A DNA stretch of 64,000 bases from Sphingopyxis alaskensis RB2256. GTDB taxonomy: Bacteria > Pseudomonadota > Alphaproteobacteria > Sphingomonadales > Sphingomonadaceae. Of the stretch, positions 1 through 64,000 are shown in pieces. The position numbers and the translations under genes are program-made. The stretch's first letter is position 1. Each line of letters opens with the position of its first letter. The stretch lies in NCBI RefSeq assembly GCF_000013985.1, contig NC_008048.1, forward strand, positions 1,364,001-1,428,000. Reading direction: 5' to 3'. The notes under the pieces are model-generated. The model was not told the DNA's origin. It worked only from the letters and a program-made list of their open reading frames with translations, and searched no databases.

Positions 1-736
1 GCAGCACGCGCAGCACCTGCCGCCCGCGGCTGTCGATACGCACATTGGTGCCGACCGCGTCCATCATGTCGATGCCGAGCGTCTTGGTCAGCTCCCACGG
101 CCGCGCCTCGAACGCATAGGGTTTGCTGGTCAGCGCGCCGACCGGGCAGAGGTCGACCACGTTGCCGCTGAGTTCGCTCTGGATCGCATGTTCCAGATAG
201 GTCGTGATCTGCATATTTTCGCCGCGATAGATCGCGCCGATATCCTCAACACCCGCGACTTCCTCCGCAAAGCGGACGCAGCGCGTGCACTGGATACAGC
301 GGGTCATCACCGTCTTGACGATCGGCCCCATATATTTTTCGGTCACCGCGCGCTTGTTCTCGTCATAGCGCGTCGCGCCGCGGCCATAGGCGATCGACTG
401 GTCCTGCAAGTCGCATTCGCCGCCCTGGTCGCAGATCGGGCAGTCGAGCGGGTGGTTGATGAGCAGGAACTCCATCACCCCTTCGCGCGCCTTCTTGACC
501 ATCGGGCTGTCGGTCTTGATGATCTGGCCCTCGGCGGTCGGCAGCGCGCACGATGCCTGCGGTTTCGGCGGGCCGGGGGCGACCTCGACGAGGCACATGC
601 GGCAGTTGCCGGCGATCGACAGGCGCTCATGATAGCAGAAGCGCGGAATTTCCTTCCCCGCCAGCTCGCACGCCTGCAGAACGGTCGCGCCCTGCGGAAC
701 GTCGAGTTCTACGCCATCTACGGTAACTTTAGGCAT
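1..736 (-). CDS. nuoG: NADH-quinone oxidoreductase subunit G, N-terminal part
   Basis: This is the N-terminal 245 codons of the large iron-sulfur subunit of complex I; the rest lies beyond the left edge. It begins [16 protein letters not shown], a ferredoxin-like [2Fe-2S] domain with Cys in [16 protein letters not shown] and ASCALPT. The NuoG-type His/Cys cluster motif ([18 protein letters not shown]) follows at about residues 95-112, then the first 4Fe-4S ferredoxin motif [10 protein letters not shown]. The protein carries electrons from the NuoF FMN towards quinone on the cytoplasmic arm. The ATG at 736 lies 2 nt past the stop of the upstream extra gene, so it is part of the nuo operon. Confidence 0.97.
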
Positions 737-738
737 CG

Positions 739-1439
739 TCAGTCCTTGGCTGCTATCGTCGGCTGACTTGCAGCTACCGATAGCCGATAAAGAACTTCCC
801 CAATCACGCCTCGAAGAGCAGATCTGGAAAAGACTAACTGGTTTCCTTCCGCCACGCAGCTTCCCACCGACGGAACAATCTTATCGAGCGCCGAGGCCTC
901 AGCGTTGCTTGCCACCATACTCAATATAAGCTCGCGTGATTCCTGTGGCGCCTTGCGAACTGCGCATTCTGAAATCCTCCGAAGCGACACATGTGGTTGC
1001 ACGACCGCATCGGGCTGAACTTCGCCGCCCGTCGAATAATCGATCGGCAAAACGGCGCTGAAATCGACTGGCCCGTCCTTCTGAAACTGTTTCCGATAGA
1101 AGACGTCGTAAACGCCGCTGCGAAAAACAGTCTCGCTAAAACGCATGTGCCCGGTTGAAAGGCAGGCGTCTACCGCCAACCTGTCAGCACTATCGCGGGC
1201 CGTCTTTGAGCCTGGAAACGTCTCCAGATATTTTTCCACCCGTGCCCGGCTTTTGTCGACAACACATTCCGCATAACGGTACATGGCGATCCGGGCGCGA
1301 TCTTCCTTGCTGATGCCCGCGCGATCAGGAATTTGTGCCGGCGAGGGCCCTACGTACGTCCCTGTTGCCTGCGCGTAAGCCATTTGGCTGCCGAGCGAGT
1401 AAACCGACATAACCGTACACAGAATAGCCGATTGCCGCT

Positions 1440-1443
<4 letters not shown>
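739..1443 (-). CDS. Uncharacterised secreted protein inside the nuo operon
   Basis: A 234-residue protein of no family I recognise sits between nuoF and nuoG. The GTG start at 1443 overlaps the nuoF stop (GTGA), which argues for translational coupling and against the longer reading frame. The N terminus ([26 protein letters not shown]) looks like a signal peptide cleaved after AYA or AQA. The mature part has about five spaced Cys (AECVV, DACLS, SECAV, GSCVA) and helical, charged stretches. Its wobble GC is visibly lower than that of the nuo genes, which suggests later acquisition. A complex I accessory role is only a guess from position. Confidence 0.75.
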
Positions 1444-2732
<1,289 letters not shown>

Positions 2733-2748
2733 CGGGCGGCTCCCAATC

Positions 2749-2821
2749 CGTCACCCCGGACTTGATCCGGGGTCCACGACTTCAGCGCCGCGATGGATGC
2801 CGGATCAAGTCCGGCATGACG
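2749..2821. repeat. Palindromic intergenic repeat between nuoE and nuoF
   Basis: The two ends are near-perfect inverted copies: CACCCCGGACTTGATCCGG at the left and CCGGATCAAGTCCGGCATG at the right, with about 30 nt between them. This is a typical REP-like hairpin of sphingomonad and related genomes. It lies inside the nuo transcript between two coding regions, where it would fold in the mRNA. It does not look like a terminator because no T-run follows in the minus direction. Confidence 0.8.
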
Positions 2822-2844
2822 AAGGAATGAGGCGTTTGTCATCA

Positions 2845-3513
2845 TCACCACTCCTTCCGATAGTCATGATTGGCCTCGACCATTTCCTTCAGCGTCGTCG
2901 GCCCGCCCTCAGGCTCGCTCGTGTGGCGCCGCGGGTTCTGCGTGCCGGTCTTGGGCTGTTTGCCCGCGGCAAGCTCGTCGAGGATCCGCGTCATGCTGTC
3001 GTAGTCGAGGTCTTCGTAATTATCGTCGTTGATCTGGACCATCGGCGCGTTGGCGCAGGTGCCCATGCACTCGACCTCGCTCAAGGTGAACAGCCCGTCC
3101 GGCGTCGTCTTGCCCTTCACCATGCCGCGGTTCTTGCACGCCGCCGTCACATCGTCCGACCCGCGCAGCAGGCACGGTGTCGTTCCGCACACCTGCACAT
3201 GATAGCGGCCGACCGGCGCCAGATTATACATGGTATAGAAGGTCGCGACCTCATAGGCGCGGATGAACGGCATATCGAGCTGGGCCGCGACATATTCGAT
3301 CACCGGCACGGGCAGCCAGCCCTGCGTCTGCGTCTCGGCGCCGACCTGGCGCTGCGCAAGGTCGAGCAAAGGCATCACCGCCGAACGCTGGCGCCCCGCG
3401 GGATAGCGCGCGATAACCGCCTTCGCCTTTTCGGCATTTTCCGCCGTCCACGCAAAAGCGCCCCACCGCGCGCGGGTTTCGGCTTCGTCAGGGATTTGGG
3501 GTGCGTCAGCCAT
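2845..3513 (-). CDS. nuoE: NADH-quinone oxidoreductase subunit E
   Basis: This 222-residue thioredoxin-like [2Fe-2S] subunit pairs with NuoF in the NADH dehydrogenase module. The cluster ligands are visible as CGTTPC near residue 110 and ECMGTC about 40 residues later, the C-x4-C ... C-x3-C pattern of the family. The C terminus, about 40 residues after the fold (KQPKTGTQNPRRHTSEPEGG), is a charged tail often seen in alphaproteobacterial NuoE. The ATG overlaps the stop of the small membrane gene upstream (TAATG). Confidence 0.97.
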   Translation of the reverse strand: MADAPQIPDEAETRARWGAFAWTAENAEKAKAVIARYPAGRQRSAVMPLLDLAQRQVGAETQTQGWLPVPVIEYVAAQLDMPFIRAYEVATFYTMYNLAPVGRYHVQVCGTTPCLLRGSDDVTAACKNRGMVKGKTTPDGLFTLSEVECMGTCANAPMVQINDDNYEDLDYDSMTRILDELAAGKQPKTGTQNPRRHTSEPEGGPTTLKEMVEANHDYRKEW

Positions 3514-3794
3514 TAGCGGCCATTCCTGCTAGTTCTTACTGAATTCTCATCCATCGCTTTGAGGCGCTGAAACTCGTCGATTTCATGTCGAATCATTCGC
3601 CATGTCATGAAGACGAAGATGCCGGCTGCCAGCACGCAGGCTCCCCAGAATTCAATCGATTTCAGACCATCCGGCGGCCCAAAGATGAGCACGGCCAGCA
3701 AAGGTGGAATCGTAGCCAGCAACGTCGTCATTCCGCCGCGCATATTCGCAACATCCCAATCGACAAACCGCACACATCGGAGACCTACACTCAC
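3513..3794 (-). CDS. Small two-helix membrane protein inside the nuo operon
   Basis: A 93-residue protein encoded between nuoD and nuoE. It starts at GTG 3794 overlapping the nuoD stop (GTGA) and its stop overlaps the nuoE ATG (TAATG), so it is translationally coupled at both ends. Two hydrophobic segments are visible: [18 protein letters not shown] and [17 protein letters not shown], followed by a charged cytoplasmic tail ([15 protein letters not shown]). I do not recognise a family. The tight fit in the operon supports a real gene. A structural or assembly role in complex I is possible but not shown by the sequence. Confidence 0.7.
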
Positions 3795-5047
3795 CGGTCA
3801 CACTCCCCGAACACCACGTCGATCGCGCCGATGATCGCGGTCGTATCCGCAAGCATATGGCCCTTCGACATCATGTCCATCGCCTGCAGGTGCGAAAACG
3901 CCGTCGGGCGGATCTTGCAGCGGTACGGCTTGTTGGTGCCGTCGCTGACCAGATAGACGCCGAATTCACCCTTCGGGCTTTCGGTCGCGACATAAACCTC
4001 GCCCGCGGGGACGTGGAAACCCTCGGTGTAGAGTTTGAAGTGGTGGATCAGCGATTCCATCGACTGCTTCATCTCGCCGCGCTTCGGCGGCACGACCTTG
4101 CGGTCGAGGCTGGCGATCGGGCCGGTCGGCATGTCGCGCAGGCACTGTTTGATGATCTTTGCCGACTGATAGACTTCCTCGACGCGCACCATGAAGCGGT
4201 CATAGCAGTCGCCGCGCGTGCCGACGGGAATGTCGAACTCCATCGCGGCATAGGCGTCATAGGGCTGCGATTTGCGCAGATCCCACGCGATGCCGCTGCC
4301 GCGGATCATCGGGCCTGAGAAGCCCCACGCCAGCGCGTCTTCCTTGCTCACTGTCGCGATGTCGACGTTGCGCTGCTTGAAGATGCGGTTGTCGATGACC
4401 AGGCTCATCGCGTCGCCGAACAGCTTCGGCAGCCGCGTTTCGACCCATTCGCCGATGTCGACGAGCAGTTTTTCGGGGACGTCCTGATGGACGCCACCCG
4501 GACGGAAGTACGCCGAGTGCATCCGCGCACCCGACGCCCGCTCGAAGAAGTTCAGGCAATCTTCGCGCAGTTCGAACACCCACAGGTTTGGCGTCATCGC
4601 GCCGACGTCCATGACGTGCGACCCGATGTTGAGCATATGGTTGCAGATGCGCGTCAGCTCGGCGAACATCGTGCGGAGATATTGCGCGCGCGCCGGGACT
4701 TCGAGGTCGAGCAATTTCTCGATCGCGAGCACATAGCTGTGCTCCATGCCGAGCGGCGAGCAATAGTCGAGCCGGTCGAAATAGGGCAAAGCCTGCAAAT
4801 AGGTCTTGTATTCGATCAGCTTTTCGGTGCCGCGATGGAGCAGCCCGACGTGCGGGTCGACGCGCTCGATGATCTCGCCGTCGAGCTCCATCACCATGCG
4901 CAGCACGCCGTGCGCCGCGGGATGCTGCGGGCCGAAGTTGATCGTGTAATTGGTGACGGCCTGATCGCCCGCGGTGTTCGCGGTATCGACCGGATAGCCT
5001 TCAAACATGTCGCTGCCGTGGTGCCTGACCTGAGGAGCATCGGTCAT
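3791..5047 (-). CDS. nuoD: NADH-quinone oxidoreductase subunit D
   Basis: This 418-residue 49-kDa-type subunit lines the quinone cavity at the junction of the peripheral and membrane arms. It shows the family signature [11 protein letters not shown] near residue 40, the [16 protein letters not shown] segment, and the conserved C terminus ending DVVFGECDR. It is a stand-alone NuoD, not the NuoCD fusion of enterobacteria. The ATG at 5047 overlaps the nuoC stop. Confidence 0.98.
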
Positions 5048-5943
5048 GCGTCACCTCCTGTTTTCGGCTTGCGCGGCGCGCGCGGCCTGGCCGGCGCCTT
5101 TTCCGCCTTCTTGGTCGCGGGCGTCTTGGCCTTTGCAGCAGGCTTCGCCTTCGCACCATCCTTGCTCGGCTTTGCGGCGGCCTTGTTCGTCTTGTTGCCC
5201 GCGCCCGTATCGGCAGGTTTTTCGGTCGTTTTCGGGGTCGGCGGCGGCGCAGCCTTCGCCTTGTCGTCGGATGCCTTGACCTCCTTGGCGGTCATCGGCG
5301 TCGGCGCGCCCTTGCCCGGCGCTTCGCCCGTACCACCGGCTTTCTCGTCGCCGGGCAGCACATAGTCGGCGCCTTCCCACGGGGACAGGAAGTCGAAGTT
5401 GCGGAAATCCTGCGCCAGCTTCACCGGCTCATAGACGACGCGCTTGTCTTCTTCGCTGTAACGCAGCTCGATATAGCCGGTCAGCGGAAAGTCCTTGCGC
5501 TGCGGGTGCCCCTGGAAACCATAGTCGGTCAGGATGCGGCGCAGGTCGGGATTGCCCGCGAACAACACGCCATACATGTCGAACACCTCGCGCTCGAGCC
5601 AGCCCGCCACGGGCCAGACGGGCACAATGCTCGGCACCGGCGTCGCCTCGTCGGTCGACACGCGCACGCGAAGACGGTGGTTCTTCGTCACGCTGAGCAG
5701 GTGATAGACGACCTCGAACCGCTCGGGCCGGTCGGGATAATCGACCCCCGCGATCTCCATCAGCTGCTGGTAATCGAGATTGTCGCGAAGGCTGATCATC
5801 ACGCCGGCGATCGCCTCGCGGCGCACGGTGATGCTGTCCTCGCCGACGGTGAAGACATGCGTGAGCAAATCGTCGCCGAGCAGTTTTTCGAGCGCGGCGG
5901 CAAGGCCCGCGCGCGGGGCGACAAGGGGAGCGGGACTGGCCAT
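5044..5943 (-). CDS. nuoC: NADH-quinone oxidoreductase subunit C with long basic tail
   Basis: The first 200 of 299 residues are the normal 30-kDa subunit, with the signature segment [20 protein letters not shown] and [16 protein letters not shown] near residues 118-157. After VLPGDEK at about 200 there is a 100-residue low-complexity tail rich in Lys, Ala, Pro and Thr, ending [12 protein letters not shown]. It resembles histone H1-like or disordered linkers and is predicted to be disordered. The start at 5943 was chosen because ATG overlaps the nuoB stop (TGATG) and matches NuoC N termini; the longer reading frame upstream is nuoB in another frame. Confidence 0.96.
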
Positions 5944-6497
5944 CAGCGTTCGATCGTCCCGGTGCGGCGGATCTTCCGCTGCAATTGCATCACGCCATAG
6001 AGCAAGGCTTCGGCGGTCGGCGGGCAGCCGGGGACATAGATGTCGACCGGCACGATGCGATCGCAGCCGCGCACCACCGAATAGCTGTAGTGATAATAGC
6101 CGCCGCCATTGGCGCAGCTGCCCATCGAGATGACATATTTGGGGTTCGACATCTGGTCGTACACGCGGCGGAGCGCGGGGGCCATCTTGTTGCACAGCGT
6201 CCCCGCGACGATCATCACGTCCGACTGGCGTGGGGACGCGCGCGGCGCGACGCCAAAACGCTCCATGTCGTAACGCGGCATGTTGACGTGGATCATCTCG
6301 ACCGCGCAGCACGCAAGGCCAAAGGTCATCCACCACAGCGAGCCGGTGCGCGCCCAGTTGAACAGATCCTCGGTCGAGGTGACGAGAAAGCCCTTGTCGC
6401 CGACCTCGCCGCTCAAATCGTCGAAAAACGACTGGTCGGGGTTGGTCCCCGGCGCGACCGGCATCTGGCCGGGCATCAGGATGGTGCTGTTGCTCAT
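5943..6497 (-). CDS. nuoB: NADH-quinone oxidoreductase subunit B
   Basis: This 184-residue subunit carries the terminal 4Fe-4S cluster N2 that passes electrons to quinone. Ligands are in [30 protein letters not shown] and VPGCPPTAE. The start at 6497 gives [11 protein letters not shown] and overlaps the nuoA stop, in keeping with the coupled operon; an in-frame extension upstream lies inside nuoA and is not supported. Confidence 0.98.
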
Positions 6498-6868
6498 TCC
6501 CAATCCAACGCCCCTTTCTTCCATGCGTAAATCAGGCCGATCGCAAGCTCGGCAAGGAAAACCATCATCGTGACCCAGCCGGCCCAGCCGATTTCCTCCA
6601 GGCTTACCGCCCAGGGAAAGAGGAAGGCGGCTTCGAGGTCGAAGATGATGAACAGGATGGCGACGAGATAGAATCGCACATCGAACTGGCTGCGCGCATC
6701 CTCGAACGCCGGAAAGCCGCATTCATATTCGCTGAGCTTCGCGGGGTCGGGCTTGTGCGCGCCGGTCAGTCGCGCGACGCCCATCGGCAGGAAGACGAAG
6801 GCCGCCGATAACCCGACCGCAATGACCAGGAATATCAGGATCGGCAGATACTGAGTCAGATCGACCAT
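6494..6868 (-). CDS. nuoA: NADH-quinone oxidoreductase subunit A
   Basis: This 124-residue membrane subunit is the first gene of the operon. Three hydrophobic helices are visible ([20 protein letters not shown], the [19 protein letters not shown] segment and [19 protein letters not shown]). The conserved loop [16 protein letters not shown], with its exposed Cys, precedes helix 2. Between it and the divergent YbjN-like gene lie 228 nt that must hold the nuo promoter; I cannot assign -35/-10 boxes with confidence. Confidence 0.97.
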
Positions 6869-7096
6869 GGGAGCTCGCAGTTCCGTTGTGCAATTTTTGG
6901 GGTGGCGCGCACCCGGTTATGCGGGGCGCTTTAGGCCAGCGCGCCGCGCGTCGCAAGCATTGCGGGCAGGATTTTCGTATCTTGTGTGACCAATGCCCCA
7001 TTGCACGCTGGCGAGCGGCCCTGCCCTTATGATAGGCGAGCAAAACGGGTCGCAGTGCCGCGCCTTTCGGGCGCCATATCGATTATGGGAGCTATT

Positions 7097-7579
7097 ATGG
7101 GACCAATCACCATGCGCGCCGCCCTCACCCTTGCCGCGACCGCGCTTTTATGGGCGTCGCCGGCACATGCCGAACTCGTGAACGCGGCGAATCCGGCGAC
7201 GATCAAGGCTATCGTCGAGTCGCAGGGCTGGCCCGCCACGATCGTCGCGAAAGAGGGCGACGATCCCTATATCGAGAGCAGCCGCAACGGCCTGAAGTTC
7301 CTCGTCCTTTTCATGAACTGCGAAGAGGGGCAGAAGTGCAAGACATTGCAATATTATATGGGCTTCAGCGATGCGAAGGACATGCCGCTCGAACGGTTCA
7401 ATCAGTGGAACAGGGAAAAGCGCTTCGCGCGCGCGTACAAGGACGATGCGGGTGACCCGGTGCTGGAAATGGACGTCGACCTGGATTTCGCGGGGATCCC
7501 GCGCGAAAATGTCGGCGAGACGTTCAACACCTGGGCGTCGCTGATGGACAGCTTTCGGGACCATGTGTTCGAGGAATAG
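7097..7579 (+). CDS. YbjN domain-containing secreted protein
   Basis: A 160-residue protein with a signal peptide (MRAALTLAATALLWASPAHA) and a YbjN-type fold, recognisable from the SQGWPATIVAKEGDDPYIES opening, the LVLFMNCEEGQKCKTLQYYMGF core and the FNQWNREKRFARAY segment. YbjN proteins resemble type III chaperone folds and are of unknown function. The ATG at 7097 has GGAG five nucleotides upstream; ATG 7112 is an alternative. It is divergent from nuoA. Confidence 0.8.
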   Translation: MGPITMRAALTLAATALLWASPAHAELVNAANPATIKAIVESQGWPATIVAKEGDDPYIESSRNGLKFLVLFMNCEEGQKCKTLQYYMGFSDAKDMPLERFNQWNREKRFARAYKDDAGDPVLEMDVDLDFAGIPRENVGETFNTWASLMDSFRDHVFEE

Positions 7580-7633
7580 GGCAACCGCCTAAATCCTTCA
7601 TCCCGGCGAAGGCCGGGATGGATGACGAACACA

Positions 7634-8452
7634 TCAGGCGTTGCGCAGCGCGCCTGCGACCAGTTTCTGCAACTTCGAGTGCACAGCTGCGCTGCCCGCA
7701 ATATATTCGCTGCGCTCGATCGCGCGATCGCCGCCGCGAAAGTCGGTCACGAAACCACCGGCCTCGCGCACCAGCAACATCCCCGCCGCGACGTCCCATA
7801 TCTGAAGGTCGCTTTCCCAGAAACCGTCGTAGCGACCCGCCGCGACCCATGCGAGGTCGAGGCTGGCCGCGCCGAAGCGGCGGATCCCCGCCACTTCGGG
7901 TGCGATCGCACCGAAAATGCGGCTCCACTGCGCCATATTGCCATGACCCATATAGGGGATGCCCGTCGAAATCAGGCATTCGTTGAGGTGGCGGCGCGAG
8001 GCGACGCGAAGCCGCCGGTCGTGCAGCCACGCGCCGCGGCCGCGCTCGGCCCAATAGCTTTCGTCGGTGACCGGCTGATAGATCAGCGCCGCGGTGACGT
8101 CGCCCCAGCCGCCACCGAGTTTCGGCTCCTGCACCGCGATCGAGATCGCGAAATGCGGGATCGCGTGGAGGAAGTTCGAGGTGCCGTCGAGCGGGTCGAT
8201 GATGAAACGCGGCTTGCCCGGTTCGCCCTCGATCTCGCCGGCTTCTTCCATCAGGAAGCCCCAGCCCGGACGCGCATGGATCAGCTCGTCATAAAGCGTG
8301 CGCTCGGCGGCCTGATCGGCCTTGGATACGAAATCGGCCGGGCCTTTCTGCGAAACCTGCAGATGCTCGATCTCGCCGAAGTCGCGGCGCAGCTTGGTGC
8401 CCGCCTTGCGCGCAGCGCGTTCCATGACGGTGATGATGCCGGATACGGCCAT
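7634..8452 (-). CDS. suhB: Inositol-phosphate phosphatase family protein
   Basis: A 272-residue Mg-dependent phosphatase of the inositol monophosphatase family. Metal-binding motifs are visible: EEAGEIEG near residue 69, IIDPLDGTSNF near 83-93, and WDVAAGMLLVREAGG near 218. These bacterial proteins act on inositol-1-phosphate or related sugar phosphates, and SuhB also binds RNA polymerase in antitermination; which applies here is not shown. ATG 8452 (MAVSGIITVM) was chosen because upstream codons lie in the palindromic repeat 8464-8569. Confidence 0.92.
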   Translation of the reverse strand: MAVSGIITVMERAARKAGTKLRRDFGEIEHLQVSQKGPADFVSKADQAAERTLYDELIHARPGWGFLMEEAGEIEGEPGKPRFIIDPLDGTSNFLHAIPHFAISIAVQEPKLGGGWGDVTAALIYQPVTDESYWAERGRGAWLHDRRLRVASRRHLNECLISTGIPYMGHGNMAQWSRIFGAIAPEVAGIRRFGAASLDLAWVAAGRYDGFWESDLQIWDVAAGMLLVREAGGFVTDFRGGDRAIERSEYIAGSAAVHSKLQKLVAGALRNA

Positions 8453-8463
8453 GATATCTACTC

Positions 8464-8569
8464 CCCCCTCCCGCTTGCGGGAGGGGTCGGGGGAGGGAAC
8501 GGTTCCTATCGAGAAAGGCCCGTCCCTCGACACGCCCTCCCCTAACCCCTCCCGCAAGCGGGAGGGGGA
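8464..8569. repeat. Double-hairpin palindromic element, intergenic copy
   Basis: The left end has a hairpin CCCTCCCGCTTGCGGGAGGG followed by TCGGGGGAGGG. The right end has CCCTCCCCTAACCCC followed by the inverse hairpin CCTCCCGCAAGCGGGAGG. About 35 nt of variable sequence lie between, ending with a conserved CCTCGACA. A second copy of the same architecture lies inside the E2 gene at 28183-28297. This copy sits between the suhB start and the efp stop. Confidence 0.85.
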
Positions 8570-8573
8570 CTAA

Positions 8574-9137
8574 TCAATCGGCGCGCCGCACATATTCGCG
8601 GTCATACACATTGACCACGATGCGCGTGCCGCTGGTGATGTGCGGAGGCACCATCACACGCACGCCATTGTCGAGGATCGCGGGCTTGTACGACGACGAC
8701 GCCGTCTGGCCCTTCACCACCGCGTCGGCCTCGACGATCGTGGCTTCGATCTGTTCGGGCAGTTCGACCGAGATCGGGCGTTCTTCCCAAAGCTCGAGCA
8801 CGACGTCCATGCCGTCCTGCAGGAACTCGTGCGCCTCGCCGACGACATCCTTGCCGATCGTGATCTGTTCGTACGTATCCTTGTCCATGAAGACGAGATC
8901 GTCGCCTTCGGCATAGAGATACTGGAAATCCTTGGTGTCGAGGCGGACCTTCTCGACCGTGTCGGCGCTGCGGAAACGGTTGTTGAGCTTGCGCCCGTCG
9001 ATCAGGTTCTTGGCTTCGACCTGCATATAGGCGCCGCCCTTGCCCGGCTGCGTGTGCTGGATTTTGGTGACCTTCCAGATACCGCCTTCAAACTCGATTA
9101 TATTGCCGGGACGGATTTCAACGCCGGTGATCTTCAT
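8574..9137 (-). CDS. efp: Translation elongation factor P
   Basis: A 187-residue EF-P that relieves ribosome stalling at polyproline stretches. The three beta-barrel domains are full length: the KOW-like N-terminal domain ([25 protein letters not shown]), the modification loop [12 protein letters not shown] with the Lys that is normally modified, and the C-terminal domain ending YVRRAD with the signature [21 protein letters not shown] chose ATG 9137; a GTG three codons upstream is less likely. Confidence 0.97.
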
Positions 9138-9337
9138 CGCGCACACTCACTTGGCCAAGGATGGAAAGAGCCGCCGACATAGCCTATATGCCGGACACAG
9201 GAGCGCGCCTTTAGCCGCGCCCGCGCCGAAGGGCAAGCCGCCGTTTCCGCGGGCCGCGGATCGGGAAATGCGACGAATCGAAGCCGATTTGTCGGATCGA
9301 TCCAATCGGCGGCGCGCGCGCTGGCATAGGAGCGGGC

Positions 9338-9511
9338 ATGATGAACGCCGAACTATCCCCTCTCTCCCCGCCGCCGCCGCGCGGTGACGCAGCATCTTCG
9401 CCGCGCGGAGCGCCCTGCGTCGGCCTGTTCGGATGGCGCAAGGATGCGGCGGCGGCGCCGAAAGACAAGGGCGACCCGAAAAAGCCGGAACGTGACTATC
9501 CCGCGGGCTGA
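9338..9511 (+). CDS. Possible small proline-rich protein
   Basis: A 57-codon reading frame (MMNAELSPLSPPPPRGDAAS ... KKPERDYPAG) not fitting any family I know. It has an unusually good ribosome binding site, AGGAGCGGGC directly before the ATG, and wobble positions are GC-rich as in true genes here. Its last 16 nt overlap the 3' end of thiE on the other strand. If it is not real, the stretch 9138-9495 holds no gene and would be efp promoter region only. Confidence 0.35.
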   Translation: MMNAELSPLSPPPPRGDAASSPRGAPCVGLFGWRKDAAAAPKDKGDPKKPERDYPAG

Positions 9512-10146
9512 TTGCCCAGGATTTCGGCAAAGGCGCGCACCGCGGCGCCGGGTCCGTCACGATAATTCCAGACGCCGCCCGATACCGCGACAAAGTCGGC
9601 CCCGGCATCGGCGAGTGTTTTCGCGTTGTCGATCGTGATTCCCCCGATCGCCACGCAGGGCAGCTCGAACAGGCCCTGCCACCAGGTCAGGATTTCGGGG
9701 TCGGCGCGATGCTCGACCGTCTTGGTCGTCGTCGGGAAAAAGGCACCGAAGGCCACATAGTCGGCGCCCGCCTCGCCCGCATCCATCGCCAGATGGCGGC
9801 TATCATGGCACGTCACGCCGATCTGAGCATCGGGACCGAGTTGGCGGCGCGCCTCCTTCGGATCGCCATCGCCCTGCCCCAGATGCACGCCATCGGCCTT
9901 CAGCCGCTTTGCCAGCGCGACATCGTCATTGACGATGAAGGCCACGTCATGCTCCGCGCAAATCGCCCGCAAAGGCTCCGCGAGGCGCGCCGCGTCATGC
10001 TGGTCCAGCCCCTTGACGCGAAACTGGAACGCCGCGACTGGCCCCGCGGCCAGCGCCTCCTCCAGCCGCGCAGGAAAATCGCCACCGACATCGAGCGGCG
10101 AGATCAAGTAAAGCTGGCAGGTCGGTGCAGTCGGTGCGGTGGTCAT
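9496..10146 (-). CDS. thiE: Thiamine phosphate synthase
   Basis: A 216-residue TIM-barrel enzyme that joins HMP-PP and thiazole phosphate to form thiamine phosphate. Family marks are FIVNDDVALAKRLKADGVHLGQGD near residues 70-93, the HD segment of GVTCHDS, and the phosphate-binding C terminus CVAIGGITIDNA and DFVAVSGGVW. It stands alone; no TPP riboswitch is visible upstream, where only about 35 nt separate it from the divergent lipoprotein gene. Confidence 0.92.
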   Translation of the reverse strand: MTTAPTAPTCQLYLISPLDVGGDFPARLEEALAAGPVAAFQFRVKGLDQHDAARLAEPLRAICAEHDVAFIVNDDVALAKRLKADGVHLGQGDGDPKEARRQLGPDAQIGVTCHDSRHLAMDAGEAGADYVAFGAFFPTTTKTVEHRADPEILTWWQGLFELPCVAIGGITIDNAKTLADAGADFVAVSGGVWNYRDGPGAAVRAFAEILGNQPAG

Positions 10147-10181
10147 GGCGCGTTCATAGCGACGCCGCCAGATGCGGGCAA

Positions 10182-10580
10182 ATGCAGAAGATCATGCACC
10201 TTGCGACCGTCGCCTTTCCTTCCGCTCTCCTCCTTTCCGCCTGTGCAACGACCGTGAATACGCCGTTGCCCGACGGCAGCAACGTCGCGCTCGGCCAGAA
10301 AGCCTTTGTCGACGGCCCGATCGTCGAACCGGTTGCGATCATCGAGGACAGCCGCTGCCCGATGAACGCGCGCTGCGTCTGGGCCGGTCGCGTACGGGTG
10401 CAGATGCTGTGGCACCGCGGCAATGGCGATAAACAGCCCTTCGAGGTGACGCTGGGCGAGCCGACCCATCTGGCCGACGGGCAGTTCACGCTCGAATCGG
10501 TGCGGCCGGAAAGGCGTACCGACGTGACGCTGAAGTCCGCCGACTATCGTTTCTCGTTCCGCTTCGCTGGCGGGCTATAG
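10182..10580 (+). CDS. Putative lipoprotein
   Basis: A 132-residue protein with a lipoprotein signal ending in the lipobox LLLSAC at about residue 20. The mature part has two Cys in EDSRCPMNARCVWAGRV, likely disulfide-bonded, followed by beta-rich sequence (VQMLWHRGNGDKQPFEVTLGEP). The SRCPxxxxCxWAG pattern recurs in small secreted proteins of many bacteria without known function. The start at 10182 is the first ATG giving a full signal; 10194 is equally possible. Confidence 0.75.
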   Translation: MQKIMHLATVAFPSALLLSACATTVNTPLPDGSNVALGQKAFVDGPIVEPVAIIEDSRCPMNARCVWAGRVRVQMLWHRGNGDKQPFEVTLGEPTHLADGQFTLESVRPERRTDVTLKSADYRFSFRFAGGL

Positions 10581-10646
10581 GCCGCAAGCGTCAGCGAGGG
10601 TGGCGACAAGCGGCCAGCCGCCGCTCGCCGCCCCTCTCCCATCACG

Positions 10647-11537
10647 TCAGGCCACGGAGGCCGCGTGAATCTCGTCGATCGCGGTGCCGAGCGAGGCGTT
10701 GAACTCGTCGTCGCTCATCTGGTGGCGCAGGTCTTCGAGCAGGGCGCGGCTGAAGCTCGCGATGATGCCGGGGTTCTTCGCCAGTTCGGCGCATGCTTCG
10801 CCGCGCGTGAAGCCGCCCGACAGCGCGACGACGCGCAGCACCCTGGGATGATCAACCAGCGGCTGGAACAGCCCCGCCTCGGCAGGCAGCGACAATTTCA
10901 GCATCACCGGCGCGCCGGTCCAGCCGTCGAGCGCCGCGAGAAGCTCTTTCAGCAGCAGCCGGTCGGCCGCATCGCGCTCGGCGCTCTTGATGTTCACTTC
11001 GGGCTCGATGATCGGGACAAGGCCGTGCGTGGCGATGCGCGCGGCTTCCGCGAACTGCTGATCGACGATCGCCTTGATCCCGACCGGGTGGGCCAGATTG
11101 ACGACGCTGCGCATCTTGGTGCCGAACACGCCCTTTGCAACCGCGCGCCCGCACAGATCGTCGAGACCGGGATTGGCTTTCATCAACTGGACGCCGTCGG
11201 CTTCGTCTTCGAGCCCCTTGTCGACCTTCAGAAAGGGCACGACGCCACGTTCCCAGAGCAGCGACGGCACCGGCTTGCCACCTGCTTGGCCGTCCATCGT
11301 GCGTTCGAACAGAATCGCGCCGATCACCTTTTCGCCGTTGAAGCAGGGCGCGGTGACGATGCGGCTGCGCATGTCGTGGATCAGCGCGAACATCTCCTCG
11401 TCGTTCGAAAAAGCGTCCTCGCCGATGCCATAGCCCTTCAATGCCTTGGGCGTAGACCCGCCGCTCTGGTCGAGCGCGGCGATAAAGCCCTGCCCCGACT
11501 TGATCTGGTCCAGCATCTCGGCATTGGCGGTGGTCAT
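10647..11537 (-). CDS. fda: Fructose-bisphosphate aldolase class I
   Basis: A 296-residue Schiff-base aldolase that splits fructose 1,6-bisphosphate into DHAP and glyceraldehyde 3-phosphate. Visible marks are GFIAALDQSGGSTPKAL near the N terminus, IIEPEVNIKSA (the Glu in the active site) and the Schiff-base Lys in PVMLKLSLP at about residue 208. The ATG at 11537 has GGAG six nucleotides upstream. It heads a run of same-strand glycolytic genes with pgk, gap and tkt, separated by 78 nt from pgk. Confidence 0.93.
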   Translation of the reverse strand: MTTANAEMLDQIKSGQGFIAALDQSGGSTPKALKGYGIGEDAFSNDEEMFALIHDMRSRIVTAPCFNGEKVIGAILFERTMDGQAGGKPVPSLLWERGVVPFLKVDKGLEDEADGVQLMKANPGLDDLCGRAVAKGVFGTKMRSVVNLAHPVGIKAIVDQQFAEAARIATHGLVPIIEPEVNIKSAERDAADRLLLKELLAALDGWTGAPVMLKLSLPAEAGLFQPLVDHPRVLRVVALSGGFTRGEACAELAKNPGIIASFSRALLEDLRHQMSDDEFNASLGTAIDEIHAASVA

Positions 11538-11615
11538 AAGGTCTCCGACTGATTGCATACGTATGTGGCCGCGCGCATAGCGTCCCGCCGCGCGGGATGC
11601 AATTGCGCGATAAAC

Positions 11616-12812
11616 TCAGGCTTTGAGGGCGTCCACGCCCGGCAGCGGCTTGCCTTCCATCCATTCGAGGAAGGCTCCGCCGGCGGTCGAAACAAAGGTG
11701 AAGTCGCCGGCCACCCCCGCATGATTGAGCGCCGCGACGGTATCGCCACCGCCCGCGACCGAGGTGAGCGATCCCTCGCGCGTCAACGCGGCAGCGGTCC
11801 TGGCCAGCGCAACGGTCGCGGTGTCGAAGGGTGGCGTCTCGAACGCGCCGAGCGGACCGTTCCACACCAGCGTGCGACAGTTTTTGAGTACGTCCGCGAG
11901 GGCTTCGATCGCGGCGGGCCCGACGTCGAGGATCATCTCGTCGGCGGCGACCTCATGGACGTTGACGGTGCGCGTCGGCGGGTTCGGCGCAAACTCTTTT
12001 GCCACCACGACGTCATAGGGCAGATGGATGGTGCAGCCCGCGGCGTCGGCGGCGTCGAAAATCGCATTGGCGGTATCGACCAGCTCATGCTCGCACAGCG
12101 ACCTGCCGACGTCGACGCCGCGCGCGGCAAGAAAGGTGTTCGCCATGCCTCCGCCGATGATGAGGTGATCGACCTTTCCGACGAGGTTCCTCAGCACATC
12201 GATCTTGCTCGACACCTTGGCGCCGCCGACGACCGCCGCGACCGGCTGCACCGGATTGCCGAGCGCGGCGTCAAGCGCCTTCAGCTCGGCCTCCATCGCA
12301 CGCCCTGCATAGGCCGGAAGCCGCCGGGCGATGCCTTCGGTCGAGCCATGCGCGCGGTGCGCGGCCGAAAAGGCGTCATTGACATACAGGTCGCCGATTT
12401 CAGCGAGCGCATCGGCAAAGGCCGGGTCGTTCTGCTCCTCGCCGGGATAGAAGCGCGTGTTCTCGAGCACCGCGACATCGCCCGGCGCGAGCACGGCAAC
12501 GCCCGCCTTCGCGCCCTCGCCGACCGCTTCGGGAATGAACATCACCGAATGGCCCAGCACATCCTCGACGCCGCCCATGACGAGGCTCAATGACTGCGTC
12601 GGGTTCTTCGCCCCCTTCGGCCGCCCGAAATGCGCGAGCAGCAGAACAATCGCGCCCTTGTCCGACAATTCGCGGATCGTCGGCATCGCCGCCTGGATGC
12701 GCGTCGCGTCGCTGACCGCGCCATCGATCATCGGGACGTTGAGATCGACGCGCACGAGGACGCGCTTGCCGGTGACGTCACCGATATCGTCGAGGGTCTT
12801 GAACGCGGTCAT
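11616..12812 (-). CDS. pgk: Phosphoglycerate kinase
   Basis: A 398-residue glycolytic kinase that makes ATP from 1,3-bisphosphoglycerate. Signature [11 protein letters not shown] is at about residues 18-28, HFGRPKG near 60, and the nucleotide site near the C terminus reads [15 protein letters not shown] 12812 follows GGAG with a 9-nt spacer and gives the usual N terminus [12 protein letters not shown] 12827 would add five residues. It is downstream of gap, separated by a large inverted repeat. Confidence 0.97.
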
Positions 12813-12838
12813 CCGTTTATACTCCATTGCCCGACGCT

Positions 12839-12941
12839 GTGCCCCCGCGAAGGCGGGGGCCCATCTCCTGCGCTTTCGTCACCCGCCACCATCCCGCCAT
12901 CTGATAGCGTCGGTGATCGGCCCCCGCCTTCGCGGGGGCAC
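12839..12941. repeat. Inverted-repeat element between gap and pgk
   Basis: Two exact 23-bp inverted copies (core CCCCCGCGAAGGCGGGGG at 12842-12859 and its reverse complement at the right end) flank about 57 nt. Each arm is itself a hairpin. The same hairpin class, a GC-rich stem around GAAGG or CTTCG, appears at 7600-7625 and 57369-57394, so this is a dispersed intergenic family rather than a unique terminator. Confidence 0.85.
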
Positions 12942-12951
12942 ACGGATATGC

Positions 12952-13959
12952 TTACAGCAGCTTCGCGATCACGCCCGCGGTGTCGACCATGCGGTTCGAG
13001 AAGCCCCATTCATTGTCGTACCAGCTGACCACGCGCACCAGCTTGCCCTCGAGCACCGCGGTTTCGAGGCTGTCGACCGTCGAGCTTGCCGGGCAATGAT
13101 TATAATCGATCGACACCAGCGGCTCGTCAGAGAAGGCCAGCACGCCCTTGAGCGCGCCCTCCGACGCATCCTTCAGGATCTGGTTCACTTCCGCGACGCT
13201 CGTGTCGCGCTTCGGCGTGAAGGTCAGGTCGACGAGGCTGACGTTCGGCGTCGGCACGCGGATCGCCGATCCGTCGAGCTTGCCCTTGAGTTCGGGCAGC
13301 ACTTCGCCGACCGCGCGCGCGGCGCCCGTCGTTGTCGGGATGATCGACATACCCGCGGCGCGCGCGCGGCGCATGTCGCTGTGGATCTGGTCGAGAATCT
13401 TCTGGTCATTGGTATAGGCGTGAACCGTGGTCATCAGCCCGCGCTCGATGCCCAGCGTGTCGTTGAGCACCTTGGCGACCGGCGCGAGGCAGTTGGTCGT
13501 GCAGCTCGCGTTCGACACGACGACATGTTCGGCGGTCAGCTTGTCGTGATTGACCCCGTAAACGACGGTCAGGTCGGCGCCCTTCGCGGGGGCCGAGATG
13601 AGGACGCGCTTGGCGCCGGCGGCCAGATGCTTCGACGCGCTCTCGCGGTCGGTAAAAAAGCCCGTGCATTCGAGCGCGATGTCGATACCCAGTTCGCCGT
13701 GCGGCAGATTCGCGGGATCGCGTTCCTTCGTTACGCGGATCGCCTTGCCGCCCACGATCATCTGGTCGCCGTCGGCCGAAACCTCGCCAGGGAACGGGCC
13801 ATGGACGCTGTCGCGCTTGAACAGCAGGGCGTTCGCCTTGGCATCGGCAAGGTCGTTGATCGCAACCAGTTCGAGCCCGCAGTCGGGACGTTCGAGAATG
13901 GCGCGCGCCACGAGGCGGCCGATGCGTCCGAAACCGTTGATTGCGACTTTCACTGCCAT
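12952..13959 (-). CDS. gap: Glyceraldehyde-3-phosphate dehydrogenase
   Basis: A 335-residue NAD-dependent glycolytic enzyme. The Rossmann start is [15 protein letters not shown], the catalytic Cys lies in [12 protein letters not shown] near residue 152, the substrate loop reads [12 protein letters not shown], and the C terminus has [15 protein letters not shown]. Full length with no oddities. It lies 36 nt downstream of tkt on the same strand. Confidence 0.98.
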
Positions 13960-13995
13960 GTCGAATTGTCCTTTCTGCGAATGGTCGGCCGGTCC

Positions 13996-15978
13996 TTAAT
14001 GGCTCAGCCGGGCCAGGATCTGGGGGGTGATGGCATCGGCGGTAAGGCCGAAATGCCTGAATAGGTCTTCGATGGGTGCCGAGGCGCCAAAACTGTCGAT
14101 GCCGAAACGCAGGCCGTCGCGGCCGGTGTAGCGTTCCCAGCCAAAGGTCGTGCCCGCCTCGATCGACACGATCAGCGCATCATCGGGCAGGACGTCGGCT
14201 TGATAAGCGGCGTCCTGTTCGTCGAACAATTCAGTCGACACCATCGAAACGACATCGGCGCCATGACCGGCGGCTTCCAGCTTGTCGGCGACGTCCATCG
14301 CCAGCGACACTTCGGAACCCGTCGCAACCAGCACGACCTTGCGTGCCGCCGAAGCCCCACGCAGGCGATAACCGCCTTTAGCACAACGATTTTCCGTGAC
14401 GTCATGGCGCAGCGGCGGCAAGTTCTGGCGCGTCAGCGCGAGCAGCGACGGGCGCCCCTCCTGCGCGAGCGCGAGCGCCCAGCATTCGGCGGTTTCGACC
14501 GCGTCGGCGGGGCGCATCACAAGCAGGTTGGGCATCGCACGCAGCGACTGGAGATGTTCGATCGGCTGGTGCGTGGGACCATCCTCGCCCAGGCCGATAC
14601 TGTCGTGGGTCATCACATAGACGACGCGCTGTTTCTGGAGCGCCGACAGGCGGATCGCGGCGCGGCAATAATCGGCGAACACCAGGAAGGTGCCGCCATA
14701 GGGGACGACGCCGCCGTGCAGCGCCATGCCGTTCATCGCCGCGGCCATGCCGAATTCGCGGATGCCATAATAAATATAGCGTCCCGAATAATCATTTCTG
14801 GTCAGTGGCTTGGTCGATGATGTTTTGGTGTTGTTCGAACCGGTCAGGTCGGCGCTGCCCCCGACGAGCGCCGCAATATCGACGGTGAGCGCGCTCAGCG
14901 TGTTCTCCGAAGCCTTGCGCGTTGCGACCTTCGGCGGTTCGGCAGCAAGGCCGTCGAGATAGGCTTTGAAGGCAGCGCCCGGGGCGACTTTGCCATTCAG
15001 CCGTGCTTCAAAATCGTTTTTCTTTTCGCTAGTTGCGAGGCGACTATTCCACTCGTTGTGAAGTTTCTTGCCTTTCTCGCCAAAGGACGCCCACGCTGCG
15101 GCAATGTCGGCCGGGATGACGAAAGGCTCGGCGGTCCAGCCCAGTTCCCGGCGCGCCGCCGCGATCTCGTCGGCGCCGAGCGGCGCCCCGTGCGTTGCAG
15201 AGGTCCCCTGCTTGTTCGGCGCGCCGAAACCGATGATCGTCCGGCACGCGATCAGCGAAGGGCGCGGATCGGCGAGCGCGGCGTCGATCGCACGGCGGAT
15301 GTCGGCCGGGTCATGCCCGTCGCAGCTTTCGACGTGCCAGCCGGTCGCGGCATAGCGCGCGGCGACATCCTCGCTCGTCGACAGGTCGGTCGATCCGTCG
15401 ATGGTGATCTTGTTATCGTCCCACAGCACGGTCAGACGCCCGAGCCCAAGATGCCCAGCCAGCCCGATCGCCTCGTGGTTGATGCCCTCCATCAAACAGC
15501 CGTCGCCTGCGATCACCCAGGTGCGGTGATCGACCAGTCCATCGCCGTAGAGCGCATTCAGGTGCCGCTCGGCGATCGCCATGCCCACCGCGGTCGCGAG
15601 CCCCTGCCCCAGCGGACCAGTGGTGGTTTCGACGCCTTCAAGCTCGAAATTTTCGGGATGTCCCGCGCACGGGCTGTGCAGCTGGCGGAAATTACGGATG
15701 TCCTCGATCGTCGGGCGCGCATAGCCCGCGAGGTGCAGCGTTGCATAGGCGAGCATCGACCCATGGCCCGCCGACAGCACGAATCGGTCGCGATCGGCCC
15801 ATTTGGGATCGGTCGGGTCGAACTTCAGATAGTCCGAATACAGCACCGTGGCGACGTCGGCCATGCCCATCGGCATCCCCGGATGGCCGCTGTTCGCGGC
15901 CTGCACGGCGTCCATCGCAAGCGCACGGATCGCGTTGGCGAGCTGGCGTTCGGCCGAATGGCCTTCGGGATATGTCAT
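13996..15978 (-). CDS. tkt: Transketolase
   Basis: A 660-residue thiamine diphosphate enzyme of the pentose phosphate pathway that moves two-carbon units between sugars. The N-terminal domain has the substrate His in [10 protein letters not shown] and the TPP motif AGDGCLMEG extending to DDNKITIDG. The pyrimidine domain shows [19 protein letters not shown] and the His pair in [17 protein letters not shown]. Length is normal. It is first in the tkt-gap-pgk-aldolase run and divergent from the zapA block. Confidence 0.98.
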
Positions 15979-16134
15979 GAGTCCCCCGGGAAAGGATGTT
16001 TGGGTGGCCGGATTCGGTGCGACTGCCCTTTGCGGCCGTACGGGCAGGAGTCAACCGCTCGCGGCACAATTTCCCCCGCATTTCGGCGCGGACAGGCGAT
16101 TGCACCCCTCCGTCGGCGCTGCTAACCCTTGGCC

Positions 16135-16341
16135 ATGGAACTCGATCTCGACGAATCCAGCCTCGCCATCGGCCGCATCGAGCGCGCGCTGAGCCGGATC
16201 GAGAAGGCGCTGGCCGATCGCGTCAACCGCCCCGCACCCGCCGGCGCTGCCTCGGCTGCCGACCAATCGGCGCTGAAGGCGGAGGTCGCGGCCGTCATCG
16301 GCGAGCTCGACCGGCTGATCGCGGAGGCGGGCCGTGGCTGA
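16135..16341 (+). CDS. Small coiled-coil protein upstream of ZapA
   Basis: A 68-residue, mostly helical protein (MELDLDESSLAIGRIERALSRIEKAL ... AVIGELDRLIAEAGRG) with heptad-like spacing in two segments. The stop lies inside the zapA start region, giving an 8-nt overlap and implying coupled translation. Small helical genes before zapA are common in alphaproteobacteria, so a cell-division partner role is plausible but not shown. Confidence 0.7.
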   Translation: MELDLDESSLAIGRIERALSRIEKALADRVNRPAPAGAASAADQSALKAEVAAVIGELDRLIAEAGRG

Positions 16342-16780
16342 CGTCAAGCTGACCATCGCGGGGCGCCCCTATGATGTCCATTGCGCCGATGGCGAAGAAG
16401 CCCAGCTGATCCAGCTGGCGGCGGTCGTCGATGAAAAAGCGCGCACGATGCCCGGTCTGACCGAGGTTCGCCAGCTGCTGTTCGCGGCGCTGATGCTCGC
16501 CGACGAAGTGCAGGAGGCGCGCGGCAAGATCGACAAGGTCGAACCGCAATCGGACTCGCTGCGGGCCGCCGTTGCGCTTGCTGAAAGCCGCGAGGCGCAG
16601 GCGCGCGACGAGCTCAAGGCCGCGATCGCGCGCGAGCAGGCGGCGCTCAGGGAGCTTGAGGCGGCGCGCGAAGCCGTCCCCGCGGCTCCGGCGGCCGCCA
16701 ACCCTGCCCACAATCGCGCGCTGCTGCAGATTGCCGAGCGGATCGAAACGCTCGCCACGCGGGTCGAGCAACTCCCTTGA
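16334..16780 (+). CDS. zapA: Cell division protein ZapA
   Basis: A 148-residue FtsZ-ring associated protein. The N-terminal head (VKLTIAGRPYDVHCADGEEAQLIQLAAVVDEKA) is the ZapA domain; a long Ala/Glu/Arg-rich coiled coil follows from about residue 75. It is longer than the roughly 110 residues of E. coli ZapA, as usual for alphaproteobacteria. The start codon is GTG at 16334, within the end of the upstream gene. 6S RNA and the cyclo-ligase gene follow, a widely conserved order. Confidence 0.9.
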   Translation: MADVKLTIAGRPYDVHCADGEEAQLIQLAAVVDEKARTMPGLTEVRQLLFAALMLADEVQEARGKIDKVEPQSDSLRAAVALAESREAQARDELKAAIAREQAALRELEAAREAVPAAPAAANPAHNRALLQIAERIETLATRVEQLP

Positions 16781-16783
16781 GCA

Positions 16784-16818
16784 AAGCCGCCCGCCCCCCT
16801 ACATAGGGGGCGGCGGGC
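16784..16818 (+). terminator. GC-rich hairpin after zapA
   Basis: A strong hairpin with arms GCCCGCCCCCC and GGGGGGCGGCGGGC around a TACATA loop lies 4 nt after the zapA stop. There is no T-run, so it may act as a Rho-assisted stop, or its loop could lie in the 6S RNA promoter. Its function is not settled by the sequence. Confidence 0.4.
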
Positions 16819-16828
16819 ACTGCCCGGC

Positions 16829-16968
16829 ACGAGCCGCTGCGAATATCCCTGAGGCGATACATCATCCAAGGGGGCTGTCCCTGCCCGGATCCTGGTCCGA
16901 CGCACATGGTCCCCACCTGACGTTACTGGCGTCAGAGGATTTTCCGGCAAACGACCACGGCGGTCCCG
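16829..16968 (+). ncRNA. ssrS: 6S RNA
   Basis: The spacer between zapA and the 5-formyl-THF cyclo-ligase gene is the classic 6S RNA position. The sequence has the expected ends: AATATCCCTGAGGCG near 16842 pairs with GGCGTCAGAGGAT ending at 16940 with one bulge, and an outer helix joins GAGCCGC (16831) to GCGGTC (16965). The middle is an open, pyrimidine-rich bubble as needed to mimic an open promoter for RNA polymerase. Ends are approximate. Confidence 0.7.
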
Positions 16969-16999
16969 CCAACCGCTCCCTCACGGCCCGGAAAGGGCG

Positions 17000-17593
17000 A
17001 TGACCGACCTGCGCGCCAGTCTTCCCGAACAAAAGCAGAAATTGCGCGAACGGTTGCGTTTCCGGCGGCGGCATTTCGTCGCCAGCCTCGATCGAATGGC
17101 CAAGCTCGCCGCCTTTCGCGCGCTTCCCGCGCCCCTGGCCGAGCGTCTGGCCGATCATGCCGTCGTCGGCGCCTATGTCGCGCATGGCGACGAGCCCGAT
17201 GTTTTGCCGATGCTCGCCGATCTGGCCGCAACCGGCGCGCTGGCTTTGCCGCATCACGCGGGTCGCGTCGCCGAAATGCGCTTTCGCCGCTGGCGCCCGG
17301 GCGAATCGCTGGTGACGGGGCCGTGGGGAACGCGGCAGCCGGACGACGGTGCGCCTTTGGCCGAACCGCACGCAATTTTCTGTCCGCTCGTCGGTTTCGA
17401 TCGCCGGGGCGGCCGCATCGGCCAGGGCGGCGGCCATTACGATCGCTATTTCGCCGCCCATCCCGCCGCCTTGCGGATCGGCATCGGCTGGTCGGTGCAG
17501 GAAATCGACGCCTGCCCGCGCGATTCGGCCGATATTGCGCTCGACGCCATCCTGACCGAACAGGAATTGATTCTTTGCGGAGACCGTTTGTGA
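17000..17593 (+). CDS. ygfA: 5-formyltetrahydrofolate cyclo-ligase
   Basis: A 197-residue ATP-dependent enzyme turning 5-formyl-THF into 5,10-methenyl-THF. The basic N-terminal helix (LRERLRFRRRHF), the ATP-binding loop RRGGRIGQGGGHYDRYF near residues 135-151, and IGIGWSVQEI are the family marks. It follows 6S RNA, as in E. coli where processing links the two. Its stop overlaps the GTG of the next gene. Confidence 0.94.
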   Translation: MTDLRASLPEQKQKLRERLRFRRRHFVASLDRMAKLAAFRALPAPLAERLADHAVVGAYVAHGDEPDVLPMLADLAATGALALPHHAGRVAEMRFRRWRPGESLVTGPWGTRQPDDGAPLAEPHAIFCPLVGFDRRGGRIGQGGGHYDRYFAAHPAALRIGIGWSVQEIDACPRDSADIALDAILTEQELILCGDRL

Positions 17594-17820
17594 GCAACGA
17601 ACCTGCCAATCCCCAGCCGAGCTGGCGCAAGCCCGCGGGCATGTTCCTGATCCTCGCGCTGATCGCGGGCTGGACGGCGATTGTCGTCAGCCTGTCGCCG
17701 TGGGTCGGCTCCTGGCCGGCGCTGGTGCAGGCGGCCTTCTATCTGGTGGCCGGGATCATCTGGATCGTGCCGCTGAAGCCGCTGCTGCGCTGGATGGAAC
17801 TGGGGACCTGGCGCCGCTAG
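17590..17820 (+). CDS. DUF2842 membrane protein
   Basis: A 76-residue protein with two hydrophobic helices, FLILALIAGWTAIVVSL and the segment LVQAAFYLVAGIIWIVPLKP, ending LLRWMELGTWRR. This matches the DUF2842 family of small alphaproteobacterial inner-membrane proteins of unknown function. The GTG start at 17590 overlaps the cyclo-ligase stop by 4 nt (GTGA), so it is translated from the same message. Confidence 0.85.
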   Translation: MSNEPANPQPSWRKPAGMFLILALIAGWTAIVVSLSPWVGSWPALVQAAFYLVAGIIWIVPLKPLLRWMELGTWRR

Positions 17821-17900
17821 CGAGCGGCGCCAGTCCCCGGTTTTACGACGATGGAATGATCCCAGGCTGCGGTGGCCATTCCGTCCCGAGAGACAGGAAA

Positions 17901-17977
17901 TGGCGCGAGTGACGGGGCTCGAACCCGCGACCTCCGGCGTGACAGGCCGGCACTCTAACCAACTGAGCTACACCCGC
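17901..17977 (-). tRNA. tRNA-Asp (GTC)
   Basis: Read on the minus strand, the 77-nt gene starts GCGGGTG and ends CACTCGC GCCA with CCA encoded. The D arm AGCTCAGTTGGTTAGAGT, anticodon loop CTGTCAC with anticodon GTC, and T arm GCGGGTTCGAGCCCCGT are all canonical. Confidence 0.97.
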
Positions 17978-18020
17978 GTGTGCTTGGGAGCCGCGCCAAT
18001 ATGACCCGCGCGGCGGCCTG

Positions 18021-19247
18021 TCAACCGTCGCGTTCCTCCTGTGTGCGATTTAATCGGTCGCGCACCTCGTCACTGGTTGTCAGCGTCCCCTGTTCGAACA
18101 GAAATCCCGCCAGATCGGGCGTTCCTGTCGAGGCAAGCACGGTCTGGAGGATGAGCAGCAGGGGCACCGCGAGCAGCGCGCCGGGCGTTCCCCACACCCA
18201 GCCCCAGAAGCTCAAGGAAACGAGGATGAGCAGCGGATTGATCGTCAGCCGCTTGCCGAGCACCAGCGGGGTGATCAGATTCGCCTCGACCAGATGCACA
18301 CCGATGAAGATCAGCGCGGGCAGCAGTGCCAGCCCCACCGCGTCGAACGTCATCAGCCCGCCGAGCGCAAGCAGTACCGACGCGACGATCGGCCCCAGAT
18401 AGGGCACGAAATTGCAGATACTGACGATTCCGCCCCACATGAAGGGCGACGGCATTCCAAGCGCCCAGAGCAGCAGCGCGACGATCAGCCCCAGCATCGC
18501 GTTGATCATCGTGATCGTCGCCAGATAATCGGCGGTCGCATCGACGACATTCTGGATGACCCGCGCCGTCTGCATCGCCCCGTCAAAGCTGCCGCGGCGG
18601 CGAATCGTGCCGCGGCGCAGCCGCGTCCAGCCGGCGAGAAAGAAGAAGATCACCAGCACCGCGAAAAACAGCTGGATCGCTGCGGCCGGGGCCGAGGAGA
18701 TGAAATAGTCCACCACCGAGGTCGGCGCGGTGGCCGCTACCGCCTGCGCCGTCGCTTCGCTCCCGCTCGCCACCGACATCAGCGTGCGGTCGACGAAGCG
18801 CTGGAGCGTCGCATAGAAATCGATCAGTGGCGCCAGATTGCTCTGGATCCGCGGGATCGATTCGGGAAGCCGCGCGAACCAGCCGGTCGCGGGCACCACG
18901 ATAATCGCCAGTGCGGCGTTGATGATCGCGAGGAAGGCCGCGAGCGACAGGAAGGCGGCGAGCGCCGACGGCACGCCGCGCCGCTCGAGCCATTCGAGCA
19001 GCGGCACGAGCGCGATCGCGATGACGATCGCCGCGGTGAGCGGCAGAAAAAACTCCGCGCCTGCCTGCAAGGCAAAGGGCAAGCCAAGGCAGAAGCTGGC
19101 GCCAAGGATCAGCGCGAGCGCGGCGAGCAGCCGGTCGCGGCGAAAATCGTCGATCTCGATCTGGCGCAGCGGATTGTTGCGCGGCGGCCGCATATCCTCG
19201 CTGCCCCTGTCGTCCGCCACCCTGCGTCTCCCTGTTAACCGTCTCAT
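18021..19247 (-). CDS. AI-2E family transporter (PerM/YdiK-like permease)
   Basis: A polytopic membrane protein of 408 residues. Paired N-terminal helices (LLAALALILGASFCLGLPFAL, FFLPLTAAIVIAIALVPLLEW), a central soluble stretch (residues about 130-190) and a C-terminal helix bundle are visible. The conserved loop SICNFVPYLGPIVAS and the motif LVLGKRLTINPLLILVSLSFWG mark the AI-2E exporter superfamily. Members move varied substrates, including Na+/H+; the substrate here is unknown. The true start may be ATG 19193 (MRPPRNNPLRQ) since the first 18 residues are basic and low in conservation. Confidence 0.9.
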   Translation of the reverse strand: MRRLTGRRRVADDRGSEDMRPPRNNPLRQIEIDDFRRDRLLAALALILGASFCLGLPFALQAGAEFFLPLTAAIVIAIALVPLLEWLERRGVPSALAAFLSLAAFLAIINAALAIIVVPATGWFARLPESIPRIQSNLAPLIDFYATLQRFVDRTLMSVASGSEATAQAVAATAPTSVVDYFISSAPAAAIQLFFAVLVIFFFLAGWTRLRRGTIRRRGSFDGAMQTARVIQNVVDATADYLATITMINAMLGLIVALLLWALGMPSPFMWGGIVSICNFVPYLGPIVASVLLALGGLMTFDAVGLALLPALIFIGVHLVEANLITPLVLGKRLTINPLLILVSLSFWGWVWGTPGALLAVPLLLILQTVLASTGTPDLAGFLFEQGTLTTSDEVRDRLNRTQEERDG

Positions 19248-19349
19248 CTTACGCGCGCTTCACGCATCGCACCAGTCGCCCCATTTTGCGGCAAAAGCAC
19301 GGCGGCGCCTGTCCCCTTTTGGAGCAAATCGCGACTTTCCAAAGACTTC

Positions 19350-19364
19350 TTAACCAGAAATTAC
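19350..19364 (+). promoter_or_regulatory. CtrA-like box upstream of the DUF11 cluster
   Basis: TTAACCAGAAATTAC matches the CtrA half-site pattern TTAA-N7-TTAA at seven of eight positions. It lies 51 nt before the first gene of the cluster, a location suited to control. CtrA governs cell-cycle and surface genes in alphaproteobacteria. The match is short and could be chance. Confidence 0.35.
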
Positions 19365-19415
19365 CCTTTTTCGGCGATTGACGGCTTCAAGGACCAACCT
19401 TTCGGAGTCAATCTG

Positions 19416-20417
19416 ATGATGATAGCGCCTGTGGGGGGCGCGAAGCATCGGCTTCTTCCCTCTTGTTCATTCATCGCGCTGCTCGCCGCGCTTGCGCTGC
19501 CGATGCAGGCAAACGCCGCCGGAACGCGCGCCGGGTCGACGATCAGCAATACCGCGTCCGCCAGTTTCGATACCGGCGGTGGGCCGACGACGATCGACTC
19601 GAACCGCGTTGACCTGCTCGTCGACGAACTGCTCGACGTCACCGTCGATTCGGGCAATCCCGCCGACGTGCCGACCACGCCGGGCGCCACCGGACAGGTG
19701 CTGACCTTCTCGGTCACCAACAATGGCAATGGCGTTGAGGATTTCGCGCTGAGCACGGTCGCGAATGCGGGCGGCGACGATTACGACCCGGCAGTAACGC
19801 AGGTCTATCTCGACAATGGCGACGGTCTGTTCGATGCCGGAACCGACACGCTCTATATCGCGGGCGTCAACGATCCGACGCTCGATCCCGACGAGAGCAC
19901 CACGGTGTTCGTCGTGACGACGACGCCCGGCGCGGTCGTCGACGGCAATCGCGGCATCGTCAGCCTCGCCGCGGCGGCAAAGACGGGAACCGGCGCGCCC
20001 GGCGACAGTTTTGCCGGTCAGGGCGAAGGCGGCGGCGACGCCGTCGTCGGTTCGACCGGCGCCGATGGCGAAGATGCCGGCGCCTTCGTCGTTTCGGCCG
20101 CGACGGTCACGCTCGTCAAATCGGCCAGCATCACCAATCCGCTCGGCACCGCCGACCCGATCCCCGGGGCGACGATCACTTATACGATCGTCGCCACCGT
20201 TGCGGGCAGCGGTTCGGTGAACGGGCTCGCAATCACCGACAATATCCCCGCCGACACCAGCTATATCCCCGGCTCGATCACGCTCGGCGGTAGCGGACTG
20301 ACCGACGCGGCCGATGCTGATGCGGGCGATTTCAACGGCACGCGGATCAATGTCGCGCTCGGCACCGTCGCTGGCGGCCAGACGCGCACCGTCACCTTCC
20401 AGACCCTGATCGACTGA
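19416..20417 (+). CDS. Secreted DUF11-type repeat protein 1
   Basis: A 333-residue exported protein: signal peptide ending MQANA/A, then the motif STISNTASASFDTGGGPTTI followed by NRVDLLVDELLDV, an internal acidic beta-rich region (residues about 90-215) and a C-terminal DUF11-like domain (VTLVKSASITNP ... ATITYTIVATVAGSGSVN ... ITDNIPADTSYIPGSITLGG). DUF11 domains are immunoglobulin-like folds found in long cell-surface fibres and S-layer-like proteins. Very low Lys and high Asp/Thr/Gly content fits an extracellular protein. It opens a four-gene cluster. Confidence 0.8.
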   Translation: MMIAPVGGAKHRLLPSCSFIALLAALALPMQANAAGTRAGSTISNTASASFDTGGGPTTIDSNRVDLLVDELLDVTVDSGNPADVPTTPGATGQVLTFSVTNNGNGVEDFALSTVANAGGDDYDPAVTQVYLDNGDGLFDAGTDTLYIAGVNDPTLDPDESTTVFVVTTTPGAVVDGNRGIVSLAAAAKTGTGAPGDSFAGQGEGGGDAVVGSTGADGEDAGAFVVSAATVTLVKSASITNPLGTADPIPGATITYTIVATVAGSGSVNGLAITDNIPADTSYIPGSITLGGSGLTDAADADAGDFNGTRINVALGTVAGGQTRTVTFQTLID

Positions 20418-20428
20418 TGGAGATGCCC

Positions 20429-20893
20429 ATGCGCCCCGCCCTCCTGCTTATGCTCGCAGCCGCGCTTCCCGGTCCGGCCTTTGCCGCCAATCAGGTTGCG
20501 CTCGACAATCTTGTTTTCGTCGAGCGTGTATCCACCGACGCGGATGGCAAGCAGCACATCCTGCTCGAAGAACCGAAGGTCGTCATTCCCGGCGACCGGC
20601 TCGTCTTCGTGCTCAATTATCGTAATGCCGGCGCACAGCCCGCCGACAAGTTCGTGATTACCAATCCGATGCCCGCCGCGGTCCGTTTCGCCGATGCCGG
20701 CGACACGCAGCCTTTGGTTTCGGTCGATGGTGGCACACAGTGGGGACGGCTTGGCGAGCTTTCGGTCGCTATGCCCGACGGCACGCGCCGCGCCGCGCAA
20801 CCCGCCGACGTCACGCATATCCGCTGGGCCTTTCAAAAGCCGATTCCGGCGGGCGCCACGGGCAAGCTCATGTTTCGGGGAATCGTCAAATAG
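20429..20893 (+). CDS. Secreted DUF11-type small protein
   Basis: A 154-residue exported protein: signal MRPALLLMLAAALPGPAFA, then one beta-sandwich domain of the DUF11 kind (LDNLVFVERVSTDADGK, VIPGDRLVFVLNYRNAGAQP, FVITNPMPAAVRFADAGDTQ, and a closing WAFQKPIPAGATGKLMFRG). The start was set at ATG 20429 because GGAG precedes it by six nucleotides; ATG 20417 overlapping the upstream stop is the alternative. Its partner genes lie directly on both sides. Confidence 0.75.
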   Translation: MRPALLLMLAAALPGPAFAANQVALDNLVFVERVSTDADGKQHILLEEPKVVIPGDRLVFVLNYRNAGAQPADKFVITNPMPAAVRFADAGDTQPLVSVDGGTQWGRLGELSVAMPDGTRRAAQPADVTHIRWAFQKPIPAGATGKLMFRGIVK

Positions 20894-20915
20894 CGACTGC
20901 ATAATAACCGCTTAA

Positions 20916-20945
20916 CGATTGCCAGCGGTGGGGAATGGGCAATCG
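20916..20945 (+). repeat. Hairpin in the DUF11 cluster spacer
   Basis: CGATTGCC and GGCAATCG form an 8-bp perfect stem around a 14-nt loop in the gap before the third gene. There is no T-run. It could be a processing site or a weak transcription barrier; no firm call is possible. Confidence 0.4.
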
Positions 20946-20968
20946 AACCAAACCAAGGAGCTTCAGCT

Positions 20969-22033
20969 ATGACCAGCAAGCTGAACACCGTGGGTTTCAT
21001 CGGTCTGGCGGCGATATCGAGTCTCGCCGCCACGTCGGCACTTGCTGCCGGCACGACCGCAGGAACCACGATCACCAATACTGCCACTGTCGATTTTCAG
21101 GTCGGTGGCGTCGCCCAGGTGCAACAATCCGCGTCGGATAATTTCACCGTCGACCGCAAGATCAACCTGCTCGTCGAAGAAGTCGGCACCGTCACCACCA
21201 ATGTTGTTCCGGGCCAGACCAACGCCGTGACGACGTTTCAGCTCACCAACAGCTCGAACGAAGTGCTCGATTTCGCGCTCGTTGCCTCGCAGATCGCGGG
21301 CGGCACTGCCGCGCATGGCGGCACCGACAGCTTCGATGCCACCAATGTTCGTATCTATCGCGACAACATATCATCGGGAACGGTCGGCAGTTGGGACGCG
21401 GCCGACACGCTGATTTCGGGCTATATCGACGAACTCGTTGTCGATACCGCGATCCGGCTGTTCGTCGTCGCCGACATTCCGGCGGCGCTTGCCAACAATG
21501 CCGTCGCCGGGGTGACGCTTCGCGCCACCGCGCGCGAGGGCGGCACCGCGGGCAGCCAGGGCGCGGCGATCACCGAAACCACCGGCGCAAACACCGCGGG
21601 CAAGGACACCGTCTTTGCCGACACCGCGGGCGTCACGGGCGACGCCGGGCGCGACGGATCGCATAGCGACAATGACGATTATACGGTGCAGACGGCGACC
21701 CTGACGGTCACCAAGACCAGCCGCGTCATCTCTGACCCGTTCAACAATACGACCAATCCGAAACTGATTCCGGGCGCCGTTGTCGAATACTGCATCGCGG
21801 TGGCCAATTCGGGCAGCGCCGACGCGACCTCGGTCGCGATCAACGATCCCGTGCCGGGACAGCTGAGCTTCAGCGCCGGAACGATCCGGCTGGGCGGCAC
21901 CGTCACTGCGGGCACATGCAACGCCGACGGCGCCGTGGGCGGCAGCTATTCGGCGCCCAACGTGTCGGGGACGATCGCGACGATCGCGGCCGGGGCGACG
22001 CGCACCCTCGTTTTCCGCGCCACGGTCAACTGA
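20969..22033 (+). CDS. Secreted DUF11-type repeat protein 2
   Basis: A 354-residue exported protein that resembles the first protein of the cluster in layout. The signal ends SALAAG; the motif TTITNTATVDFQVGGVAQV is followed by DRKINLLVEEVGTV, a middle beta-rich region, and a C-terminal DUF11-like domain (LTVTKTSRVISDPF ... PGAVVEYCIAVANSGSADATS ... VPGQLSFSAGTIRLGG). AAGGAG lies 10 nt before the ATG, so it has a strong ribosome site. Two Cys (EYCIAV, GTCNAD) may form a disulfide. Confidence 0.8.
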   Translation: MTSKLNTVGFIGLAAISSLAATSALAAGTTAGTTITNTATVDFQVGGVAQVQQSASDNFTVDRKINLLVEEVGTVTTNVVPGQTNAVTTFQLTNSSNEVLDFALVASQIAGGTAAHGGTDSFDATNVRIYRDNISSGTVGSWDAADTLISGYIDELVVDTAIRLFVVADIPAALANNAVAGVTLRATAREGGTAGSQGAAITETTGANTAGKDTVFADTAGVTGDAGRDGSHSDNDDYTVQTATLTVTKTSRVISDPFNNTTNPKLIPGAVVEYCIAVANSGSADATSVAINDPVPGQLSFSAGTIRLGGTVTAGTCNADGAVGGSYSAPNVSGTIATIAAGATRTLVFRATVN

Positions 22034-22050
22034 CCGCGTAACGGACGGAC

Positions 22051-22084
22051 GCGGCGGCGCCCCGGCTCGACCGGGCGCCGCCGC
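22051..22084 (+). repeat. Strong hairpin before the barrel gene
   Basis: GCGGCGGCGCCCC and GGGCGCCGCCGC form a stem of about 12-14 bp with one bulge around a short loop, 17 nt before the ATG of the 1702-residue gene. It ends with CTTCCTTC rather than a clear T-run. It may lower expression of the large outer-membrane gene relative to the secreted proteins upstream. Confidence 0.55.
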
Positions 22085-22100
22085 TTCCTTCGGGGCTGGC

Positions 22101-25100
22101 ATGGCGATCCGCGATACATATTTCGGCCTTTTGAGCGCGCTCGCGGCGGTCGTCCTGATGCCCGCGACACCGGCGGCGCGCGCGCAGGTGATCAGCAACA
22201 CCGCATCCGCCGAATGGACGCACGACGGCCAACGCGGCGCGGCGCTGTCGAACCGCGTCGATGTGACCGTCGTCCCGCGACCATCCGAACCCCCGCGCAT
22301 CGCAACCTATCGCCTGACGAATGGCGGCGGCGACCGCTCGGTGCCGCTCGCGCCGACGCAATGCGTCCGCGCGGGGAACGGGACTGTCGGAGCGCTCAGT
22401 ATCGCGACCGCAGCAACGATCCCGCTTTCCGGGGTTTATGCCGGAATCTCCACCGCCCCGGCCTCGCTTCAGCGCAGCGACAGCTTTCGGGCAGGTGAAA
22501 TGCTCGTCGTCGGCGTGACGCTCGCCGCCGCCAACGACGACCCGCAGGTCCGCGATACCCTGCCCGTCGTGATCGAGCTGGAGAATGGCGACCGCGAATC
22601 GATCATCCTCACCGAAACCACCGCGAACAGCGGCGAGTTCGTCGGTTTCATCAACACGATCGGCGTGCCGCCCGCCGTGACGCAGGGCGATTGCCGCCTG
22701 TCGGTCGATCCCGGCGCGGCGCTGACGCTGCGCGTGTCCGATCTGGGAGACGCCCGCCTCGTCGCACTCGCCACGATCGACTTCCTCGTCGACCCCTTCG
22801 GCATCGTGTTCGACAGCGGCGACGGCGCTCCCGTGCCGGGGAGCCGCGTGACGATCGTCGACGCCGCAACGGGCCAGCCGGCCGACGTGTTCGGCGACGA
22901 CGGCGTCTCGACTTATCCGTCCAGCGTCATCACCGGCCAGCGCGTCACCGACTCGGGCGGGACCGTCTATGACTATCCGGCGGGCGACTATCGCTTTCCC
23001 TTCGTCGCGCCCGGCAGCTACCGCCTCATCGTCGAGCCCCCTGCGCCCTTTGCCGCGCCGTCGGCCGCCAGCCCCGCCGACCTTGCCGCCTTTCGCCGTC
23101 CCGACGACGGCCAGCCCTTTGCGATCAGCGACGCAAGCTATGGCCGCGCCTTCACGCTGAACAGCCCCGCCCCGGTGCGCGTCGACATTCCCGTCGACCA
23201 GCCCGGCCTGCCGCTGGTCCTGCGCAAGACGACCTCAACGCAGGTCGCGGTGCCGGGCGATGTCGTGCAGTATCGGATCGAGGTGGCCAATCGCGATTCG
23301 CGGCGGACCACCGGCGCGGTGACGGTGCGCGACGTCCTGCCCGCCGGAATGCGCCTGCGCGCCGACACGGTGCGTGTCGACGGCGTTCGCGTCGATGCCG
23401 CGGTCGAAGCTGACGGCCGCGCCTTCACCGTCACCCTGCCCGGCATTGCCGCCGCGCAGTCGGCGCGGCTAACCTATCTCGCCGAAGTCGTCGTCTCGGC
23501 GCAGCCGGGCAGCGCGCTCAACCGCGCGAGCGCGACCGACAATCGCGGAACGACAAGCAACGTCGCCGAAGCGACGATCGCGATCAAGCGCGACCAGCTC
23601 GGCGACCGCATGACGATCATCGGCCGCATCACCGACGGCGGCTGCGCCGTCGATCCGGGCAAGGCCGATGGCATCATGGGCGTGCGCGTGATGCTGCAGG
23701 ACGGCAGCTACACCGTCACCGACGAGGACGGCCGCTATCATTTCGAAGGCGTGCTTCCCGGCCTGCACGTCGTGCAGATCGATCCCTCGACGCTGCCGCT
23801 CGACCGCGCGGTCGTCGATTGTGCGCGGAGCACGCAAAGCGCCGGCAGCGCGATCTCGCGTTTCGTCGAGGGTCGCGGCGGCGCACTGAAACGCGCCGAC
23901 TTCCGCGCCGCCGCCAGCGCCCCGCGCGCCGCGCCCGCCACGGCGGCGCGTCCGGCAGCGACGCCGCTTTCCGATCCCGAAGCCGCTGGCGCCCATCGCG
24001 ACTGGCTCACCGGGCAGGAACCCGGCATCGGCTGGCTCTTCCCCGCTACCGACCATAATCCGCGCGCCAGGGCGATTCGCGCTGCGATCAAGCACGCGCC
24101 GGGACAGATCGTCACGCTGCGCGTCAACGGCCAGATCGCCGACCCGCTGACCTTTGAAGGCGTCAGCAAATCAGCCGACGGCGCCGTGGCGGTCAGCCTG
24201 TGGCGCGGGCTCGAAATCCGCGAGGGCGACAACCGCCTGGTCGCCGAAGTGAAGGACGCAAACGGCATAACCGTCGAAACGCTCGAACGCACCGTCCATT
24301 ATTCGATCACCCCGATGCGCGCCGCGCTGGTCCGGGAAAAATCGGTGCTCGTCGCCGACGGCGTCACGCGCCCGGTGATCGCGGTGCGCCTGACCGACCG
24401 CGACGGCAAGCCGATCCGTGCCGGACTGACCGGCGATTTCAGCGTCCCCGCCCCCTATTATCCGGCGGTCGAAGCCGACGCGCAGCAGGCGCGGCAGCTG
24501 TCCGGCCTCGAACGCGCACCGCCAGTGTGGAAGGTCGATGGCGACGACGGCATCGCCTATATCGAGCTGGAGCCGACCACCGCCTCGGGTACGCTCGCGA
24601 TCGACTTTCTGTTCCGCGACGATCGGGTCACGCACAAGCAGGTGATCGAAACCTGGCTCGATCCCGGCGACCGTCCGTGGACCGTCGTCGGCTTCGCCGC
24701 GGGCACGCTGGGATACAACACGCTCGATGACCGGATGGAGCCGGTCGCCGAAACGCTCGACGACCTCAATGCCGACGCGCGCCTAGCACTCTACGCCAAG
24801 GGCCGCGTGCGCGGCAAATGGCTGATGACGCTGGCCTATGACAGCGACAAGGAAGCGGACGATGCGCGCTTCGGCGGCGTGATCGACCCGCGCGCCTATT
24901 ACACCATTTACGCCGACCGCAACGAGACGCGCTACGACGCGGCGTCGGTGCGCAAGCTTTATCTCCGCCTCGAACGCCCGCAATTTTATGCGATGTTCGG
25001 TGATATCGAAACGGGGATTTCGGAACCCGAGCTTGCCCGTTACCAGCGCGCGCTGAACGGCGGCAAGGCCGAATACCGCGGCCGAAATATCGCCGCGACC

Positions 25101-27209
25101 GCCTTTGTCGCCGACACCCCCTATCGCTTTCGCCGCGACGAGATTCAGGGCAATGGCCTGACCGGCCCCTATCAGCTCGGCGCGCGCGACATATTGCCCA
25201 ACAGCGAGCGGATCGTCATCGAAACGCGCGACCGCCTGCACAGCGAACGCATCGTCGAGAGCGTCTCCCTCTCGCGCCATGTCGATTACGACATCGACTA
25301 TCAGTCGGGCACGATCCGCTTCCGCGCGCCGGTGCTCAGCCGTTCGTCCGCCCTCGACCCGCAATTCATCGTCGCCGAATATGAAGTCGATGGCGTCGGC
25401 CAACGCGTGCTCAACGCCGGCGGCCGCGTCAGCTATCGCTCGACCGACGAAAAGCTGCGCGTCGGCGCGACCGTCATCCACGACGAGGATGGCAACGCAA
25501 AGACGGACATCGGCGGCATCGACGCCCGTTATCGCCCCAATATCGACACCGAAGTGCGCGCCGAACTGGCGGTCAGCGATGCGAAGGCCATGAACGGCAG
25601 CGCTGCCGCCGCTGGAACGGCAAAGGCATGGCTGATCGAGGCCGAACATCATGGCAGCACCGCCGATTTTCTGGCCTATATCCGCGAGCGCGAAGCCGGT
25701 TTCGGCGCCGGGCAGCTCAATCGCGGCGAGGATGGCACGCGCAAGTTCGGCTTTGACGCGCGGCTGCGCGCGACGCGCACATTGGCACTGACGGGCAGCG
25801 CGTGGCAGGAAGATTATCCGGGCACCGACGCGCGCCGCCGCGCCGCGCGCGCGCTGGTCGAATATGACAATGGCAGCAGCGTCGCCCGCGCCGGGCTGAC
25901 GTACGCCGACGATCGCCTGTCCGACGGCTCGCGCAATCGTTCGACCATCGTCCAGCTCGGCGCAACGCAGCGCCTGTTCGCCAAGCGCCTCGAACTCGAC
26001 GCGCAGACCGAATTTGCGCTGGGCGGCAAGGACGCCAGCGTCGATTTCCCGGCGCGGCACCGGCTCGGCGCACGCTTCGGCATCAGCCGCGACGTCAATC
26101 TCGTCGGCAGCTATGAAATCGCCGATGGCGATACGGTCCGCGCGCGCACCGCGCGGCTCGGCTTCGACCTGACGCCGTGGGTCGGCGCGCGCCTGCTCGC
26201 GACCGCGAACCGGCAGGACATCGGCGAATATGGCCCGCGCAGCTTCGCCGCTTATGGGCTGTCGCAGTCGCTGAGGCTCGGCGAACATCTGTCGGTCGAT
26301 GTTTCGGTCGACGGCAATCGCACGATCGGCGGCATCAGCGCGCGCGACGTACTGAACGCTCAACAACCGGTCGCGTCGGGCGGCTTCCTCGGCGGCAATG
26401 GCACACTGACCGAGGATTTCCTGGCGATCAGCACCGGCGCAACATACCGCGCCGACCGGTGGACGCTCACCGGCCGCGCCGAATATCGCGACGGCGAACT
26501 CGCCAATCGTTACGGCCTGACGCTCGGCGGGCTGCGCCAGCTTGGCGAAGGCCGCGCCCTGGGCGCGCTGTTCACCTATGCACAGGCGAGCGGCAGCGGC
26601 ACGGTGCCGACGACCGAAGTGATCCAGTTCGAAATGAGCTGGGCGCACCGCCCCGCCGATTCGCGGATTTCGTGGCTGGGCAAGGGCGAGTTCCGGTCGG
26701 ACAGGGTGCGCGACGCCGTTGCCGGACAGGCCGGGCCGATCGGCGGCGCGCTGACGATCGACGGCGATGCGACGAGCCGCCGCCTGCTGGGCAGCCTGTC
26801 GGTAAACTGGACGCCGCTTGGTGAGCGCGGCGAAGGCGGCATGTGGTACGAGCGTGCCGAGTTCGGCGTCTTCTGGGGCACGCGCTATAATTTCGACCGC
26901 TTCGGCGCCGATGATGTGAAGGGCTGGTCGAACCTGATCGGCGCCGACGTCCGCGTGGCCCTCGGCGAGCATGTCGATGTGGGCGCGTCGGGCACCATCC
27001 GCGTCGGCACCGATGCCGATACCGTCAGCTGGGCAGGCGGGCCGACACTGACGCTGGCGCCGATGAAGAATGCGAACATCACCTTGGGCTATAATTTCGC
27101 CGGCTTCCACGACCGCGATTTCGAGGATGCGCGCTTTTCGCGATCGGGCGCCTATGTCACCTTCAAGCTGAAGTTCGATCAGACGAGCTTTGCGGGGTTG
27201 GGGCTGTAG
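22101..27209 (+). CDS. Giant DUF11/Cna-B outer-membrane protein with predicted C-terminal barrel
   Basis: A 1702-residue exported protein closing the cluster. After the signal (ending AARAQ) it has the same VISNTASAEW ... SNRVDVTVV opening as its neighbours. A DUF11 domain lies at about 369-500 (LVLRKTTSTQVAVPGDVVQY ... ATDNRGTTSNVAEATI) and a Cna-B/SdrD-like domain at about 503-570 (GVRVMLQDGSYTVTDEDGRY). A low-complexity Ala linker and an Ig-like part follow. From about residue 895 to the end, alternating aromatic and charged strands typical of a beta barrel predominate (KWLMTLAYDSDKE, AYYTIYADRNETRYDA, YDIDYQSGTIRFRAP). It ends FKLKFDQTSFAGLGL, so the last residue is not the usual Phe or Trp. 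Function is unknown; anchoring or exporting the DUF11 proteins is my inference. Confidence 0.8.
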   Translation: MAIRDTYFGLLSALAAVVLMPATPAARAQVISNTASAEWTHDGQRGAALSNRVDVTVVPRPSEPPRIATYRLTNGGGDRSVPLAPTQCVRAGNGTVGALSIATAATIPLSGVYAGISTAPASLQRSDSFRAGEMLVVGVTLAAANDDPQVRDTLPVVIELENGDRESIILTETTANSGEFVGFINTIGVPPAVTQGDCRLSVDPGAALTLRVSDLGDARLVALATIDFLVDPFGIVFDSGDGAPVPGSRVTIVDAATGQPADVFGDDGVSTYPSSVITGQRVTDSGGTVYDYPAGDYRFPFVAPGSYRLIVEPPAPFAAPSAASPADLAAFRRPDDGQPFAISDASYGRAFTLNSPAPVRVDIPVDQPGLPLVLRKTTSTQVAVPGDVVQYRIEVANRDSRRTTGAVTVRDVLPAGMRLRADTVRVDGVRVDAAVEADGRAFTVTLPGIAAAQSARLTYLAEVVVSAQPGSALNRASATDNRGTTSNVAEATIAIKRDQLGDRMTIIGRITDGGCAVDPGKADGIMGVRVMLQDGSYTVTDEDGRYHFEGVLPGLHVVQIDPSTLPLDRAVVDCARSTQSAGSAISRFVEGRGGALKRADFRAAASAPRAAPATAARPAATPLSDPEAAGAHRDWLTGQEPGIGWLFPATDHNPRARAIRAAIKHAPGQIVTLRVNGQIADPLTFEGVSKSADGAVAVSLWRGLEIREGDNRLVAEVKDANGITVETLERTVHYSITPMRAALVREKSVLVADGVTRPVIAVRLTDRDGKPIRAGLTGDFSVPAPYYPAVEADAQQARQLSGLERAPPVWKVDGDDGIAYIELEPTTASGTLAIDFLFRDDRVTHKQVIETWLDPGDRPWTVVGFAAGTLGYNTLDDRMEPVAETLDDLNADARLALYAKGRVRGKWLMTLAYDSDKEADDARFGGVIDPRAYYTIYADRNETRYDAASVRKLYLRLERPQFYAMFGDIETGISEPELARYQRALNGGKAEYRGRNIAATAFVADTPYRFRRDEIQGNGLTGPYQLGARDILPNSERIVIETRDRLHSERIVESVSLSRHVDYDIDYQSGTIRFRAPVLSRSSALDPQFIVAEYEVDGVGQRVLNAGGRVSYRSTDEKLRVGATVIHDEDGNAKTDIGGIDARYRPNIDTEVRAELAVSDAKAMNGSAAAAGTAKAWLIEAEHHGSTADFLAYIREREAGFGAGQLNRGEDGTRKFGFDARLRATRTLALTGSAWQEDYPGTDARRRAARALVEYDNGSSVARAGLTYADDRLSDGSRNRSTIVQLGATQRLFAKRLELDAQTEFALGGKDASVDFPARHRLGARFGISRDVNLVGSYEIADGDTVRARTARLGFDLTPWVGARLLATANRQDIGEYGPRSFAAYGLSQSLRLGEHLSVDVSVDGNRTIGGISARDVLNAQQPVASGGFLGGNGTLTEDFLAISTGATYRADRWTLTGRAEYRDGELANRYGLTLGGLRQLGEGRALGALFTYAQASGSGTVPTTEVIQFEMSWAHRPADSRISWLGKGEFRSDRVRDAVAGQAGPIGGALTIDGDATSRRLLGSLSVNWTPLGERGEGGMWYERAEFGVFWGTRYNFDRFGADDVKGWSNLIGADVRVALGEHVDVGASGTIRVGTDADTVSWAGGPTLTLAPMKNANITLGYNFAGFHDRDFEDARFSRSGAYVTFKLKFDQTSFAGLGL

Positions 27210-27216
27210 CCCGCCC

Positions 27217-27310
27217 CGTCATTGCGAGCGAAGCGAAGCAATCTCCAGCTAACGACCCATAAGTCCACCCGCTGGAGATTGCTTCGTCACTTCGCTCCTC
27301 GCAATGACGA
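27217..27310. repeat. Inverted repeat between two convergent genes
   Basis: CGTCATTGCGAGCGAAGCGA at the left is inverted at the right (CACTTCGCTCCTCGCAATGACG), and inner arms AGCAATCTCCAGC and GCTGGAGATTGCT also pair. The element would make a long cruciform and could stop transcription from both sides. A half copy lies at 54601-54632. Confidence 0.85.
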
Positions 27311-27317
27311 GGGAAGC

Positions 27318-28643
27318 TCAATCCGCGAACAGCAACACCGGCGTCTCGATCAGCTTCTTCAATGCCTGGACATAGCTCGCGGCATCCCAGCCATCGACAA
27401 CGCGGTGATCGCAGCTGATCGACAGGTTCATGAGCTTGGCGCGGCGGATGTCGTCGCCGTCGAATATCGGCCGCTCGACGATCTTGTTCGGGCCGATGAT
27501 CGCGACCTCGGGGCGGTTGATCACCGGCGTCGTCGCGATTCCGCCGAGGGGGCCGAGCGACGTCACGGTCAGCGTGCCGCCGGTCAACTCCTCGACCTTG
27601 ACCTTGCCGGTGCGCGCGGCTTCGGCGAGGCGGGTGATTTCGCTGGCAAGCTGCCAGACATTCTTGTCCTGCGCGTCGCGGATAACGGGGACCATCAGGC
27701 CGGCGTCGGTCTGCGTCGCCATGCCCAGATGTACCGCGCCGTATCGCGTCACCACGCCCGCTTCGTCGTCATAGCGCGCGTTGATCATCGGAAACTCAGG
27801 AATGGTGCGGCAGATCGCGACGATCAGGAAGGGCAGCATCGTCAGCTTGGGCCGGCTGCCGCGATTGGCATTGAGGTCCGCGCGCATCTCTTCCAGCGCG
27901 GTGACGTCCATTTCCTCGACATAGGTGAAGTGTGGGATCGCGCGCTTCGACGCCGCCATATTCTCGGCGATCCTGCGCCGCATGCCGATGACCTTGACCG
28001 GCTCGTCGGCGCGCGCGCGGCTCGCGCCGGGGGCGTGATAGCCTTGCCCCGCGCTGTAGCGCCGATAGGCGTCGAGGTCGGCGTGGCGGATGCGGTCGCC
28101 GTCGGATTGGACCAGCGACAGGTCGATGCCCAGATCCTTCGCACGCGCGCGGACGGCGGGGGATGCGAGGACAGCCTTTTTTCCCCTCCCGCTTGCGGGA
28201 GGGGTCGGGGGAGGGCTTGTTTCGGAAACCACCGCAGGAGCCTCGACAGGCCCTCCCCCAGCCCCTCCCCCAGCCCCTCCCGCAAGCGGGAGGGGGATCT
28301 TCTCGGCATCCGAAACCTCCTCCGTCCCCGGCGTCTCCACGGCCATCTCGTCCTCGACCGGCGTGTCGGCGGGCGGTGCATCCAGCGCGCCGTCACCATC
28401 GTCATCAGTCTCGATCACCGCCAGCGTCGATCCGATTGGAATGAGGTCGCCGACCTCGCCCGCCAGTTCGACCACGACGCCCGACACCGGCGATTCCATC
28501 TCGACGGTCGCCTTGTCGGTCATCATGTCGGCAAGCTGCGCATCTTCCTCGACGCGCTCGCCCACCTTGACGTGCCAGGCAACGATCTCGGCCTCGGCGA
28601 TACCTTCGCCAATGTCGGGCAGACGGAATGAATAGCGGGCCAT
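27318..28643 (-). CDS. bkdB: Branched-chain 2-oxoacid dehydrogenase E2 (dihydrolipoyl acyltransferase)
   Basis: A 441-residue E2 core. Lipoyl domain at residues 1-78 with the lipoylated Lys44 in MMTDKATVEM; peripheral-subunit-binding domain at about 158-192 (ASPAVRARAKDLGIDLS); catalytic domain from about 215 with the active-site HRVVDGWDAA near the C terminus. Residues 116-154 of the linker are encoded by a palindromic repeat (28183-28297) and read PLPLAGGAGGGAGGGP and ETSPPPTPPASGRGKK. Four nucleotides separate it from E1 beta. No E3 gene follows, so a shared lipoamide dehydrogenase must serve it. Confidence 0.93.
   Translation of the reverse strand: MARYSFRLPDIGEGIAEAEIVAWHVKVGERVEEDAQLADMMTDKATVEMESPVSGVVVELAGEVGDLIPIGSTLAVIETDDDGDGALDAPPADTPVEDEMAVETPGTEEVSDAEKIPLPLAGGAGGGAGGGPVEAPAVVSETSPPPTPPASGRGKKAVLASPAVRARAKDLGIDLSLVQSDGDRIRHADLDAYRRYSAGQGYHAPGASRARADEPVKVIGMRRRIAENMAASKRAIPHFTYVEEMDVTALEEMRADLNANRGSRPKLTMLPFLIVAICRTIPEFPMINARYDDEAGVVTRYGAVHLGMATQTDAGLMVPVIRDAQDKNVWQLASEITRLAEAARTGKVKVEELTGGTLTVTSLGPLGGIATTPVINRPEVAIIGPNKIVERPIFDGDDIRRAKLMNLSISCDHRVVDGWDAASYVQALKKLIETPVLLFAD
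28183..28297. repeat. Double-hairpin palindromic element inside the E2 gene
   Basis: The same architecture as the element at 8464-8569: hairpin CCCTCCCGCTTGCGGGAGGG, then TCGGGGGAGGG, a variable centre ending CCTCGACAGG, then CCCTCCCCCAGCCCC (partly duplicated here) and the inverse hairpin. It lies wholly within the coding region of E2 without breaking the frame, in the flexible linker between the lipoyl and binding domains. Confidence 0.85.
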
Positions 28644-28647
28644 GGCG

Positions 28648-29682
28648 TCAGTCCTTCAAAATCTTGGTCAGCGCGGTCGCAATGCGCACCGGGCCGGGGA
28701 AATAGGCCCATTCCAGGCTGTGCGGATAGGGCGTGTCGAAACCGGTGACGCGCTCGACGGGCGCCTCGAGATGATAGAAGCAGCGTTCCTGCACCAGCGC
28801 GGCGAGTTCGGCGCCAAAACCCGACGTGCGCGTCGCTTCGTGGATGATCAGGCAGCGGCCGGTCTTTTTCACCGACGCCTCGATCGCCGCTATGTCGAGC
28901 GGCAACAGCGTGCGCAGGTCGAGGATTTCGGCGTCGATCCCCATTTCCTCGATGATCGTCTTTGCGACATGAACCATTGTGCCATAGGCGAGTACGGTCA
29001 CCGCTTCGCCCTCGCGCACCGTCGCCGCTTTCCCCAGGTCGATGCGGTAATAGCCCTCGGGCACCGCACTGGCGTCATGCTTCGACCAGGGTTCGACCGG
29101 GCGATCGTAATAGCCGCTGAACGGGCCGTTATAGATGCGCTTGGGTTCGAGGAAGACGACGGGGTCGTTATCCTCGATCGCCGCGATCAGCAGCCCCTTG
29201 GCATCATAGGGGTTCGACGGGATCACCGTCTTGACGCCGCAGATATGCGTCATGATGCTTTCGGGCGACTGGCTGTGCGTCTGGCCGCCGAAAATCCCGC
29301 CGCCGAACGGTGTGCGCACCGTCATCGGGCATATATAGTCGTTCGCCGAGCGATAGCGCAGGCGCGCCGCCTCGCTGACGAGCTGGTCGAGCCCCGGATA
29401 GATATAATCGGCGAACTGGATTTCGGGGACGGGGCGCAGACCATAGGCGCCCATGCCGACCGCGACGCCGATGATGCCGCATTCGTTGATCGGCGTGTCG
29501 AACACGCGCGTCTTGCCATGCTTTTTCTGGAGGCCCGCGGTGGCGCGGAAAACGCCGCCGAAATAGCCGACGTCCTCGCCCATCACGACGGTCGCGGGAT
29601 CGCGTTCGAGCATGACGTCCATGGCGCTGTTGATCGCCTCGATCATGTTCATGGTTTTCGTCCGGGTTTCGGCGCTCATCAT
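28648..29682 (-). CDS. bkdA2: Branched-chain 2-oxoacid dehydrogenase E1 beta
   Basis: A 344-residue transketolase-like beta subunit. Marks: VVMGEDVGYFGGVFRAT, DTPINECGIIGVAVGMGAYG, the cation/ThDP site region MTVRTPFGGGIFGGQTHSQS, and a C-terminal domain with LDLRTLLPLD and HEATRTSGFGAE. It decarboxylates branched 2-oxoacids with E1 alpha. The start is ATG 29682, overlapping the E1 alpha stop, and gives MMSAETRTKTMNMIEAIN; the long reading frame upstream is alpha-gene shadow. Confidence 0.96.
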   Translation of the reverse strand: MMSAETRTKTMNMIEAINSAMDVMLERDPATVVMGEDVGYFGGVFRATAGLQKKHGKTRVFDTPINECGIIGVAVGMGAYGLRPVPEIQFADYIYPGLDQLVSEAARLRYRSANDYICPMTVRTPFGGGIFGGQTHSQSPESIMTHICGVKTVIPSNPYDAKGLLIAAIEDNDPVVFLEPKRIYNGPFSGYYDRPVEPWSKHDASAVPEGYYRIDLGKAATVREGEAVTVLAYGTMVHVAKTIIEEMGIDAEILDLRTLLPLDIAAIEASVKKTGRCLIIHEATRTSGFGAELAALVQERCFYHLEAPVERVTGFDTPYPHSLEWAYFPGPVRIATALTKILKD

Positions 29683-30989
29683 TCGGGCTTCCAGTCGGGG
29701 CCGAACTTGGCCTCTTGCTCGGCGAGCATCTGCGCGCATTGTTCCTTGAGGTGCCAGGGCATCTCCTCGAAAACGTCCTCGAACATCGTTTCGAACGGCT
29801 GGTGCATCCCGTGACCCAATATGCCAAGCTTTTCCGACTGCTTCTGCGTCGTCTTGACCAGATCGTCGAGTTCCTTCGCCTGCGCTTCGTGGCGCGCGTC
29901 GTCCCATTCGCCAAGCGCGATCAGATGCTGCTTGAGCCGCGCGATCGGGTCGCCGAACGGCCAGGCGCTCGCTTCCTGCGCCGCGCGATAGGCGCCGGGG
30001 TCGTCCGAGGTGCTGTGCCCTTCGGCGCGATAGGTGAAATGTTCGATCAGCGTCGGGCCGTTGTTCGTCCGCGCGCGATCGGCTGCCCATTGCGTTGCCG
30101 CATAGACCGCGAGCGGGTCGTTGCCATCGACGCGCAGCCCCGCGATGCCATAACCCACCGCACGCGCCGCAAAGGTCGTGCGCTCGCCGCCGGCAAAGCC
30201 CGAAAAGCTCGAAATAGCCCACTGGTTATTGACGACATTGAAAATCACGGGGGCATTATAAACGGTGGCGAAAGTCAGCGCTGAGTGGAAATCCCCCTCG
30301 GCGGACGAGCCTTCGCCGCACCACACGGTCGCGATCCGCGTGTCGCCCTTCGACGCCGATGCCATCGCCCAGCCCACCGCCTGTGGATATTGGGTGGCGA
30401 GGTTGCCCGACACGCTGAAAAACCCATGTTCGGGCGCCGAATACATGATCGGGAGTTGCCGCCCCAACAGGTGATCGCCGCGATTCGAGTAAATCTGGTT
30501 CATCATCTGGATCAGCGGATAGTCGCGCGCGATCAAAATGCCCTGCTGGCGATAGCTGGGGAAGCACATGTCGGCGCGGTCGATCGCCATCGTCGAGGCG
30601 ATCGAGGTTGCCTCCTCGCCCGTGCATTTCATGTAGAAGCTGGTCTTGCCCTGCCGCTGTGCGCGGAACATGCGATCGTCGAACGCGCGCGTCAGCATCA
30701 TGTAACGCAGCATGGTGCGCAGCCGGTCGGGGGCGAGGTTGGGATTCCATGGCCCCTTGGCGATGCCGTCGAAATCGAGGACGCGGACAAGGCCATAGCA
30801 AAGCTCGCGCATTGCGTCGGGCCTGGTCGCTTCACCGGGACGCGGGGTCGCCTCAACCGCAGGGATTTCGATGTCGCTGAAGTCGGGCGTGTCGCCGGGG
30901 CGATAGCGCGGTTCGGGGATATGAAGCGACAGCGGCGGCAGGTTGCTCGCCGGACGCCCCTTATCCGCCCGGGCAGGCGTTTCAGGCAT
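29679..30989 (-). CDS. bkdA1: Branched-chain 2-oxoacid dehydrogenase E1 alpha
   Basis: A 436-residue ThDP-binding alpha subunit. The ThDP motif spans WCGEGSSAEGDFHSAL to VIFNVVNNQWAISS. The substrate region has SYRQQGILIARD, and the phosphorylation-loop counterpart reads YRAEGHSTSDDPGAYR. The long N-terminal arm (LSLHIPEPRYRPGDTPDFSD) is typical of branched-chain rather than pyruvate enzymes, which is why I call BCKDH. GGAAGAAG precedes the ATG. The three genes form an operon E1a-E1b-E2. Confidence 0.96.
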   Translation of the reverse strand: MPETPARADKGRPASNLPPLSLHIPEPRYRPGDTPDFSDIEIPAVEATPRPGEATRPDAMRELCYGLVRVLDFDGIAKGPWNPNLAPDRLRTMLRYMMLTRAFDDRMFRAQRQGKTSFYMKCTGEEATSIASTMAIDRADMCFPSYRQQGILIARDYPLIQMMNQIYSNRGDHLLGRQLPIMYSAPEHGFFSVSGNLATQYPQAVGWAMASASKGDTRIATVWCGEGSSAEGDFHSALTFATVYNAPVIFNVVNNQWAISSFSGFAGGERTTFAARAVGYGIAGLRVDGNDPLAVYAATQWAADRARTNNGPTLIEHFTYRAEGHSTSDDPGAYRAAQEASAWPFGDPIARLKQHLIALGEWDDARHEAQAKELDDLVKTTQKQSEKLGILGHGMHQPFETMFEDVFEEMPWHLKEQCAQMLAEQEAKFGPDWKPE

Positions 30990-31081
30990 ATCTTCTTCCC
31001 TTCGGGCGCGAATCGGCGCCTAGTTATATTTCATCGTGGCGACATATTATTACGGCCGCCATGCGAATGCAACGGCAGCTG

Positions 31082-32044
31082 TCAGACCGCCACCGGCGCG
31101 GAAATATGCGCTTGCGGCGCGTAATCCTCGACCACGAAATCCTCGAACCGATATTCGAAAATGCTGGGCGGTCGGCGCAGGATGCGGAGCCGGGGCTTTC
31201 CCTCCGGTACGCGCGCCAACTGCTGTTCGACCAGCTCGGCGTGGTTGAGATAGAGATGGACGTCGCCACCGGTCCACACGACCTCATGCGCGTAAAGGCC
31301 GCATTGCTCGGCGACCATCCGCGTGAGCAACGCCGCCTCGAAAATGTTGAACGCGAAGCCAAGACCAAGATCGCACGAGCGCTGAAAGAGCAGGCACGAC
31401 AATCCGCCGTCGCTGCGAACATGGAACTGATAGGTCATATGGCACGGCGGCAACGCCATCCGGTCGAGATCGGCGACATTCCAGCCGGTGAAGATGTGGC
31501 GCCGTGACCCCGGATTGTTCTTGAGCGAGTCGATCAGCGCCGCAATCTGGTTATACCCGTGGTCGGCGCGGCGAAACAGACCGCCGCCCGCCGGCTCGTA
31601 GCGCGGCCAGTTGACCCATTGATGACCGTAGACGGGACCAAGGTCGCCCCATTTGGCCGCAAAATCCGCGTCTGCGACGATCCGCGCTTCGAAATCCGTG
31701 GCGCTGATCGCCTCGCCGGTCGCCTTGCGATATTTCTCGAGCGGCCAGTCGGTCCAGATCTTTACGCCTTGCGCAACGAGCGGACGGATATTGGTGTCGC
31801 CCGTGAGAAACCAAAGCAGTTCGCGCAGTGCAGTCTTCCAATAAACGCGCTTCGTCGTGAGCAGGGGGATGGCGTCGTCCTTCAGCGAGAATCGCATCGT
31901 CTCACCGAACAGCGAGCGCGTGCCGACGCCGGTGCGGTCGACGCGCTCGTCACCGTCGACCCAGATACGGCGCATCAGGTCGAGATATTGCAGTTCATAG
32001 TGGATGGAATCAGCCAAGACGTGCTCCCCTTCTTTCCCTGTCAT
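31082..32044 (-). CDS. thyA: Thymidylate synthase
   Basis: A 320-residue enzyme methylating dUMP with methylene-THF. The catalytic Cys is in MALPPCHMTYQFHV, the phosphate-binding Arg pair in NPGSRRHIFTGWNV, the dUMP site in LFQRSCDLGLGFAFNI, and His-Tyr in DVHLYLNHAEL. It is longer than the 264-residue E. coli type, with an insert around residues 95-130. ATG 32044 has GGAG seven nucleotides upstream. Divergent from the JAMM protein gene. Confidence 0.96.
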   Translation of the reverse strand: MTGKEGEHVLADSIHYELQYLDLMRRIWVDGDERVDRTGVGTRSLFGETMRFSLKDDAIPLLTTKRVYWKTALRELLWFLTGDTNIRPLVAQGVKIWTDWPLEKYRKATGEAISATDFEARIVADADFAAKWGDLGPVYGHQWVNWPRYEPAGGGLFRRADHGYNQIAALIDSLKNNPGSRRHIFTGWNVADLDRMALPPCHMTYQFHVRSDGGLSCLLFQRSCDLGLGFAFNIFEAALLTRMVAEQCGLYAHEVVWTGGDVHLYLNHAELVEQQLARVPEGKPRLRILRRPPSIFEYRFEDFVVEDYAPQAHISAPVAV

Positions 32045-32160
32045 TGCTAGGCTCCGCACTGCACGGCGGCAAGGGCGTCGCCCCGTCCGCCGCCGCCGAT
32101 CCATCCAATGCGGGGCAGTCGGCTGTTGGGTCCGCGACGCACCTGCGCCATGCGACGAGG

Positions 32161-32589
32161 ATGACAATCTTTGACCCTGTGAGCAAAGCCGCGACCGATA
32201 CCCGGCGCCGGGGCTTTGTGCAGTGCGAGGGCGAAGATGCGGTTGCGGGGCAATTGCTGCGTCCCCAGTTCGACGGCGATCGGGAAAGCCTGCTCCTTGC
32301 TGGCTTCGATACGTATCAGCGCCTGGTCCGTTTGGAACGCATCGACGGCGAAACGCCGCGACGCTGCATCATCCCGCCGCGATGCTGGCGCGCGCTGCTG
32401 GGCGGAGGCGCTGCGACCGTCGTGATGGCGCACAACCACCCGTCGGGCATCGCCTGGCCTAGCGACGCAGACATGGCCGCGACGCGCGACGCCGCGCGGT
32501 TTCTGCGGACAATCGGTGTCGATCTGGTCGATCATCTGATTTTCGTCGCCGACGGTCATTTCAGCTTTCGAACTGCCGGAATGCTGTAG
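32161..32589 (+). CDS. RadC-like JAMM domain protein
   Basis: A 142-residue protein with the JAMM metal motif in VVMAHNHPSGIAWPSDAD (His-x-His ... Ser ... Asp) and a C-terminal sheet (DLVDHLIFVADGHFSF) as in the RadC C-terminal domain. It lacks the helix-hairpin-helix N-terminal domain of full RadC. Despite the name the family has no proven repair role. The start at 32161 follows GACGAGG; the frame is open further upstream to 32044, but that part lies in the thyA promoter region. Confidence 0.8.
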   Translation: MTIFDPVSKAATDTRRRGFVQCEGEDAVAGQLLRPQFDGDRESLLLAGFDTYQRLVRLERIDGETPRRCIIPPRCWRALLGGGAATVVMAHNHPSGIAWPSDADMAATRDAARFLRTIGVDLVDHLIFVADGHFSFRTAGML

Positions 32590-32697
32590 TTCGGGCAATC
32601 GACTTCACTGTGCCGATTGGCGCTTGAAGTTCGCAGATTGCGCGTCTAGAGGACCGCCCTGCCTTCGCGGTGGCCACGGCCGCCCGCGCAGATCGGT

Positions 32698-32774
32698 CGG
32701 GGAGTAGCTCAGCCTGGTAGAGCACTGTCTTCGGGAGGCAGGGGCCGGAGGTTCGAATCCTCTCTCCCCGACCA
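32698..32774 (+). tRNA. tRNA-Pro (CGG)
   Basis: A 77-nt gene from CGGGGAG to CTCCCCG ACCA with encoded CCA. D arm AGCTCAGCCTGGTAGAGC, anticodon loop TTCGGGA with anticodon CGG, and T arm GGAGGTTCGAATCCTCT are canonical. Confidence 0.97.
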
Positions 32775-32927
32775 GTTTCTTCGCATATTGCAGAATCTGC
32801 GCTGACACTTCTTGTAAGTCAGCAAACATATCCCTAGATTTGTCCTACGCCGCCATGGTTTCCCCCCTTTCCATCGCGGTGAGTGCCCCGTCGGGTTCGA
32901 CGCGGGCGCGTCCTCCCTGGACCCTGG

Positions 32928-32959
32928 CCACCTCGTACTTCGGTGCGAGGTGGTTTTTT
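32928..32959 (+). terminator. Rho-independent terminator downstream of tRNA-Pro
   Basis: CCACCTCG and CGAGGTGG form a perfect 8-bp stem around TACTTCGGTG, followed by TTTTTT. It lies 154 nt after the tRNA-Pro gene and overlaps the stop codon of the convergent amidohydrolase gene. The stretch 32775-32927 has no gene I recognise and may be tRNA trailer or a small RNA. Confidence 0.85.
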
Positions 32960-33833
32960 ATTCGGCCGCCTGCGGCAGAAACTGCGCGTCGGGGCGCCAT
33001 TGCCCGGCCTTCCTGATGAACTCGGCGAACCAGCGCGACAGCCAGCCGATGCGGCCCGCGTCGGGCAGGCCTTCGGCCGTCAGATAGAGGCTGCGGTCGA
33101 TTTCGATCTGGATCGCATGAACCCCGTCACCGGGTCGTCCGTGCGTCCGCACGATATGCCCGCCGGCATAGGGCTGGTTGCGCAACACCGGCTCGCCCAG
33201 CGCCGATGCCGAAGCGACCGCCAGAGCGGCGAGCGATTCGGCCGCCGTCGCGCCAAAACGGTCGCCGATGACAATTCGCGCGCCATGTCCCGGCTGCCCC
33301 GGTGGGATCGTCGGCATCGAATGGAGATCGACCAGTATCGCGAATCCGAACCGGGCGCACGCCGCCGCGATTTCACCCGCCAGTGCGTCATGGAAGGGGC
33401 GATGCAGGCGATCGAGCCGCCATTCCAGCGCCGTGCGGTCGATCGGCTGTTTCCACAAGGGGCCGCAATCGGCGAGTCTGGTCGGCACAACGCCGAGGCC
33501 CGCGCGCTCCTTGCGCCCCGGCGTCGCGAATTGCGCGCGCAGCGTCGGCGCGACCTCGCCCGGCGCCATCTGGCCCTCGCCGCGATTGCAGTCGGCAACG
33601 GCGCGCGCCCAGAACGCCGTCACGACAGCGGCGCCAGCATCGTGCGCGCCCGCCGCGATCCGGTCGCACCAGCGATCCTCCAGCCGCTCGAGCGCGCAGC
33701 GATCGACGCGCGCAGCGGACAGGATTTCGGGCGGATAGATGCGCCCGGCATGCGGCACCGACACGACGACCGGACCCGGCGCCGCCGGGCGGTTGACGGC
33801 GATGGGCGCAGGGAGGATGATGTGCGACGTCAT
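32958..33833 (-). CDS. N-formylglutamate amidohydrolase family protein
   Basis: A 291-residue zinc hydrolase-like protein. Marks of the FGase family: VVVSVPHAGRIYPPEIL near the N terminus, VADCNRGEG, LVDLHSMPTIPP (metal site), IVIGDRFGA and the Arg-rich RPGDGVHAIQIEIDRSLYL. True HutG acts at the end of histidine degradation, but no hut genes are nearby, so the substrate is uncertain. ATG 33833 (MTSHIILPAP) was chosen; the longer frame has no ribosome site. Divergent from cpdR. Confidence 0.88.
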   Translation of the reverse strand: MTSHIILPAPIAVNRPAAPGPVVVSVPHAGRIYPPEILSAARVDRCALERLEDRWCDRIAAGAHDAGAAVVTAFWARAVADCNRGEGQMAPGEVAPTLRAQFATPGRKERAGLGVVPTRLADCGPLWKQPIDRTALEWRLDRLHRPFHDALAGEIAAACARFGFAILVDLHSMPTIPPGQPGHGARIVIGDRFGATAAESLAALAVASASALGEPVLRNQPYAGGHIVRTHGRPGDGVHAIQIEIDRSLYLTAEGLPDAGRIGWLSRWFAEFIRKAGQWRPDAQFLPQAAE

Positions 33834-33973
33834 GGGGGATGGGTGGCAAAAAAAGCTCGAGGAATCCAGCGCGCCACGCCAATTTGTTAAATCTCTCTCG
33901 CTATGGCGATGGTGAAGCAAGCGTCGCCGAGCGGAACCGGCGACGTTCCAAGGACCAGGGAACAGATTTCACG

Positions 33974-34351
33974 ATGATTCGCATCTTGCTGGCCGAAGAC
34001 GACGATGTGATGCGCGAATATCTTGCGCGCGCGCTCACCAGCGCGGGTTATCACGTCACCGCAGTCGATCGCGGCACGGCGGCAGTGCCCTATATCGATT
34101 CGGGCACCTTCGACCTGCTGCTGTCCGACATCGTCATGCCCGAAATGGACGGCATCGAACTTGCCCAGCATACGGCAAAGGCGGCCCCGCAGACGCAGGT
34201 GATGTTCATCACCGGTTTCGCCGCGGTTTCGCTGCGTGCCGAGGAAAATGTGCCGCAGGCCAAGCTCCTGTCCAAACCCTTCCATCTCAAGGATCTGGTG
34301 CGCGAGGTCGATAGCCTGTTCGGGCGCGCCGACCAGTCGCACCAGCAATAA
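33974..34351 (+). CDS. cpdR: Response regulator CpdR
   Basis: A 125-residue single-domain receiver. The acidic pocket is E8-D9-D10, the phospho-acceptor D52 in LLLSDIVMPEMDG, T80 in FITGFAAVSL and K101 in LSKPFH. The FITGFAAV and LLSKPFHLKDLV strings match CpdR of Caulobacter, which when unphosphorylated primes ClpXP to destroy CtrA and others. There is no output domain. ATG 33974 is the only start giving a normal receiver N terminus (MIRILLAEDDD). It ends 71 nt before tRNA-Val. Confidence 0.9.
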   Translation: MIRILLAEDDDVMREYLARALTSAGYHVTAVDRGTAAVPYIDSGTFDLLLSDIVMPEMDGIELAQHTAKAAPQTQVMFITGFAAVSLRAEENVPQAKLLSKPFHLKDLVREVDSLFGRADQSHQQ

Positions 34352-34422
34352 ACGCAACGATCCACCGAAGGGCTTGCCAAGCCGCTCCAAGGCCTTTAGG
34401 GGGCGCGTCACCCCAAAGGGAT

Positions 34423-34497
34423 GGGCGTGTAGCTCAGTGGTAGAGCACTGTGTTGACATCGCAGGGGTCGCAAGTTCAATCCTTGCCACGCCCACCA
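34423..34497 (+). tRNA. tRNA-Val (GAC)
   Basis: A 75-nt gene from GGGCGTG to CACGCCC ACCA with encoded CCA. Anticodon loop TTGACAT with anticodon GAC, D arm GCTCAGTGGTAGAGC and T arm GCAAGTTCAATCCTTGC are canonical. Confidence 0.97.
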
Positions 34498-34500
34498 TTC

Positions 34501-34536
34501 AAAACGCCGCCGCCCCGCCGGGTTGGCGGCGTTTTT
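34501..34536. terminator. Bidirectional terminator between tRNA-Val and the SDR gene
   Basis: AAAACGCCGCC and GGCGGCGTTTTT flank a GC-rich loop, giving a 7-bp GC stem with A-run before and T-run after. It can stop tRNA-Val transcription on the plus strand and the SDR transcript on the minus strand. Confidence 0.85.
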
Positions 34537-34540
34537 GCTT

Positions 34541-35332
34541 TCAGACCATGCCCTTCGCCAGGTCGCCGCGCGACGCATCGCCGATCTGGCTGCCGCCGTC
34601 GCAATCGAGGATCGTCCCGGTGATATAGCCCGCGGCGGGCGAGCAGAGGAACACCGCCGATTCGGCCACCTCCTCGATCCGGCCCCAGCGTTTCATCGCG
34701 ATGCGGTCGTAATGCGCCTGCCGCGTGGCGGCATCGGGCGCGAGGCGCTTCATCCCTTCGGTATCGGCGATCGGGCCGGGCGAGATGCCGTTGACGCGCA
34801 CCTCCGGCCCCCATTCGAGCGCGAGCACGCGGATCAGCTGGTTGATCCCCGCCTTCGCCGCACAGGCGTGCGCCTGCAAGGCGGAGGCGTTGACCGCCTG
34901 CCCCGCCGTGATTGCGATCAGCGATGCGCCGGGCCGCACCAACAGGTCGTGGCAGCCGCGAAAGACATTGAAGGTGCCGTTGAGGTCGATATCGACAACG
35001 GTGCGAAAGGCGTTCGCCGACATGCCGAGAACGGGGGCCAGAAAATTGCCCGCGGCACCGGAAACGACGATATCCATCGGCCCCAGCTCGCCCGCGACCC
35101 GCTCCATCACGCCGCGGATCGCGGCATAGTCGCGCACATCGCCCGACAGGCCGAGAGCGCCCTCGCCGATCGCGGCCGCGGCATGTGCCGCCTTGTCGGG
35201 ATCGCGGCCCGCCACCGCGACTTTGGCGCCCAGTTCGGCAAAGCGTTTGGCGATGCCCAGGTTGATACCGCTCGTCCCGCCGGCAACGAACGCGGTCTTT
35301 CCGGCCAGCAGGCCGTCGCGGAATGTCGTCAT
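34541..35332 (-). CDS. SDR oxidoreductase, 2,4-dienoyl-CoA reductase type
   Basis: A 263-residue Rossmann protein with cofactor loop GKTAFVAGGTSGINLGIA, SGAAGNFLAPVLGMS, and the tail SPGPIADTEGMKRLAP. The classic Tyr of the YxxxK pair is absent: the segment reads LQAHACAAKAGINQL, with Lys kept. That pattern and the PGPI-TEG motif fit peroxisomal-type 2,4-dienoyl-CoA reductases, which use Asp and Lys instead. A role in unsaturated fatty acid oxidation follows from the family. It is a single gene, divergent from the hydrolase. Confidence 0.85.
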   Translation of the reverse strand: MTTFRDGLLAGKTAFVAGGTSGINLGIAKRFAELGAKVAVAGRDPDKAAHAAAAIGEGALGLSGDVRDYAAIRGVMERVAGELGPMDIVVSGAAGNFLAPVLGMSANAFRTVVDIDLNGTFNVFRGCHDLLVRPGASLIAITAGQAVNASALQAHACAAKAGINQLIRVLALEWGPEVRVNGISPGPIADTEGMKRLAPDAATRQAHYDRIAMKRWGRIEEVAESAVFLCSPAAGYITGTILDCDGGSQIGDASRGDLAKGMV

Positions 35333-35440
35333 TTCTCTCTCTCTCCCTCACTTCTTCTTGATCGCGCGAAGGCGATCCGGGGGTTGACGGATCGAAACCA
35401 GTCGCCTTTTGAAACTGGAACAGACAGCAAGGATGATCCG

Positions 35441-36310
35441 ATGGCAAGTGCCGGCCCCACCTCGAACAGCTTTATCTCGCAGCGGCTCAAGCTCCATTTC
35501 GTCGATTGGGGCAATCGCGCGGCGCCGCCGTTGCTGCTCGTCCACGGCGGGCGCGATCATTGCCGCAACTGGGACTGGGTCGCCGAGCGGCTTCAGGACC
35601 GTTTCCACGTCATCGCCCCCGACCTTCGTGGTCATGGCGACAGCGCCTGGTCGCCCGACGGCAACTATCCGATCGACGGCTTTGTCTATGATCTGGCCCA
35701 ACTCATCCACCAGCTCGATCGCGGTCCGGTGTCGATTGTTGCGCATTCGCTGGGCGGCAATATCGCGCTCCGCTACTCCGGGCTCTATCCCGCCAATGTG
35801 CAGAAGCTGGTCGCGATCGAGGGGCTCGGCCCCTCGCCCACGCTGCTCGCCGAACGGGCAAAGACGCCTTATGCTGAGCGTTTCCGCAAATGGATCGACG
35901 ACAAACGCCAGGCCGCAGGCCGCTCGCCGCGCCGCTATGCGACGATCGAGGATGCACTGGGAAGGATGATGGCTGAAAATGCCTATCTGACCGAAGCGCA
36001 GGCTCGCCACCTCACCATCCACGGCGTCAGCCGCAACGAGGATGGCACGTGGAGCTGGAAGTTCGACAATTACCTCAATGTCTGGCCGGCTTTCGACGCG
36101 CCGCCGGATGACATCGCCTCGCTGTGGGGCGCGATCACCTGTCCTACGCTCCTGCTCTATGGCGCCGACAGCTGGGCCTCGAATCCCGAAAGGGACGGGC
36201 GCCTTCGCCATTTCAAAACCGCCAGGGTGATCGAGTTCGAAAATGCCGGCCACTGGTTGCATCACGACCAGTTCGACCGGTTCATGTCCACGTTAGACGA
36301 CTTCCTCTAA
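35441..36310 (+). CDS. Alpha/beta hydrolase
   Basis: A 289-residue hydrolase. The oxyanion region is LLLVHGGRDHCRNWDW, the nucleophile elbow AHSLGGN (Ser near residue 104), the acid region LLYGADSWASNPE and the catalytic His in NAGHWLHHDQ. Substrate is unknown. ATG 35441 has AAGGA seven nucleotides upstream; the much longer open frame in front is antisense to the SDR gene and not real. Confidence 0.9.
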   Translation: MASAGPTSNSFISQRLKLHFVDWGNRAAPPLLLVHGGRDHCRNWDWVAERLQDRFHVIAPDLRGHGDSAWSPDGNYPIDGFVYDLAQLIHQLDRGPVSIVAHSLGGNIALRYSGLYPANVQKLVAIEGLGPSPTLLAERAKTPYAERFRKWIDDKRQAAGRSPRRYATIEDALGRMMAENAYLTEAQARHLTIHGVSRNEDGTWSWKFDNYLNVWPAFDAPPDDIASLWGAITCPTLLLYGADSWASNPERDGRLRHFKTARVIEFENAGHWLHHDQFDRFMSTLDDFL

Positions 36311-36357
36311 GCCGGGCGCTGGCGGCGCGCGTCGGGCGCGCGACACGAGGCGGCACG

Positions 36358-37074
36358 ATGGCATATTCAGGGCAGGTTTCCCGGCCGCAAAAGTTTCTGT
36401 CGGGCGGTGCGGCGCTGGTCGCGGCGCTTGCCATCGGTTTCGGCCTCGCGCGCGGGCTCGACCTCGATGTTGTGCGCCGCGCGAGCGCGGCGATCACCGC
36501 GATTGCCCTGCCCGCTCCGCGCGACGCGACGGTTCCCGCGTCGGCGCCCAGTGAGCGCGCCGCGGGCAAGGCCTCGGCGGCGAACAGGCAGGCGAAAGCC
36601 GCCGCAGTCGCCGCGCCGCCCCCGAAACTGCCGCCGCTCACTCCGCCGGTCGCGGCGGCGCCGCAACCTGGCGCCGGTAACGCCCCCGCCGCCGGAGCAA
36701 CGCCCGACCCCGGTCCCGGATCGGGCGCGGGCGGCCGCGGCGATGGCACTGGCGCCGGTGGTTCGGGTATCGGAACGGGCGGCGGAACCAGGGCTGCGTG
36801 GCGCAGCGGCACGATCCGCGACCGCGACTATCCGCGCGACGCCAGCCGCGAGCGCGCAGGCGGCGAGGTCGAGGTGCGCTTCACGATTGAGGCCAACGGC
36901 CGCGTCACCGGGTGCCGCGTTACAAGGTCGAGCGGCAACGCCGCGCTCGACCGGACGACCTGCGACCTCATCGAAGCGCGCTTCCGCTTCAAGCCCGCGA
37001 CGAATGCCGCGGGCGAGCCCATCGCCAGCCCCTATGGCTGGCGCCAGCGCTGGTGGCTGGAGCCGCGCGGCTAG
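36358..37074 (+). CDS. TonB-family protein
   Basis: A 238-residue protein with an N-terminal membrane anchor (LSGGAALVAALAIGFGLARG), an Ala/Pro/Gly-rich periplasm-spanning stretch (residues about 50-145), and a C-terminal TonB-like domain (EVEVRFTIEANGRVTGCRV ... ALDRTTCDLIEARFRFKPA). Two Cys in this domain may pair. No exbB or exbD is adjacent, so a role in energising outer-membrane receptors is a family-based inference. Confidence 0.85.
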   Translation: MAYSGQVSRPQKFLSGGAALVAALAIGFGLARGLDLDVVRRASAAITAIALPAPRDATVPASAPSERAAGKASAANRQAKAAAVAAPPPKLPPLTPPVAAAPQPGAGNAPAAGATPDPGPGSGAGGRGDGTGAGGSGIGTGGGTRAAWRSGTIRDRDYPRDASRERAGGEVEVRFTIEANGRVTGCRVTRSSGNAALDRTTCDLIEARFRFKPATNAAGEPIASPYGWRQRWWLEPRG

Positions 37075-37099
37075 GAGGTCATTTACGCCGGAGAGAAGG

Positions 37100-37192
37100 T
37101 GGCGGAGACGGAGGGATTCGAACCCTCGGTACCGGATTTACCAGTACGACGGTTTAGCAAACCGTTGGTTTCAGCCACTCACCCACGTCTCC
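37100..37192 (-). tRNA. tRNA-Ser (GCT)
   Basis: On the minus strand a 93-nt gene from GGAGACG to CGTCTCC GCCA with encoded CCA. The anticodon loop TTGCTAA holds GCT. The long variable arm (CGTACTGGTAAATCCGGTAC) is the class II hallmark of tRNA-Ser. Confidence 0.96.
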
Positions 37193-37435
37193 GCATGGTC
37201 TGCCGCGCTAACGGCAGGTTTGGCCTAGGCGGGTCGCTATAGCCATGCGCTTCGCACCCCGCAACGTCAAAGATCGTGCTTTTTTCCCGCACCGGACGGC
37301 ATTTCGTCGCCCAATCGATTCGGTCTGGCGCAAAATCGACTCGGGTCATCGCCCGTTCATTGCCCGCCCGCCAAAGCGGGTCATGATCGACGCGGGGTTC
37401 GCCGCGACAGTTTTTGTTTTCCTTGGGGGTTCGCA

Positions 37436-38215
37436 ATGCGCAAGAGTTTCACCGGCATGGTCCTGGCGACATTGGCGTCGATCGGCCTCGTGCTGATGCC
37501 GGCCCCGGCAACGGCGCAAATGCGCGAAATCGATCCCAGCAACATGCAGATCGATTCCGATCTCGACAATCCCGCGCCGCCCCCCGCGACCGGCGATCCC
37601 GCGCCCGGCGAATCCTATGCCGACGACCTGGCCACGGGCGATCAGCAGACGAGCGAAACACCAGCCGATTCCGCTGCCACTGCCAGCGATGGCGCCGAGG
37701 TCGCGGCCACCACCACCGCCAACGAGCCGGGATCGACCTACAAGAAGGACGATCTGATCGGCGCCGCCGAGGGTGTGTTCGGAAAGGGGGCGCAAGGCCT
37801 GGCGGCGTTGATCGAGGACATATTGAAGGAACAGGGCGAACCCAACGCCTATATCGTCGGCCGCGAGGCCGGCGGCGCACTGGTGCTCGGCGTGCGTTAC
37901 GGTTCGGGGACGCTGTACCACAAGGTCGAAGGCGAGCTTCCGGTCTATTGGACCGGCCCCTCCATCGGCTTCGACGCGGGCGCGAACGCGGGCAATACCT
38001 TCGTCCTCGTCTACAACCTTTTCGACAGCGAAGACCTCTACAAGCGCTATCCCGCGGGCGAGGGCGCCGCCTATCTGGTGGGCGGTTTCAACGCCAGCTA
38101 TCTGCGCCGCGGCGACGTGGTGCTGATCCCGATCCGCGTCGGCGTCGGCGCTCGGCTGGGCGCGAATGTCGGCTATATGAAGTTCCGCAAGAAGCAGAAC
38201 TGGCTGCCGTTCTGA
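37436..38215 (+). CDS. eipA: DUF1134 periplasmic envelope protein (EipA family)
   Basis: A 259-residue exported protein: signal ending PATAQ, an acidic disordered stretch to about residue 100, then the DUF1134 domain (YKKDDLIGAAEGVFGKGAQG ... YIVGREAGGALVLGVRYGSG ... GFDAGANAGNTFVLVYNL). DUF1134 includes Brucella EipA, a periplasmic small barrel needed for envelope stress resistance. GGGGG lies 8 nt before the ATG. A terminator follows. The 243 nt between tRNA-Ser and this gene hold no other gene I can see. Confidence 0.88.
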   Translation: MRKSFTGMVLATLASIGLVLMPAPATAQMREIDPSNMQIDSDLDNPAPPPATGDPAPGESYADDLATGDQQTSETPADSAATASDGAEVAATTTANEPGSTYKKDDLIGAAEGVFGKGAQGLAALIEDILKEQGEPNAYIVGREAGGALVLGVRYGSGTLYHKVEGELPVYWTGPSIGFDAGANAGNTFVLVYNLFDSEDLYKRYPAGEGAAYLVGGFNASYLRRGDVVLIPIRVGVGARLGANVGYMKFRKKQNWLPF

Positions 38216-38242
38216 CAAAACTGCGGGCGTAACCAAAAAGAT

Positions 38243-38269
38243 GGCTCGCGCTTCGGCGCGGGCCTTTTT
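38243..38269. terminator. Rho-independent terminator after eipA
   Basis: GGCTCGCGC and GCGCGGGCC form a 9-bp stem with a TTCG tetraloop, followed by TTTTT on the plus strand and preceded by AAAAAG, so it could also act on the minus strand. Confidence 0.9.
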
Positions 38270-38290
38270 GTTGTGCGGTGTTGGCTCCGG

Positions 38291-38672
38291 CGGCTATCGC
38301 GGTTGCCGTCTCGGGCCAGTGCCTCATCGCATGCGCCGTTGACGCCTAGGGCGCATCATGATTGCGGTGGTGCATCCGCGCCTGATTTTTGACCGACCAA
38401 TTGTATCGCGGGACATAGGCATGCAGCCGTTGCTCGATATCCCGATCGACTTTCGCACTCGCCATCTCCGGCGCGAACCAGACCACATCAACATCTGCTT
38501 GTGGAAAAGTCGGGGCACGCCCGCGTAGATGATCCCATACAGCGTCTCGAACGAAGCCCGCTCTGATCCAGCAGTCTGGAAGTTTCAGGGCAGCGACAGC
38601 TGCCAATGCTTCCATTCGCGGCGGATCGCTGGATAGAAGCGCCCCAAGAGTTGCGTGCTTATCCACGTTCAT
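38291..38672 (-). pseudogene. Nucleotidyltransferase-like gene, nonsense mutation and lost 3' end
   Basis: The frame starts MNVDKHATLGALLSSDPPR and carries the NTP_transf_6-type marks DCWIRAGFVRDAVWDHL and DVDVVWFAP, then stops at TAG 38346-38348 after QARMHHRNHDAP. Reading through the stop continues the family sequence (ASTAHAMRHWPETATAIA), where relatives have Tyr in place of the stop. After about 20 more codons the frame runs into the eipA terminator, so the usual C-terminal 40-50 residues are gone. It begins 13 nt after apt on the same strand. Confidence 0.75.
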
Positions 38673-38685
38673 CCAGCACGCCGCT

Positions 38686-39240
38686 CTAATCGCCGTTGAA
38701 GGCAATCAGCGTCTCGCAACGCAGCCCCGCCGCACCCAAGCGCGCAGACCCACCCAAATCTGGCAGGTCGATAACGAAGAGCGCCGCCGCAACCTCGGCC
38801 CCGACGCTCCGCATCAGTGCCGCCGTGGCGAGGATCGTGCCGCCCGTCGCGAGCAAATCATCGACCAGCACGACGCGGTGCCCCGGCAGCACCGCCCCTT
38901 CGTGCAGCTCGAGCCGGTCGGTGCCATATTCGAGTTCATAATCGACACCGATCGTGACGCCGGGCAGCTTGCCCGCCTTGCGCACCGGCACGACACCCAG
39001 CCCCATCGCGGTCGCCATCGCCGCGCCGAACAGGAAACCGCGCGCCTCGACCGCGACGATCAGGTCGGGACGATAGGCCGCGGCGCACGCGCTCAATCGG
39101 CGTACGCTTTCGGCAAAGCCGACGGCGTCGCCGATCAGCGTGGTGATGTCGCGAAACTGGATGCCCGGCCTGGGAAAATCGGGGATGGTGCGGACCAGCG
39201 ACGCAAGGTCGAGATCCGGCTGCGGCGGGAGGGCGATCAT
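38686..39240 (-). CDS. apt: Adenine phosphoribosyltransferase
   Basis: A 184-residue purine salvage enzyme joining adenine and PRPP to AMP. Family marks are IPDFPRPGIQFRDIT near the N terminus, VAVEARGFLFGAA, RKAGKLPG, and the PRPP loop HRVVLVDDLLATGGT near residues 124-138. It starts MIALPPQPDLDL at 39240, 23 nt after petC, and may be co-transcribed with the pet operon. Confidence 0.95.
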   Translation of the reverse strand: MIALPPQPDLDLASLVRTIPDFPRPGIQFRDITTLIGDAVGFAESVRRLSACAAAYRPDLIVAVEARGFLFGAAMATAMGLGVVPVRKAGKLPGVTIGVDYELEYGTDRLELHEGAVLPGHRVVLVDDLLATGGTILATAALMRSVGAEVAAALFVIDLPDLGGSARLGAAGLRCETLIAFNGD

Positions 39241-39263
39241 CAACCGGTCGCCCTCCGCGGCAC

Positions 39264-40073
39264 TCAATGCTTCTTGTCGGCCCAGATGTTGCGGTACGAC
39301 AAATAGGTCAGCACGGTAAAGATCAGCAGGAAGCCGATCACGGCCCAACCCACCTGCACCCGCTTCACCAGCTTGGGCTCCGCGGTCCAGACGAGGAAAG
39401 CGGTCACGTCCTTCGCCATCTGATCGACCGTTGCCCTGGTGCCGTCGGCATAGGTCACCTGCCCGTCGGACAGCGGCTTCGCCATCGCCAGGTTCAGGTT
39501 GGGGAAATAGGGGTTGTAATGCAGCCCCGTGCCCGGACGCAGTTCCTTCGGCAGGTTGGCGGGGGGATTCTGATAGCCCGTCAGCAGCGAATAGACATAA
39601 TCCTTGCCGCCTTCGCGCGCCTTGGTGATCAGCGACAGGTCGGGCGGCAGCGCATTGTTGTTTGCCGCGCGCGCCGCGACCTCGTTCGCATAGGGCGCCG
39701 GGAAATGATCCGAGGGCAGCCCGTCGCGCGTCGCCGGTTCACCCGTGTCGGGGTTGATCGACGGCACCTGGAAACCCTTGGCGAAACTCTTCACCTGGCC
39801 TTCTGTGTAGCCCAGATCCTGAATGTTGCGGAAGGCGACGAGATTGAGGCTGTGGCAGGCCGAGCAGACCTCCTTGTACACCTGCATCCCGCGCTGAAGC
39901 TGCGCCAGATCCCAGTGCGGCATCAGGCCGTCGCTTGCCAGCTTCAGATGCCTTGGGTGCTTGACGAAACTATGGGCGACATTGGGTTCATTCTTCAGCG
40001 GCGTGGTGAAGATCGCAAAGACGAGCGCCGTGATGAAACCCAGGCCGACGAGAAAACCGAGCGGACGAACCAT
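39264..40073 (-). CDS. petC: Cytochrome c1 of the bc1 complex
   Basis: A 269-residue haem c subunit. N-terminal hydrophobic stretch FLVGLGFITALVFAIF, haem motif EVCSACHSL at about residue 64-70, axial Met in NLNLAMAKPLS, and a C-terminal anchor VGWAVIGFLLIFTVLTYL. It passes electrons from the Rieske protein to cytochrome c. I chose ATG 40073 (MVRPLGFLVG); the in-frame extension upstream is unlikely. It is third in petA-petB-petC. Confidence 0.96.
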   Translation of the reverse strand: MVRPLGFLVGLGFITALVFAIFTTPLKNEPNVAHSFVKHPRHLKLASDGLMPHWDLAQLQRGMQVYKEVCSACHSLNLVAFRNIQDLGYTEGQVKSFAKGFQVPSINPDTGEPATRDGLPSDHFPAPYANEVAARAANNNALPPDLSLITKAREGGKDYVYSLLTGYQNPPANLPKELRPGTGLHYNPYFPNLNLAMAKPLSDGQVTYADGTRATVDQMAKDVTAFLVWTAEPKLVKRVQVGWAVIGFLLIFTVLTYLSYRNIWADKKH

Positions 40074-40104
40074 GGCTGTATCAGCTCCTATAAATGTCCG
40101 GCGC

Positions 40105-41385
40105 TCAGGCCGTGGCCGCCGACTTGTCGTCGGCATGCTTTGCAAGGACCGCTTCCGTGATCGATTTCGGCATCGGCAAGGGTCGCTCGATGCGCGACAC
40201 GATCGGCAGAATGATCAGGAAGTGCGCGAAATAATAGATGGAACCGATCTGGCTGAGGATGACCCACGGCTGTTCGGCGGGCATCTTGCCACAGATGGCG
40301 AGCAGGACGACGTCGGCCACCAGCACCCAGAAGAAGATGCGATAGAGCGGACGATAGGTCGACGATTTCACCGGCGAACTGTCGAGCCACGGCAGGAAAA
40401 AGAGCAACGCGATCGCCGCGAACATTGCGATAACGCCCCAAAGCTTCGCGTCGATCCACAGGAAGTTGAAGGTGAAGGCGCGCAGGATCGCGTAGAAGGG
40501 CCAGAAATACCATTCGGGCACGATGTGCGCGGGCGTCGAAAGCGGGTTCGCCGGGATATAATTGTCGGCGTGGCCGAGCAGGTTCGGCGTGAAGAAGGTC
40601 AGCGCCGCAAAGACGAGCAGGAAGACGCCGACGCCGAAGCCGTCTTTCGCCGTATAATAGGGATGGAAGGGAACGGTGTCCTGTTCGTCCTTCACCTCGA
40701 TGCCCGTCGGGTTGTTCGACCCGGGGATGTGCAGCGCCCAGATGTGCAGGATGATGACTCCCGCGATTACGAAGGGCAGCAGATAGTGCAGCGAGAAGAA
40801 GCGGTTGAGCGCCGCATTGTCGGGCGCAAAACCGCCGAGCAGCCACTGGCGGATCGGTTCGCCGACCATCGGGATCGCCGAGAAGAAACCGGTGATCACC
40901 TGCGCGCCCCAGAAGCTCATCTGGCCCCAGGGAAGCACATAGCCCATGAAGGCGGTGGCCATCATCAGCAGGAAAATCACGACGCCGAGGAGCCACACCA
41001 TTTCGCGCGGCGCCTTGTACGACCCGTAATAAAGGCCGCGGAAAATGTGCAGATAAACGACGATGAAGAACATGCTGGCGCCGTTCATGTGCGCATAGCG
41101 GATGAACCAGCCGGCGTTCACGTCGCGCATGATATGCTCGACCGAATTGAACGCGACCCCGGCGTTGGCGGCATAGTGCATCGCGAGCACGATGCCGGTG
41201 ACGATCTGAATCACCAGCGCAGCGCCGGCGAGGACGCCGAAGTTCCAGAAATAGTTGAGATTTCGGGGCACAGGATAACCGGCGCCGATCGCGTTATAGA
41301 CGAGGCGCGGCAGCGGCAGCTTCTCGTCCAGCCACTTCATCAGCGGCTGCTGGGGTTCATATTGCTTGGCCCAGGGAAAGCTCAT
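40105..41385 (-). CDS. petB: Cytochrome b of the bc1 complex
   Basis: A 426-residue polytopic subunit with both b haems and the quinone sites. Eight or more helices are visible; haem-binding His lie in LAMHYAAN and YLHIFRG and in [10 protein letters not shown] and [10 protein letters not shown]. The Qo-site motif [14 protein letters not shown] is present. Length is typical of the alphaproteobacterial full-length cytochrome b. It lies 13 nt downstream of petA. Confidence 0.98.
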
Positions 41386-41398
41386 CTTATCTCGCTCC

Positions 41399-41956
41399 TC
41401 AGCCGATCGTCACGACGGTGTCGCTGGTGAATTCATAAGGCGGCACGACCAGGTTGGTGGGCGCCGGCCCTTTGCGGATGCGCGCCGCGGTGTCGTAGTG
41501 CGAACCGTGGCACGGGCAGAAATAACCGCCGTAATCGCCGCGGTTCTCGCCCTCGGCGGCACCCAGCGGGACGCAGCCCAGATGGGTGCAGACGCCAAGG
41601 GTGATCAGCCAGTTTTCCCTGCCGGGCTTGGTGCGCTCGGCGAGCGTCTGCGCGTCGCGCAGGTCGCTCAGCGGCACGCTGTTCGCCTCGGCGATCTCGG
41701 CGGCGGTCAGGTTGCGCACGAACACCGGCTGCTTGCGCCAGCTCGTCTTGATCGCCTGCCCCGTGCCGATCGCCGAAATGTCGATTTCGGTCGACGACAG
41801 CGCCAGCACGTCGGCCGACGGGTTCATCTGGTTGACGAGCGGCAGCACCGCCGCAACCGCGCCGACGCCCGCGAAACTCACCGCTGCGATATTGATGAAA
41901 TCCCGACGGCGCACGCCATCCTCGATACCGGCGTTGAGTTCAGTTTCACTGGCCAT
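41399..41956 (-). CDS. petA: Rieske iron-sulfur protein of the bc1 complex
   Basis: A 185-residue [2Fe-2S] subunit. The N terminus has a twin-arginine motif ([11 protein letters not shown]) and one anchor helix, fitting Tat-dependent membrane insertion. Cluster ligands are CTHLGC and CPCHGSHYD in the C-terminal half. ATG 41956 ([10 protein letters not shown]) opens the pet operon; the 223 nt up to the divergent trmL hold both promoters. Confidence 0.97.
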
Positions 41957-42179
41957 TCGACTGCCCTTGCATGGGTGAACTAGAAATCGTTCTCGAAGCA
42001 ATGGCTCGCTCTGTTGCACGCGCACGAAAGCGCACAACCCGGCGGCCCCTCCGGGAATTGCGGGCCTGATAGCCGCACAGTCCGGGCTTGCCAACAGGCA
42101 ATTTCCGCTTCCGCCACCCGGCCGCCCCGCCGCAGCCAGACCTCTCGATTCGTGGCGCCTTCGCCTTTATAGCGGCGAC

Positions 42180-42638
42180 ATGGAAATCGCATTGTTCCAA
42201 CCCGACATCGCCGGCAATGTCGGCACGATTCTGCGCACCGCCTCCTGCTTCGGCGTGCCCGCGCATATCATCGAGCCGTGCGGCTTTCCGTTCGGCGACG
42301 CGGCGCTCCGGCGCGCCGGCATGGACTATGCCGCGCGCGCCGACGTGCGGCGCCACGCCGATTGGGACGGCTTTTCCGGCTGGTCGCACAGCACGGCGGG
42401 TCGGCTGGTTCTCCTGACCACCGCAGGCGCCACACGGCTGCCTGACTTCGCGTTCGCGCACGGCGACATATTGCTGTTCGGATCGGAAAGTGCAGGCGTT
42501 CCGCCGCACGTTCACGCCGCCGCCGCCGAACGGGTCGCGATTCCGATGCAGCCCGGCTTTCGATGCTTGAATGTCGCGGTCGCGGCTGGCATCGCGCTCG
42601 CCGAGGCGCTCAGGCAGACGAAAGGCTTTCCGGCATGA
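42180..42638 (+). CDS. trmL: tRNA (cytidine/uridine-34 2'-O)-methyltransferase
   Basis: A 152-residue SPOUT-class methyltransferase. Marks: ALFQPDIAGNVGTILRTASC at the N terminus, LLFGSESAGVP in the knot, and IPMQPGFRCLNVAVAAGIAL at the C-terminal knot. It modifies the wobble base of leucine tRNAs. Its TGA overlaps the hemF ATG, so the two are coupled. Confidence 0.93.
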   Translation: MEIALFQPDIAGNVGTILRTASCFGVPAHIIEPCGFPFGDAALRRAGMDYAARADVRRHADWDGFSGWSHSTAGRLVLLTTAGATRLPDFAFAHGDILLFGSESAGVPPHVHAAAAERVAIPMQPGFRCLNVAVAAGIALAEALRQTKGFPA

Positions 42639-43495
42639 TCCCGCTCGATCCGCAGCAACAGAAGGCGCGCAACTGGTTCGAATCGCTTCGCGACCGCATC
42701 TGCGCCGAGTTCGAGGCGATCGAGGCCGAAGCGGGCAGCGACGCGCGCTTCACCTATACGTCGTGGGATCGCGAGGCCGAGGGACTTGAACCCGGCGAAG
42801 GCGGCGGTGGTGTGCGCGGAGTGATGACGGGCAAGGTGTTTGAAAAGGTCGGCGTCAACGTCTCGACCGTCGGCGGCGAGTTCGCGCCCGATTTCGCGTC
42901 CTCGATCCATGGCGCGGGCGACGATCCGCGCTTTTTCGCGACGGGGATCAGCCTCGTCGCGCATATGGCGAACCCGCACGTCCCCGCCGTGCATATGAAC
43001 ACGCGCTTCCTCGTCACGACGAAGCGCTGGTTCGGCGGTGGCGCCGACCTCAATCCACCGATCCCGTACCAGGAGGACACCGATGCCTTTCACGCGCGAC
43101 TGCGCGCCGCCTGTGCCCCCTTCGGTCCCGATGTCTATGAACGCTATGCCAAATGGGCGGACGAGTATTTCTATATTCCGCACCGCGGCGTCCACCGCGG
43201 CGTCGGCGGTATCTTCTACGACCATCTCGAATGCGGCGACGACGCCGAGTTCGATCGCAATTTCCAGTTGACGCAGGCGGTGGGCGAGGCGTTCCTCGAC
43301 ATCTTCCCGCGGATCGTGCGACGTCGGATGGATCAGCCCTTCACCGACGCCGAACGCGACGCGCAACTCGTCTGGCGCGGCCGATATGCCGAGTTCAATC
43401 TCGTCTACGACCGCGGCACGCTCTTCGGCCTCAAGACCGGCGGCAATATCGACGCCATCCTGATGAGCCTGCCGCCGCTCGCCAAGTGGAGCTGA
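42635..43495 (+). CDS. hemF: Coproporphyrinogen III oxidase, oxygen-dependent
   Basis: A 286-residue aerobic haem synthesis enzyme that turns coproporphyrinogen III into protoporphyrinogen IX. Signature regions are FEKVGVNVSTVGGEF, HVPAVHMNTRF, KRWFGGGADLNPPIPYQEDT, and a C-terminal NLVYDRGTLFGLKTGGNIDAI. The start at 42635 overlaps trmL (ATGA); the longer frame is not needed. Its product supplies haem for the adjacent bc1 genes, though they are divergent. Confidence 0.97.
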   Translation: MIPLDPQQQKARNWFESLRDRICAEFEAIEAEAGSDARFTYTSWDREAEGLEPGEGGGGVRGVMTGKVFEKVGVNVSTVGGEFAPDFASSIHGAGDDPRFFATGISLVAHMANPHVPAVHMNTRFLVTTKRWFGGGADLNPPIPYQEDTDAFHARLRAACAPFGPDVYERYAKWADEYFYIPHRGVHRGVGGIFYDHLECGDDAEFDRNFQLTQAVGEAFLDIFPRIVRRRMDQPFTDAERDAQLVWRGRYAEFNLVYDRGTLFGLKTGGNIDAILMSLPPLAKWS

Positions 43496-43529
43496 AAAGG
43501 GCGCCCCGCAGCCAGTGGAGCGCCCCTTC
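43494..43529. terminator. Probable terminator after hemF
   Basis: AAAGGGCGC and GCGCCCCTT pair around a 15-nt loop right at the hemF stop. A second hairpin, CCTGATCG/CGATCAGG, follows and overlaps the end of the convergent membrane-protein gene. No long T-run is present, so strength is uncertain. Confidence 0.45.
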
Positions 43530-43546
43530 CTGATCGTCTGCGCCGA

Positions 43547-44428
43547 TCAGGCGAAGATGTCGCCCGATGCGCGCGGAGCGATAGCGCGATACACGCCGAC
43601 CGGCACCGAGAAAGAAAGCATCATGATCGGCAGATAGACAAGCGCCGCCATCAGGATCATCGTCAACATCGCGCCGACGACCGACCCCCCGGCGATCGCC
43701 CCCAGGATGCCGCCGAAGATCATGCCCGCGACGATCGCATAGGCGACGACGCCGATGGTGAAGAGCAGGTAGAACCCAACGATCACCCACTGCGAAGGCC
43801 CGGTCAGCCGCCACGATTCACCAAGCCCCGTCACCGGATTGCGCGTCAGGCGGTCAGCCATCACCGGCCCCGCGACGATGAAGCGGCCCTGAAGCCACAG
43901 CATGAAGACAATGATCGCGATATAGACGACGATCATCACAAAGATCGCGCCACCGCCGATCGCCCCGGCGCCGCCGGATTCCAGCGCCGCGGGCGAAAAG
44001 GCGCCCATGCCGCCGAGCGCCGCGCCGAAAATCAGCGTCAGGATGAGCATGACGATGAAAATGACGATATAGGCGGCGATCATCACCACGATCATGCCAA
44101 AGGCCAGCGCCGGTCCGGCCTGAAGGGCCCAGGCGAAGTTCGGCGCTTCGCCGGGGTGCATCCCGCCGCGCCAGATGAGCATCGACACGCCATAGAAGAT
44201 GACCGCCGCGATGATCGCAAAGAGGCCGATCCGGCCGAAGGCGCCCATGACGAGCGACGGATCGTTCGGCGCCATCGCCATCGCCGAAAAGGTCGACCCC
44301 AAAAACAGATAACCGAGCAGGCCGACAAGGATCAGCGCCCCGCCGACCCACAACAGCATCTGCATCCAATTGGCCTTCAGAAACGCGAACGTTTCCGAAA
44401 AGGCGCCGCCGATCGTCATTTTATTCAT
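43547..44428 (-). CDS. Polytopic membrane protein A
   Basis: A 293-residue protein with about six hydrophobic segments and Gly/Met/Ile-rich helices (WMQMLLWVGGALILVGLLGY, FIVMLILTLIFGAALGGMG and others). The middle holds WLQGRFIVAGPVMADRLTRN ... GLGESWRLTG, which matches the second gene downstream (LVGRLALVAPAIADRAIYNP ... AIRTSWELTR). This pattern is seen in predicted membrane domains related to glycerophosphodiester phosphodiesterase membrane parts. Function is unknown. Confidence 0.8.
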   Translation of the reverse strand: MNKMTIGGAFSETFAFLKANWMQMLLWVGGALILVGLLGYLFLGSTFSAMAMAPNDPSLVMGAFGRIGLFAIIAAVIFYGVSMLIWRGGMHPGEAPNFAWALQAGPALAFGMIVVMIAAYIVIFIVMLILTLIFGAALGGMGAFSPAALESGGAGAIGGGAIFVMIVVYIAIIVFMLWLQGRFIVAGPVMADRLTRNPVTGLGESWRLTGPSQWVIVGFYLLFTIGVVAYAIVAGMIFGGILGAIAGGSVVGAMLTMILMAALVYLPIMMLSFSVPVGVYRAIAPRASGDIFA

Positions 44429-44533
44429 GTCACTTCCCCCTGTTGTCGAACCGTCTTTCGTTCACGCGGATGCGGGTGAGAGCCTTTTTGACGTGACGCG
44501 ATACGCCTTGTTTATCCGTTCCGATCGGCCGCC

Positions 44534-45280
44534 TCACTGAAACACGTCGGAGGCGCTGCGCAGCGCAAGCTGGCGATAGGCGGCAGCGGCGACGGCGATC
44601 GAGAACAGGCTGCCGATCGCGCCGAACGCCGCTTCGACAACGCCGCCAACCATCCGGCCAAAGCCGGGTCCGCTTCCCGCGACGACCGACAGAACGCCGC
44701 CGACGATCAGCGCGACGATGAAGATCACCAGCCCGACCAGAAGCAGGAAGAAAAAGATGGCCCAGCCGTTGTTCCGCGTCAGTTCCCAGCTCGTGCGGAT
44801 CGCCTCGATGGGATTGTAGATCGCCCGGTCCGCAATCGCCGGCGCGACGAGCGCCAGCCGCCCGACGAGATAGAGGCCGGGGACGATCAGCAGGATCACC
44901 CCGATGCCGATCGCAATTCCCGACAATATCTGGACCGCCAGCATCGTCGGAAAAAGCATGAAGCCAAAGGTGAGCGCTTCGCCGACGCTGACCCCCGTGC
45001 GCGCCAGCCACAACCGCAGGATCGCCACCGTGCCGACCATCGTGCAAAGCGCGACGACGATCTGGCCGGGGATCATCTGGCGGAAGCTTTCCCGAAAAGC
45101 GGTCATCAGCTGATCGAAATCGGCGCCCGCGGGCGGCTCGACCGGCACGGGTCCGAACCAGGCAAAGGCGAGCGCGGGCAGAAAGAAAAAAACACCGGCG
45201 ATCGTGACGATCAGCGCCGTATGCGATTTGAGCAGCAGCAAGGTGTCGTCCCACGCCGCGCCCATGTCGAATTTTGTCAT
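44534..45280 (-). CDS. Polytopic membrane protein B, related to A
   Basis: A 248-residue protein sharing layout and key segments with the gene 105 nt downstream: an N-terminal helix after a short cytoplasmic leader (WDDTLLLLKSHTALIVTIAG), a PGLYLVGRLALVAPAIADRA core and SWELTRNNGWAIFFF, and an end AAYRQLALRSASDVFQ that parallels VGVYRAIAPRASGDIFA. The pair likely arose by duplication. ATG 45280 (MTKFDMGAAW) was chosen. Divergent from lipB. Confidence 0.8.
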   Translation of the reverse strand: MTKFDMGAAWDDTLLLLKSHTALIVTIAGVFFFLPALAFAWFGPVPVEPPAGADFDQLMTAFRESFRQMIPGQIVVALCTMVGTVAILRLWLARTGVSVGEALTFGFMLFPTMLAVQILSGIAIGIGVILLIVPGLYLVGRLALVAPAIADRAIYNPIEAIRTSWELTRNNGWAIFFFLLLVGLVIFIVALIVGGVLSVVAGSGPGFGRMVGGVVEAAFGAIGSLFSIAVAAAAYRQLALRSASDVFQ

Positions 45281-45412
45281 TGATACCCCGTGATTTTTCG
45301 ATTTCCCCGACGCAACGAAAGTGACGATGTTCGCCGCGTCTGTCCAGCCCTGTCGCGCGATGCTCCGCAGGGCCTTGCACGGCGGGCCGCGACGCGCCAG
45401 ATAGCCCGCGCC

Positions 45413-46066
45413 ATGCCTTCGCTTCCCGTGCCCCAATGGATCGTCAGCCCCGGTCTCACCGATTATGCCGCGGCGCTCGCCGACATGGAGTCGCGCGCCG
45501 CCGCGATACATGCGGACGAAGCGGGCGAACGCATCTGGCTCCTCGAACACCCCCCGCTCTATACCGCGGGAACGAGCGCCGATCCCGCCGAACTGCTCGA
45601 CCCGCGCTTTCCGGTTTACGATGCTGGCCGCGGCGGGCGTTATACCTATCATGGTCCGGGTCAGCGCGTCGGCTATGTCCAGCTCGACCTGACGCGGCGC
45701 GGGCGCGACGTGCGCGCCTATGTCCATGCGCTCGAAGGCTGGGTGATCGATGCGCTCGCGCTGCTCGGCGTCAAGGCGCGGCGCGCCGAGGGACGCATCG
45801 GCATCTGGACCGACGACGTACGGGGACGCGAGGCGAAGATCGGCGCGATCGGGGTGCGCGTCAAACGCTGGGTGACGCTGCACGGCTTTTCGCTGAACGT
45901 CGCGCCCGACCTGACCCATTTCACGGGTATCGTGCCATGCGGCATCGCCGAATATCCCGTCACGAGCCTCGCCGCGCTAGGGAAGGCGACGGGTTTTTCC
46001 GAGGTCGATGCTGCGCTTGCCCGGACGCTCCCCGCTTTTCTCGACAAGCTGCGGCCAAGCGATTAG
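45413..46066 (+). CDS. lipB: Octanoyltransferase LipB
   Basis: A 217-residue enzyme that moves octanoyl from acyl carrier protein to lipoyl domains; the E2 above is one expected target. Marks: [35 protein letters not shown], the Lys in [12 protein letters not shown] and the catalytic Cys in [11 protein letters not shown] 45413 ([11 protein letters not shown]) was chosen; the longer frame is antisense to the membrane gene promoter. Confidence 0.96.
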
Positions 46067-46075
46067 GACCGGCGC

Positions 46076-46420
46076 ATGATCAGGATCCTTCTCGCTTCGC
46101 TCTCCCTGCTCACCCTCGCAGCGTGCGGCAGCAACGATAGCGGCGGCAGTTCGACGACGAAGCTCGACGCGGTCGAGGTTCAGCCCGGATCGGTGAGCGA
46201 TTCGATGATCATCCTCGACGATGCGGTCGGCGACGGCACCGCGGTCGATAACAGCGTCCCCGACGACGGAACGGGCAAGAAGTCGGCGGAAGCCGATGAC
46301 GGCGAGGGAGAAGAAGAAGCCACCCCACCCGCCGAGGCCGACGAAGATCCCGAGGCGGTCGATATGCCCGCAGCGAAAAAGGCGCTCGCTCCCGATGCTC
46401 CGGCGAAAAAGGGCGAATAG
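46076..46420 (+). CDS. Small acidic lipoprotein
   Basis: A 114-residue protein with a lipobox LTLAACG at residues 12-18, then a low-complexity Asp/Glu/Ala/Lys/Pro tail (ADDGEGEEEATPPAEADEDP). It is likely an envelope lipoprotein of disordered character. It starts 9 nt after lipB. The IS5-type element begins 6 nt past its stop, so any downstream operon partner has been cut off. Confidence 0.7.
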   Translation: MIRILLASLSLLTLAACGSNDSGGSSTTKLDAVEVQPGSVSDSMIILDDAVGDGTAVDNSVPDDGTGKKSAEADDGEGEEEATPPAEADEDPEAVDMPAAKKALAPDAPAKKGE

Positions 46421-46445
46421 GTGCTAGGCTGTAGTGACAATTTAA

Positions 46446-46940
46446 TCATTTGAGCCACAACATTATGCTTGCGAGTTTGATGAAGCCAAGGAAGTTTGCG
46501 GCGAGTTTGTCATGGCGGGTGGCGATGCGTCGCCATTGCTTGAGTTTGGCGAAGAAGCCCTCGATGCCCCAGCGCTGTTTGTATGCGATGCGGTCGTAAC
46601 TGCGCTGGACCTTGCGGTGGCGGCGGGGCGGAATGACCGGTTCGCCGCCTTGTTCGGTGATGAGATCGCACAGGCTATCGGCGTCGTAGGCGCGGTCGGC
46701 CAGCACGTGTTCGGCCTTCAGGCCGCGGATCAGGTCGCAGGCCGGGGCCATATCGTTCTGCTGGCCGGGGCCGAGCATGAAGCGCACCGGCAGGCCGAGA
46801 GCATCGACTACAGCGTGGATCTTGGTCCCGAACCCGCCTCTTGAGCGGCCCAGAGCCTGGGCTTGAACGCCCCCCTTTTTACCCTGGCCCCGGCGGCCTG
46901 GGCTTGGGCACGGATTACGGTGGCGTCGATCGCCAGCCAT
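46446..46940 (-). CDS. IS5-family transposase, C-terminal (DDE) frame
   Basis: This frame carries the catalytic part of the transposase: GRSRGGFGTKIHAVVDALG (DDE region), HVLADRAYDADSLCDL with the second Asp, and RRHRKVQRSYDRIAYKQRWG with the final Glu in GIEGFFAKLKQW. It has no clear own start and is probably read by a -1 shift from the upstream frame at the run AAAAAGGGGGG (46870-46880). Confidence 0.85.
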   Translation of the reverse strand: MAGDRRHRNPCPSPGRRGQGKKGGVQAQALGRSRGGFGTKIHAVVDALGLPVRFMLGPGQQNDMAPACDLIRGLKAEHVLADRAYDADSLCDLITEQGGEPVIPPRRHRKVQRSYDRIAYKQRWGIEGFFAKLKQWRRIATRHDKLAANFLGFIKLASIMLWLK

Positions 46941-47218
46941 TCGATGTCGGGGTCATCGGACACGGCTGCGAATATCCGGTCGATCACCCCCTGTTCGATC
47001 CAACGATAATAGCGCCGCTTTACAGTCTGGTAGGGGCCAAATCGCTCGGGCAGATCACGCCACCGCCCACCCGAATGCGCCAGCCACAGCAAAGCATCCA
47101 GAAACCGCCGACCATCGCTGCGCGGTCCGCGCTTGCCCTTGCGGCCACCAGGCACAAACTCCCGAAGCCGCTCCCACTGATCGTCCCTGAGAACCTCGCC
47201 TTCCACACCAGCCTCCAA
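46808..47218 (-). CDS. IS5-family transposase, N-terminal frame
   Basis: A 136-codon frame with the N-terminal transposase domain (LRDDQWERLREFVPGGRKGKRG, RFLDALLWLAHSGGRWRDLP) and the first catalytic Asp in EWLAIDATVIRA. It overlaps the second frame by about 130 nt. After GARVKRG it reads out of frame, and the product FKPRLWAAQEAGSGPRSTL is not conserved sequence, which fits programmed frameshifting. Confidence 0.85.
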   Translation of the reverse strand: MEAGVEGEVLRDDQWERLREFVPGGRKGKRGPRSDGRRFLDALLWLAHSGGRWRDLPERFGPYQTVKRRYYRWIEQGVIDRIFAAVSDDPDIEWLAIDATVIRAQAQAAGARVKRGAFKPRLWAAQEAGSGPRSTL

Positions 47219-47281
47219 AAGCCAGTGTTGAATCAGAACTCGCGTCAGTTGGGAACCCCTAAATTGTCACTACAGCCTAGC

Positions 47282-48283
47282 TGTTTGGTCCCAGCATGTG
47301 ATGGTGTAGACTTGTCGCCGTTGCAGCGGAGGGAGCTATGGGACAGATTTTACACGGGAGCGCCAAGACCACGCACGCCATTCGAGGCGAGCTACAGCGA
47401 TCGCAAGCTTCGGTCGCGAGCCTCGCGAGGAAGTACGGGATCAACGAGAAGACCGTCTTGAAGTGGCGCCATCGGCAGTCTGTGGACGACATGCCGATGG
47501 GGCCGAAGGAGCGCCGCAGCACCGTCCTCTCGCCTATGGAAGAAGCTGCCATCGTGGCGTTGCGGGTTCAGGCGCGGTTGCCGCTCGACGACGTCTACAT
47601 CGCGCTAAAGGACGTGATCCCGCAGTTGACGCGCTCGTCGCTGCATCGCTGCCTGCAACGGCATGGCATCAGCCGCCTGCCCAAAGCGGACCGCGAGAAG
47701 CCGAAGAAGTTCAAGGATTATGAGATCGGCTACTTCCACATCGACATCGCCGAGCTACGCTATGAGGGCGGCAAGGCCTTCCTCTATGTGGCGGTGGACC
47801 GCACCTCGAAGCTGGTCTTCGCCCGCATCTATCGCAAGGCCACAAAGCTTGCCGCCGCAGCTTTCCTCAAGGTGCTGGTCAAGACCGTGCCTTACAGGAT
47901 CCACACCGTGCTGACCGACAATGGCGTCCAGTTCGTCCAGCCCCAGCGCGGCCAGAGCCGGCAATGGCTGATCCACATCTTCGAGCGGGTCTGCCTCGAA
48001 AACGGCATCGAGCATCGGCTGACCAAGCCCTACCACCCATGGACCAATGGTCAAGCCGAGCGGATGGTCCGAACCATCAAGGAAGCGACCGTCAAATCCT
48101 TCCATTATGCCTCGATCCAGGAACTGCGACGACACGTCAGCGACTGGCTGATCGCCTACAACTTCGCCAAGCAGCTCAAGGCTCTCAAGTTCAGGACACC
48201 ATATGAAGCCATCGAGGAACTCTGGAAATCAAAGCCCGATGTCTTTATCGTCAAACCCAACCATCACATGCTGGGACCAAACA
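47282..48283 (+). mobile_element. IS481-family insertion sequence
   Basis: A 1002-bp element with exact 23-bp inverted ends beginning TGTTTGGTCCCAGCATGTG. It is flanked by a 6-bp direct repeat CCTAGC (47276-47281 and 48284-48289), matching the NCTAGN duplication known for IS481. The left copy of the duplication is made partly from the right end of the IS5-type element, so IS481 inserted later. Confidence 0.93.
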
Positions 48284-48288
48284 CCTAG
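47338..48288 (+). CDS. IS481-family transposase
   Basis: A 316-residue DDE transposase: N-terminal helix-turn-helix (SVASLARKYGINEKTVLKWR), integrase core with Asp in YFHIDIAEL, Asp in TVLTDNGVQFV and Glu in WTNGQAERMVRTIKEA. The last codons run through the right inverted repeat, and the stop TAG (48286-48288) lies outside the element in the duplicated target, so the target site supplies it. Confidence 0.93.
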   Translation: MGQILHGSAKTTHAIRGELQRSQASVASLARKYGINEKTVLKWRHRQSVDDMPMGPKERRSTVLSPMEEAAIVALRVQARLPLDDVYIALKDVIPQLTRSSLHRCLQRHGISRLPKADREKPKKFKDYEIGYFHIDIAELRYEGGKAFLYVAVDRTSKLVFARIYRKATKLAAAAFLKVLVKTVPYRIHTVLTDNGVQFVQPQRGQSRQWLIHIFERVCLENGIEHRLTKPYHPWTNGQAERMVRTIKEATVKSFHYASIQELRRHVSDWLIAYNFAKQLKALKFRTPYEAIEELWKSKPDVFIVKPNHHMLGPNT

Positions 48289-48917
48289 CGCAGCCCCAGG
48301 CTCTTGTGCGTCTGGAGCGACAGGCGCCAGCGCGGGTCGGCCATCACCAGGTCGATGCACGCCTGCACATTGGCCGCGGCGTTGCGATCGTCGAGCGGCT
48401 GGACGAGCAGATGCCGGAAATCCAGCGCAGCAAGCTTCGCGACGTCGCTTCCGGGTTGCGGCCACACGAGCTTGAGTTCGTCACCGCTCGATTGCACCAG
48501 TTCGCTTCCCGCCTTCGGGCTGACGCAGATCCAGTCGATGCTGCGCGGGATAGGCAGCGTGCCGTTGCTTTCGATCGCGATGGTGAAGCCGCGCGCATGT
48601 AGCGCGTCTATCAGCGCGTCGTCGACCTGCAACATCGGCTCGCCGCCCGTGAGGACGACATAGCGGTCGTCGCTGCCCGGCCCCCAACTTTCGGCGATGA
48701 CATCGGCAAGCGCCGCTGCGTCGCGATATTTGGCGCCCAATGTGCCGTCGGTGCCGACGAAATCGGTGTCGCAGAAGCGGCAGATGGCTTTCGCGCGGTC
48801 CTGTTCGCGCCCGGTCCACAAATTGCAGCCGGCAAAGCGGCAGAAGACTGCGCGGCGACCGGCCTGCGCGCCCTCCCCTTGCAGGGTCAGGAAAATCTCT
48901 TTGACCGAATATGCCAT
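48285..48917 (-). CDS. queE: 7-carboxy-7-deazaguanine synthase QueE
   Basis: A 210-residue radical SAM enzyme in 7-deazaguanine (queuosine) synthesis, turning carboxy-tetrahydropterin into CDG. The cluster motif is extended: CRFAGCNLWTGREQ ... ICRFCDTDF, with 14 residues between the first Cys pair and the last, as in E. coli type QueE. VVLTGGEPMLQVD follows. Its stop TAG lies inside the IS481 target duplication. It shares a message with queC, separated by 4 nt. Confidence 0.94.
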   Translation of the reverse strand: MAYSVKEIFLTLQGEGAQAGRRAVFCRFAGCNLWTGREQDRAKAICRFCDTDFVGTDGTLGAKYRDAAALADVIAESWGPGSDDRYVVLTGGEPMLQVDDALIDALHARGFTIAIESNGTLPIPRSIDWICVSPKAGSELVQSSGDELKLVWPQPGSDVAKLAALDFRHLLVQPLDDRNAAANVQACIDLVMADPRWRLSLQTHKSLGLR

Positions 48918-48921
48918 GGGT

Positions 48922-49605
48922 TCAGGCGTAGCGCGTCGGGTCGGCGAGCCCGGCGTCGGCGAAACCCTTGCGGCGCAGGCGGCAGCTGTCGCATGCCCCG
49001 CAGTGCAGACCCTCGGGCGTCGGGTCATAACAGGACCAGCTCATCGCCGCATCCATGCCGAGCCGCGCCGCCTCGGCGGCGATATCGGCCTTGGTCATGT
49101 GCTGAAGCGGCGCGTGGATATGGAAGCGAACGCCCTGATCGCCGTCGCGCGTCGCGAGCGCGGCCAGCTTTTCGAACCCCTGGATGAACGCGGGGCGGCA
49201 ATCGGGATAACCCGAATAATCGAGCGCGTTGACGCCGATCACAATGTCCGCGGCCTGCCGCGCCTCGGCCAGCCCCAGCGTCAGCGACAGGAAGATCAGG
49301 TTGCGCGCGGGAACATAGGTCACGGGAATGTCGGTGCCAACGCCGTCCTTCGGCACGTCGATGTCGGCGGTCAGCGCCGACCCGCCGAAACGGCGCAGGT
49401 CGAGCGGCAGGACGATATGCTCGGCGGCGCCGACATGCGCCGCAATGCGCGCCGCCGATTCCAGCTCGACGCGGTGACGCTGGTTATAGTCGATCGTCAG
49501 CGCGACGATCCGCGCGCCAGCCTCGCGCGCGAGGCCCGCGCAGACCATCGAGTCGAGCCCGCCCGACAAAAGGACGATCACCGTTTTTCCGGACATAATC
49601 TGCAT
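48922..49605 (-). CDS. queC: 7-cyano-7-deazaguanine synthase QueC
   Basis: A 227-residue ATP-dependent enzyme making preQ0 from CDG and ammonia. The PP-loop is VIVLLSGGLDSMVCAGL, the nucleotide region PVTYVPARNLIFLSL, and the zinc site at the C terminus is SCYDPTPEGLHCGACDSCRLR. The start is ATG 49605 or 49596. I see no preQ1 riboswitch in the 174 nt upstream, which hold mainly GC-rich inverted repeats and a TAACCA/TGGTTA pair at 49752-49767. Confidence 0.95.
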   Translation of the reverse strand: MQIMSGKTVIVLLSGGLDSMVCAGLAREAGARIVALTIDYNQRHRVELESAARIAAHVGAAEHIVLPLDLRRFGGSALTADIDVPKDGVGTDIPVTYVPARNLIFLSLTLGLAEARQAADIVIGVNALDYSGYPDCRPAFIQGFEKLAALATRDGDQGVRFHIHAPLQHMTKADIAAEAARLGMDAAMSWSCYDPTPEGLHCGACDSCRLRRKGFADAGLADPTRYA

Positions 49606-49779
49606 CGGCGCCAGATAGGCCCCACTCGCGGGGCACGCAAGCGCCGCGGCGCGTCAAAAGAAACGGGCCGCGAGGCGATCGCCACACGGCCCAGGTCGGC
49701 GCAAACGCCGTTAGGGAGAAGGGCACACATCGATATGCCGTGCCTCCGCTCTAACCAATAATGGTTAACAACCTGCTCG

Positions 49780-50205
49780 TCAGCAGGCACCGACGCGACG
49801 GGCCTCGATCGCCTGCGAAAAGGGCCGCCCCTCGGCGATGCCCTGCGTGTCGATCTGGACGAGGCGGTTGGTTTCGCTGCGGATCGTCGTGCGACCATGC
49901 CCGGCGCCGGGGCAGGTATAATGGACCGTCACCGCATCGGGCCGGTCCTCGATGACGTAGCGCGAGCAATTGCTGCGTGGGTGGTAGATCTGGATCATCC
50001 GGCGCGCATCGCCCAGGCACATCGTCTGCAGGACGTCGTTCGAGCCGCGCTCGCGCAGCTGCCAGCTGCCTTTTTCGAGGCGGTCGAGCATCGCCAGCGA
50101 CGGCGCCTGCGCCGGAACCGCGCCCGCGCCCGCAAGGCCGAGCGTCAGCAGGGAGATTCGTGCCAGGGGAGAGAAGATCGCCATTCGTTGGTCCATGGGC
50201 TGCAT
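49780..50205 (-). CDS. Small secreted protein, possibly DUF3617-like
   Basis: Up to 141 residues with a signal peptide (SLLTLGLAGAGAVPAQA) and a mature part of about 105 residues with GSWQLRERG and four Cys (TMCLG, SNCSR, YTCPG and the C-terminal residue). The Trp-Glu-type opening and spaced Cys recall DUF3617 periplasmic proteins, but the match is weak. No start has a good ribosome site; 50184 is an alternative. It is single and lies between queC and hslO. Confidence 0.6.
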   Translation of the reverse strand: MQPMDQRMAIFSPLARISLLTLGLAGAGAVPAQAPSLAMLDRLEKGSWQLRERGSNDVLQTMCLGDARRMIQIYHPRSNCSRYVIEDRPDAVTVHYTCPGAGHGRTTIRSETNRLVQIDTQGIAEGRPFSQAIEARRVGAC

Positions 50206-50315
50206 GAGCGACGGATTGCGACCCTGCTCTTCCCCAAGCTAGCAAGGCGCCCCCTCCATTTCAACCGCTTGACGCCGAATGCGCTCGCTTCGACGCGCAA
50301 AGCAGGGAAAAATCC

Positions 50316-51239
50316 CTATTCGGCGTGATCGTGGCCGGCGATGTCGGTGAGCGAAATGGGGAAAAAGCGCGAGCAGAAGGCGCAATCGACGACAATCTCG
50401 CCTTTGTCGTCGGCCATCGCCGCGCGCTCGGCCAGCGGGAACTGCGCCAGCACCCCCGCAAAATAGTCGGTGCTGCACCGGCAGCCGCGCGACACGGCGG
50501 TGCCGGGTTCGACGCGCACCTCGTCTTCGTGAAACAGCCGCCACGCCAGCGTTTCGAGCGACGTGGCGGGATCGGTGAGTTCCTCGTCCTTGAGCGTCGC
50601 CGCGATCGTTTTGGCATGATCCCACTCGGGATGGTCGTGCCTTACGTGCAGCCGGTCGCGTCCCACCTCGCCTTCGGGCAGATGCTGGAGCAGCAGTCCG
50701 CCCGCGACACAGTCCGCCCCGGCATCGTGACGCGCGGCGAGACTGATCAGGCTGGGGATTTGTTCGGACTGTTCGAAATAATGTTCGGCGGCGTGGCCGA
50801 TCGACGATCCTTCGAGCGGAACGATGCCCTGATAACGCTCGCCCGTCGCCGCCTGGTCAAAGGTGATCGCGAGGAAGCCTTCGCCGAACAGCGCGAACAG
50901 GGTCGGATCCGAACCGGCTTCGGCGAGCCGTTCGGCATCGAACTTCAGATAGCCGCGCAGTTCGCCCGCCTTGTAGTCGCAGACGAGCAATTCGACCGGC
51001 CCACCACCGGTCTGCGCTTGCAAGGTGAGCTGGCTGCCCTCGGTCTTAAGCGTCGAACCGAGCAGAACCGTCAGCACCAGCGCCTCGGCCAGCAGCTTTT
51101 CGGCAACCGGCGGATAGCTGTGCGCCGCAATGATCCTGTTGAGCACCGGCCCCAGCCGCACGAGTCGCCCGCGCACATGGCGCGCAGCGATGGTGAAGAC
51201 CAGCGGCTGGTCGAACCAGGTTTCGATCGTTTCGCTCAC
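50316..51239 (-). CDS. hslO: Redox-regulated chaperone Hsp33
   Basis: A 307-residue chaperone that becomes active on oxidation. The N-terminal domain is followed by the C-terminal zinc centre SRGCRCSTDY ... DCAFCSRFF, with its four Cys in the CxC/CxxC pattern. The start codon is GTG at 51239 (VSETIETWFDQ), 10 nt after argF ends, so it is probably co-transcribed; no in-frame ATG lies upstream outside argF. Confidence 0.95.
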   Translation of the reverse strand: MSETIETWFDQPLVFTIAARHVRGRLVRLGPVLNRIIAAHSYPPVAEKLLAEALVLTVLLGSTLKTEGSQLTLQAQTGGGPVELLVCDYKAGELRGYLKFDAERLAEAGSDPTLFALFGEGFLAITFDQAATGERYQGIVPLEGSSIGHAAEHYFEQSEQIPSLISLAARHDAGADCVAGGLLLQHLPEGEVGRDRLHVRHDHPEWDHAKTIAATLKDEELTDPATSLETLAWRLFHEDEVRVEPGTAVSRGCRCSTDYFAGVLAQFPLAERAAMADDKGEIVVDCAFCSRFFPISLTDIAGHDHAE

Positions 51240-51249
51240 GCTTGCCGTC

Positions 51250-52173
51250 TCAAAGCTTTGCCAGCGTCCACAGCAGGATCGATTTTTGCGCGTGGACGCG
51301 GTTCTCCGCTTCGTCCCACACGCGCGACTGGGCACCGTCGATCACCGCATCGACCACCTCTTCGCCGCGGTGCGCAGGCAGGCAGTGGAGGAAGAGCGCA
51401 TCGCTTTTCGCTGCAGCCATCAGCCGCTCGTCGACCTGAAACGGCGCCATCGCCGCAACCTTGTTGTGCGCATGGTCCTGTCCCATCGACACCCAGGTGT
51501 CGGTGACGACCAGGTCGGCGCCCGCGACGGCCTCGCGCGCATCGCGCACGATGTCGATGCAAGCGCCCCTTGCGCGCGCCGCCTCGATGAAGCCCGTGTC
51601 GGGCTCATAACCCTGCGGGACACCCACACGGACATTGAAGCCGAACAGGCCCGCCGCCTCGATCAGCGAGGCCAGCACATTATTGCCGTCGCCAAGCCAT
51701 GCAAGCTCCAGTCCCGGCAGCGCCTTGCCGCTCTCGACGATCGTGAGCAGGTCGGCGACGATCTGGCACGGGTGCGACAGGTCGGTGAGACCGTTGATGA
51801 CGGGGACACTGGCATATGCGGCCAGTTCCTCGGCCTTCGCATGATCGTCGGTGCGGATCATGATCGCGTCGGCGTAGCGCGACAGCACGCGCGCGGTGTC
51901 GGCGATCGTTTCGCCGCGCCCGAGCTGCGTCGTGCCCGCGTCGAGGATCATCGGCACCCCGCCCAGTTGGCGGATGGCGATGTCGAACGAGCAGCGGGTG
52001 CGCGTCGAGTTCTTCTCGAACACCATCGCCAGCACATGATCGGCAAGCGGCTCGTCGGCGTCGGGTCGCGCCTTGGGCCAGCCCGCGCGCGCGGCCTTGC
52101 GGTCGATCGCGTCGGCGATCATCGTGGCGACGGCGTCGCCGCCCGCGTCGGCGAGGTTCAGGAAATGCCGCAC
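51250..52173 (-). CDS. argF: Ornithine carbamoyltransferase
   Basis: A 307-residue arginine pathway enzyme joining carbamoyl phosphate and ornithine to citrulline. Marks: carbamoyl phosphate motif [10 protein letters not shown] near residue 55, [10 protein letters not shown], and the ornithine motif [14 protein letters not shown]. The start is GTG 52173 (VRHFLNLAD), five nucleotides after GGAGG. It lies 100 nt downstream of argD, with an inverted repeat between. Confidence 0.96.
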
Positions 52174-52183
52174 ATTACCTCCC

Positions 52184-52261
52184 CGTTCGCATCGAGCGAA
52201 GTCGAGATGCCGTGAGTTCGCGCGCTGCCATTGGGTGTCTCGACTTCGCTCGACACGAACG
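52184..52261. repeat. Inverted repeat between argD and argF
   Basis: CGTTCGCATCGAGCGAAGTC at the left and GACTTCGCTCGACACGAACG at the right pair with one interruption; the inner parts GAGATGCC and GGTGTCTC also nearly match. It is a dispersed REP-like element with a GTTCG end, lying inside the argD-argF transcript. Confidence 0.8.
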
Positions 52262-52273
52262 GAACAACGAAAA

Positions 52274-53461
52274 TCATGCTTCGGGCGGCGTGTAGCTCGC
52301 CGCGCCTGCCGACAATTTCTCGATACACTCGTCGATATGGCCCTGCTCGATGTTGAGCGGCGGCAGGATACGCACGACATTGTCGCCCGCCGCGACGGTC
52401 AGGAGCCCGTGATTGTCGCGCAGGTGCGCGACGAAGGCACGGCTGTCCGAGCGCATCTTGACGCCGAGCATCAGTCCCATGCCGCGCACGCTTTCAAAAA
52501 GCTGGTCGTGGTTGGGGATAAGCTGTTCGAGCGCGCCGCGCAGCCGCTCGCCGGTTGCCTTGACCTGATCAAGAAATCCGTCCTCCAGGATGACGTCGAA
52601 CACCGCCTGCCCCGCCGCCATCGCGAGCGGATTTCCGCCATAGGTCGATCCGTGCGTGCCGATCACCATGCCGCGCGCCGCCTTTTCGGTCGCAAGGCAC
52701 GCGCCGAGCGGGAAACCGCCGCCGATACCCTTCGCGGTCGCCATGATGTCGGGCGCGATTCCGTACTGCTCATAGGCATAGAGCGTGCCCGTGCGCGCGA
52801 CGCCACACTGGACCTCGTCGAAAATGAGCATCAGGTCGCGTTCGTTGCAGATGTCGCGCAGCCCCTGGAGGAAGGGCTGCGACGCCGGGCGAATGCCGCC
52901 CTCGCCCTGCACCGGCTCGATGAGGAAGCCCGCCGTATTGTCGTCGACGAGGTCGAGCGCGGCGTTGAGGTCGTCGAACGGCGCATAGGCGAAGCCGGGC
53001 AGCAGCGGGTCGAACCCCTTGCGCAGCTTTTCCTGATTGGTCGCCGAAATCGTGCCGAGCGTGCGGCCGTGAAAGGCGTTGTTGAAGGTGATGAGATTAT
53101 GTTTTTCGGCGTTGCCCGCGCTCGAATGATAGGCGCGCGCGGTCTTGATCGCGCATTCGACCGCTTCGGCGCCCGAATTGGTGAAAAAGACGGTGTCGGC
53201 AAAGGTGTTGTCGACCAGCCGCTGGGCAAAGGCTTCGCCCTGCGGGCTGCCATAAAGGTTCGACACGTGCATCAGCGTCGCCGCCTGATCCTGAATCGCC
53301 CTGGTCAGATGCGGATGGCCGTGGCCGAGCAGGTTGACCGCAATGCCGCTCGCAAAATCGAGATAGCGCTCGCCACGCTCGCCGATCAGATAGGCGCCCT
53401 CGCCGCGCACCGGACGCACAGCGCACCGGGGGTATACGGGCATGAGCGGCGTGATCGACAT
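52274..53461 (-). CDS. argD: Acetylornithine aminotransferase
   Basis: A 395-residue PLP enzyme of arginine synthesis, with possible dual use in lysine synthesis. Marks: [44 protein letters not shown], and PLP Lys in [20 protein letters not shown] 53461 ([12 protein letters not shown]) has AAGGTG seven nucleotides upstream; a GTG three codons earlier is the alternative. Confidence 0.95.
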
Positions 53462-53568
53462 GGCAGGCACCTTTCAGTCAAAAAGTAAAAGGCGACCCCG
53501 TTCGGGCCGCCCTTGGTCGGGCCGCTCCTATACTGCCGGTGCCGGAGGCGCGTCAACACGGGGGGGCA

Positions 53569-54555
53569 CTACAGCGACCGGGCGGCCTCCATCGTCAGCA
53601 TGAGCGAATGCTTGCGCGCGTCGTGATCATATATTGATGACGCGATGATGATTTCGTCCGCTCCGGTGCGCGCCTGAAAGGCCGCCAGCCCCGCCGCGAC
53701 ATCATCGACCGTGCCGATCGCCGAGCATTGCAGCACATGGTCGAGGATCGCGCGCGCATTGGGCGGCAGGCTGTCCTTATATCCCGCAATCGGTGGTTTC
53801 ATCCTGCCCGGATTACCGGTGCGCAGCGCGACGAAGGCCTGTTGTTGCGAACTTGCGATCAGTTCGGCTTCCTCGCGTGTGTCGGCGGCGAAGGCATTGA
53901 ACGCGGCCGCAGCATAGGGTTCGGCAAGCTGCTCCGAGGGTTTGAACTGGCGGCGATAGATGTCGAGCGCCTCGTCGAGCGCGTCGGGCGCGAAATGGCT
54001 GGCAAAGGCATAGGGCAGGCCGAGCATCGCGGCGAGCCGCGCGCCGAACAGGCTCGATCCCAGAATCCACAGCGGAATCTTCGCCCCTTCGCCCGGCACC
54101 GCGCGAATGCCGAGCCGGTCGTCGCCGGCAAGGAAGGCTTGCAGTTCGAGGACGTCCTGCGGGAACTGCCGTTCGTCGCTTGCGAGATTGCGACGCAGCG
54201 CATGGGCGACGCGCTGGTCGGAGCCGGGCGCGCGGCCGAGTCCGAGGTCGATACGGCCAGGGAACAGCGCCTCCAATGTCCCGAACTGTTCGGCGATCAC
54301 CATCGGGGCGTGGTTCGGCAGCATGATCCCGCCCGCGCCGATGCGGATCGCCCGCGTCGCGTGCCCGATATGCGCGAGCACCACGGACGTCGCAGCGCTC
54401 GCAATCCCCGCCATGCCATGATGCTCGGCGACCCAATAGCGATGATAGCCGAGCGTCTCCGCATGACGGGCCAGATCGGCGGCATTGGCGAGCGATTGGG
54501 CGATCGTGCCGGTATCGGTAACGGGCACGAGGTCGAGGAACGAAAGTTTCGGCAT
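53569..54555 (-). CDS. LLM class flavin-dependent oxidoreductase
   Basis: A 328-residue luciferase-like TIM-barrel protein of the YhbW/MsnO8 group: [55 protein letters not shown] and [12 protein letters not shown] are family marks. Substrate is unknown. ATG 54555 (MPKLSFLD) was chosen; in-frame codons upstream lie in an unconserved stretch. It lies 45 nt after a repeat and the Lrp gene. Confidence 0.88.
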
Positions 54556-54600
54556 GAAACCGATATGCGGTGGAGGGGCACAGTGTTCAACCTCTCCCCC

Positions 54601-54632
54601 CGTCATTGCGAGGAGCGAAGCGAAGCAATGAC
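54601..54632. repeat. Half copy of the CGTCATTGCGAG repeat
   Basis: CGTCATTGCGAGGAGCGAAG followed by CGAAGCAATGACC matches one arm of the element at 27217-27310 and is itself a hairpin (GTCATTGC/GCAATGAC). It sits at the 3' end of the Lrp-family gene. Confidence 0.8.
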
Positions 54633-54634
54633 CA

Positions 54635-55087
54635 TCAGGCCCGCTCGTCCTTCGGCGAATCCATCAGGACATAGGTGGTGATCGAATGCACCTGCGGCAG
54701 GACACCGAGCACCTCGGTATGGAAATGCTTGTAGCTCGCCAGATCCTCGGTCTCGACGCGCAACAGATATTCGATGGTGCCGGTGATATTGTGGCATTCG
54801 CGCACCTCGGGCGCTTCTGCCATCGCCGCCTCGAAATCGGCCTGCGACTTCTTGGTGTGCGACGACAGGCCGACGGTGACATAGGCAAGGAAAGTCAAAC
54901 CGAGCTTTGCGGGGTCGATCACCGCGCGATAACCCTTGATCACGCCGCTGCGTTCGAGTTCCTGCACGCGGCGCAGGCACGCCGAGGGCGACAGCCCGAC
55001 GCGATCGGCAAGCTCGAGGTTCGAGATTCGTCCGTCGCGCGACAACTCATGCAATATCTTGCGGCCTATGGCGTCAATTTTGACCAT
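54635..55087 (-). CDS. Lrp/AsnC family transcriptional regulator
   Basis: A 150-residue regulator: N-terminal helix-turn-helix ([21 protein letters not shown]) and C-terminal RAM ligand domain ([19 protein letters not shown] ... [18 protein letters not shown]). These sense amino acids and form octamers. It is divergent from a LysE-type exporter 73 nt away, a standard regulator-exporter pairing. ATG 55087 ([12 protein letters not shown]) was chosen over two upstream options. Confidence 0.94.
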
Positions 55088-55160
55088 GTATTGCATAATA
55101 TAACTAAAAACGGCCCATCTTTGCAATCCATAGCGCATCGAAGCGCATTATATTGCGTCC
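55088..55160. promoter_or_regulatory. Divergent regulatory region with Lrp-like boxes
   Basis: The 73-nt spacer is far more AT-rich than its surroundings. It holds the near-palindrome CGCATTATATTGCG (55144-55157) directly before the exporter ATG and a related half, TTGCATAATATAAC (55091-55104), next to the regulator. Paired AT-centred boxes fit binding by the Lrp protein and joint control. Confidence 0.5.
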
Positions 55161-55751
55161 ATGAACCAGACCACCCTCGCCGCACTCTCTGCCTTCGCGC
55201 TTGTCTCGTCGATCACGCCGGGGCCGAACAACATGATGCTGATGGCGTCGGGCGCCAATTTCGGGCTTCGCCGCACCGTGCCGCATGCGCTGGGCGTCGG
55301 CATCGGTTTCACGCTGATGATCGTGCTGGTCGGCGTCGGTCTGATGGGACTGTTCGACCTGTTCCCGGTTCTGAACCTTGTGCTCAAGATGGTGAGCGTC
55401 GTTTATCTGCTGTGGCTGGCGTGGAAGATCGCCCACGCCGCAGCGCCCGATACGGCGGGGCGCTCGCGCGGCAAACCGATGAGCTTTTTCCAGGCGGTGC
55501 TGTTCCAGTGGGTGAACCCCAAGGCCTGGTCGATGGCGCTGACCGCGATCGCGCTTTACGCCCCCGATCGCAATCTGGCCGCCGTGCTGCTCGTCGCGGC
55601 CATCTTCGGCCTCATCAACCTGCCCTCGACGAGCCTGTGGGCGGTGATGGGCGTGTCGCTGCGCGGCTGGCTGTCGAGTCCGGCGCGGCTCCGCGCATTC
55701 AACTGGACGATGGCGGCGTTGCTCGTCGGATCGCTCGCGCTGCTCATGTGA
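55161..55751 (+). CDS. LysE/RhtB family amino acid exporter
   Basis: A 196-residue membrane protein with about six helices. The N-terminal signature ALVSSITPGPNNMMLMASGANFG and the later FFQAVLFQWVNPKAWSMALTA are typical of the family, which exports amino acids such as homoserine, leucine or lysine. No ribosome site is obvious; the ATG is right after the Lrp-like box. Pairing with the divergent regulator suggests amino-acid-induced export. Confidence 0.92.
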   Translation: MNQTTLAALSAFALVSSITPGPNNMMLMASGANFGLRRTVPHALGVGIGFTLMIVLVGVGLMGLFDLFPVLNLVLKMVSVVYLLWLAWKIAHAAAPDTAGRSRGKPMSFFQAVLFQWVNPKAWSMALTAIALYAPDRNLAAVLLVAAIFGLINLPSTSLWAVMGVSLRGWLSSPARLRAFNWTMAALLVGSLALLM

Positions 55752-55814
55752 TTGCAAGGTTGCTGCTTGCAACCTAAAGACGGCGCTCCCCCTTCCTGAC
55801 CGGAGAAGAGAGCC

Positions 55815-56831
55815 ATGCAAAGCCGCCGCCTCGGAAAAAGCGCCATCCATGTGTCCGACATCTGCATGGGGACGATGACCTTCGGCAGCCAGACCGACGA
55901 GGCGGAGGCGTTCCGCATCCTCGACCGCTGTTTCGACGAGGGGATCAATTTCTATGACACCGCGGAGGGCTATCCCGTGCCGCCCGACACCCGATGGGTC
56001 GGCCGCACCGAGGAGATCGTCGGGCGCTGGCTGAAGACCAAGCCGCGCGACGCCATCATCCTCGCGACCAAGGTGTCCGGGCCGAGCCACACCTGGTTCA
56101 GGTCGCCGTGCCGTAGCGGCATGACCGCGCTCGACCGCAAGAATATCTTTCAGGCGATCGACGACAGCCTGACGCGGCTCCAGACCGATTATGTCGACCT
56201 CTATCAGACGCACTGGCCCGACCATGACGCGCCCTATGACGAGGTGATGGACGCGCTCGATGAACTCGTGCGGATCGGCAAGGTCCGCATCCTCGGCTGC
56301 TCGAACGAGACGAGCTGGGGGCTGATGAAATCGCTCGCGGCATCCGAGCGGCTGGGCGTCGCGCGCTACCACACGATCCAGAATAATTTCAGCCTCAACA
56401 ACCGCCGTTTCGAGGATGAGCTGGCGCAGGTCTGCCGACAGGAAGGCGTCAGCCTCATCCCCTATTCGCCGCTGGCGGGCGGCGTGCTGTCGGGCAAATA
56501 TCAGGGCGGCGCGGCGCCGGAGGGCGCGCGCTTTTCACGCTATCTCGCGATGGAAGGACGGCAGGCGGCGATGGGGCGCCGTTTCGTCAATGAAAAGACG
56601 CTCGCCGCGACCGAACGCTATCTGAAAATCGCCGCAGACGCCGGACTGCATCCGGTGACGATGGCGACCGCCTGGTCGAAGCAGCATGATTTCGTCGCCT
56701 CGACGATCGTCGGGGTCAGCGCCTACGACCAGCTTGATCCGATCCTCGATGCAAAGGATCTGGTGCTGGAGGGCGATGTGATGAAGTCGCTGCACAAGGT
56801 CGGCAAGGACATCCTCTATCCGATGGGCTGA
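55815..56831 (+). CDS. Aldo/keto reductase (Tas-like)
   Basis: A 338-residue NADPH-dependent TIM-barrel reductase. Catalytic residues are in NFYDTAEGYPVPPDTRWVG (Asp, Tyr), ILATKVSGP (Lys) and LYQTHWPDHD (His). The YPVPP-type loop is characteristic of the Tas subgroup. Start MQSRRLGKSAIHVSD follows GAGAAGAGAG. Substrate unknown; single gene. Confidence 0.92.
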   Translation: MQSRRLGKSAIHVSDICMGTMTFGSQTDEAEAFRILDRCFDEGINFYDTAEGYPVPPDTRWVGRTEEIVGRWLKTKPRDAIILATKVSGPSHTWFRSPCRSGMTALDRKNIFQAIDDSLTRLQTDYVDLYQTHWPDHDAPYDEVMDALDELVRIGKVRILGCSNETSWGLMKSLAASERLGVARYHTIQNNFSLNNRRFEDELAQVCRQEGVSLIPYSPLAGGVLSGKYQGGAAPEGARFSRYLAMEGRQAAMGRRFVNEKTLAATERYLKIAADAGLHPVTMATAWSKQHDFVASTIVGVSAYDQLDPILDAKDLVLEGDVMKSLHKVGKDILYPMG

Positions 56832-56892
56832 TCGCCTTGCGCCGCGAGCCACGGCCGCTATTCTGGCGCTATCAGAACCAAGGAGTTTCCGC

Positions 56893-57360
56893 ATGCCCCC
56901 CATCCGCCGCGCCTTTTTTGTCGTCGCCGCCTCCGCCGCCGCCATCGGCACCGCGCACGCCGCGAACCCGGTGATGTTCCGCGACGCGGGCTGCGGCTGC
57001 TGCCTCAAATGGCTGGAACAGGTGAAGGCATCGTTCGGGCGCAAGGTCACGGTCGTCAACTCGGCCGACATGGCGGCGGTCAAGGACAAGCAGGGCGTGC
57101 CGCCGACGCTGCGAAGCTGCCACACGGTGCTCGTCGGCGGCTATGTCATCGAGGGTCATGTGCCCGCGAAGGAGATCGCCCGCCTGCTCCGCGAAAAGCC
57201 GAAGGGGGTAAAGGGACTCGCGGTCGGCGGGATGCCCATCGGCTCGCCCGGCATGGAACATGGCGATCACCGCGAAGCCTATAAAGTGATGACCTTCGGC
57301 CCCGGCGGCCAGCGCGTCTACGCGAGCTATGCCGCAAGCGGCGGCGCACACGCGCACTGA
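56893..57360 (+). CDS. DUF411 metal-binding secreted protein
   Basis: A 155-residue exported protein: signal ending GTAHA, then DUF411 with the CGCC motif in DAGCGCCLKWLEQVKA, a Cys in LRSCHTVLVGGYVIEGHVP, and a His-rich end (SGGAHAH). DUF411 proteins occur near copper and other metal resistance genes; none are visible here. AAGGAG precedes the ATG by 8 nt. Confidence 0.9.
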   Translation: MPPIRRAFFVVAASAAAIGTAHAANPVMFRDAGCGCCLKWLEQVKASFGRKVTVVNSADMAAVKDKQGVPPTLRSCHTVLVGGYVIEGHVPAKEIARLLREKPKGVKGLAVGGMPIGSPGMEHGDHREAYKVMTFGPGGQRVYASYAASGGAHAH

Positions 57361-57368
57361 GCCTTTTT

Positions 57369-57394
57369 GTCAACCCGGCCTTCGCCGGGACGAC
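57369..57394. repeat. Short hairpin repeat (CCCGGCCTTCGCCGGG)
   Basis: CCCGGC and GCCGGG pair around CTTC with GTCAA/CGAC outer sequence. The same hairpin in the inverse form lies at 7600-7625 (CCCGGCGAAGGCCGGG), so this is a dispersed element. It sits between two convergent genes. Confidence 0.7.
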
Positions 57395-57416
57395 AATATG
57401 TTTTCAAAGCGAAACT

Positions 57417-58283
57417 TTACAAACTCGCCTTGAACAGCGCGAGTTGGCGGCTCCACGCCTTCTCCGCCGCCGCTTCGTCATAGACGCGCCCGTCGGGCGG
57501 GCACCAGCCGTGCTGCGCCGGATAGACCTCGACCTCGTGCCACTCTGGCCGCGGTTCAAGCACCGATTTCAGCAAGACCTTCTCGTTCGGGCTTTCCTTG
57601 TCGTCATCCTCGGCGATCGCGAACAGATAGCCGGCCTTGCTTGCAGGGATCAGCAGATGCGGGCTGTCGGGCTTGTCGGTGGCGACGCTGGCGCCGTGAA
57701 AGCTCGCCGCCGCGCGCACGCGACCGGGCTTCAGCGCCGCGGTATAGATCGTCATCGGCCCGCCCATGCAATAGCCGCTGGTCCCGATCCCGCGCGCCGT
57801 ATCGACCTCGCCTTGCGCGTCGAGGAAGGCAAGATGTGCCGCGGCGTCGGTTTCGACCAGCGGCCGCGACAATTGCTTCAGATAGCCGAACAATTTTTCC
57901 CGCACCGCGGCGACACCCCAATGATTTTCGGCGTCCACCACGGGCGCCTTCTGCCAGCGATAAAAGGGATTGACGCACAGCACTGCATAGCCGTCGCCCG
58001 CCAGCCGCTCGGCCATCTGGCGAAAGGCCGGGCGCAGGCCGCGGATGTCGGGCCACACAATCACGCCGGGATGCTTGTCCTCGGTGGGCGCCACAAAATA
58101 AGCGTCGCAGATACCGTCGGCCGTCGTGATCGAGACATCGCGGCCCTTCACCGGCTTGCCCGCGATGGCGCGCGCGGGCAGCGCCGCCATCAATGCACCC
58201 GCGCCCGCAAGTGCCGCAAAGCTGCGGCGTGCGACGGGCATTCCCGCACGGTCTCGATCGGCTTCCATCTTTTCGGTGCACAT
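57417..58283 (-). CDS. Dienelactone hydrolase family protein, exported
   Basis: A 288-residue hydrolase. The N terminus has a twin-arginine-like signal (ARRSFAALAGAGALMAALPA), so it is probably exported folded. The nucleophile Cys lies in GTSGYCMGGPM, a usual DLH motif, and the catalytic His in YPAQHGWCPP. Start at 58283 has AGGAG seven nucleotides upstream. True substrates of these periplasmic relatives are not known. Confidence 0.9.
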   Translation of the reverse strand: MCTEKMEADRDRAGMPVARRSFAALAGAGALMAALPARAIAGKPVKGRDVSITTADGICDAYFVAPTEDKHPGVIVWPDIRGLRPAFRQMAERLAGDGYAVLCVNPFYRWQKAPVVDAENHWGVAAVREKLFGYLKQLSRPLVETDAAAHLAFLDAQGEVDTARGIGTSGYCMGGPMTIYTAALKPGRVRAAASFHGASVATDKPDSPHLLIPASKAGYLFAIAEDDDKESPNEKVLLKSVLEPRPEWHEVEVYPAQHGWCPPDGRVYDEAAAEKAWSRQLALFKASL

Positions 58284-58510
58284 GGGGTTTCTCCTTGTGG
58301 GCATTTCGGAAAATCCCGGAAAGCGGTGCAACTTTCCTCGCGATTCCCATTGTCGTCCCGCCTTCGGGATCAAACGGGCGCAAGGCTAGTCCGACATTGC
58401 ATTGAAGGAAATCGGTTTTCTGCACTGGCCAGGCTTCAGGCAAACAAGGGGTTCACGCGCCCTTCGTTGATGCTGATACGTCGCGCGAAGTGACACAATC
58501 GCTGCGGGCG

Positions 58511-60334
58511 TCACTCCACCGTCACCGACTTCGCCAGATTACGCGGCTGATCGACGTCGGTGCCCTTCGCCACCGCGACATGATAGGCGAGAAGCTGCAC
58601 CGGCACCGCATAGACCAGCGGCGCGATCAGCGGGTGGACCTTGGGCATTTCGATCGTCGCCATGCAGCCGTCGCCCGCCTCGGCGATGCCGTCGGCGTCA
58701 GAGATGAGTACGACCTTGCCGCCGCGCGCCATCACTTCCTGCATGTTGCTGACGGTCTTTTCAAAGAGCGGGCCGCTGGGCGCGAGAACGATCACCGGGA
58801 CCGCCTCGTCGATCAGCGCGATGGGCCCATGCTTCATTTCACCCGACGCATAGCCTTCGGCGTGGATATAGCTGATTTCCTTGAGCTTCAGCGCGCCTTC
58901 GAGCGCGAGCGGATAGTCGGGACCGCGGCCGAGATAAAGCACGTCGCGCGCCGGGGCGATCAGGTGCGCCATCGCGGCGATGTCCTCGTCATGCGCGAGC
59001 GCGGCGTTGAGCGCAGCGGGCGCTTCGACCAGATGCTTGACGATCTCGCGCTCCTCGGCGGCGCTGAGCTTGCCCTTTTTGAGCGCCAGGTGCGCGGCGA
59101 GCGCCGCCAGCACCGCCAGCTGGCAGGTGAAGGCCTTGGTCGAGGCGACGCCGATTTCGGGTCCGGCATGGGTCGGGAGCAGCAGGTCGGCCTCGCGCGC
59201 CATGCTGCTCGTCGGGACGTTGACGACGACCGCGATCGTCTGCCCATTCGCTTTGCAATGGCGCAGCGCCGCGAGCGTGTCGGCTGTCTCGCCCGACTGC
59301 GAGATGAAGAGCGCGAGCCCGCCGGGTTGCAGCACCGGGTCGCGGTAGCGGAACTCCGACGCGACATCGATGTCGACGGGGACGCGCGCGAAAGTCTCGA
59401 ACCAGTATTTCGCGACCATGCCGGCGTAGAAGCTGGTGCCGCACGCGACGATGGTGATGCGGTCGATTGCGGAGAGGTCGAAATCCATCTGCGGCAATGC
59501 AACCGTCTGTTCGAGCGGGCGGATGTAGGAGGAGAGCGTCTGCGCCACGACGGTCGGCTGCTCGAAGATCTCCTTCTGCATGAAATGACGGTAATTGCCC
59601 TTCTCGACCGCCGCGGCGGTGACACCCGACGTGGTCACTTCGCGTTCGACCGGATTGTTTTCGCTGTCGAATATCTGCGCGCCGTCGCGCGTGATGACGA
59701 CCCAGTCGCCCTCGTCGAGATAGGCGATTCTCTGCGTCAGCGGCGCGAGCGCGAGCGCGTCGGAACCGAGGAAAGTCTCCCCCTCGCCATAGCCGACGAC
59801 GAGGGGCGAGCCAAGGCGCGCGCCGATCAGCAGGTCCGGATGCTGGCGAAAGGCGATGGCGAGCGCAAAGGCGCCGCGCAACGCTGGCAATATCGCCTGC
59901 ACCGCCTCGGTCGGCGACTTGCCCGCCTCGACCTGTTCGCTGACGAGGTGCGCGACGACCTCCGTGTCGGTCTCGCTTTCGAACGTGCGGCCCCGCGCCT
60001 GCAAGCCCTCGCGCAGCGGTTTGAAGTTTTCGATGATGCCGTTGTGAACGAGCGCGACTTCGGCGGTCGCGTGCGGATGCGCGTTGCTGGTGGTCGGCGC
60101 GCCGTGCGTCGCCCAGCGCGTGTGCGCAATACCCACGGTGCCGGGCGCGGGGTTGCCCGCGAGTTCCTTCACCAGATTGGCCAGCTTGCCCTCGGCGCGG
60201 CGGCGGATCAACTGCCCGCCCTCGACCGTGCAGACGCCCGCGCTGTCATAGCCGCGATATTCCATGCGCCTGAGGCCGTCGACGAGGCGCTCGGCGACCT
60301 GATCCTTGCCGATGATTCCGATAATTCCGCACAT
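58511..60334 (-). CDS. glmS: Glucosamine-6-phosphate synthase (isomerizing)
   Basis: A 607-residue enzyme that makes GlcN-6-P from fructose-6-P and glutamine. The N-terminal glutaminase domain has the catalytic Cys2 (MCGIIGIIG), TRWATHGAP and HNGIIENF. Two SIS domains follow, with TIVACGTSFYAGMVAKYWFE, ISQSGETADTLAAL and EGALKLKEISYIHAEGY. It ends with the usual PRNLAKSVTVE. Same strand as glmU, but three other genes lie between. No glmS ribozyme is visible upstream. Confidence 0.98.
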   Translation of the reverse strand: MCGIIGIIGKDQVAERLVDGLRRMEYRGYDSAGVCTVEGGQLIRRRAEGKLANLVKELAGNPAPGTVGIAHTRWATHGAPTTSNAHPHATAEVALVHNGIIENFKPLREGLQARGRTFESETDTEVVAHLVSEQVEAGKSPTEAVQAILPALRGAFALAIAFRQHPDLLIGARLGSPLVVGYGEGETFLGSDALALAPLTQRIAYLDEGDWVVITRDGAQIFDSENNPVEREVTTSGVTAAAVEKGNYRHFMQKEIFEQPTVVAQTLSSYIRPLEQTVALPQMDFDLSAIDRITIVACGTSFYAGMVAKYWFETFARVPVDIDVASEFRYRDPVLQPGGLALFISQSGETADTLAALRHCKANGQTIAVVVNVPTSSMAREADLLLPTHAGPEIGVASTKAFTCQLAVLAALAAHLALKKGKLSAAEEREIVKHLVEAPAALNAALAHDEDIAAMAHLIAPARDVLYLGRGPDYPLALEGALKLKEISYIHAEGYASGEMKHGPIALIDEAVPVIVLAPSGPLFEKTVSNMQEVMARGGKVVLISDADGIAEAGDGCMATIEMPKVHPLIAPLVYAVPVQLLAYHVAVAKGTDVDQPRNLAKSVTVE

Positions 60335-60352
60335 GTGGGTCTGGCTTTCGTC

Positions 60353-60733
60353 TTAGAGCGTATAGGGGACACGGATGCCCGGCATATTCGCCGGAAAATC
60401 CTTGATATTACGGGTGATGAGAACGCGTCCGCGCGTCTGGGCCGTTGCCAGTATAATTGCGTCGGGCGACTTCAACCGCGGTCGGTCGCGGCGCAGCGCC
60501 GCTGCTCGCGAGGAGATTTCGTCGTCGATTTCATCCAGGCCGAAATGCGCCAGAAACGCCATCGCCTCGCTGACAACGCGATCGTCGCCCTTTGACAGCA
60601 CTTCGATCCACGCGATGCGGCTGATCCAGGGGCGGGCGCCATTGCGCGCAGCGCGCTGAATTTCGACCCGCGCCGGCGGATAACCGGCGAGGGCATCGAT
60701 GACGATATTTGCGTCGAACGTATAACCGCTCAC
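60353..60733 (-). CDS. vapC: PIN domain ribonuclease toxin (VapC type)
   Basis: A 126-residue PIN-domain protein. Acidic residues of the active site are in YTFDANIVIDALAG (first Asp), RIAWIEVLSKG (Glu), KSPDAIILATA (Asp) and RVLITRNIKDFP. VapC toxins cut tRNA or rRNA. The start overlaps the antitoxin stop by 4 nt, normal for such pairs. It ends 18 nt before glmS, which may be driven by the same message. Confidence 0.9.
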   Translation of the reverse strand: MSGYTFDANIVIDALAGYPPARVEIQRAARNGARPWISRIAWIEVLSKGDDRVVSEAMAFLAHFGLDEIDDEISSRAAALRRDRPRLKSPDAIILATAQTRGRVLITRNIKDFPANMPGIRVPYTL

Positions 60734-61104
60734 TTGGGGTGCGGACTTTTGGGTTCGGGATATTTCCCGGCGATCATATCGAGATAGATCTGCCGCTGGC
60801 GATCATCCTCGGCGTCGAACATGTCGGGCGATTCTGCGCGCACTTCCTCATAATCATCATCCCAGGGCCGCGTCCATTCGGCCCGGCGCTTCCGATCATA
60901 ATCATGCGGATCAACAGAAATGCCGTTTCGGGACCAGAGTCCGAAGCCGCGTTCGATCCAATCGCCATCATTCGACACCGGTTGCGCCTGATATGCCGCG
61001 ACGGCGTCGCGCAGCACGGCCGCCCGGCTTTTGCCCTGTTCATGGGCAATCCGGTCGAGACGCTTGATCTCTTCATCAGGCAGGTCGGCAAGAATGCGGG
61101 TCAT
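60730..61104 (-). CDS. vapB: VapB-type antitoxin with ribbon-helix-helix domain
   Basis: A 124-residue protein. The N-terminal 40 residues (MTRILADLPDEEIKRLDRIA ... SRAAVLRDAVAAYQ) form an Arc-like ribbon-helix-helix DNA-binding domain. The rest is long and acidic/aromatic (WTRPWDDDYEEVRAES) and is probably the toxin-binding arm. It is longer than the 70-90 residues typical of VapB. Repeats of TGATAT just upstream suggest self-regulation. Confidence 0.85.
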   Translation of the reverse strand: MTRILADLPDEEIKRLDRIAHEQGKSRAAVLRDAVAAYQAQPVSNDGDWIERGFGLWSRNGISVDPHDYDRKRRAEWTRPWDDDYEEVRAESPDMFDAEDDRQRQIYLDMIAGKYPEPKSPHPK

Positions 61105-61133
61105 TGATATACTGATATCATATCATGATATCG
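61105..61133 (-). promoter_or_regulatory. Likely VapB operator
   Basis: Three TGATAT repeats at 61105, 61113 and 61126 and the 12-bp palindrome ATATCATGATAT (61120-61131) lie directly before the antitoxin start. This is a common autoregulatory site layout for ribbon-helix-helix antitoxins. Confidence 0.6.
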
Positions 61134-61135
61134 CG

Positions 61136-61450
61136 TCAAGCGCGCCCGAAGTTGCGATCAACAAAAATCATCGCGAACTGCACCGGATCGGGAGCCACAC
61201 CATTACCCTCGGCAAAGCGCGCCTTGCCGTCGGTCCATATCTTGCGGATCTGCGCGGGCAGTTCGGGGCCGAACTTCATCTGCTGCTCGACGATCCGCTC
61301 CCAGCTTCCGGTCAAGCCGAAGCTCTGCTCAAGCTGAGGCACCATCGCCCTGCACCAGGCCTCGGTCGCCGGATCGAGATGCCCGATCACCTTCAGCACC
61401 CAGGCGTCGACGAAGCGCAGGAAGGGCTGGTCGGTGTAACGGTCGCTCAT
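61136..61450 (-). CDS. Conserved small protein coupled to glmU
   Basis: A 104-residue, mainly helical protein of no family I recognise (MSDRYTDQPFLRFVDAWVLK ... GLTGSWERIVEQQMKFG). Its ATG overlaps the glmU stop (ATGA), so it is translated with glmU. It has no signal peptide or membrane segment. Confidence 0.75.
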   Translation of the reverse strand: MSDRYTDQPFLRFVDAWVLKVIGHLDPATEAWCRAMVPQLEQSFGLTGSWERIVEQQMKFGPELPAQIRKIWTDGKARFAEGNGVAPDPVQFAMIFVDRNFGRA

Positions 61451-62802
61451 TTCTTCTGTTCCGCCGCCTTCTTCTTGCGCATCGCGTCGTGGAAGCGGTC
61501 GGCCCAGCCGGGTTTCACGAGCTGCTCGCCGCGCACGATGCGCAATTCGCCGTCGCCAACGTCGAGCGTCACCGTGCTGCCCGCGGCGACGATCGCGTCG
61601 GCGCCGATCTTGACCGGCGCGACGAGCGCGCTGTTCGATCCGATGAAGGCGCGTTCGCCGATCTGCGTCTGGTGCTTGAAATAGCCGTCATAATTGCAGG
61701 TTATCGTCCCCGCACCGATGTTGGCGCCCGCGCCGACCGTCGCATCGCCGAGATAGGTCAGATGATTGGCCTTGGCGCCCGCGCCGAGCACCGCTTTCTT
61801 CACCTCGACGAAATTGCCGATCTTCGCCTTTTCGCCGAGCACCGTGCCGGGGCGCAGCCGCGCAAAGGGCCCGACCTCGCAGCCAGCGCCGATCGTCGCG
61901 CCCTCGATATGACTGAAGGCGCGGATCGTCGCGCCGTCGGCGATTTTTACGCCGGGGCCGAAGACGACATTGGGTTCGATCGTCACGTCGCGACCGAGTT
62001 GGGTGTCCCACGAAAACCAAACCGTTTCGGGGGCGCGCAGCGACGCGCCGGCCGCCATTGCTTCCTCGCGCCTGAATGCCTGCCACTGCGCTTCGGCAGC
62101 GGCCAGTTCGGCGCGGCTGTTGATGCCCCCGACATCGGCGGGATCGGTCTTCACCACCGCGCAGAGCCGCCCGTCGGCGTTCGCGATATTGACGATATCG
62201 ACGAGGTAAAACTCCTTCGCCGCATTGTCGTCGGTGACGCGCGCGAGCAACGCGAACAGATCGCGCGCCCTCGCGGCCATCAGACCCGAATTGCAGAGCC
62301 GCACCGCACGCTCCGCGTCGGTCGCATCCTTATGCTCGACCATTTTCACGACGCGGTCGCCGTCGGTGATGACGCGGCCATATTGCAGCGGGTCGGCGGG
62401 CTCGAACGCGAGGACGACGACCGCCGGGGCGTCGCTTGCGCCGAGCCGGTCGAGCATCGCGCGCATCGTCGCCGCAGGCACAAAGGGCACATCGCCATAG
62501 AGGATCAGCACGTCGCCATCGAAACCGCTGAGCGCCGCTTCGGCCTGCCGCACAGCATGGCCGGTGCCGAGCTGCGGCTCCTGCACCGCAAGCTCCGCGG
62601 TGCCGCTCAGCGCCGCTTCGAGCTGATCGGCCTTGTCGCCGACAACGACCACCTTTTTCGCGGGGCTCAGTTCGTCGACGCTCGCCATCAGGTGCAGCAG
62701 CATCGGCCGCCCGGCGATCGGGTGCAGCACCTTGTGCAGGTCGGACTTCATGCGGGTGCCCTTGCCCGCGGCAAGGACGATGGCGGCGATCGGGTTGTTC
62801 AT
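61447..62802 (-). CDS. glmU: Bifunctional GlmU (GlcN-1-P acetyltransferase / GlcNAc-1-P uridyltransferase)
   Basis: A 451-residue enzyme making UDP-GlcNAc for peptidoglycan and lipid A. The N-terminal uridyltransferase has IAAIVLAAGKGTRMKSDLHK and YGDVPFVPAATM; the C-terminal left-handed beta-helix shows hexapeptide repeats (GATIGAGCEVGPFARLRPG) and NHLTYLGDATVGAGANIG with the acetyl-CoA region. ATG 62802 gives MNNPIAAIVL; ATG 62814 is an alternative. Confidence 0.97.
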   Translation of the reverse strand: MNNPIAAIVLAAGKGTRMKSDLHKVLHPIAGRPMLLHLMASVDELSPAKKVVVVGDKADQLEAALSGTAELAVQEPQLGTGHAVRQAEAALSGFDGDVLILYGDVPFVPAATMRAMLDRLGASDAPAVVVLAFEPADPLQYGRVITDGDRVVKMVEHKDATDAERAVRLCNSGLMAARARDLFALLARVTDDNAAKEFYLVDIVNIANADGRLCAVVKTDPADVGGINSRAELAAAEAQWQAFRREEAMAAGASLRAPETVWFSWDTQLGRDVTIEPNVVFGPGVKIADGATIRAFSHIEGATIGAGCEVGPFARLRPGTVLGEKAKIGNFVEVKKAVLGAGAKANHLTYLGDATVGAGANIGAGTITCNYDGYFKHQTQIGERAFIGSNSALVAPVKIGADAIVAAGSTVTLDVGDGELRIVRGEQLVKPGWADRFHDAMRKKKAAEQKK

Positions 62803-62861
62803 GCGCGCTGCCATGCCAGCAAATCATTGCGGTTTCCAGCACATCGCGCCATGCGCGCGGG

Positions 62862-63530
62862 ATGAACGGATTTCCTTTTGCGATCGTCGGCTTCGACCTC
62901 GACGGCACGCTCGTCGACACGCTCGGCGACCTTGCCGCGGCGGTCAATCATGCGCTGGCGCAGATGGACCGCGCACCCCTGAGCGAAGCGGCGGTGCGGC
63001 CGATGATCGGGCGCGGGGCCAGACATATGCTCGAACAGGGACTCATCGCGACCGGCGGCGCACCCGACGGTGCGGTCGAGCGGCTCTATCCCGAACTCCT
63101 CCGCTTTTATGAAGCGCATATCGCGACGCAAAGCCGTCCCTTTGCGGGCGCCGTAACCGCGCTCGACCGGTTGGATGCGCTCGGTGTCCGCGCTGCAGTC
63201 GTGACGAACAAGGTCGAGCGGCTGGCGCGCCAGCTGCTCGGCGAACTGAGGCTGGCCGACCGGATGACAGCGATCATCGGCGGCGACACGCTGGGACCGG
63301 GCGGCGCCAAGCCCTCCCCCGCCCCGATCCGCGCGATGATCGAGCGATGCGGCGGCGGCCGCGCGGCCTTCGTCGGCGACAGTATTTTCGACGTTCAGGC
63401 GGCGCGCGGCGCTGACGTCCTCAGCGTCGCAGTCGGCTTCGGCTTTCTCGATGGCCCGGTCGAAACGCTCGGCGCGGATCATGTCATCGGCCATTTCGAC
63501 GAACTGGTGCCACTGCTCGGTGAGCTATAG
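62862..63530 (+). CDS. gph: Phosphoglycolate phosphatase
   Basis: A 222-residue HAD phosphatase. Motif I is VGFDLDGTLVDTLGDL, motif II AAVVTNKVERLARQ (Thr), and motif III/IV GGAKPSPAPI ... AAFVGDSIFDVQAARGA. The family removes phosphate from 2-phosphoglycolate made in DNA repair or oxygenation. It is divergent from glmU. Confidence 0.92.
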   Translation: MNGFPFAIVGFDLDGTLVDTLGDLAAAVNHALAQMDRAPLSEAAVRPMIGRGARHMLEQGLIATGGAPDGAVERLYPELLRFYEAHIATQSRPFAGAVTALDRLDALGVRAAVVTNKVERLARQLLGELRLADRMTAIIGGDTLGPGGAKPSPAPIRAMIERCGGGRAAFVGDSIFDVQAARGADVLSVAVGFGFLDGPVETLGADHVIGHFDELVPLLGEL

Positions 63531-63552
63531 CCCTCCCCTGAAGGGGCGGGCT

Positions 63553-64000
63553 CTAGGAGGGCTTCCGCCACTTCGTCCAAAGATGCGTCGCCAGCATCAG
63601 GGGCGGCATCCGCAGCCAGTGCGATCGGATGTAAAAGGCCTGTTCGAGCAATGGATTGGTCACCCGTCCCCAATCGTCCCGCGCGAGCAAGCGGCGGCGA
63701 TACCAGAGGTCGCTGCCATTCTGCCCGTCCCAGCCCGACGGCAGCACACTTCCGTAAAGATCGCGCGCCAGCCGCGCCGCCCGGCGCACCGCGGCGCGCA
63801 GCCCGTGCAGTTCCGCCCGCGCGTCGAGCTTGCCCCAGAATCCCGCGTCCGCGGCGGCGAAATCGCGCGTCAGGCAGTGGAAATCCCACAGATTGCGCAG
63901 CCCGCCCTGCAAATCGCCGTCGGCGAGCATATGCGCCGCGCAATGCACCACCATGTCCGTGGGGCAGAGCACCGCATGGCCGCCCGCAATCGTCACCGCA
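63553..64000 (-). CDS. Nucleotidyltransferase family protein, C-terminal part
   Basis: The frame is open past the right edge of the window, so only the last 149 codons are seen. VVHCAAHMLADGDLQGGLRNLWDFHCLTRD matches the C-terminal part of the NTP_transf_5 family of uncharacterised nucleotidyltransferases, often near exopolysaccharide genes. The end is ATHLWTKWRKPS. It is convergent with gph. Confidence 0.75.
   Translation of the reverse strand, partial: AVTIAGGHAVLCPTDMVVHCAAHMLADGDLQGGLRNLWDFHCLTRDFAAADAGFWGKLDARAELHGLRAAVRRAARLARDLYGSVLPSGWDGQNGSDLWYRRRLLARDDWGRVTNPLLEQAFYIRSHWLRMPPLMLATHLWTKWRKPS

Follow-up and report, generated by a model that had tools for sequence, protein, structure and literature searches.

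Chaperone-usher pili are assembled from subunits that combine donor segments with incomplete Ig-like domains, end in a donor-less tip, and are served by a plugged usher barrel, which in FimD comprises 24 strands together with its plug. In the type IX translocon, SprA is itself a giant barrel whose clients carry C-terminal Ig-like domains, with this domain acting as the export signal. To our knowledge, the Saci_0406 thread and TasA fibres are produced by cells without an outer membrane and involve no barrel component.

Type IX secretion is confined to Bacteroidetes according to the available part of PMC7906972. DUF11 stalk proteins were identified among adhesins surveyed in Firmicutes and Actinobacteria, and a model of two such domains was described as similar to integrin alpha (PMC9210967, available in part). 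The accessible portion of PMC12282271 only mentions DUF11, while the combination of DUF11 with a donor strand concerns, in the parts of the literature at hand, F-ENA anchors and not the system described below.

A conserved four-gene module

The window, i.e., the whole stretch of 64,000 nucleotides from Sphingopyxis alaskensis RB2256 that was analysed, contains four genes, herein termed A to D:

19416..20417, + strand: gene A, 333 aa, putative shaft-type subunit with hairpin and truncated terminal DUF11
20417..20893, + strand: gene B, 158 aa, small putative subunit that lacks a hairpin and terminates in a DUF11-like domain
20969..22033, + strand: gene C, 354 aa, putative shaft-type subunit with hairpin and truncated terminal DUF11
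22101..27209, + strand: gene D, 1702 aa, putative outer-membrane platform/base

The preliminary description of this locus reported four open reading frames on one strand with short gaps, with which the ORF calls agree; A and B overlap by 1 base, with gaps of 75 and 67 bases separating B from C and C from D, respectively. It also assigned signal peptides to all four products, and signal-peptide-like starts are indeed apparent by eye in 4/4. Consistent with its statement that no pilus or secretion gene lies nearby, none was detected among 12 neighbouring frames scanned with Pfam, the matches being to an AI-2E transporter, lipoyl E2, PGK, GAPDH, transketolase, ZapA, 5-FTHF cyclo-ligase, E1 dehydrogenase, thymidylate synthase, alpha/beta hydrolase, EipA, and cytochrome b. 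A promoter scan found none, and three terminator-like sites were fewer than in shuffled sequence.

Linkage of the four genes in relatives, on which the earlier account had been staked beforehand, is present: the order A-B-C-D is kept in 26/26 loci of the window's family, and the same arrangement occurs in 33 of the 52 distant loci for which the upstream region was long enough to tell. Of 149 genomes, an identical set of 48 gave strong matches to A/C and to D. With the order of the genes and their co-occurrence both conserved, the grouping is more than chance; A, B, C, and D are real genes that form a conserved module, one that occurs in many environmental bacteria. In one scan, at least 547 stretches were related to D, and the record titles of the best 80 of these show D-type barrels spanning several proteobacterial classes and Nitrospirota.

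A fifth protein, E, was overlooked in the preliminary description; it is unlinked here, as an orphan encoded 1 Mb from the A-D cluster, and in relatives its orthologues adjoin D on the downstream side. The heads of these E proteins vary (Ice_binding, P-domain, SpaA).

Terminal domains and N-terminal hairpins

The segments relevant to subunit architecture are as follows:

19518..19631, + strand: A residues 35-72, candidate donor-type hairpin directly after the signal peptide (sequence, profile tests, model)
20130..20414, + strand: A residues 239-333, C-terminal DUF11 aligned to positions 4-82 of the 114-position profile and followed by the stop
20582..20890, + strand: B residues 56-158, DUF11-like to the C-terminus (Pfam match to profile 13-65 only, below cut-off)
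21047..21190, + strand: C residues 27-74, candidate N-terminal hairpin (sequence, profile tests)
21752..22030, + strand: C residues 262-354, C-terminal DUF11 aligned to positions 9-84 of the 114-position profile and followed by the stop
22185..22286, + strand: D residues 29-62, candidate hairpin at the mature N-terminus (sequence, profile tests)
23214..23576, + strand: D residues 372-492, internal DUF11, complete (positions 2-113 of the 114-position profile)
23649..23780, + strand: D residues 517-560, CarboxypepD_reg / SdrD_B-like domain (Pfam)

Ig-like DUF11 domains had been ascribed to all four proteins. Against the Pfam profile (PF01345; length 114, gathering cut-off 24.6 bits), this holds for C (36.3 bits) and D (40.5 bits), but full-length A (21.2 bits) and B (18.0 bits) fall below the cut-off; the terminal domain of A scored alone reaches 27.1 bits. 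A "Cna-B-like" domain is likewise present in D, albeit under the Pfam name CarboxypepD_reg (residues 517-560; 44.7 bits), and SdrD_B falls narrowly short of its own cut-off. The terminal DUF11 of A and C ends approximately 30 profile positions early, and judging from these alignments it lacks its last two strands, a truncation that had previously been missed. Weaker profile matches place a DUF11-similar domain at the ends of B and E as well. The predicted model of A also resembles integrin alpha.

The N-terminal motif reported earlier is present in A, C, and D, yet its likeness had gone unnoticed: in their mature forms, all three proteins open with a hairpin that, as the data show in part, resembles the missing end strands of DUF11. 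In a set of 80 distant loci, A and C combine the hairpin with the terminal domain, D shows the hairpin alone, and B and E show the terminal domain alone. The hairpin was undetected in 11 of 57 complete D proteins, which counts against a fibre model.

Profile tests of donor exchange gave mixed results. When hairpins were appended to the truncated domains, the effect in the near set was weaker for C than for A; at distant loci the test failed (median gain 0.2 for 31 A proteins and -0.7 for 51 C proteins), and with a broader profile the effect did not hold. Appending the D hairpin to A or C yielded a mean gain of only 2.2 and 0.7 bits, respectively, with A's own hairpin fitting the A domain much better than that of D, and addition of the D hairpin to B did not extend the DUF11 match. 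A shuffled control also allowed the match to reach profile position 96, but bits were lost. A localization test gave very low bits, with C of the near set at chance (6/29 vs 4.5 expected), while profile-profile comparison of isolated hairpins via hhalign revealed nothing of note, the segments being too short. Coevolution was analysed by mean-field DCA over 174 sequences of A (effective number 88). The top 300 pairs included 24 between hairpin and domain 2 and 13 between hairpin and domain 1, a signal at noise level; relative to the number of possible pairs, the 91 domain 1-domain 2 pairs were about as dense. Donor exchange between subunits is something we infer, as a reading that the topology fits and for which the profile tests are mixed.

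Predicted barrel of D

Two features of D were delineated by structure prediction:

24627..27176, + strand: D residues ~843-1692, predicted giant barrel of ~40 long strands (AlphaFold2, structure searches)
25155..25352, + strand: D residues ~1019-1084, predicted small plug-like beta insert in the barrel run (AlphaFold2; C-terminal part inside a weak SprA match at 1052-1129)

The barrel-like region suggested by the preliminary description, on which that account had likewise been staked, is borne out to the extent that AlphaFold2 predicts a large barrel; the model of D residues 735-1702 (pLDDT 78.5, pTM 0.76) would contain ~40 long strands as counted from its listed elements. Foldseek searches with this model returned Deinococcus SlpA (8ae1) at rank 1 (E 2.1e-10), with SprA among the matches. 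Upon structural re-alignment, the ushers FimD and PapC took ranks 1-7 without sequence homology, with high rmsd (8.6-10.7) and coverage of the first part of the barrel only. PDB sequence searches with A and D profiles gave no match, nor did the Pfam Autotransporter barrel (type Va) match D at E up to 1. Identification of D as SprA/Sov (TIGR04189) was rejected on score (12.7 bits vs a cut-off of 200), with one of 13 diverse D proteins matched at E 0.0061.

A putative donor-hairpin fibre and its alternatives

We lean, by a little, towards the products of the A-D cluster forming, together with the unlinked E, a surface fibre of donor-hairpin type. All five proteins would be exported by Sec, given their signal peptides, after which the N-terminal hairpin of one subunit would complete the terminal DUF11 of the next, head to tail. 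Because D has the hairpin and no truncated terminal domain, it would be the base of the fibre, holding the chain at the outer membrane, with its large barrel probably letting the subunits out. As E and B have no hairpin, each could sit only at the far end; E would serve as the tip head, and B either as a short capping subunit or as a partner that shields hairpins in the periplasm. The hairpin/terminal-domain topology is compatible with the earlier proposal of a fibre in which the large member anchors its partners or exports them; secretion, polymerization, and anchoring are themselves steps that we infer.

Further points against the fibre model are the failure of the appending test at distant loci, the small gains with the D hairpin, the chance-level localization for near-set C, the coevolution signal at noise level, and the high rmsd and limited coverage of the usher re-alignment. 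In addition, B and E are both hairpin-less, which leaves one of them without an assigned role, and no chaperone is known for the system.

Secretion may instead occur without polymers, D being an outer-membrane translocon that would recognize the C-terminal DUF11 of its clients (A, B, C, and E) as an export signal, as SprA does with its Ig-like domain. The four client types do share a similar domain at their ends, with one pattern of terminal strands (30/33 A, 49/52 B, and 45/57 C proteins), E proteins bear varied heads, and SprA appears both as a weak match in D and in the Foldseek results; however, that SprA score lies well under its cut-off, only one of 13 diverse D proteins matched, and the hairpin of A, C, and D, along with its absence from B and E, is left unexplained. 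We consider this explanation unlikely. It is more doubtful still that the hairpin completes the terminal DUF11 of its own chain as a circularly permuted domain, with A and C being monomeric surface proteins near D in an adhesive coat. In the AlphaFold2 model of A, the entire chain including the hairpin reaches pLDDT 95.8, as self-completion would give, and the better fit of A's own hairpin points the same way; yet self-complemented forms are also known for subunits of donor-strand filaments (PMC9715654, available in part). Moreover, D carries a hairpin without a truncated terminal domain while B and E carry the domain without a hairpin, and some completion in trans therefore seems needed. A non-fibrous, S-layer-like coat anchored by D is kept as a weak rival on account of the top-ranked SlpA match, and appears improbable.

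Beyond this locus, the balance is even as to whether the donor-hairpin fibre represents a widespread and hitherto undescribed class of Gram-negative pili, whose DUF11 subunits would polymerize by exchange of a two-strand N-terminal hairpin, whose tip would be exchangeable (ice-binding, P-domain, or prealbumin-type heads), and whose giant barrel would be export pore and donor base on the same chain, without chaperone-usher families. No description of this DUF11/barrel system was found in the open-licence PMC papers searched (some searches being broad or partly listed), which does not establish its absence from print. If true, a single machine would account for proteins that now carry no annotation beyond "DUF11 domain-containing" or "hypothetical", and there would be a second Gram-negative route for donor-complemented fibres through the outer membrane.

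Comparison with known systems

The proposed fibre would resemble chaperone-usher pili (type 1, P, Saf) in the candidate N-terminal donor segment and C-terminally incomplete Ig-like domain of its subunits (PMC9715654 in part), as well as in its putative donor-less tip subunit and its predicted outer-membrane barrel with a plug-like insert, for which FimD/PapC filled the leading re-alignment ranks. It differs in that the donor would be a two-strand hairpin instead of one strand, that D itself bears a donor, and that the predicted barrel has far more strands than that of FimD. The usher family PF00577 had no match in D (Pfam, E up to 1) or in the genome, and the PapD-like chaperone PF00345 had none in the genome, with E. 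coli controls positive for both.

Likeness to the archaeal thread filament (Saci_0406) and TasA fibres would lie in donor-strand chains formed without a known chaperone-usher machine and in the self-complemented forms reported there, whereas the subunit family appears different, the term "DUF" being absent from the available part of PMC9715654. With type IX SprA, D shares a predicted giant barrel, putative clients that carry C-terminal Ig-like domains, and the weak sequence match at residues 1052-1129; the SprA system, however, is not known to have a hairpin logic. Finally, the DUF11 stalks of fibrillar adhesins belong to the same domain family and share the integrin alpha likeness (PMC9210967, in the part available), whereas the present locus encodes separate subunits with truncated ends alongside a predicted barrel.

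The gene cluster and its surroundings

The four-gene cluster with a large predicted outer-membrane barrel, as proposed in the preliminary description, is confirmed by its frames, its linkage and barrel prediction. The frames of proteins A, B, C and D lie where that description had placed them:

19416-20417, + strand, open reading frame of A (333 residues)
20417-20893, + strand, open reading frame of B (158 residues)
20969-22033, + strand, open reading frame of C (354 residues)
22101-27209, + strand, open reading frame of D (1702 residues)

A and B overlap by one base, gaps of 75 bases (B-C) and 67 bases (C-D) separate the others, and each frame opens with a signal-peptide-like start as read by eye. 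C and D score above the Pfam DUF11 cut-off, which neither A nor B reaches at full length; D has a further match, to CarboxypepD_reg (residues 517-560). The 12 frames scanned around the cluster are housekeeping, transport or envelope genes, and a 390-residue open frame adjoining the lipoyl E2 gene (window 28642-29814) is probably a shadow frame without meaning. Elsewhere in the genome (3,373,713 bases, two contigs), a 175-residue frame matches DUF11 over cut-off at 31.4 bits (G000:C2:1678253-1678393).

Conservation and distribution

A, B, C and D constitute a conserved module. Among 40 stretches of our choosing (L059-L098), taken around matches to D residues 884-1702 (its C-terminal half), the order A-B-C-D is kept in 26/26 loci from the family of the window (L059-L084, 25 genomes), upholding the linkage proposed earlier, and in two distant loci (L085 and L086). 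The full set was not recovered with the window's proteins in the remaining 12 (L087-L098): L087-L090 yielded B, D and one frame weakly matched by both A and C; L091 and L092, B and D; L093, D and a weak A; and L094-L098, a D-like match only. In L094, L095, L097 and L098, smaller D-like barrels (~1100-1300 residues) adjoin giant proteins (~2000-2300 residues) with DUF11-like profile matches, which suggests a related system of two genes. A gammaproteobacterial-type group carries, after D, a gene for a 290-300-residue protein that by eye resembles cyclic-nucleotide-binding regulators (L087 14351-15244; also L088-L090 and L092), and two-component-like genes, again by eye, lie upstream in L087. Genes for tkt and 5-FTHF cyclo-ligase lie near the cluster in 11/11 loci of L059-L069 (zapA in 8/11) and in none of L070-L086.

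The D half was matched in 53 of 149 family genomes (48 strongly, E < 1e-50; 5 weakly), and searching with A profile A3 (E 1e-20) retrieved exactly the same 48, with two matches per genome (A and C) in all but two; one of these has three and the other, G014, four. G014 bears two complete A-B-C-D clusters on one contig (L072, L073). In a further genome, the A orthologue is split by an internal TGA, with C and D present (G105:C1:193151-194046). Named relatives among the best 120 matches to D are nearly all Sphingopyxis. A phylum-wide draw gave D-half matches in 43/299 genomes, many over the first part alone, and a contig scan gave at least 547 D-related stretches; titles of the best 80 denote gamma-, beta-, delta- and zetaproteobacteria, Nitrospirota and one Pedobacter. 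In the 52 distant loci with 3.5 kb upstream, the gene order is ABCD (33), BCD (14), CBD (2), CD (1), BD (1) or D alone (1).

Truncated terminal domains and N-terminal hairpins

The terminal DUF11 of A covers positions 4-82 of the 114-position Pfam profile, and that of C positions 9-84, each protein then stopping; the internal DUF11 of D covers 2-113, and the partial match of B, 13-65. The complete domain in D ends in a hairpin of the type N-x-A-x-A...S-N-x-A-x-x-x-V, and the mature forms of the window's A, C and D begin with a stretch of this same type. In the near set (the window and L059-L086; n=29, two of them distant loci), a simple hairpin pattern detects 22/29 A, 17/29 C and 21/29 D, with most missed sequences being pattern variants by eye; its one occurrence among 29 B lies inside the domain.

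Profiles trained on the near set were applied to 80 distant loci, where terminal domains and hairpins occur only on the strand of D (0/2381 opposite-strand ORFs). Both elements are present in 31/33 A. For C, the hairpin was found in 52/57 and the terminal domain in 56/57 (46 by the strong rule, 10 by the weak); for B, 0/52 and 51/52 (21 strong, 30 weak), respectively. D shows the hairpin in 46/57 complete proteins and a terminal domain in 0/80.

The A model has a pLDDT of 95.8 across 299 residues, hairpin included. Structural matches to single domains start at around model residue 40 (32 at the lowest); domain 1 of A is thus complete without the hairpin. SafDAA, a donor-strand pilus complex, ranks 12th for this model in Foldseek, behind a viral glycoprotein and integrins. 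Domain 1 of the A proteins has a common loop of the form D-x-N-G-N-G-x-x-D (window 19518-20414, alignment A3), which is reminiscent of calcium loops.

In silico tests of the proposed hairpin complementation

Appending the hairpin raised Pfam DUF11 scores from 27.1 to 30.3-31.0 bits for the A domain and from 41.8 to 45.7-46.5 bits for that of C; the one shuffled control scored 40.2 bits, its match likewise stretched, to profile position 96. The hairpin of D did not extend the DUF11 match of B. Against a profile of the D internal domain (near set), A gained a mean of 8.7 bits from its own hairpin, which outscored all 30 shuffles in 24/29 and all windows of the same protein in 22/29; for C, the mean gain was 4.3 bits (17/29 and 14/29). 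The D hairpin contributed a mean of only 2.2 bits to A and 0.7 bits to C. When a broader profile was used, the own hairpin surpassed all windows in 24/29 A and 13/29 C of the near set; in distant loci, appending failed (median gain 0.2 for A, n=31; -0.7 for C, n=51), as it did in another run.

A profile of the D internal hairpin had its best match in the N-terminal hairpin of A in 24/29 near and 18/31 distant sequences, of C in 6/29 and 31/51, and of D in 12/29 and 29/48. Together this amounts to 120/217 versus ~21 expected by length, at very low bit scores; the reverse search gave 21/77 versus ~2. These counts are not independent trials, since the sequences are related and the distant sets (L160 left out) comprise only proteins already reaching 8 bits with the hairpin profile.

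A fifth, hairpin-less protein

In 16/28 loci (L059-L086), the fetched stretch encodes a further protein with a DUF11-like terminal domain, here termed E. Among 38 further terminal-domain ORFs of at least 380 residues in distant loci, 29 are hairpin-less; the remaining 9 are A/C-sized and have the hairpin. Heads of 13 E-type proteins vary (Ice_binding, proprotein convertase P-domain, SpaA, SdrD_B, DUF11 copies), two having no Pfam match whatever. In the window's genome, the sole A-profile match outside the cluster lies 1.0 Mb away, in a 660-residue protein that has a P-domain and two copies of DUF11, one internal and complete, the other terminal and extending to the end of the A profile. It is 49-57% identical, over 382-642 residues, to the product of the gene that immediately follows D in L070, L071 and L074-L077, and is nearly full length in 35/40 genomes of the genus. 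No other single observation speaks as strongly for one shared machine as this recovery of the predicted hairpin-less partner as an orphan with an in-operon orthologue in other genomes.

Proposed model and known systems

The N-terminal hairpin of D would complete the terminal domain (DUF11) of the A or C subunit placed first, whose own hairpin would in turn complete the next subunit. E, lacking a hairpin, would terminate the chain at its tip and display its head, with the D pore letting subunits out. B, also hairpin-less, could serve as an adaptor, as a short cap or, in the periplasm, as a partner shielding hairpins prior to export. The N-terminus of D may lie inside, as in ushers, or outside, as in autotransporters. 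The earlier suggestion of a surface fibre is plausible and has become sharper. The sequences show the shortened ends of A and C, the hairpins, their topology and the gene linkage, and a large barrel is predicted; exchange in trans, the polymer, the export route and the tip position of E are what we infer.

Donor-strand fibres without an usher are known: TasA and the archaeal thread have been described, together with self-complemented forms and a putative cap (PMC9715654). The present system would work like a donor-strand pilus; by the tests made, it belongs to neither the chaperone-usher nor the type IX family. Within the open-licence literature searched, it is novel in both composition and logic.
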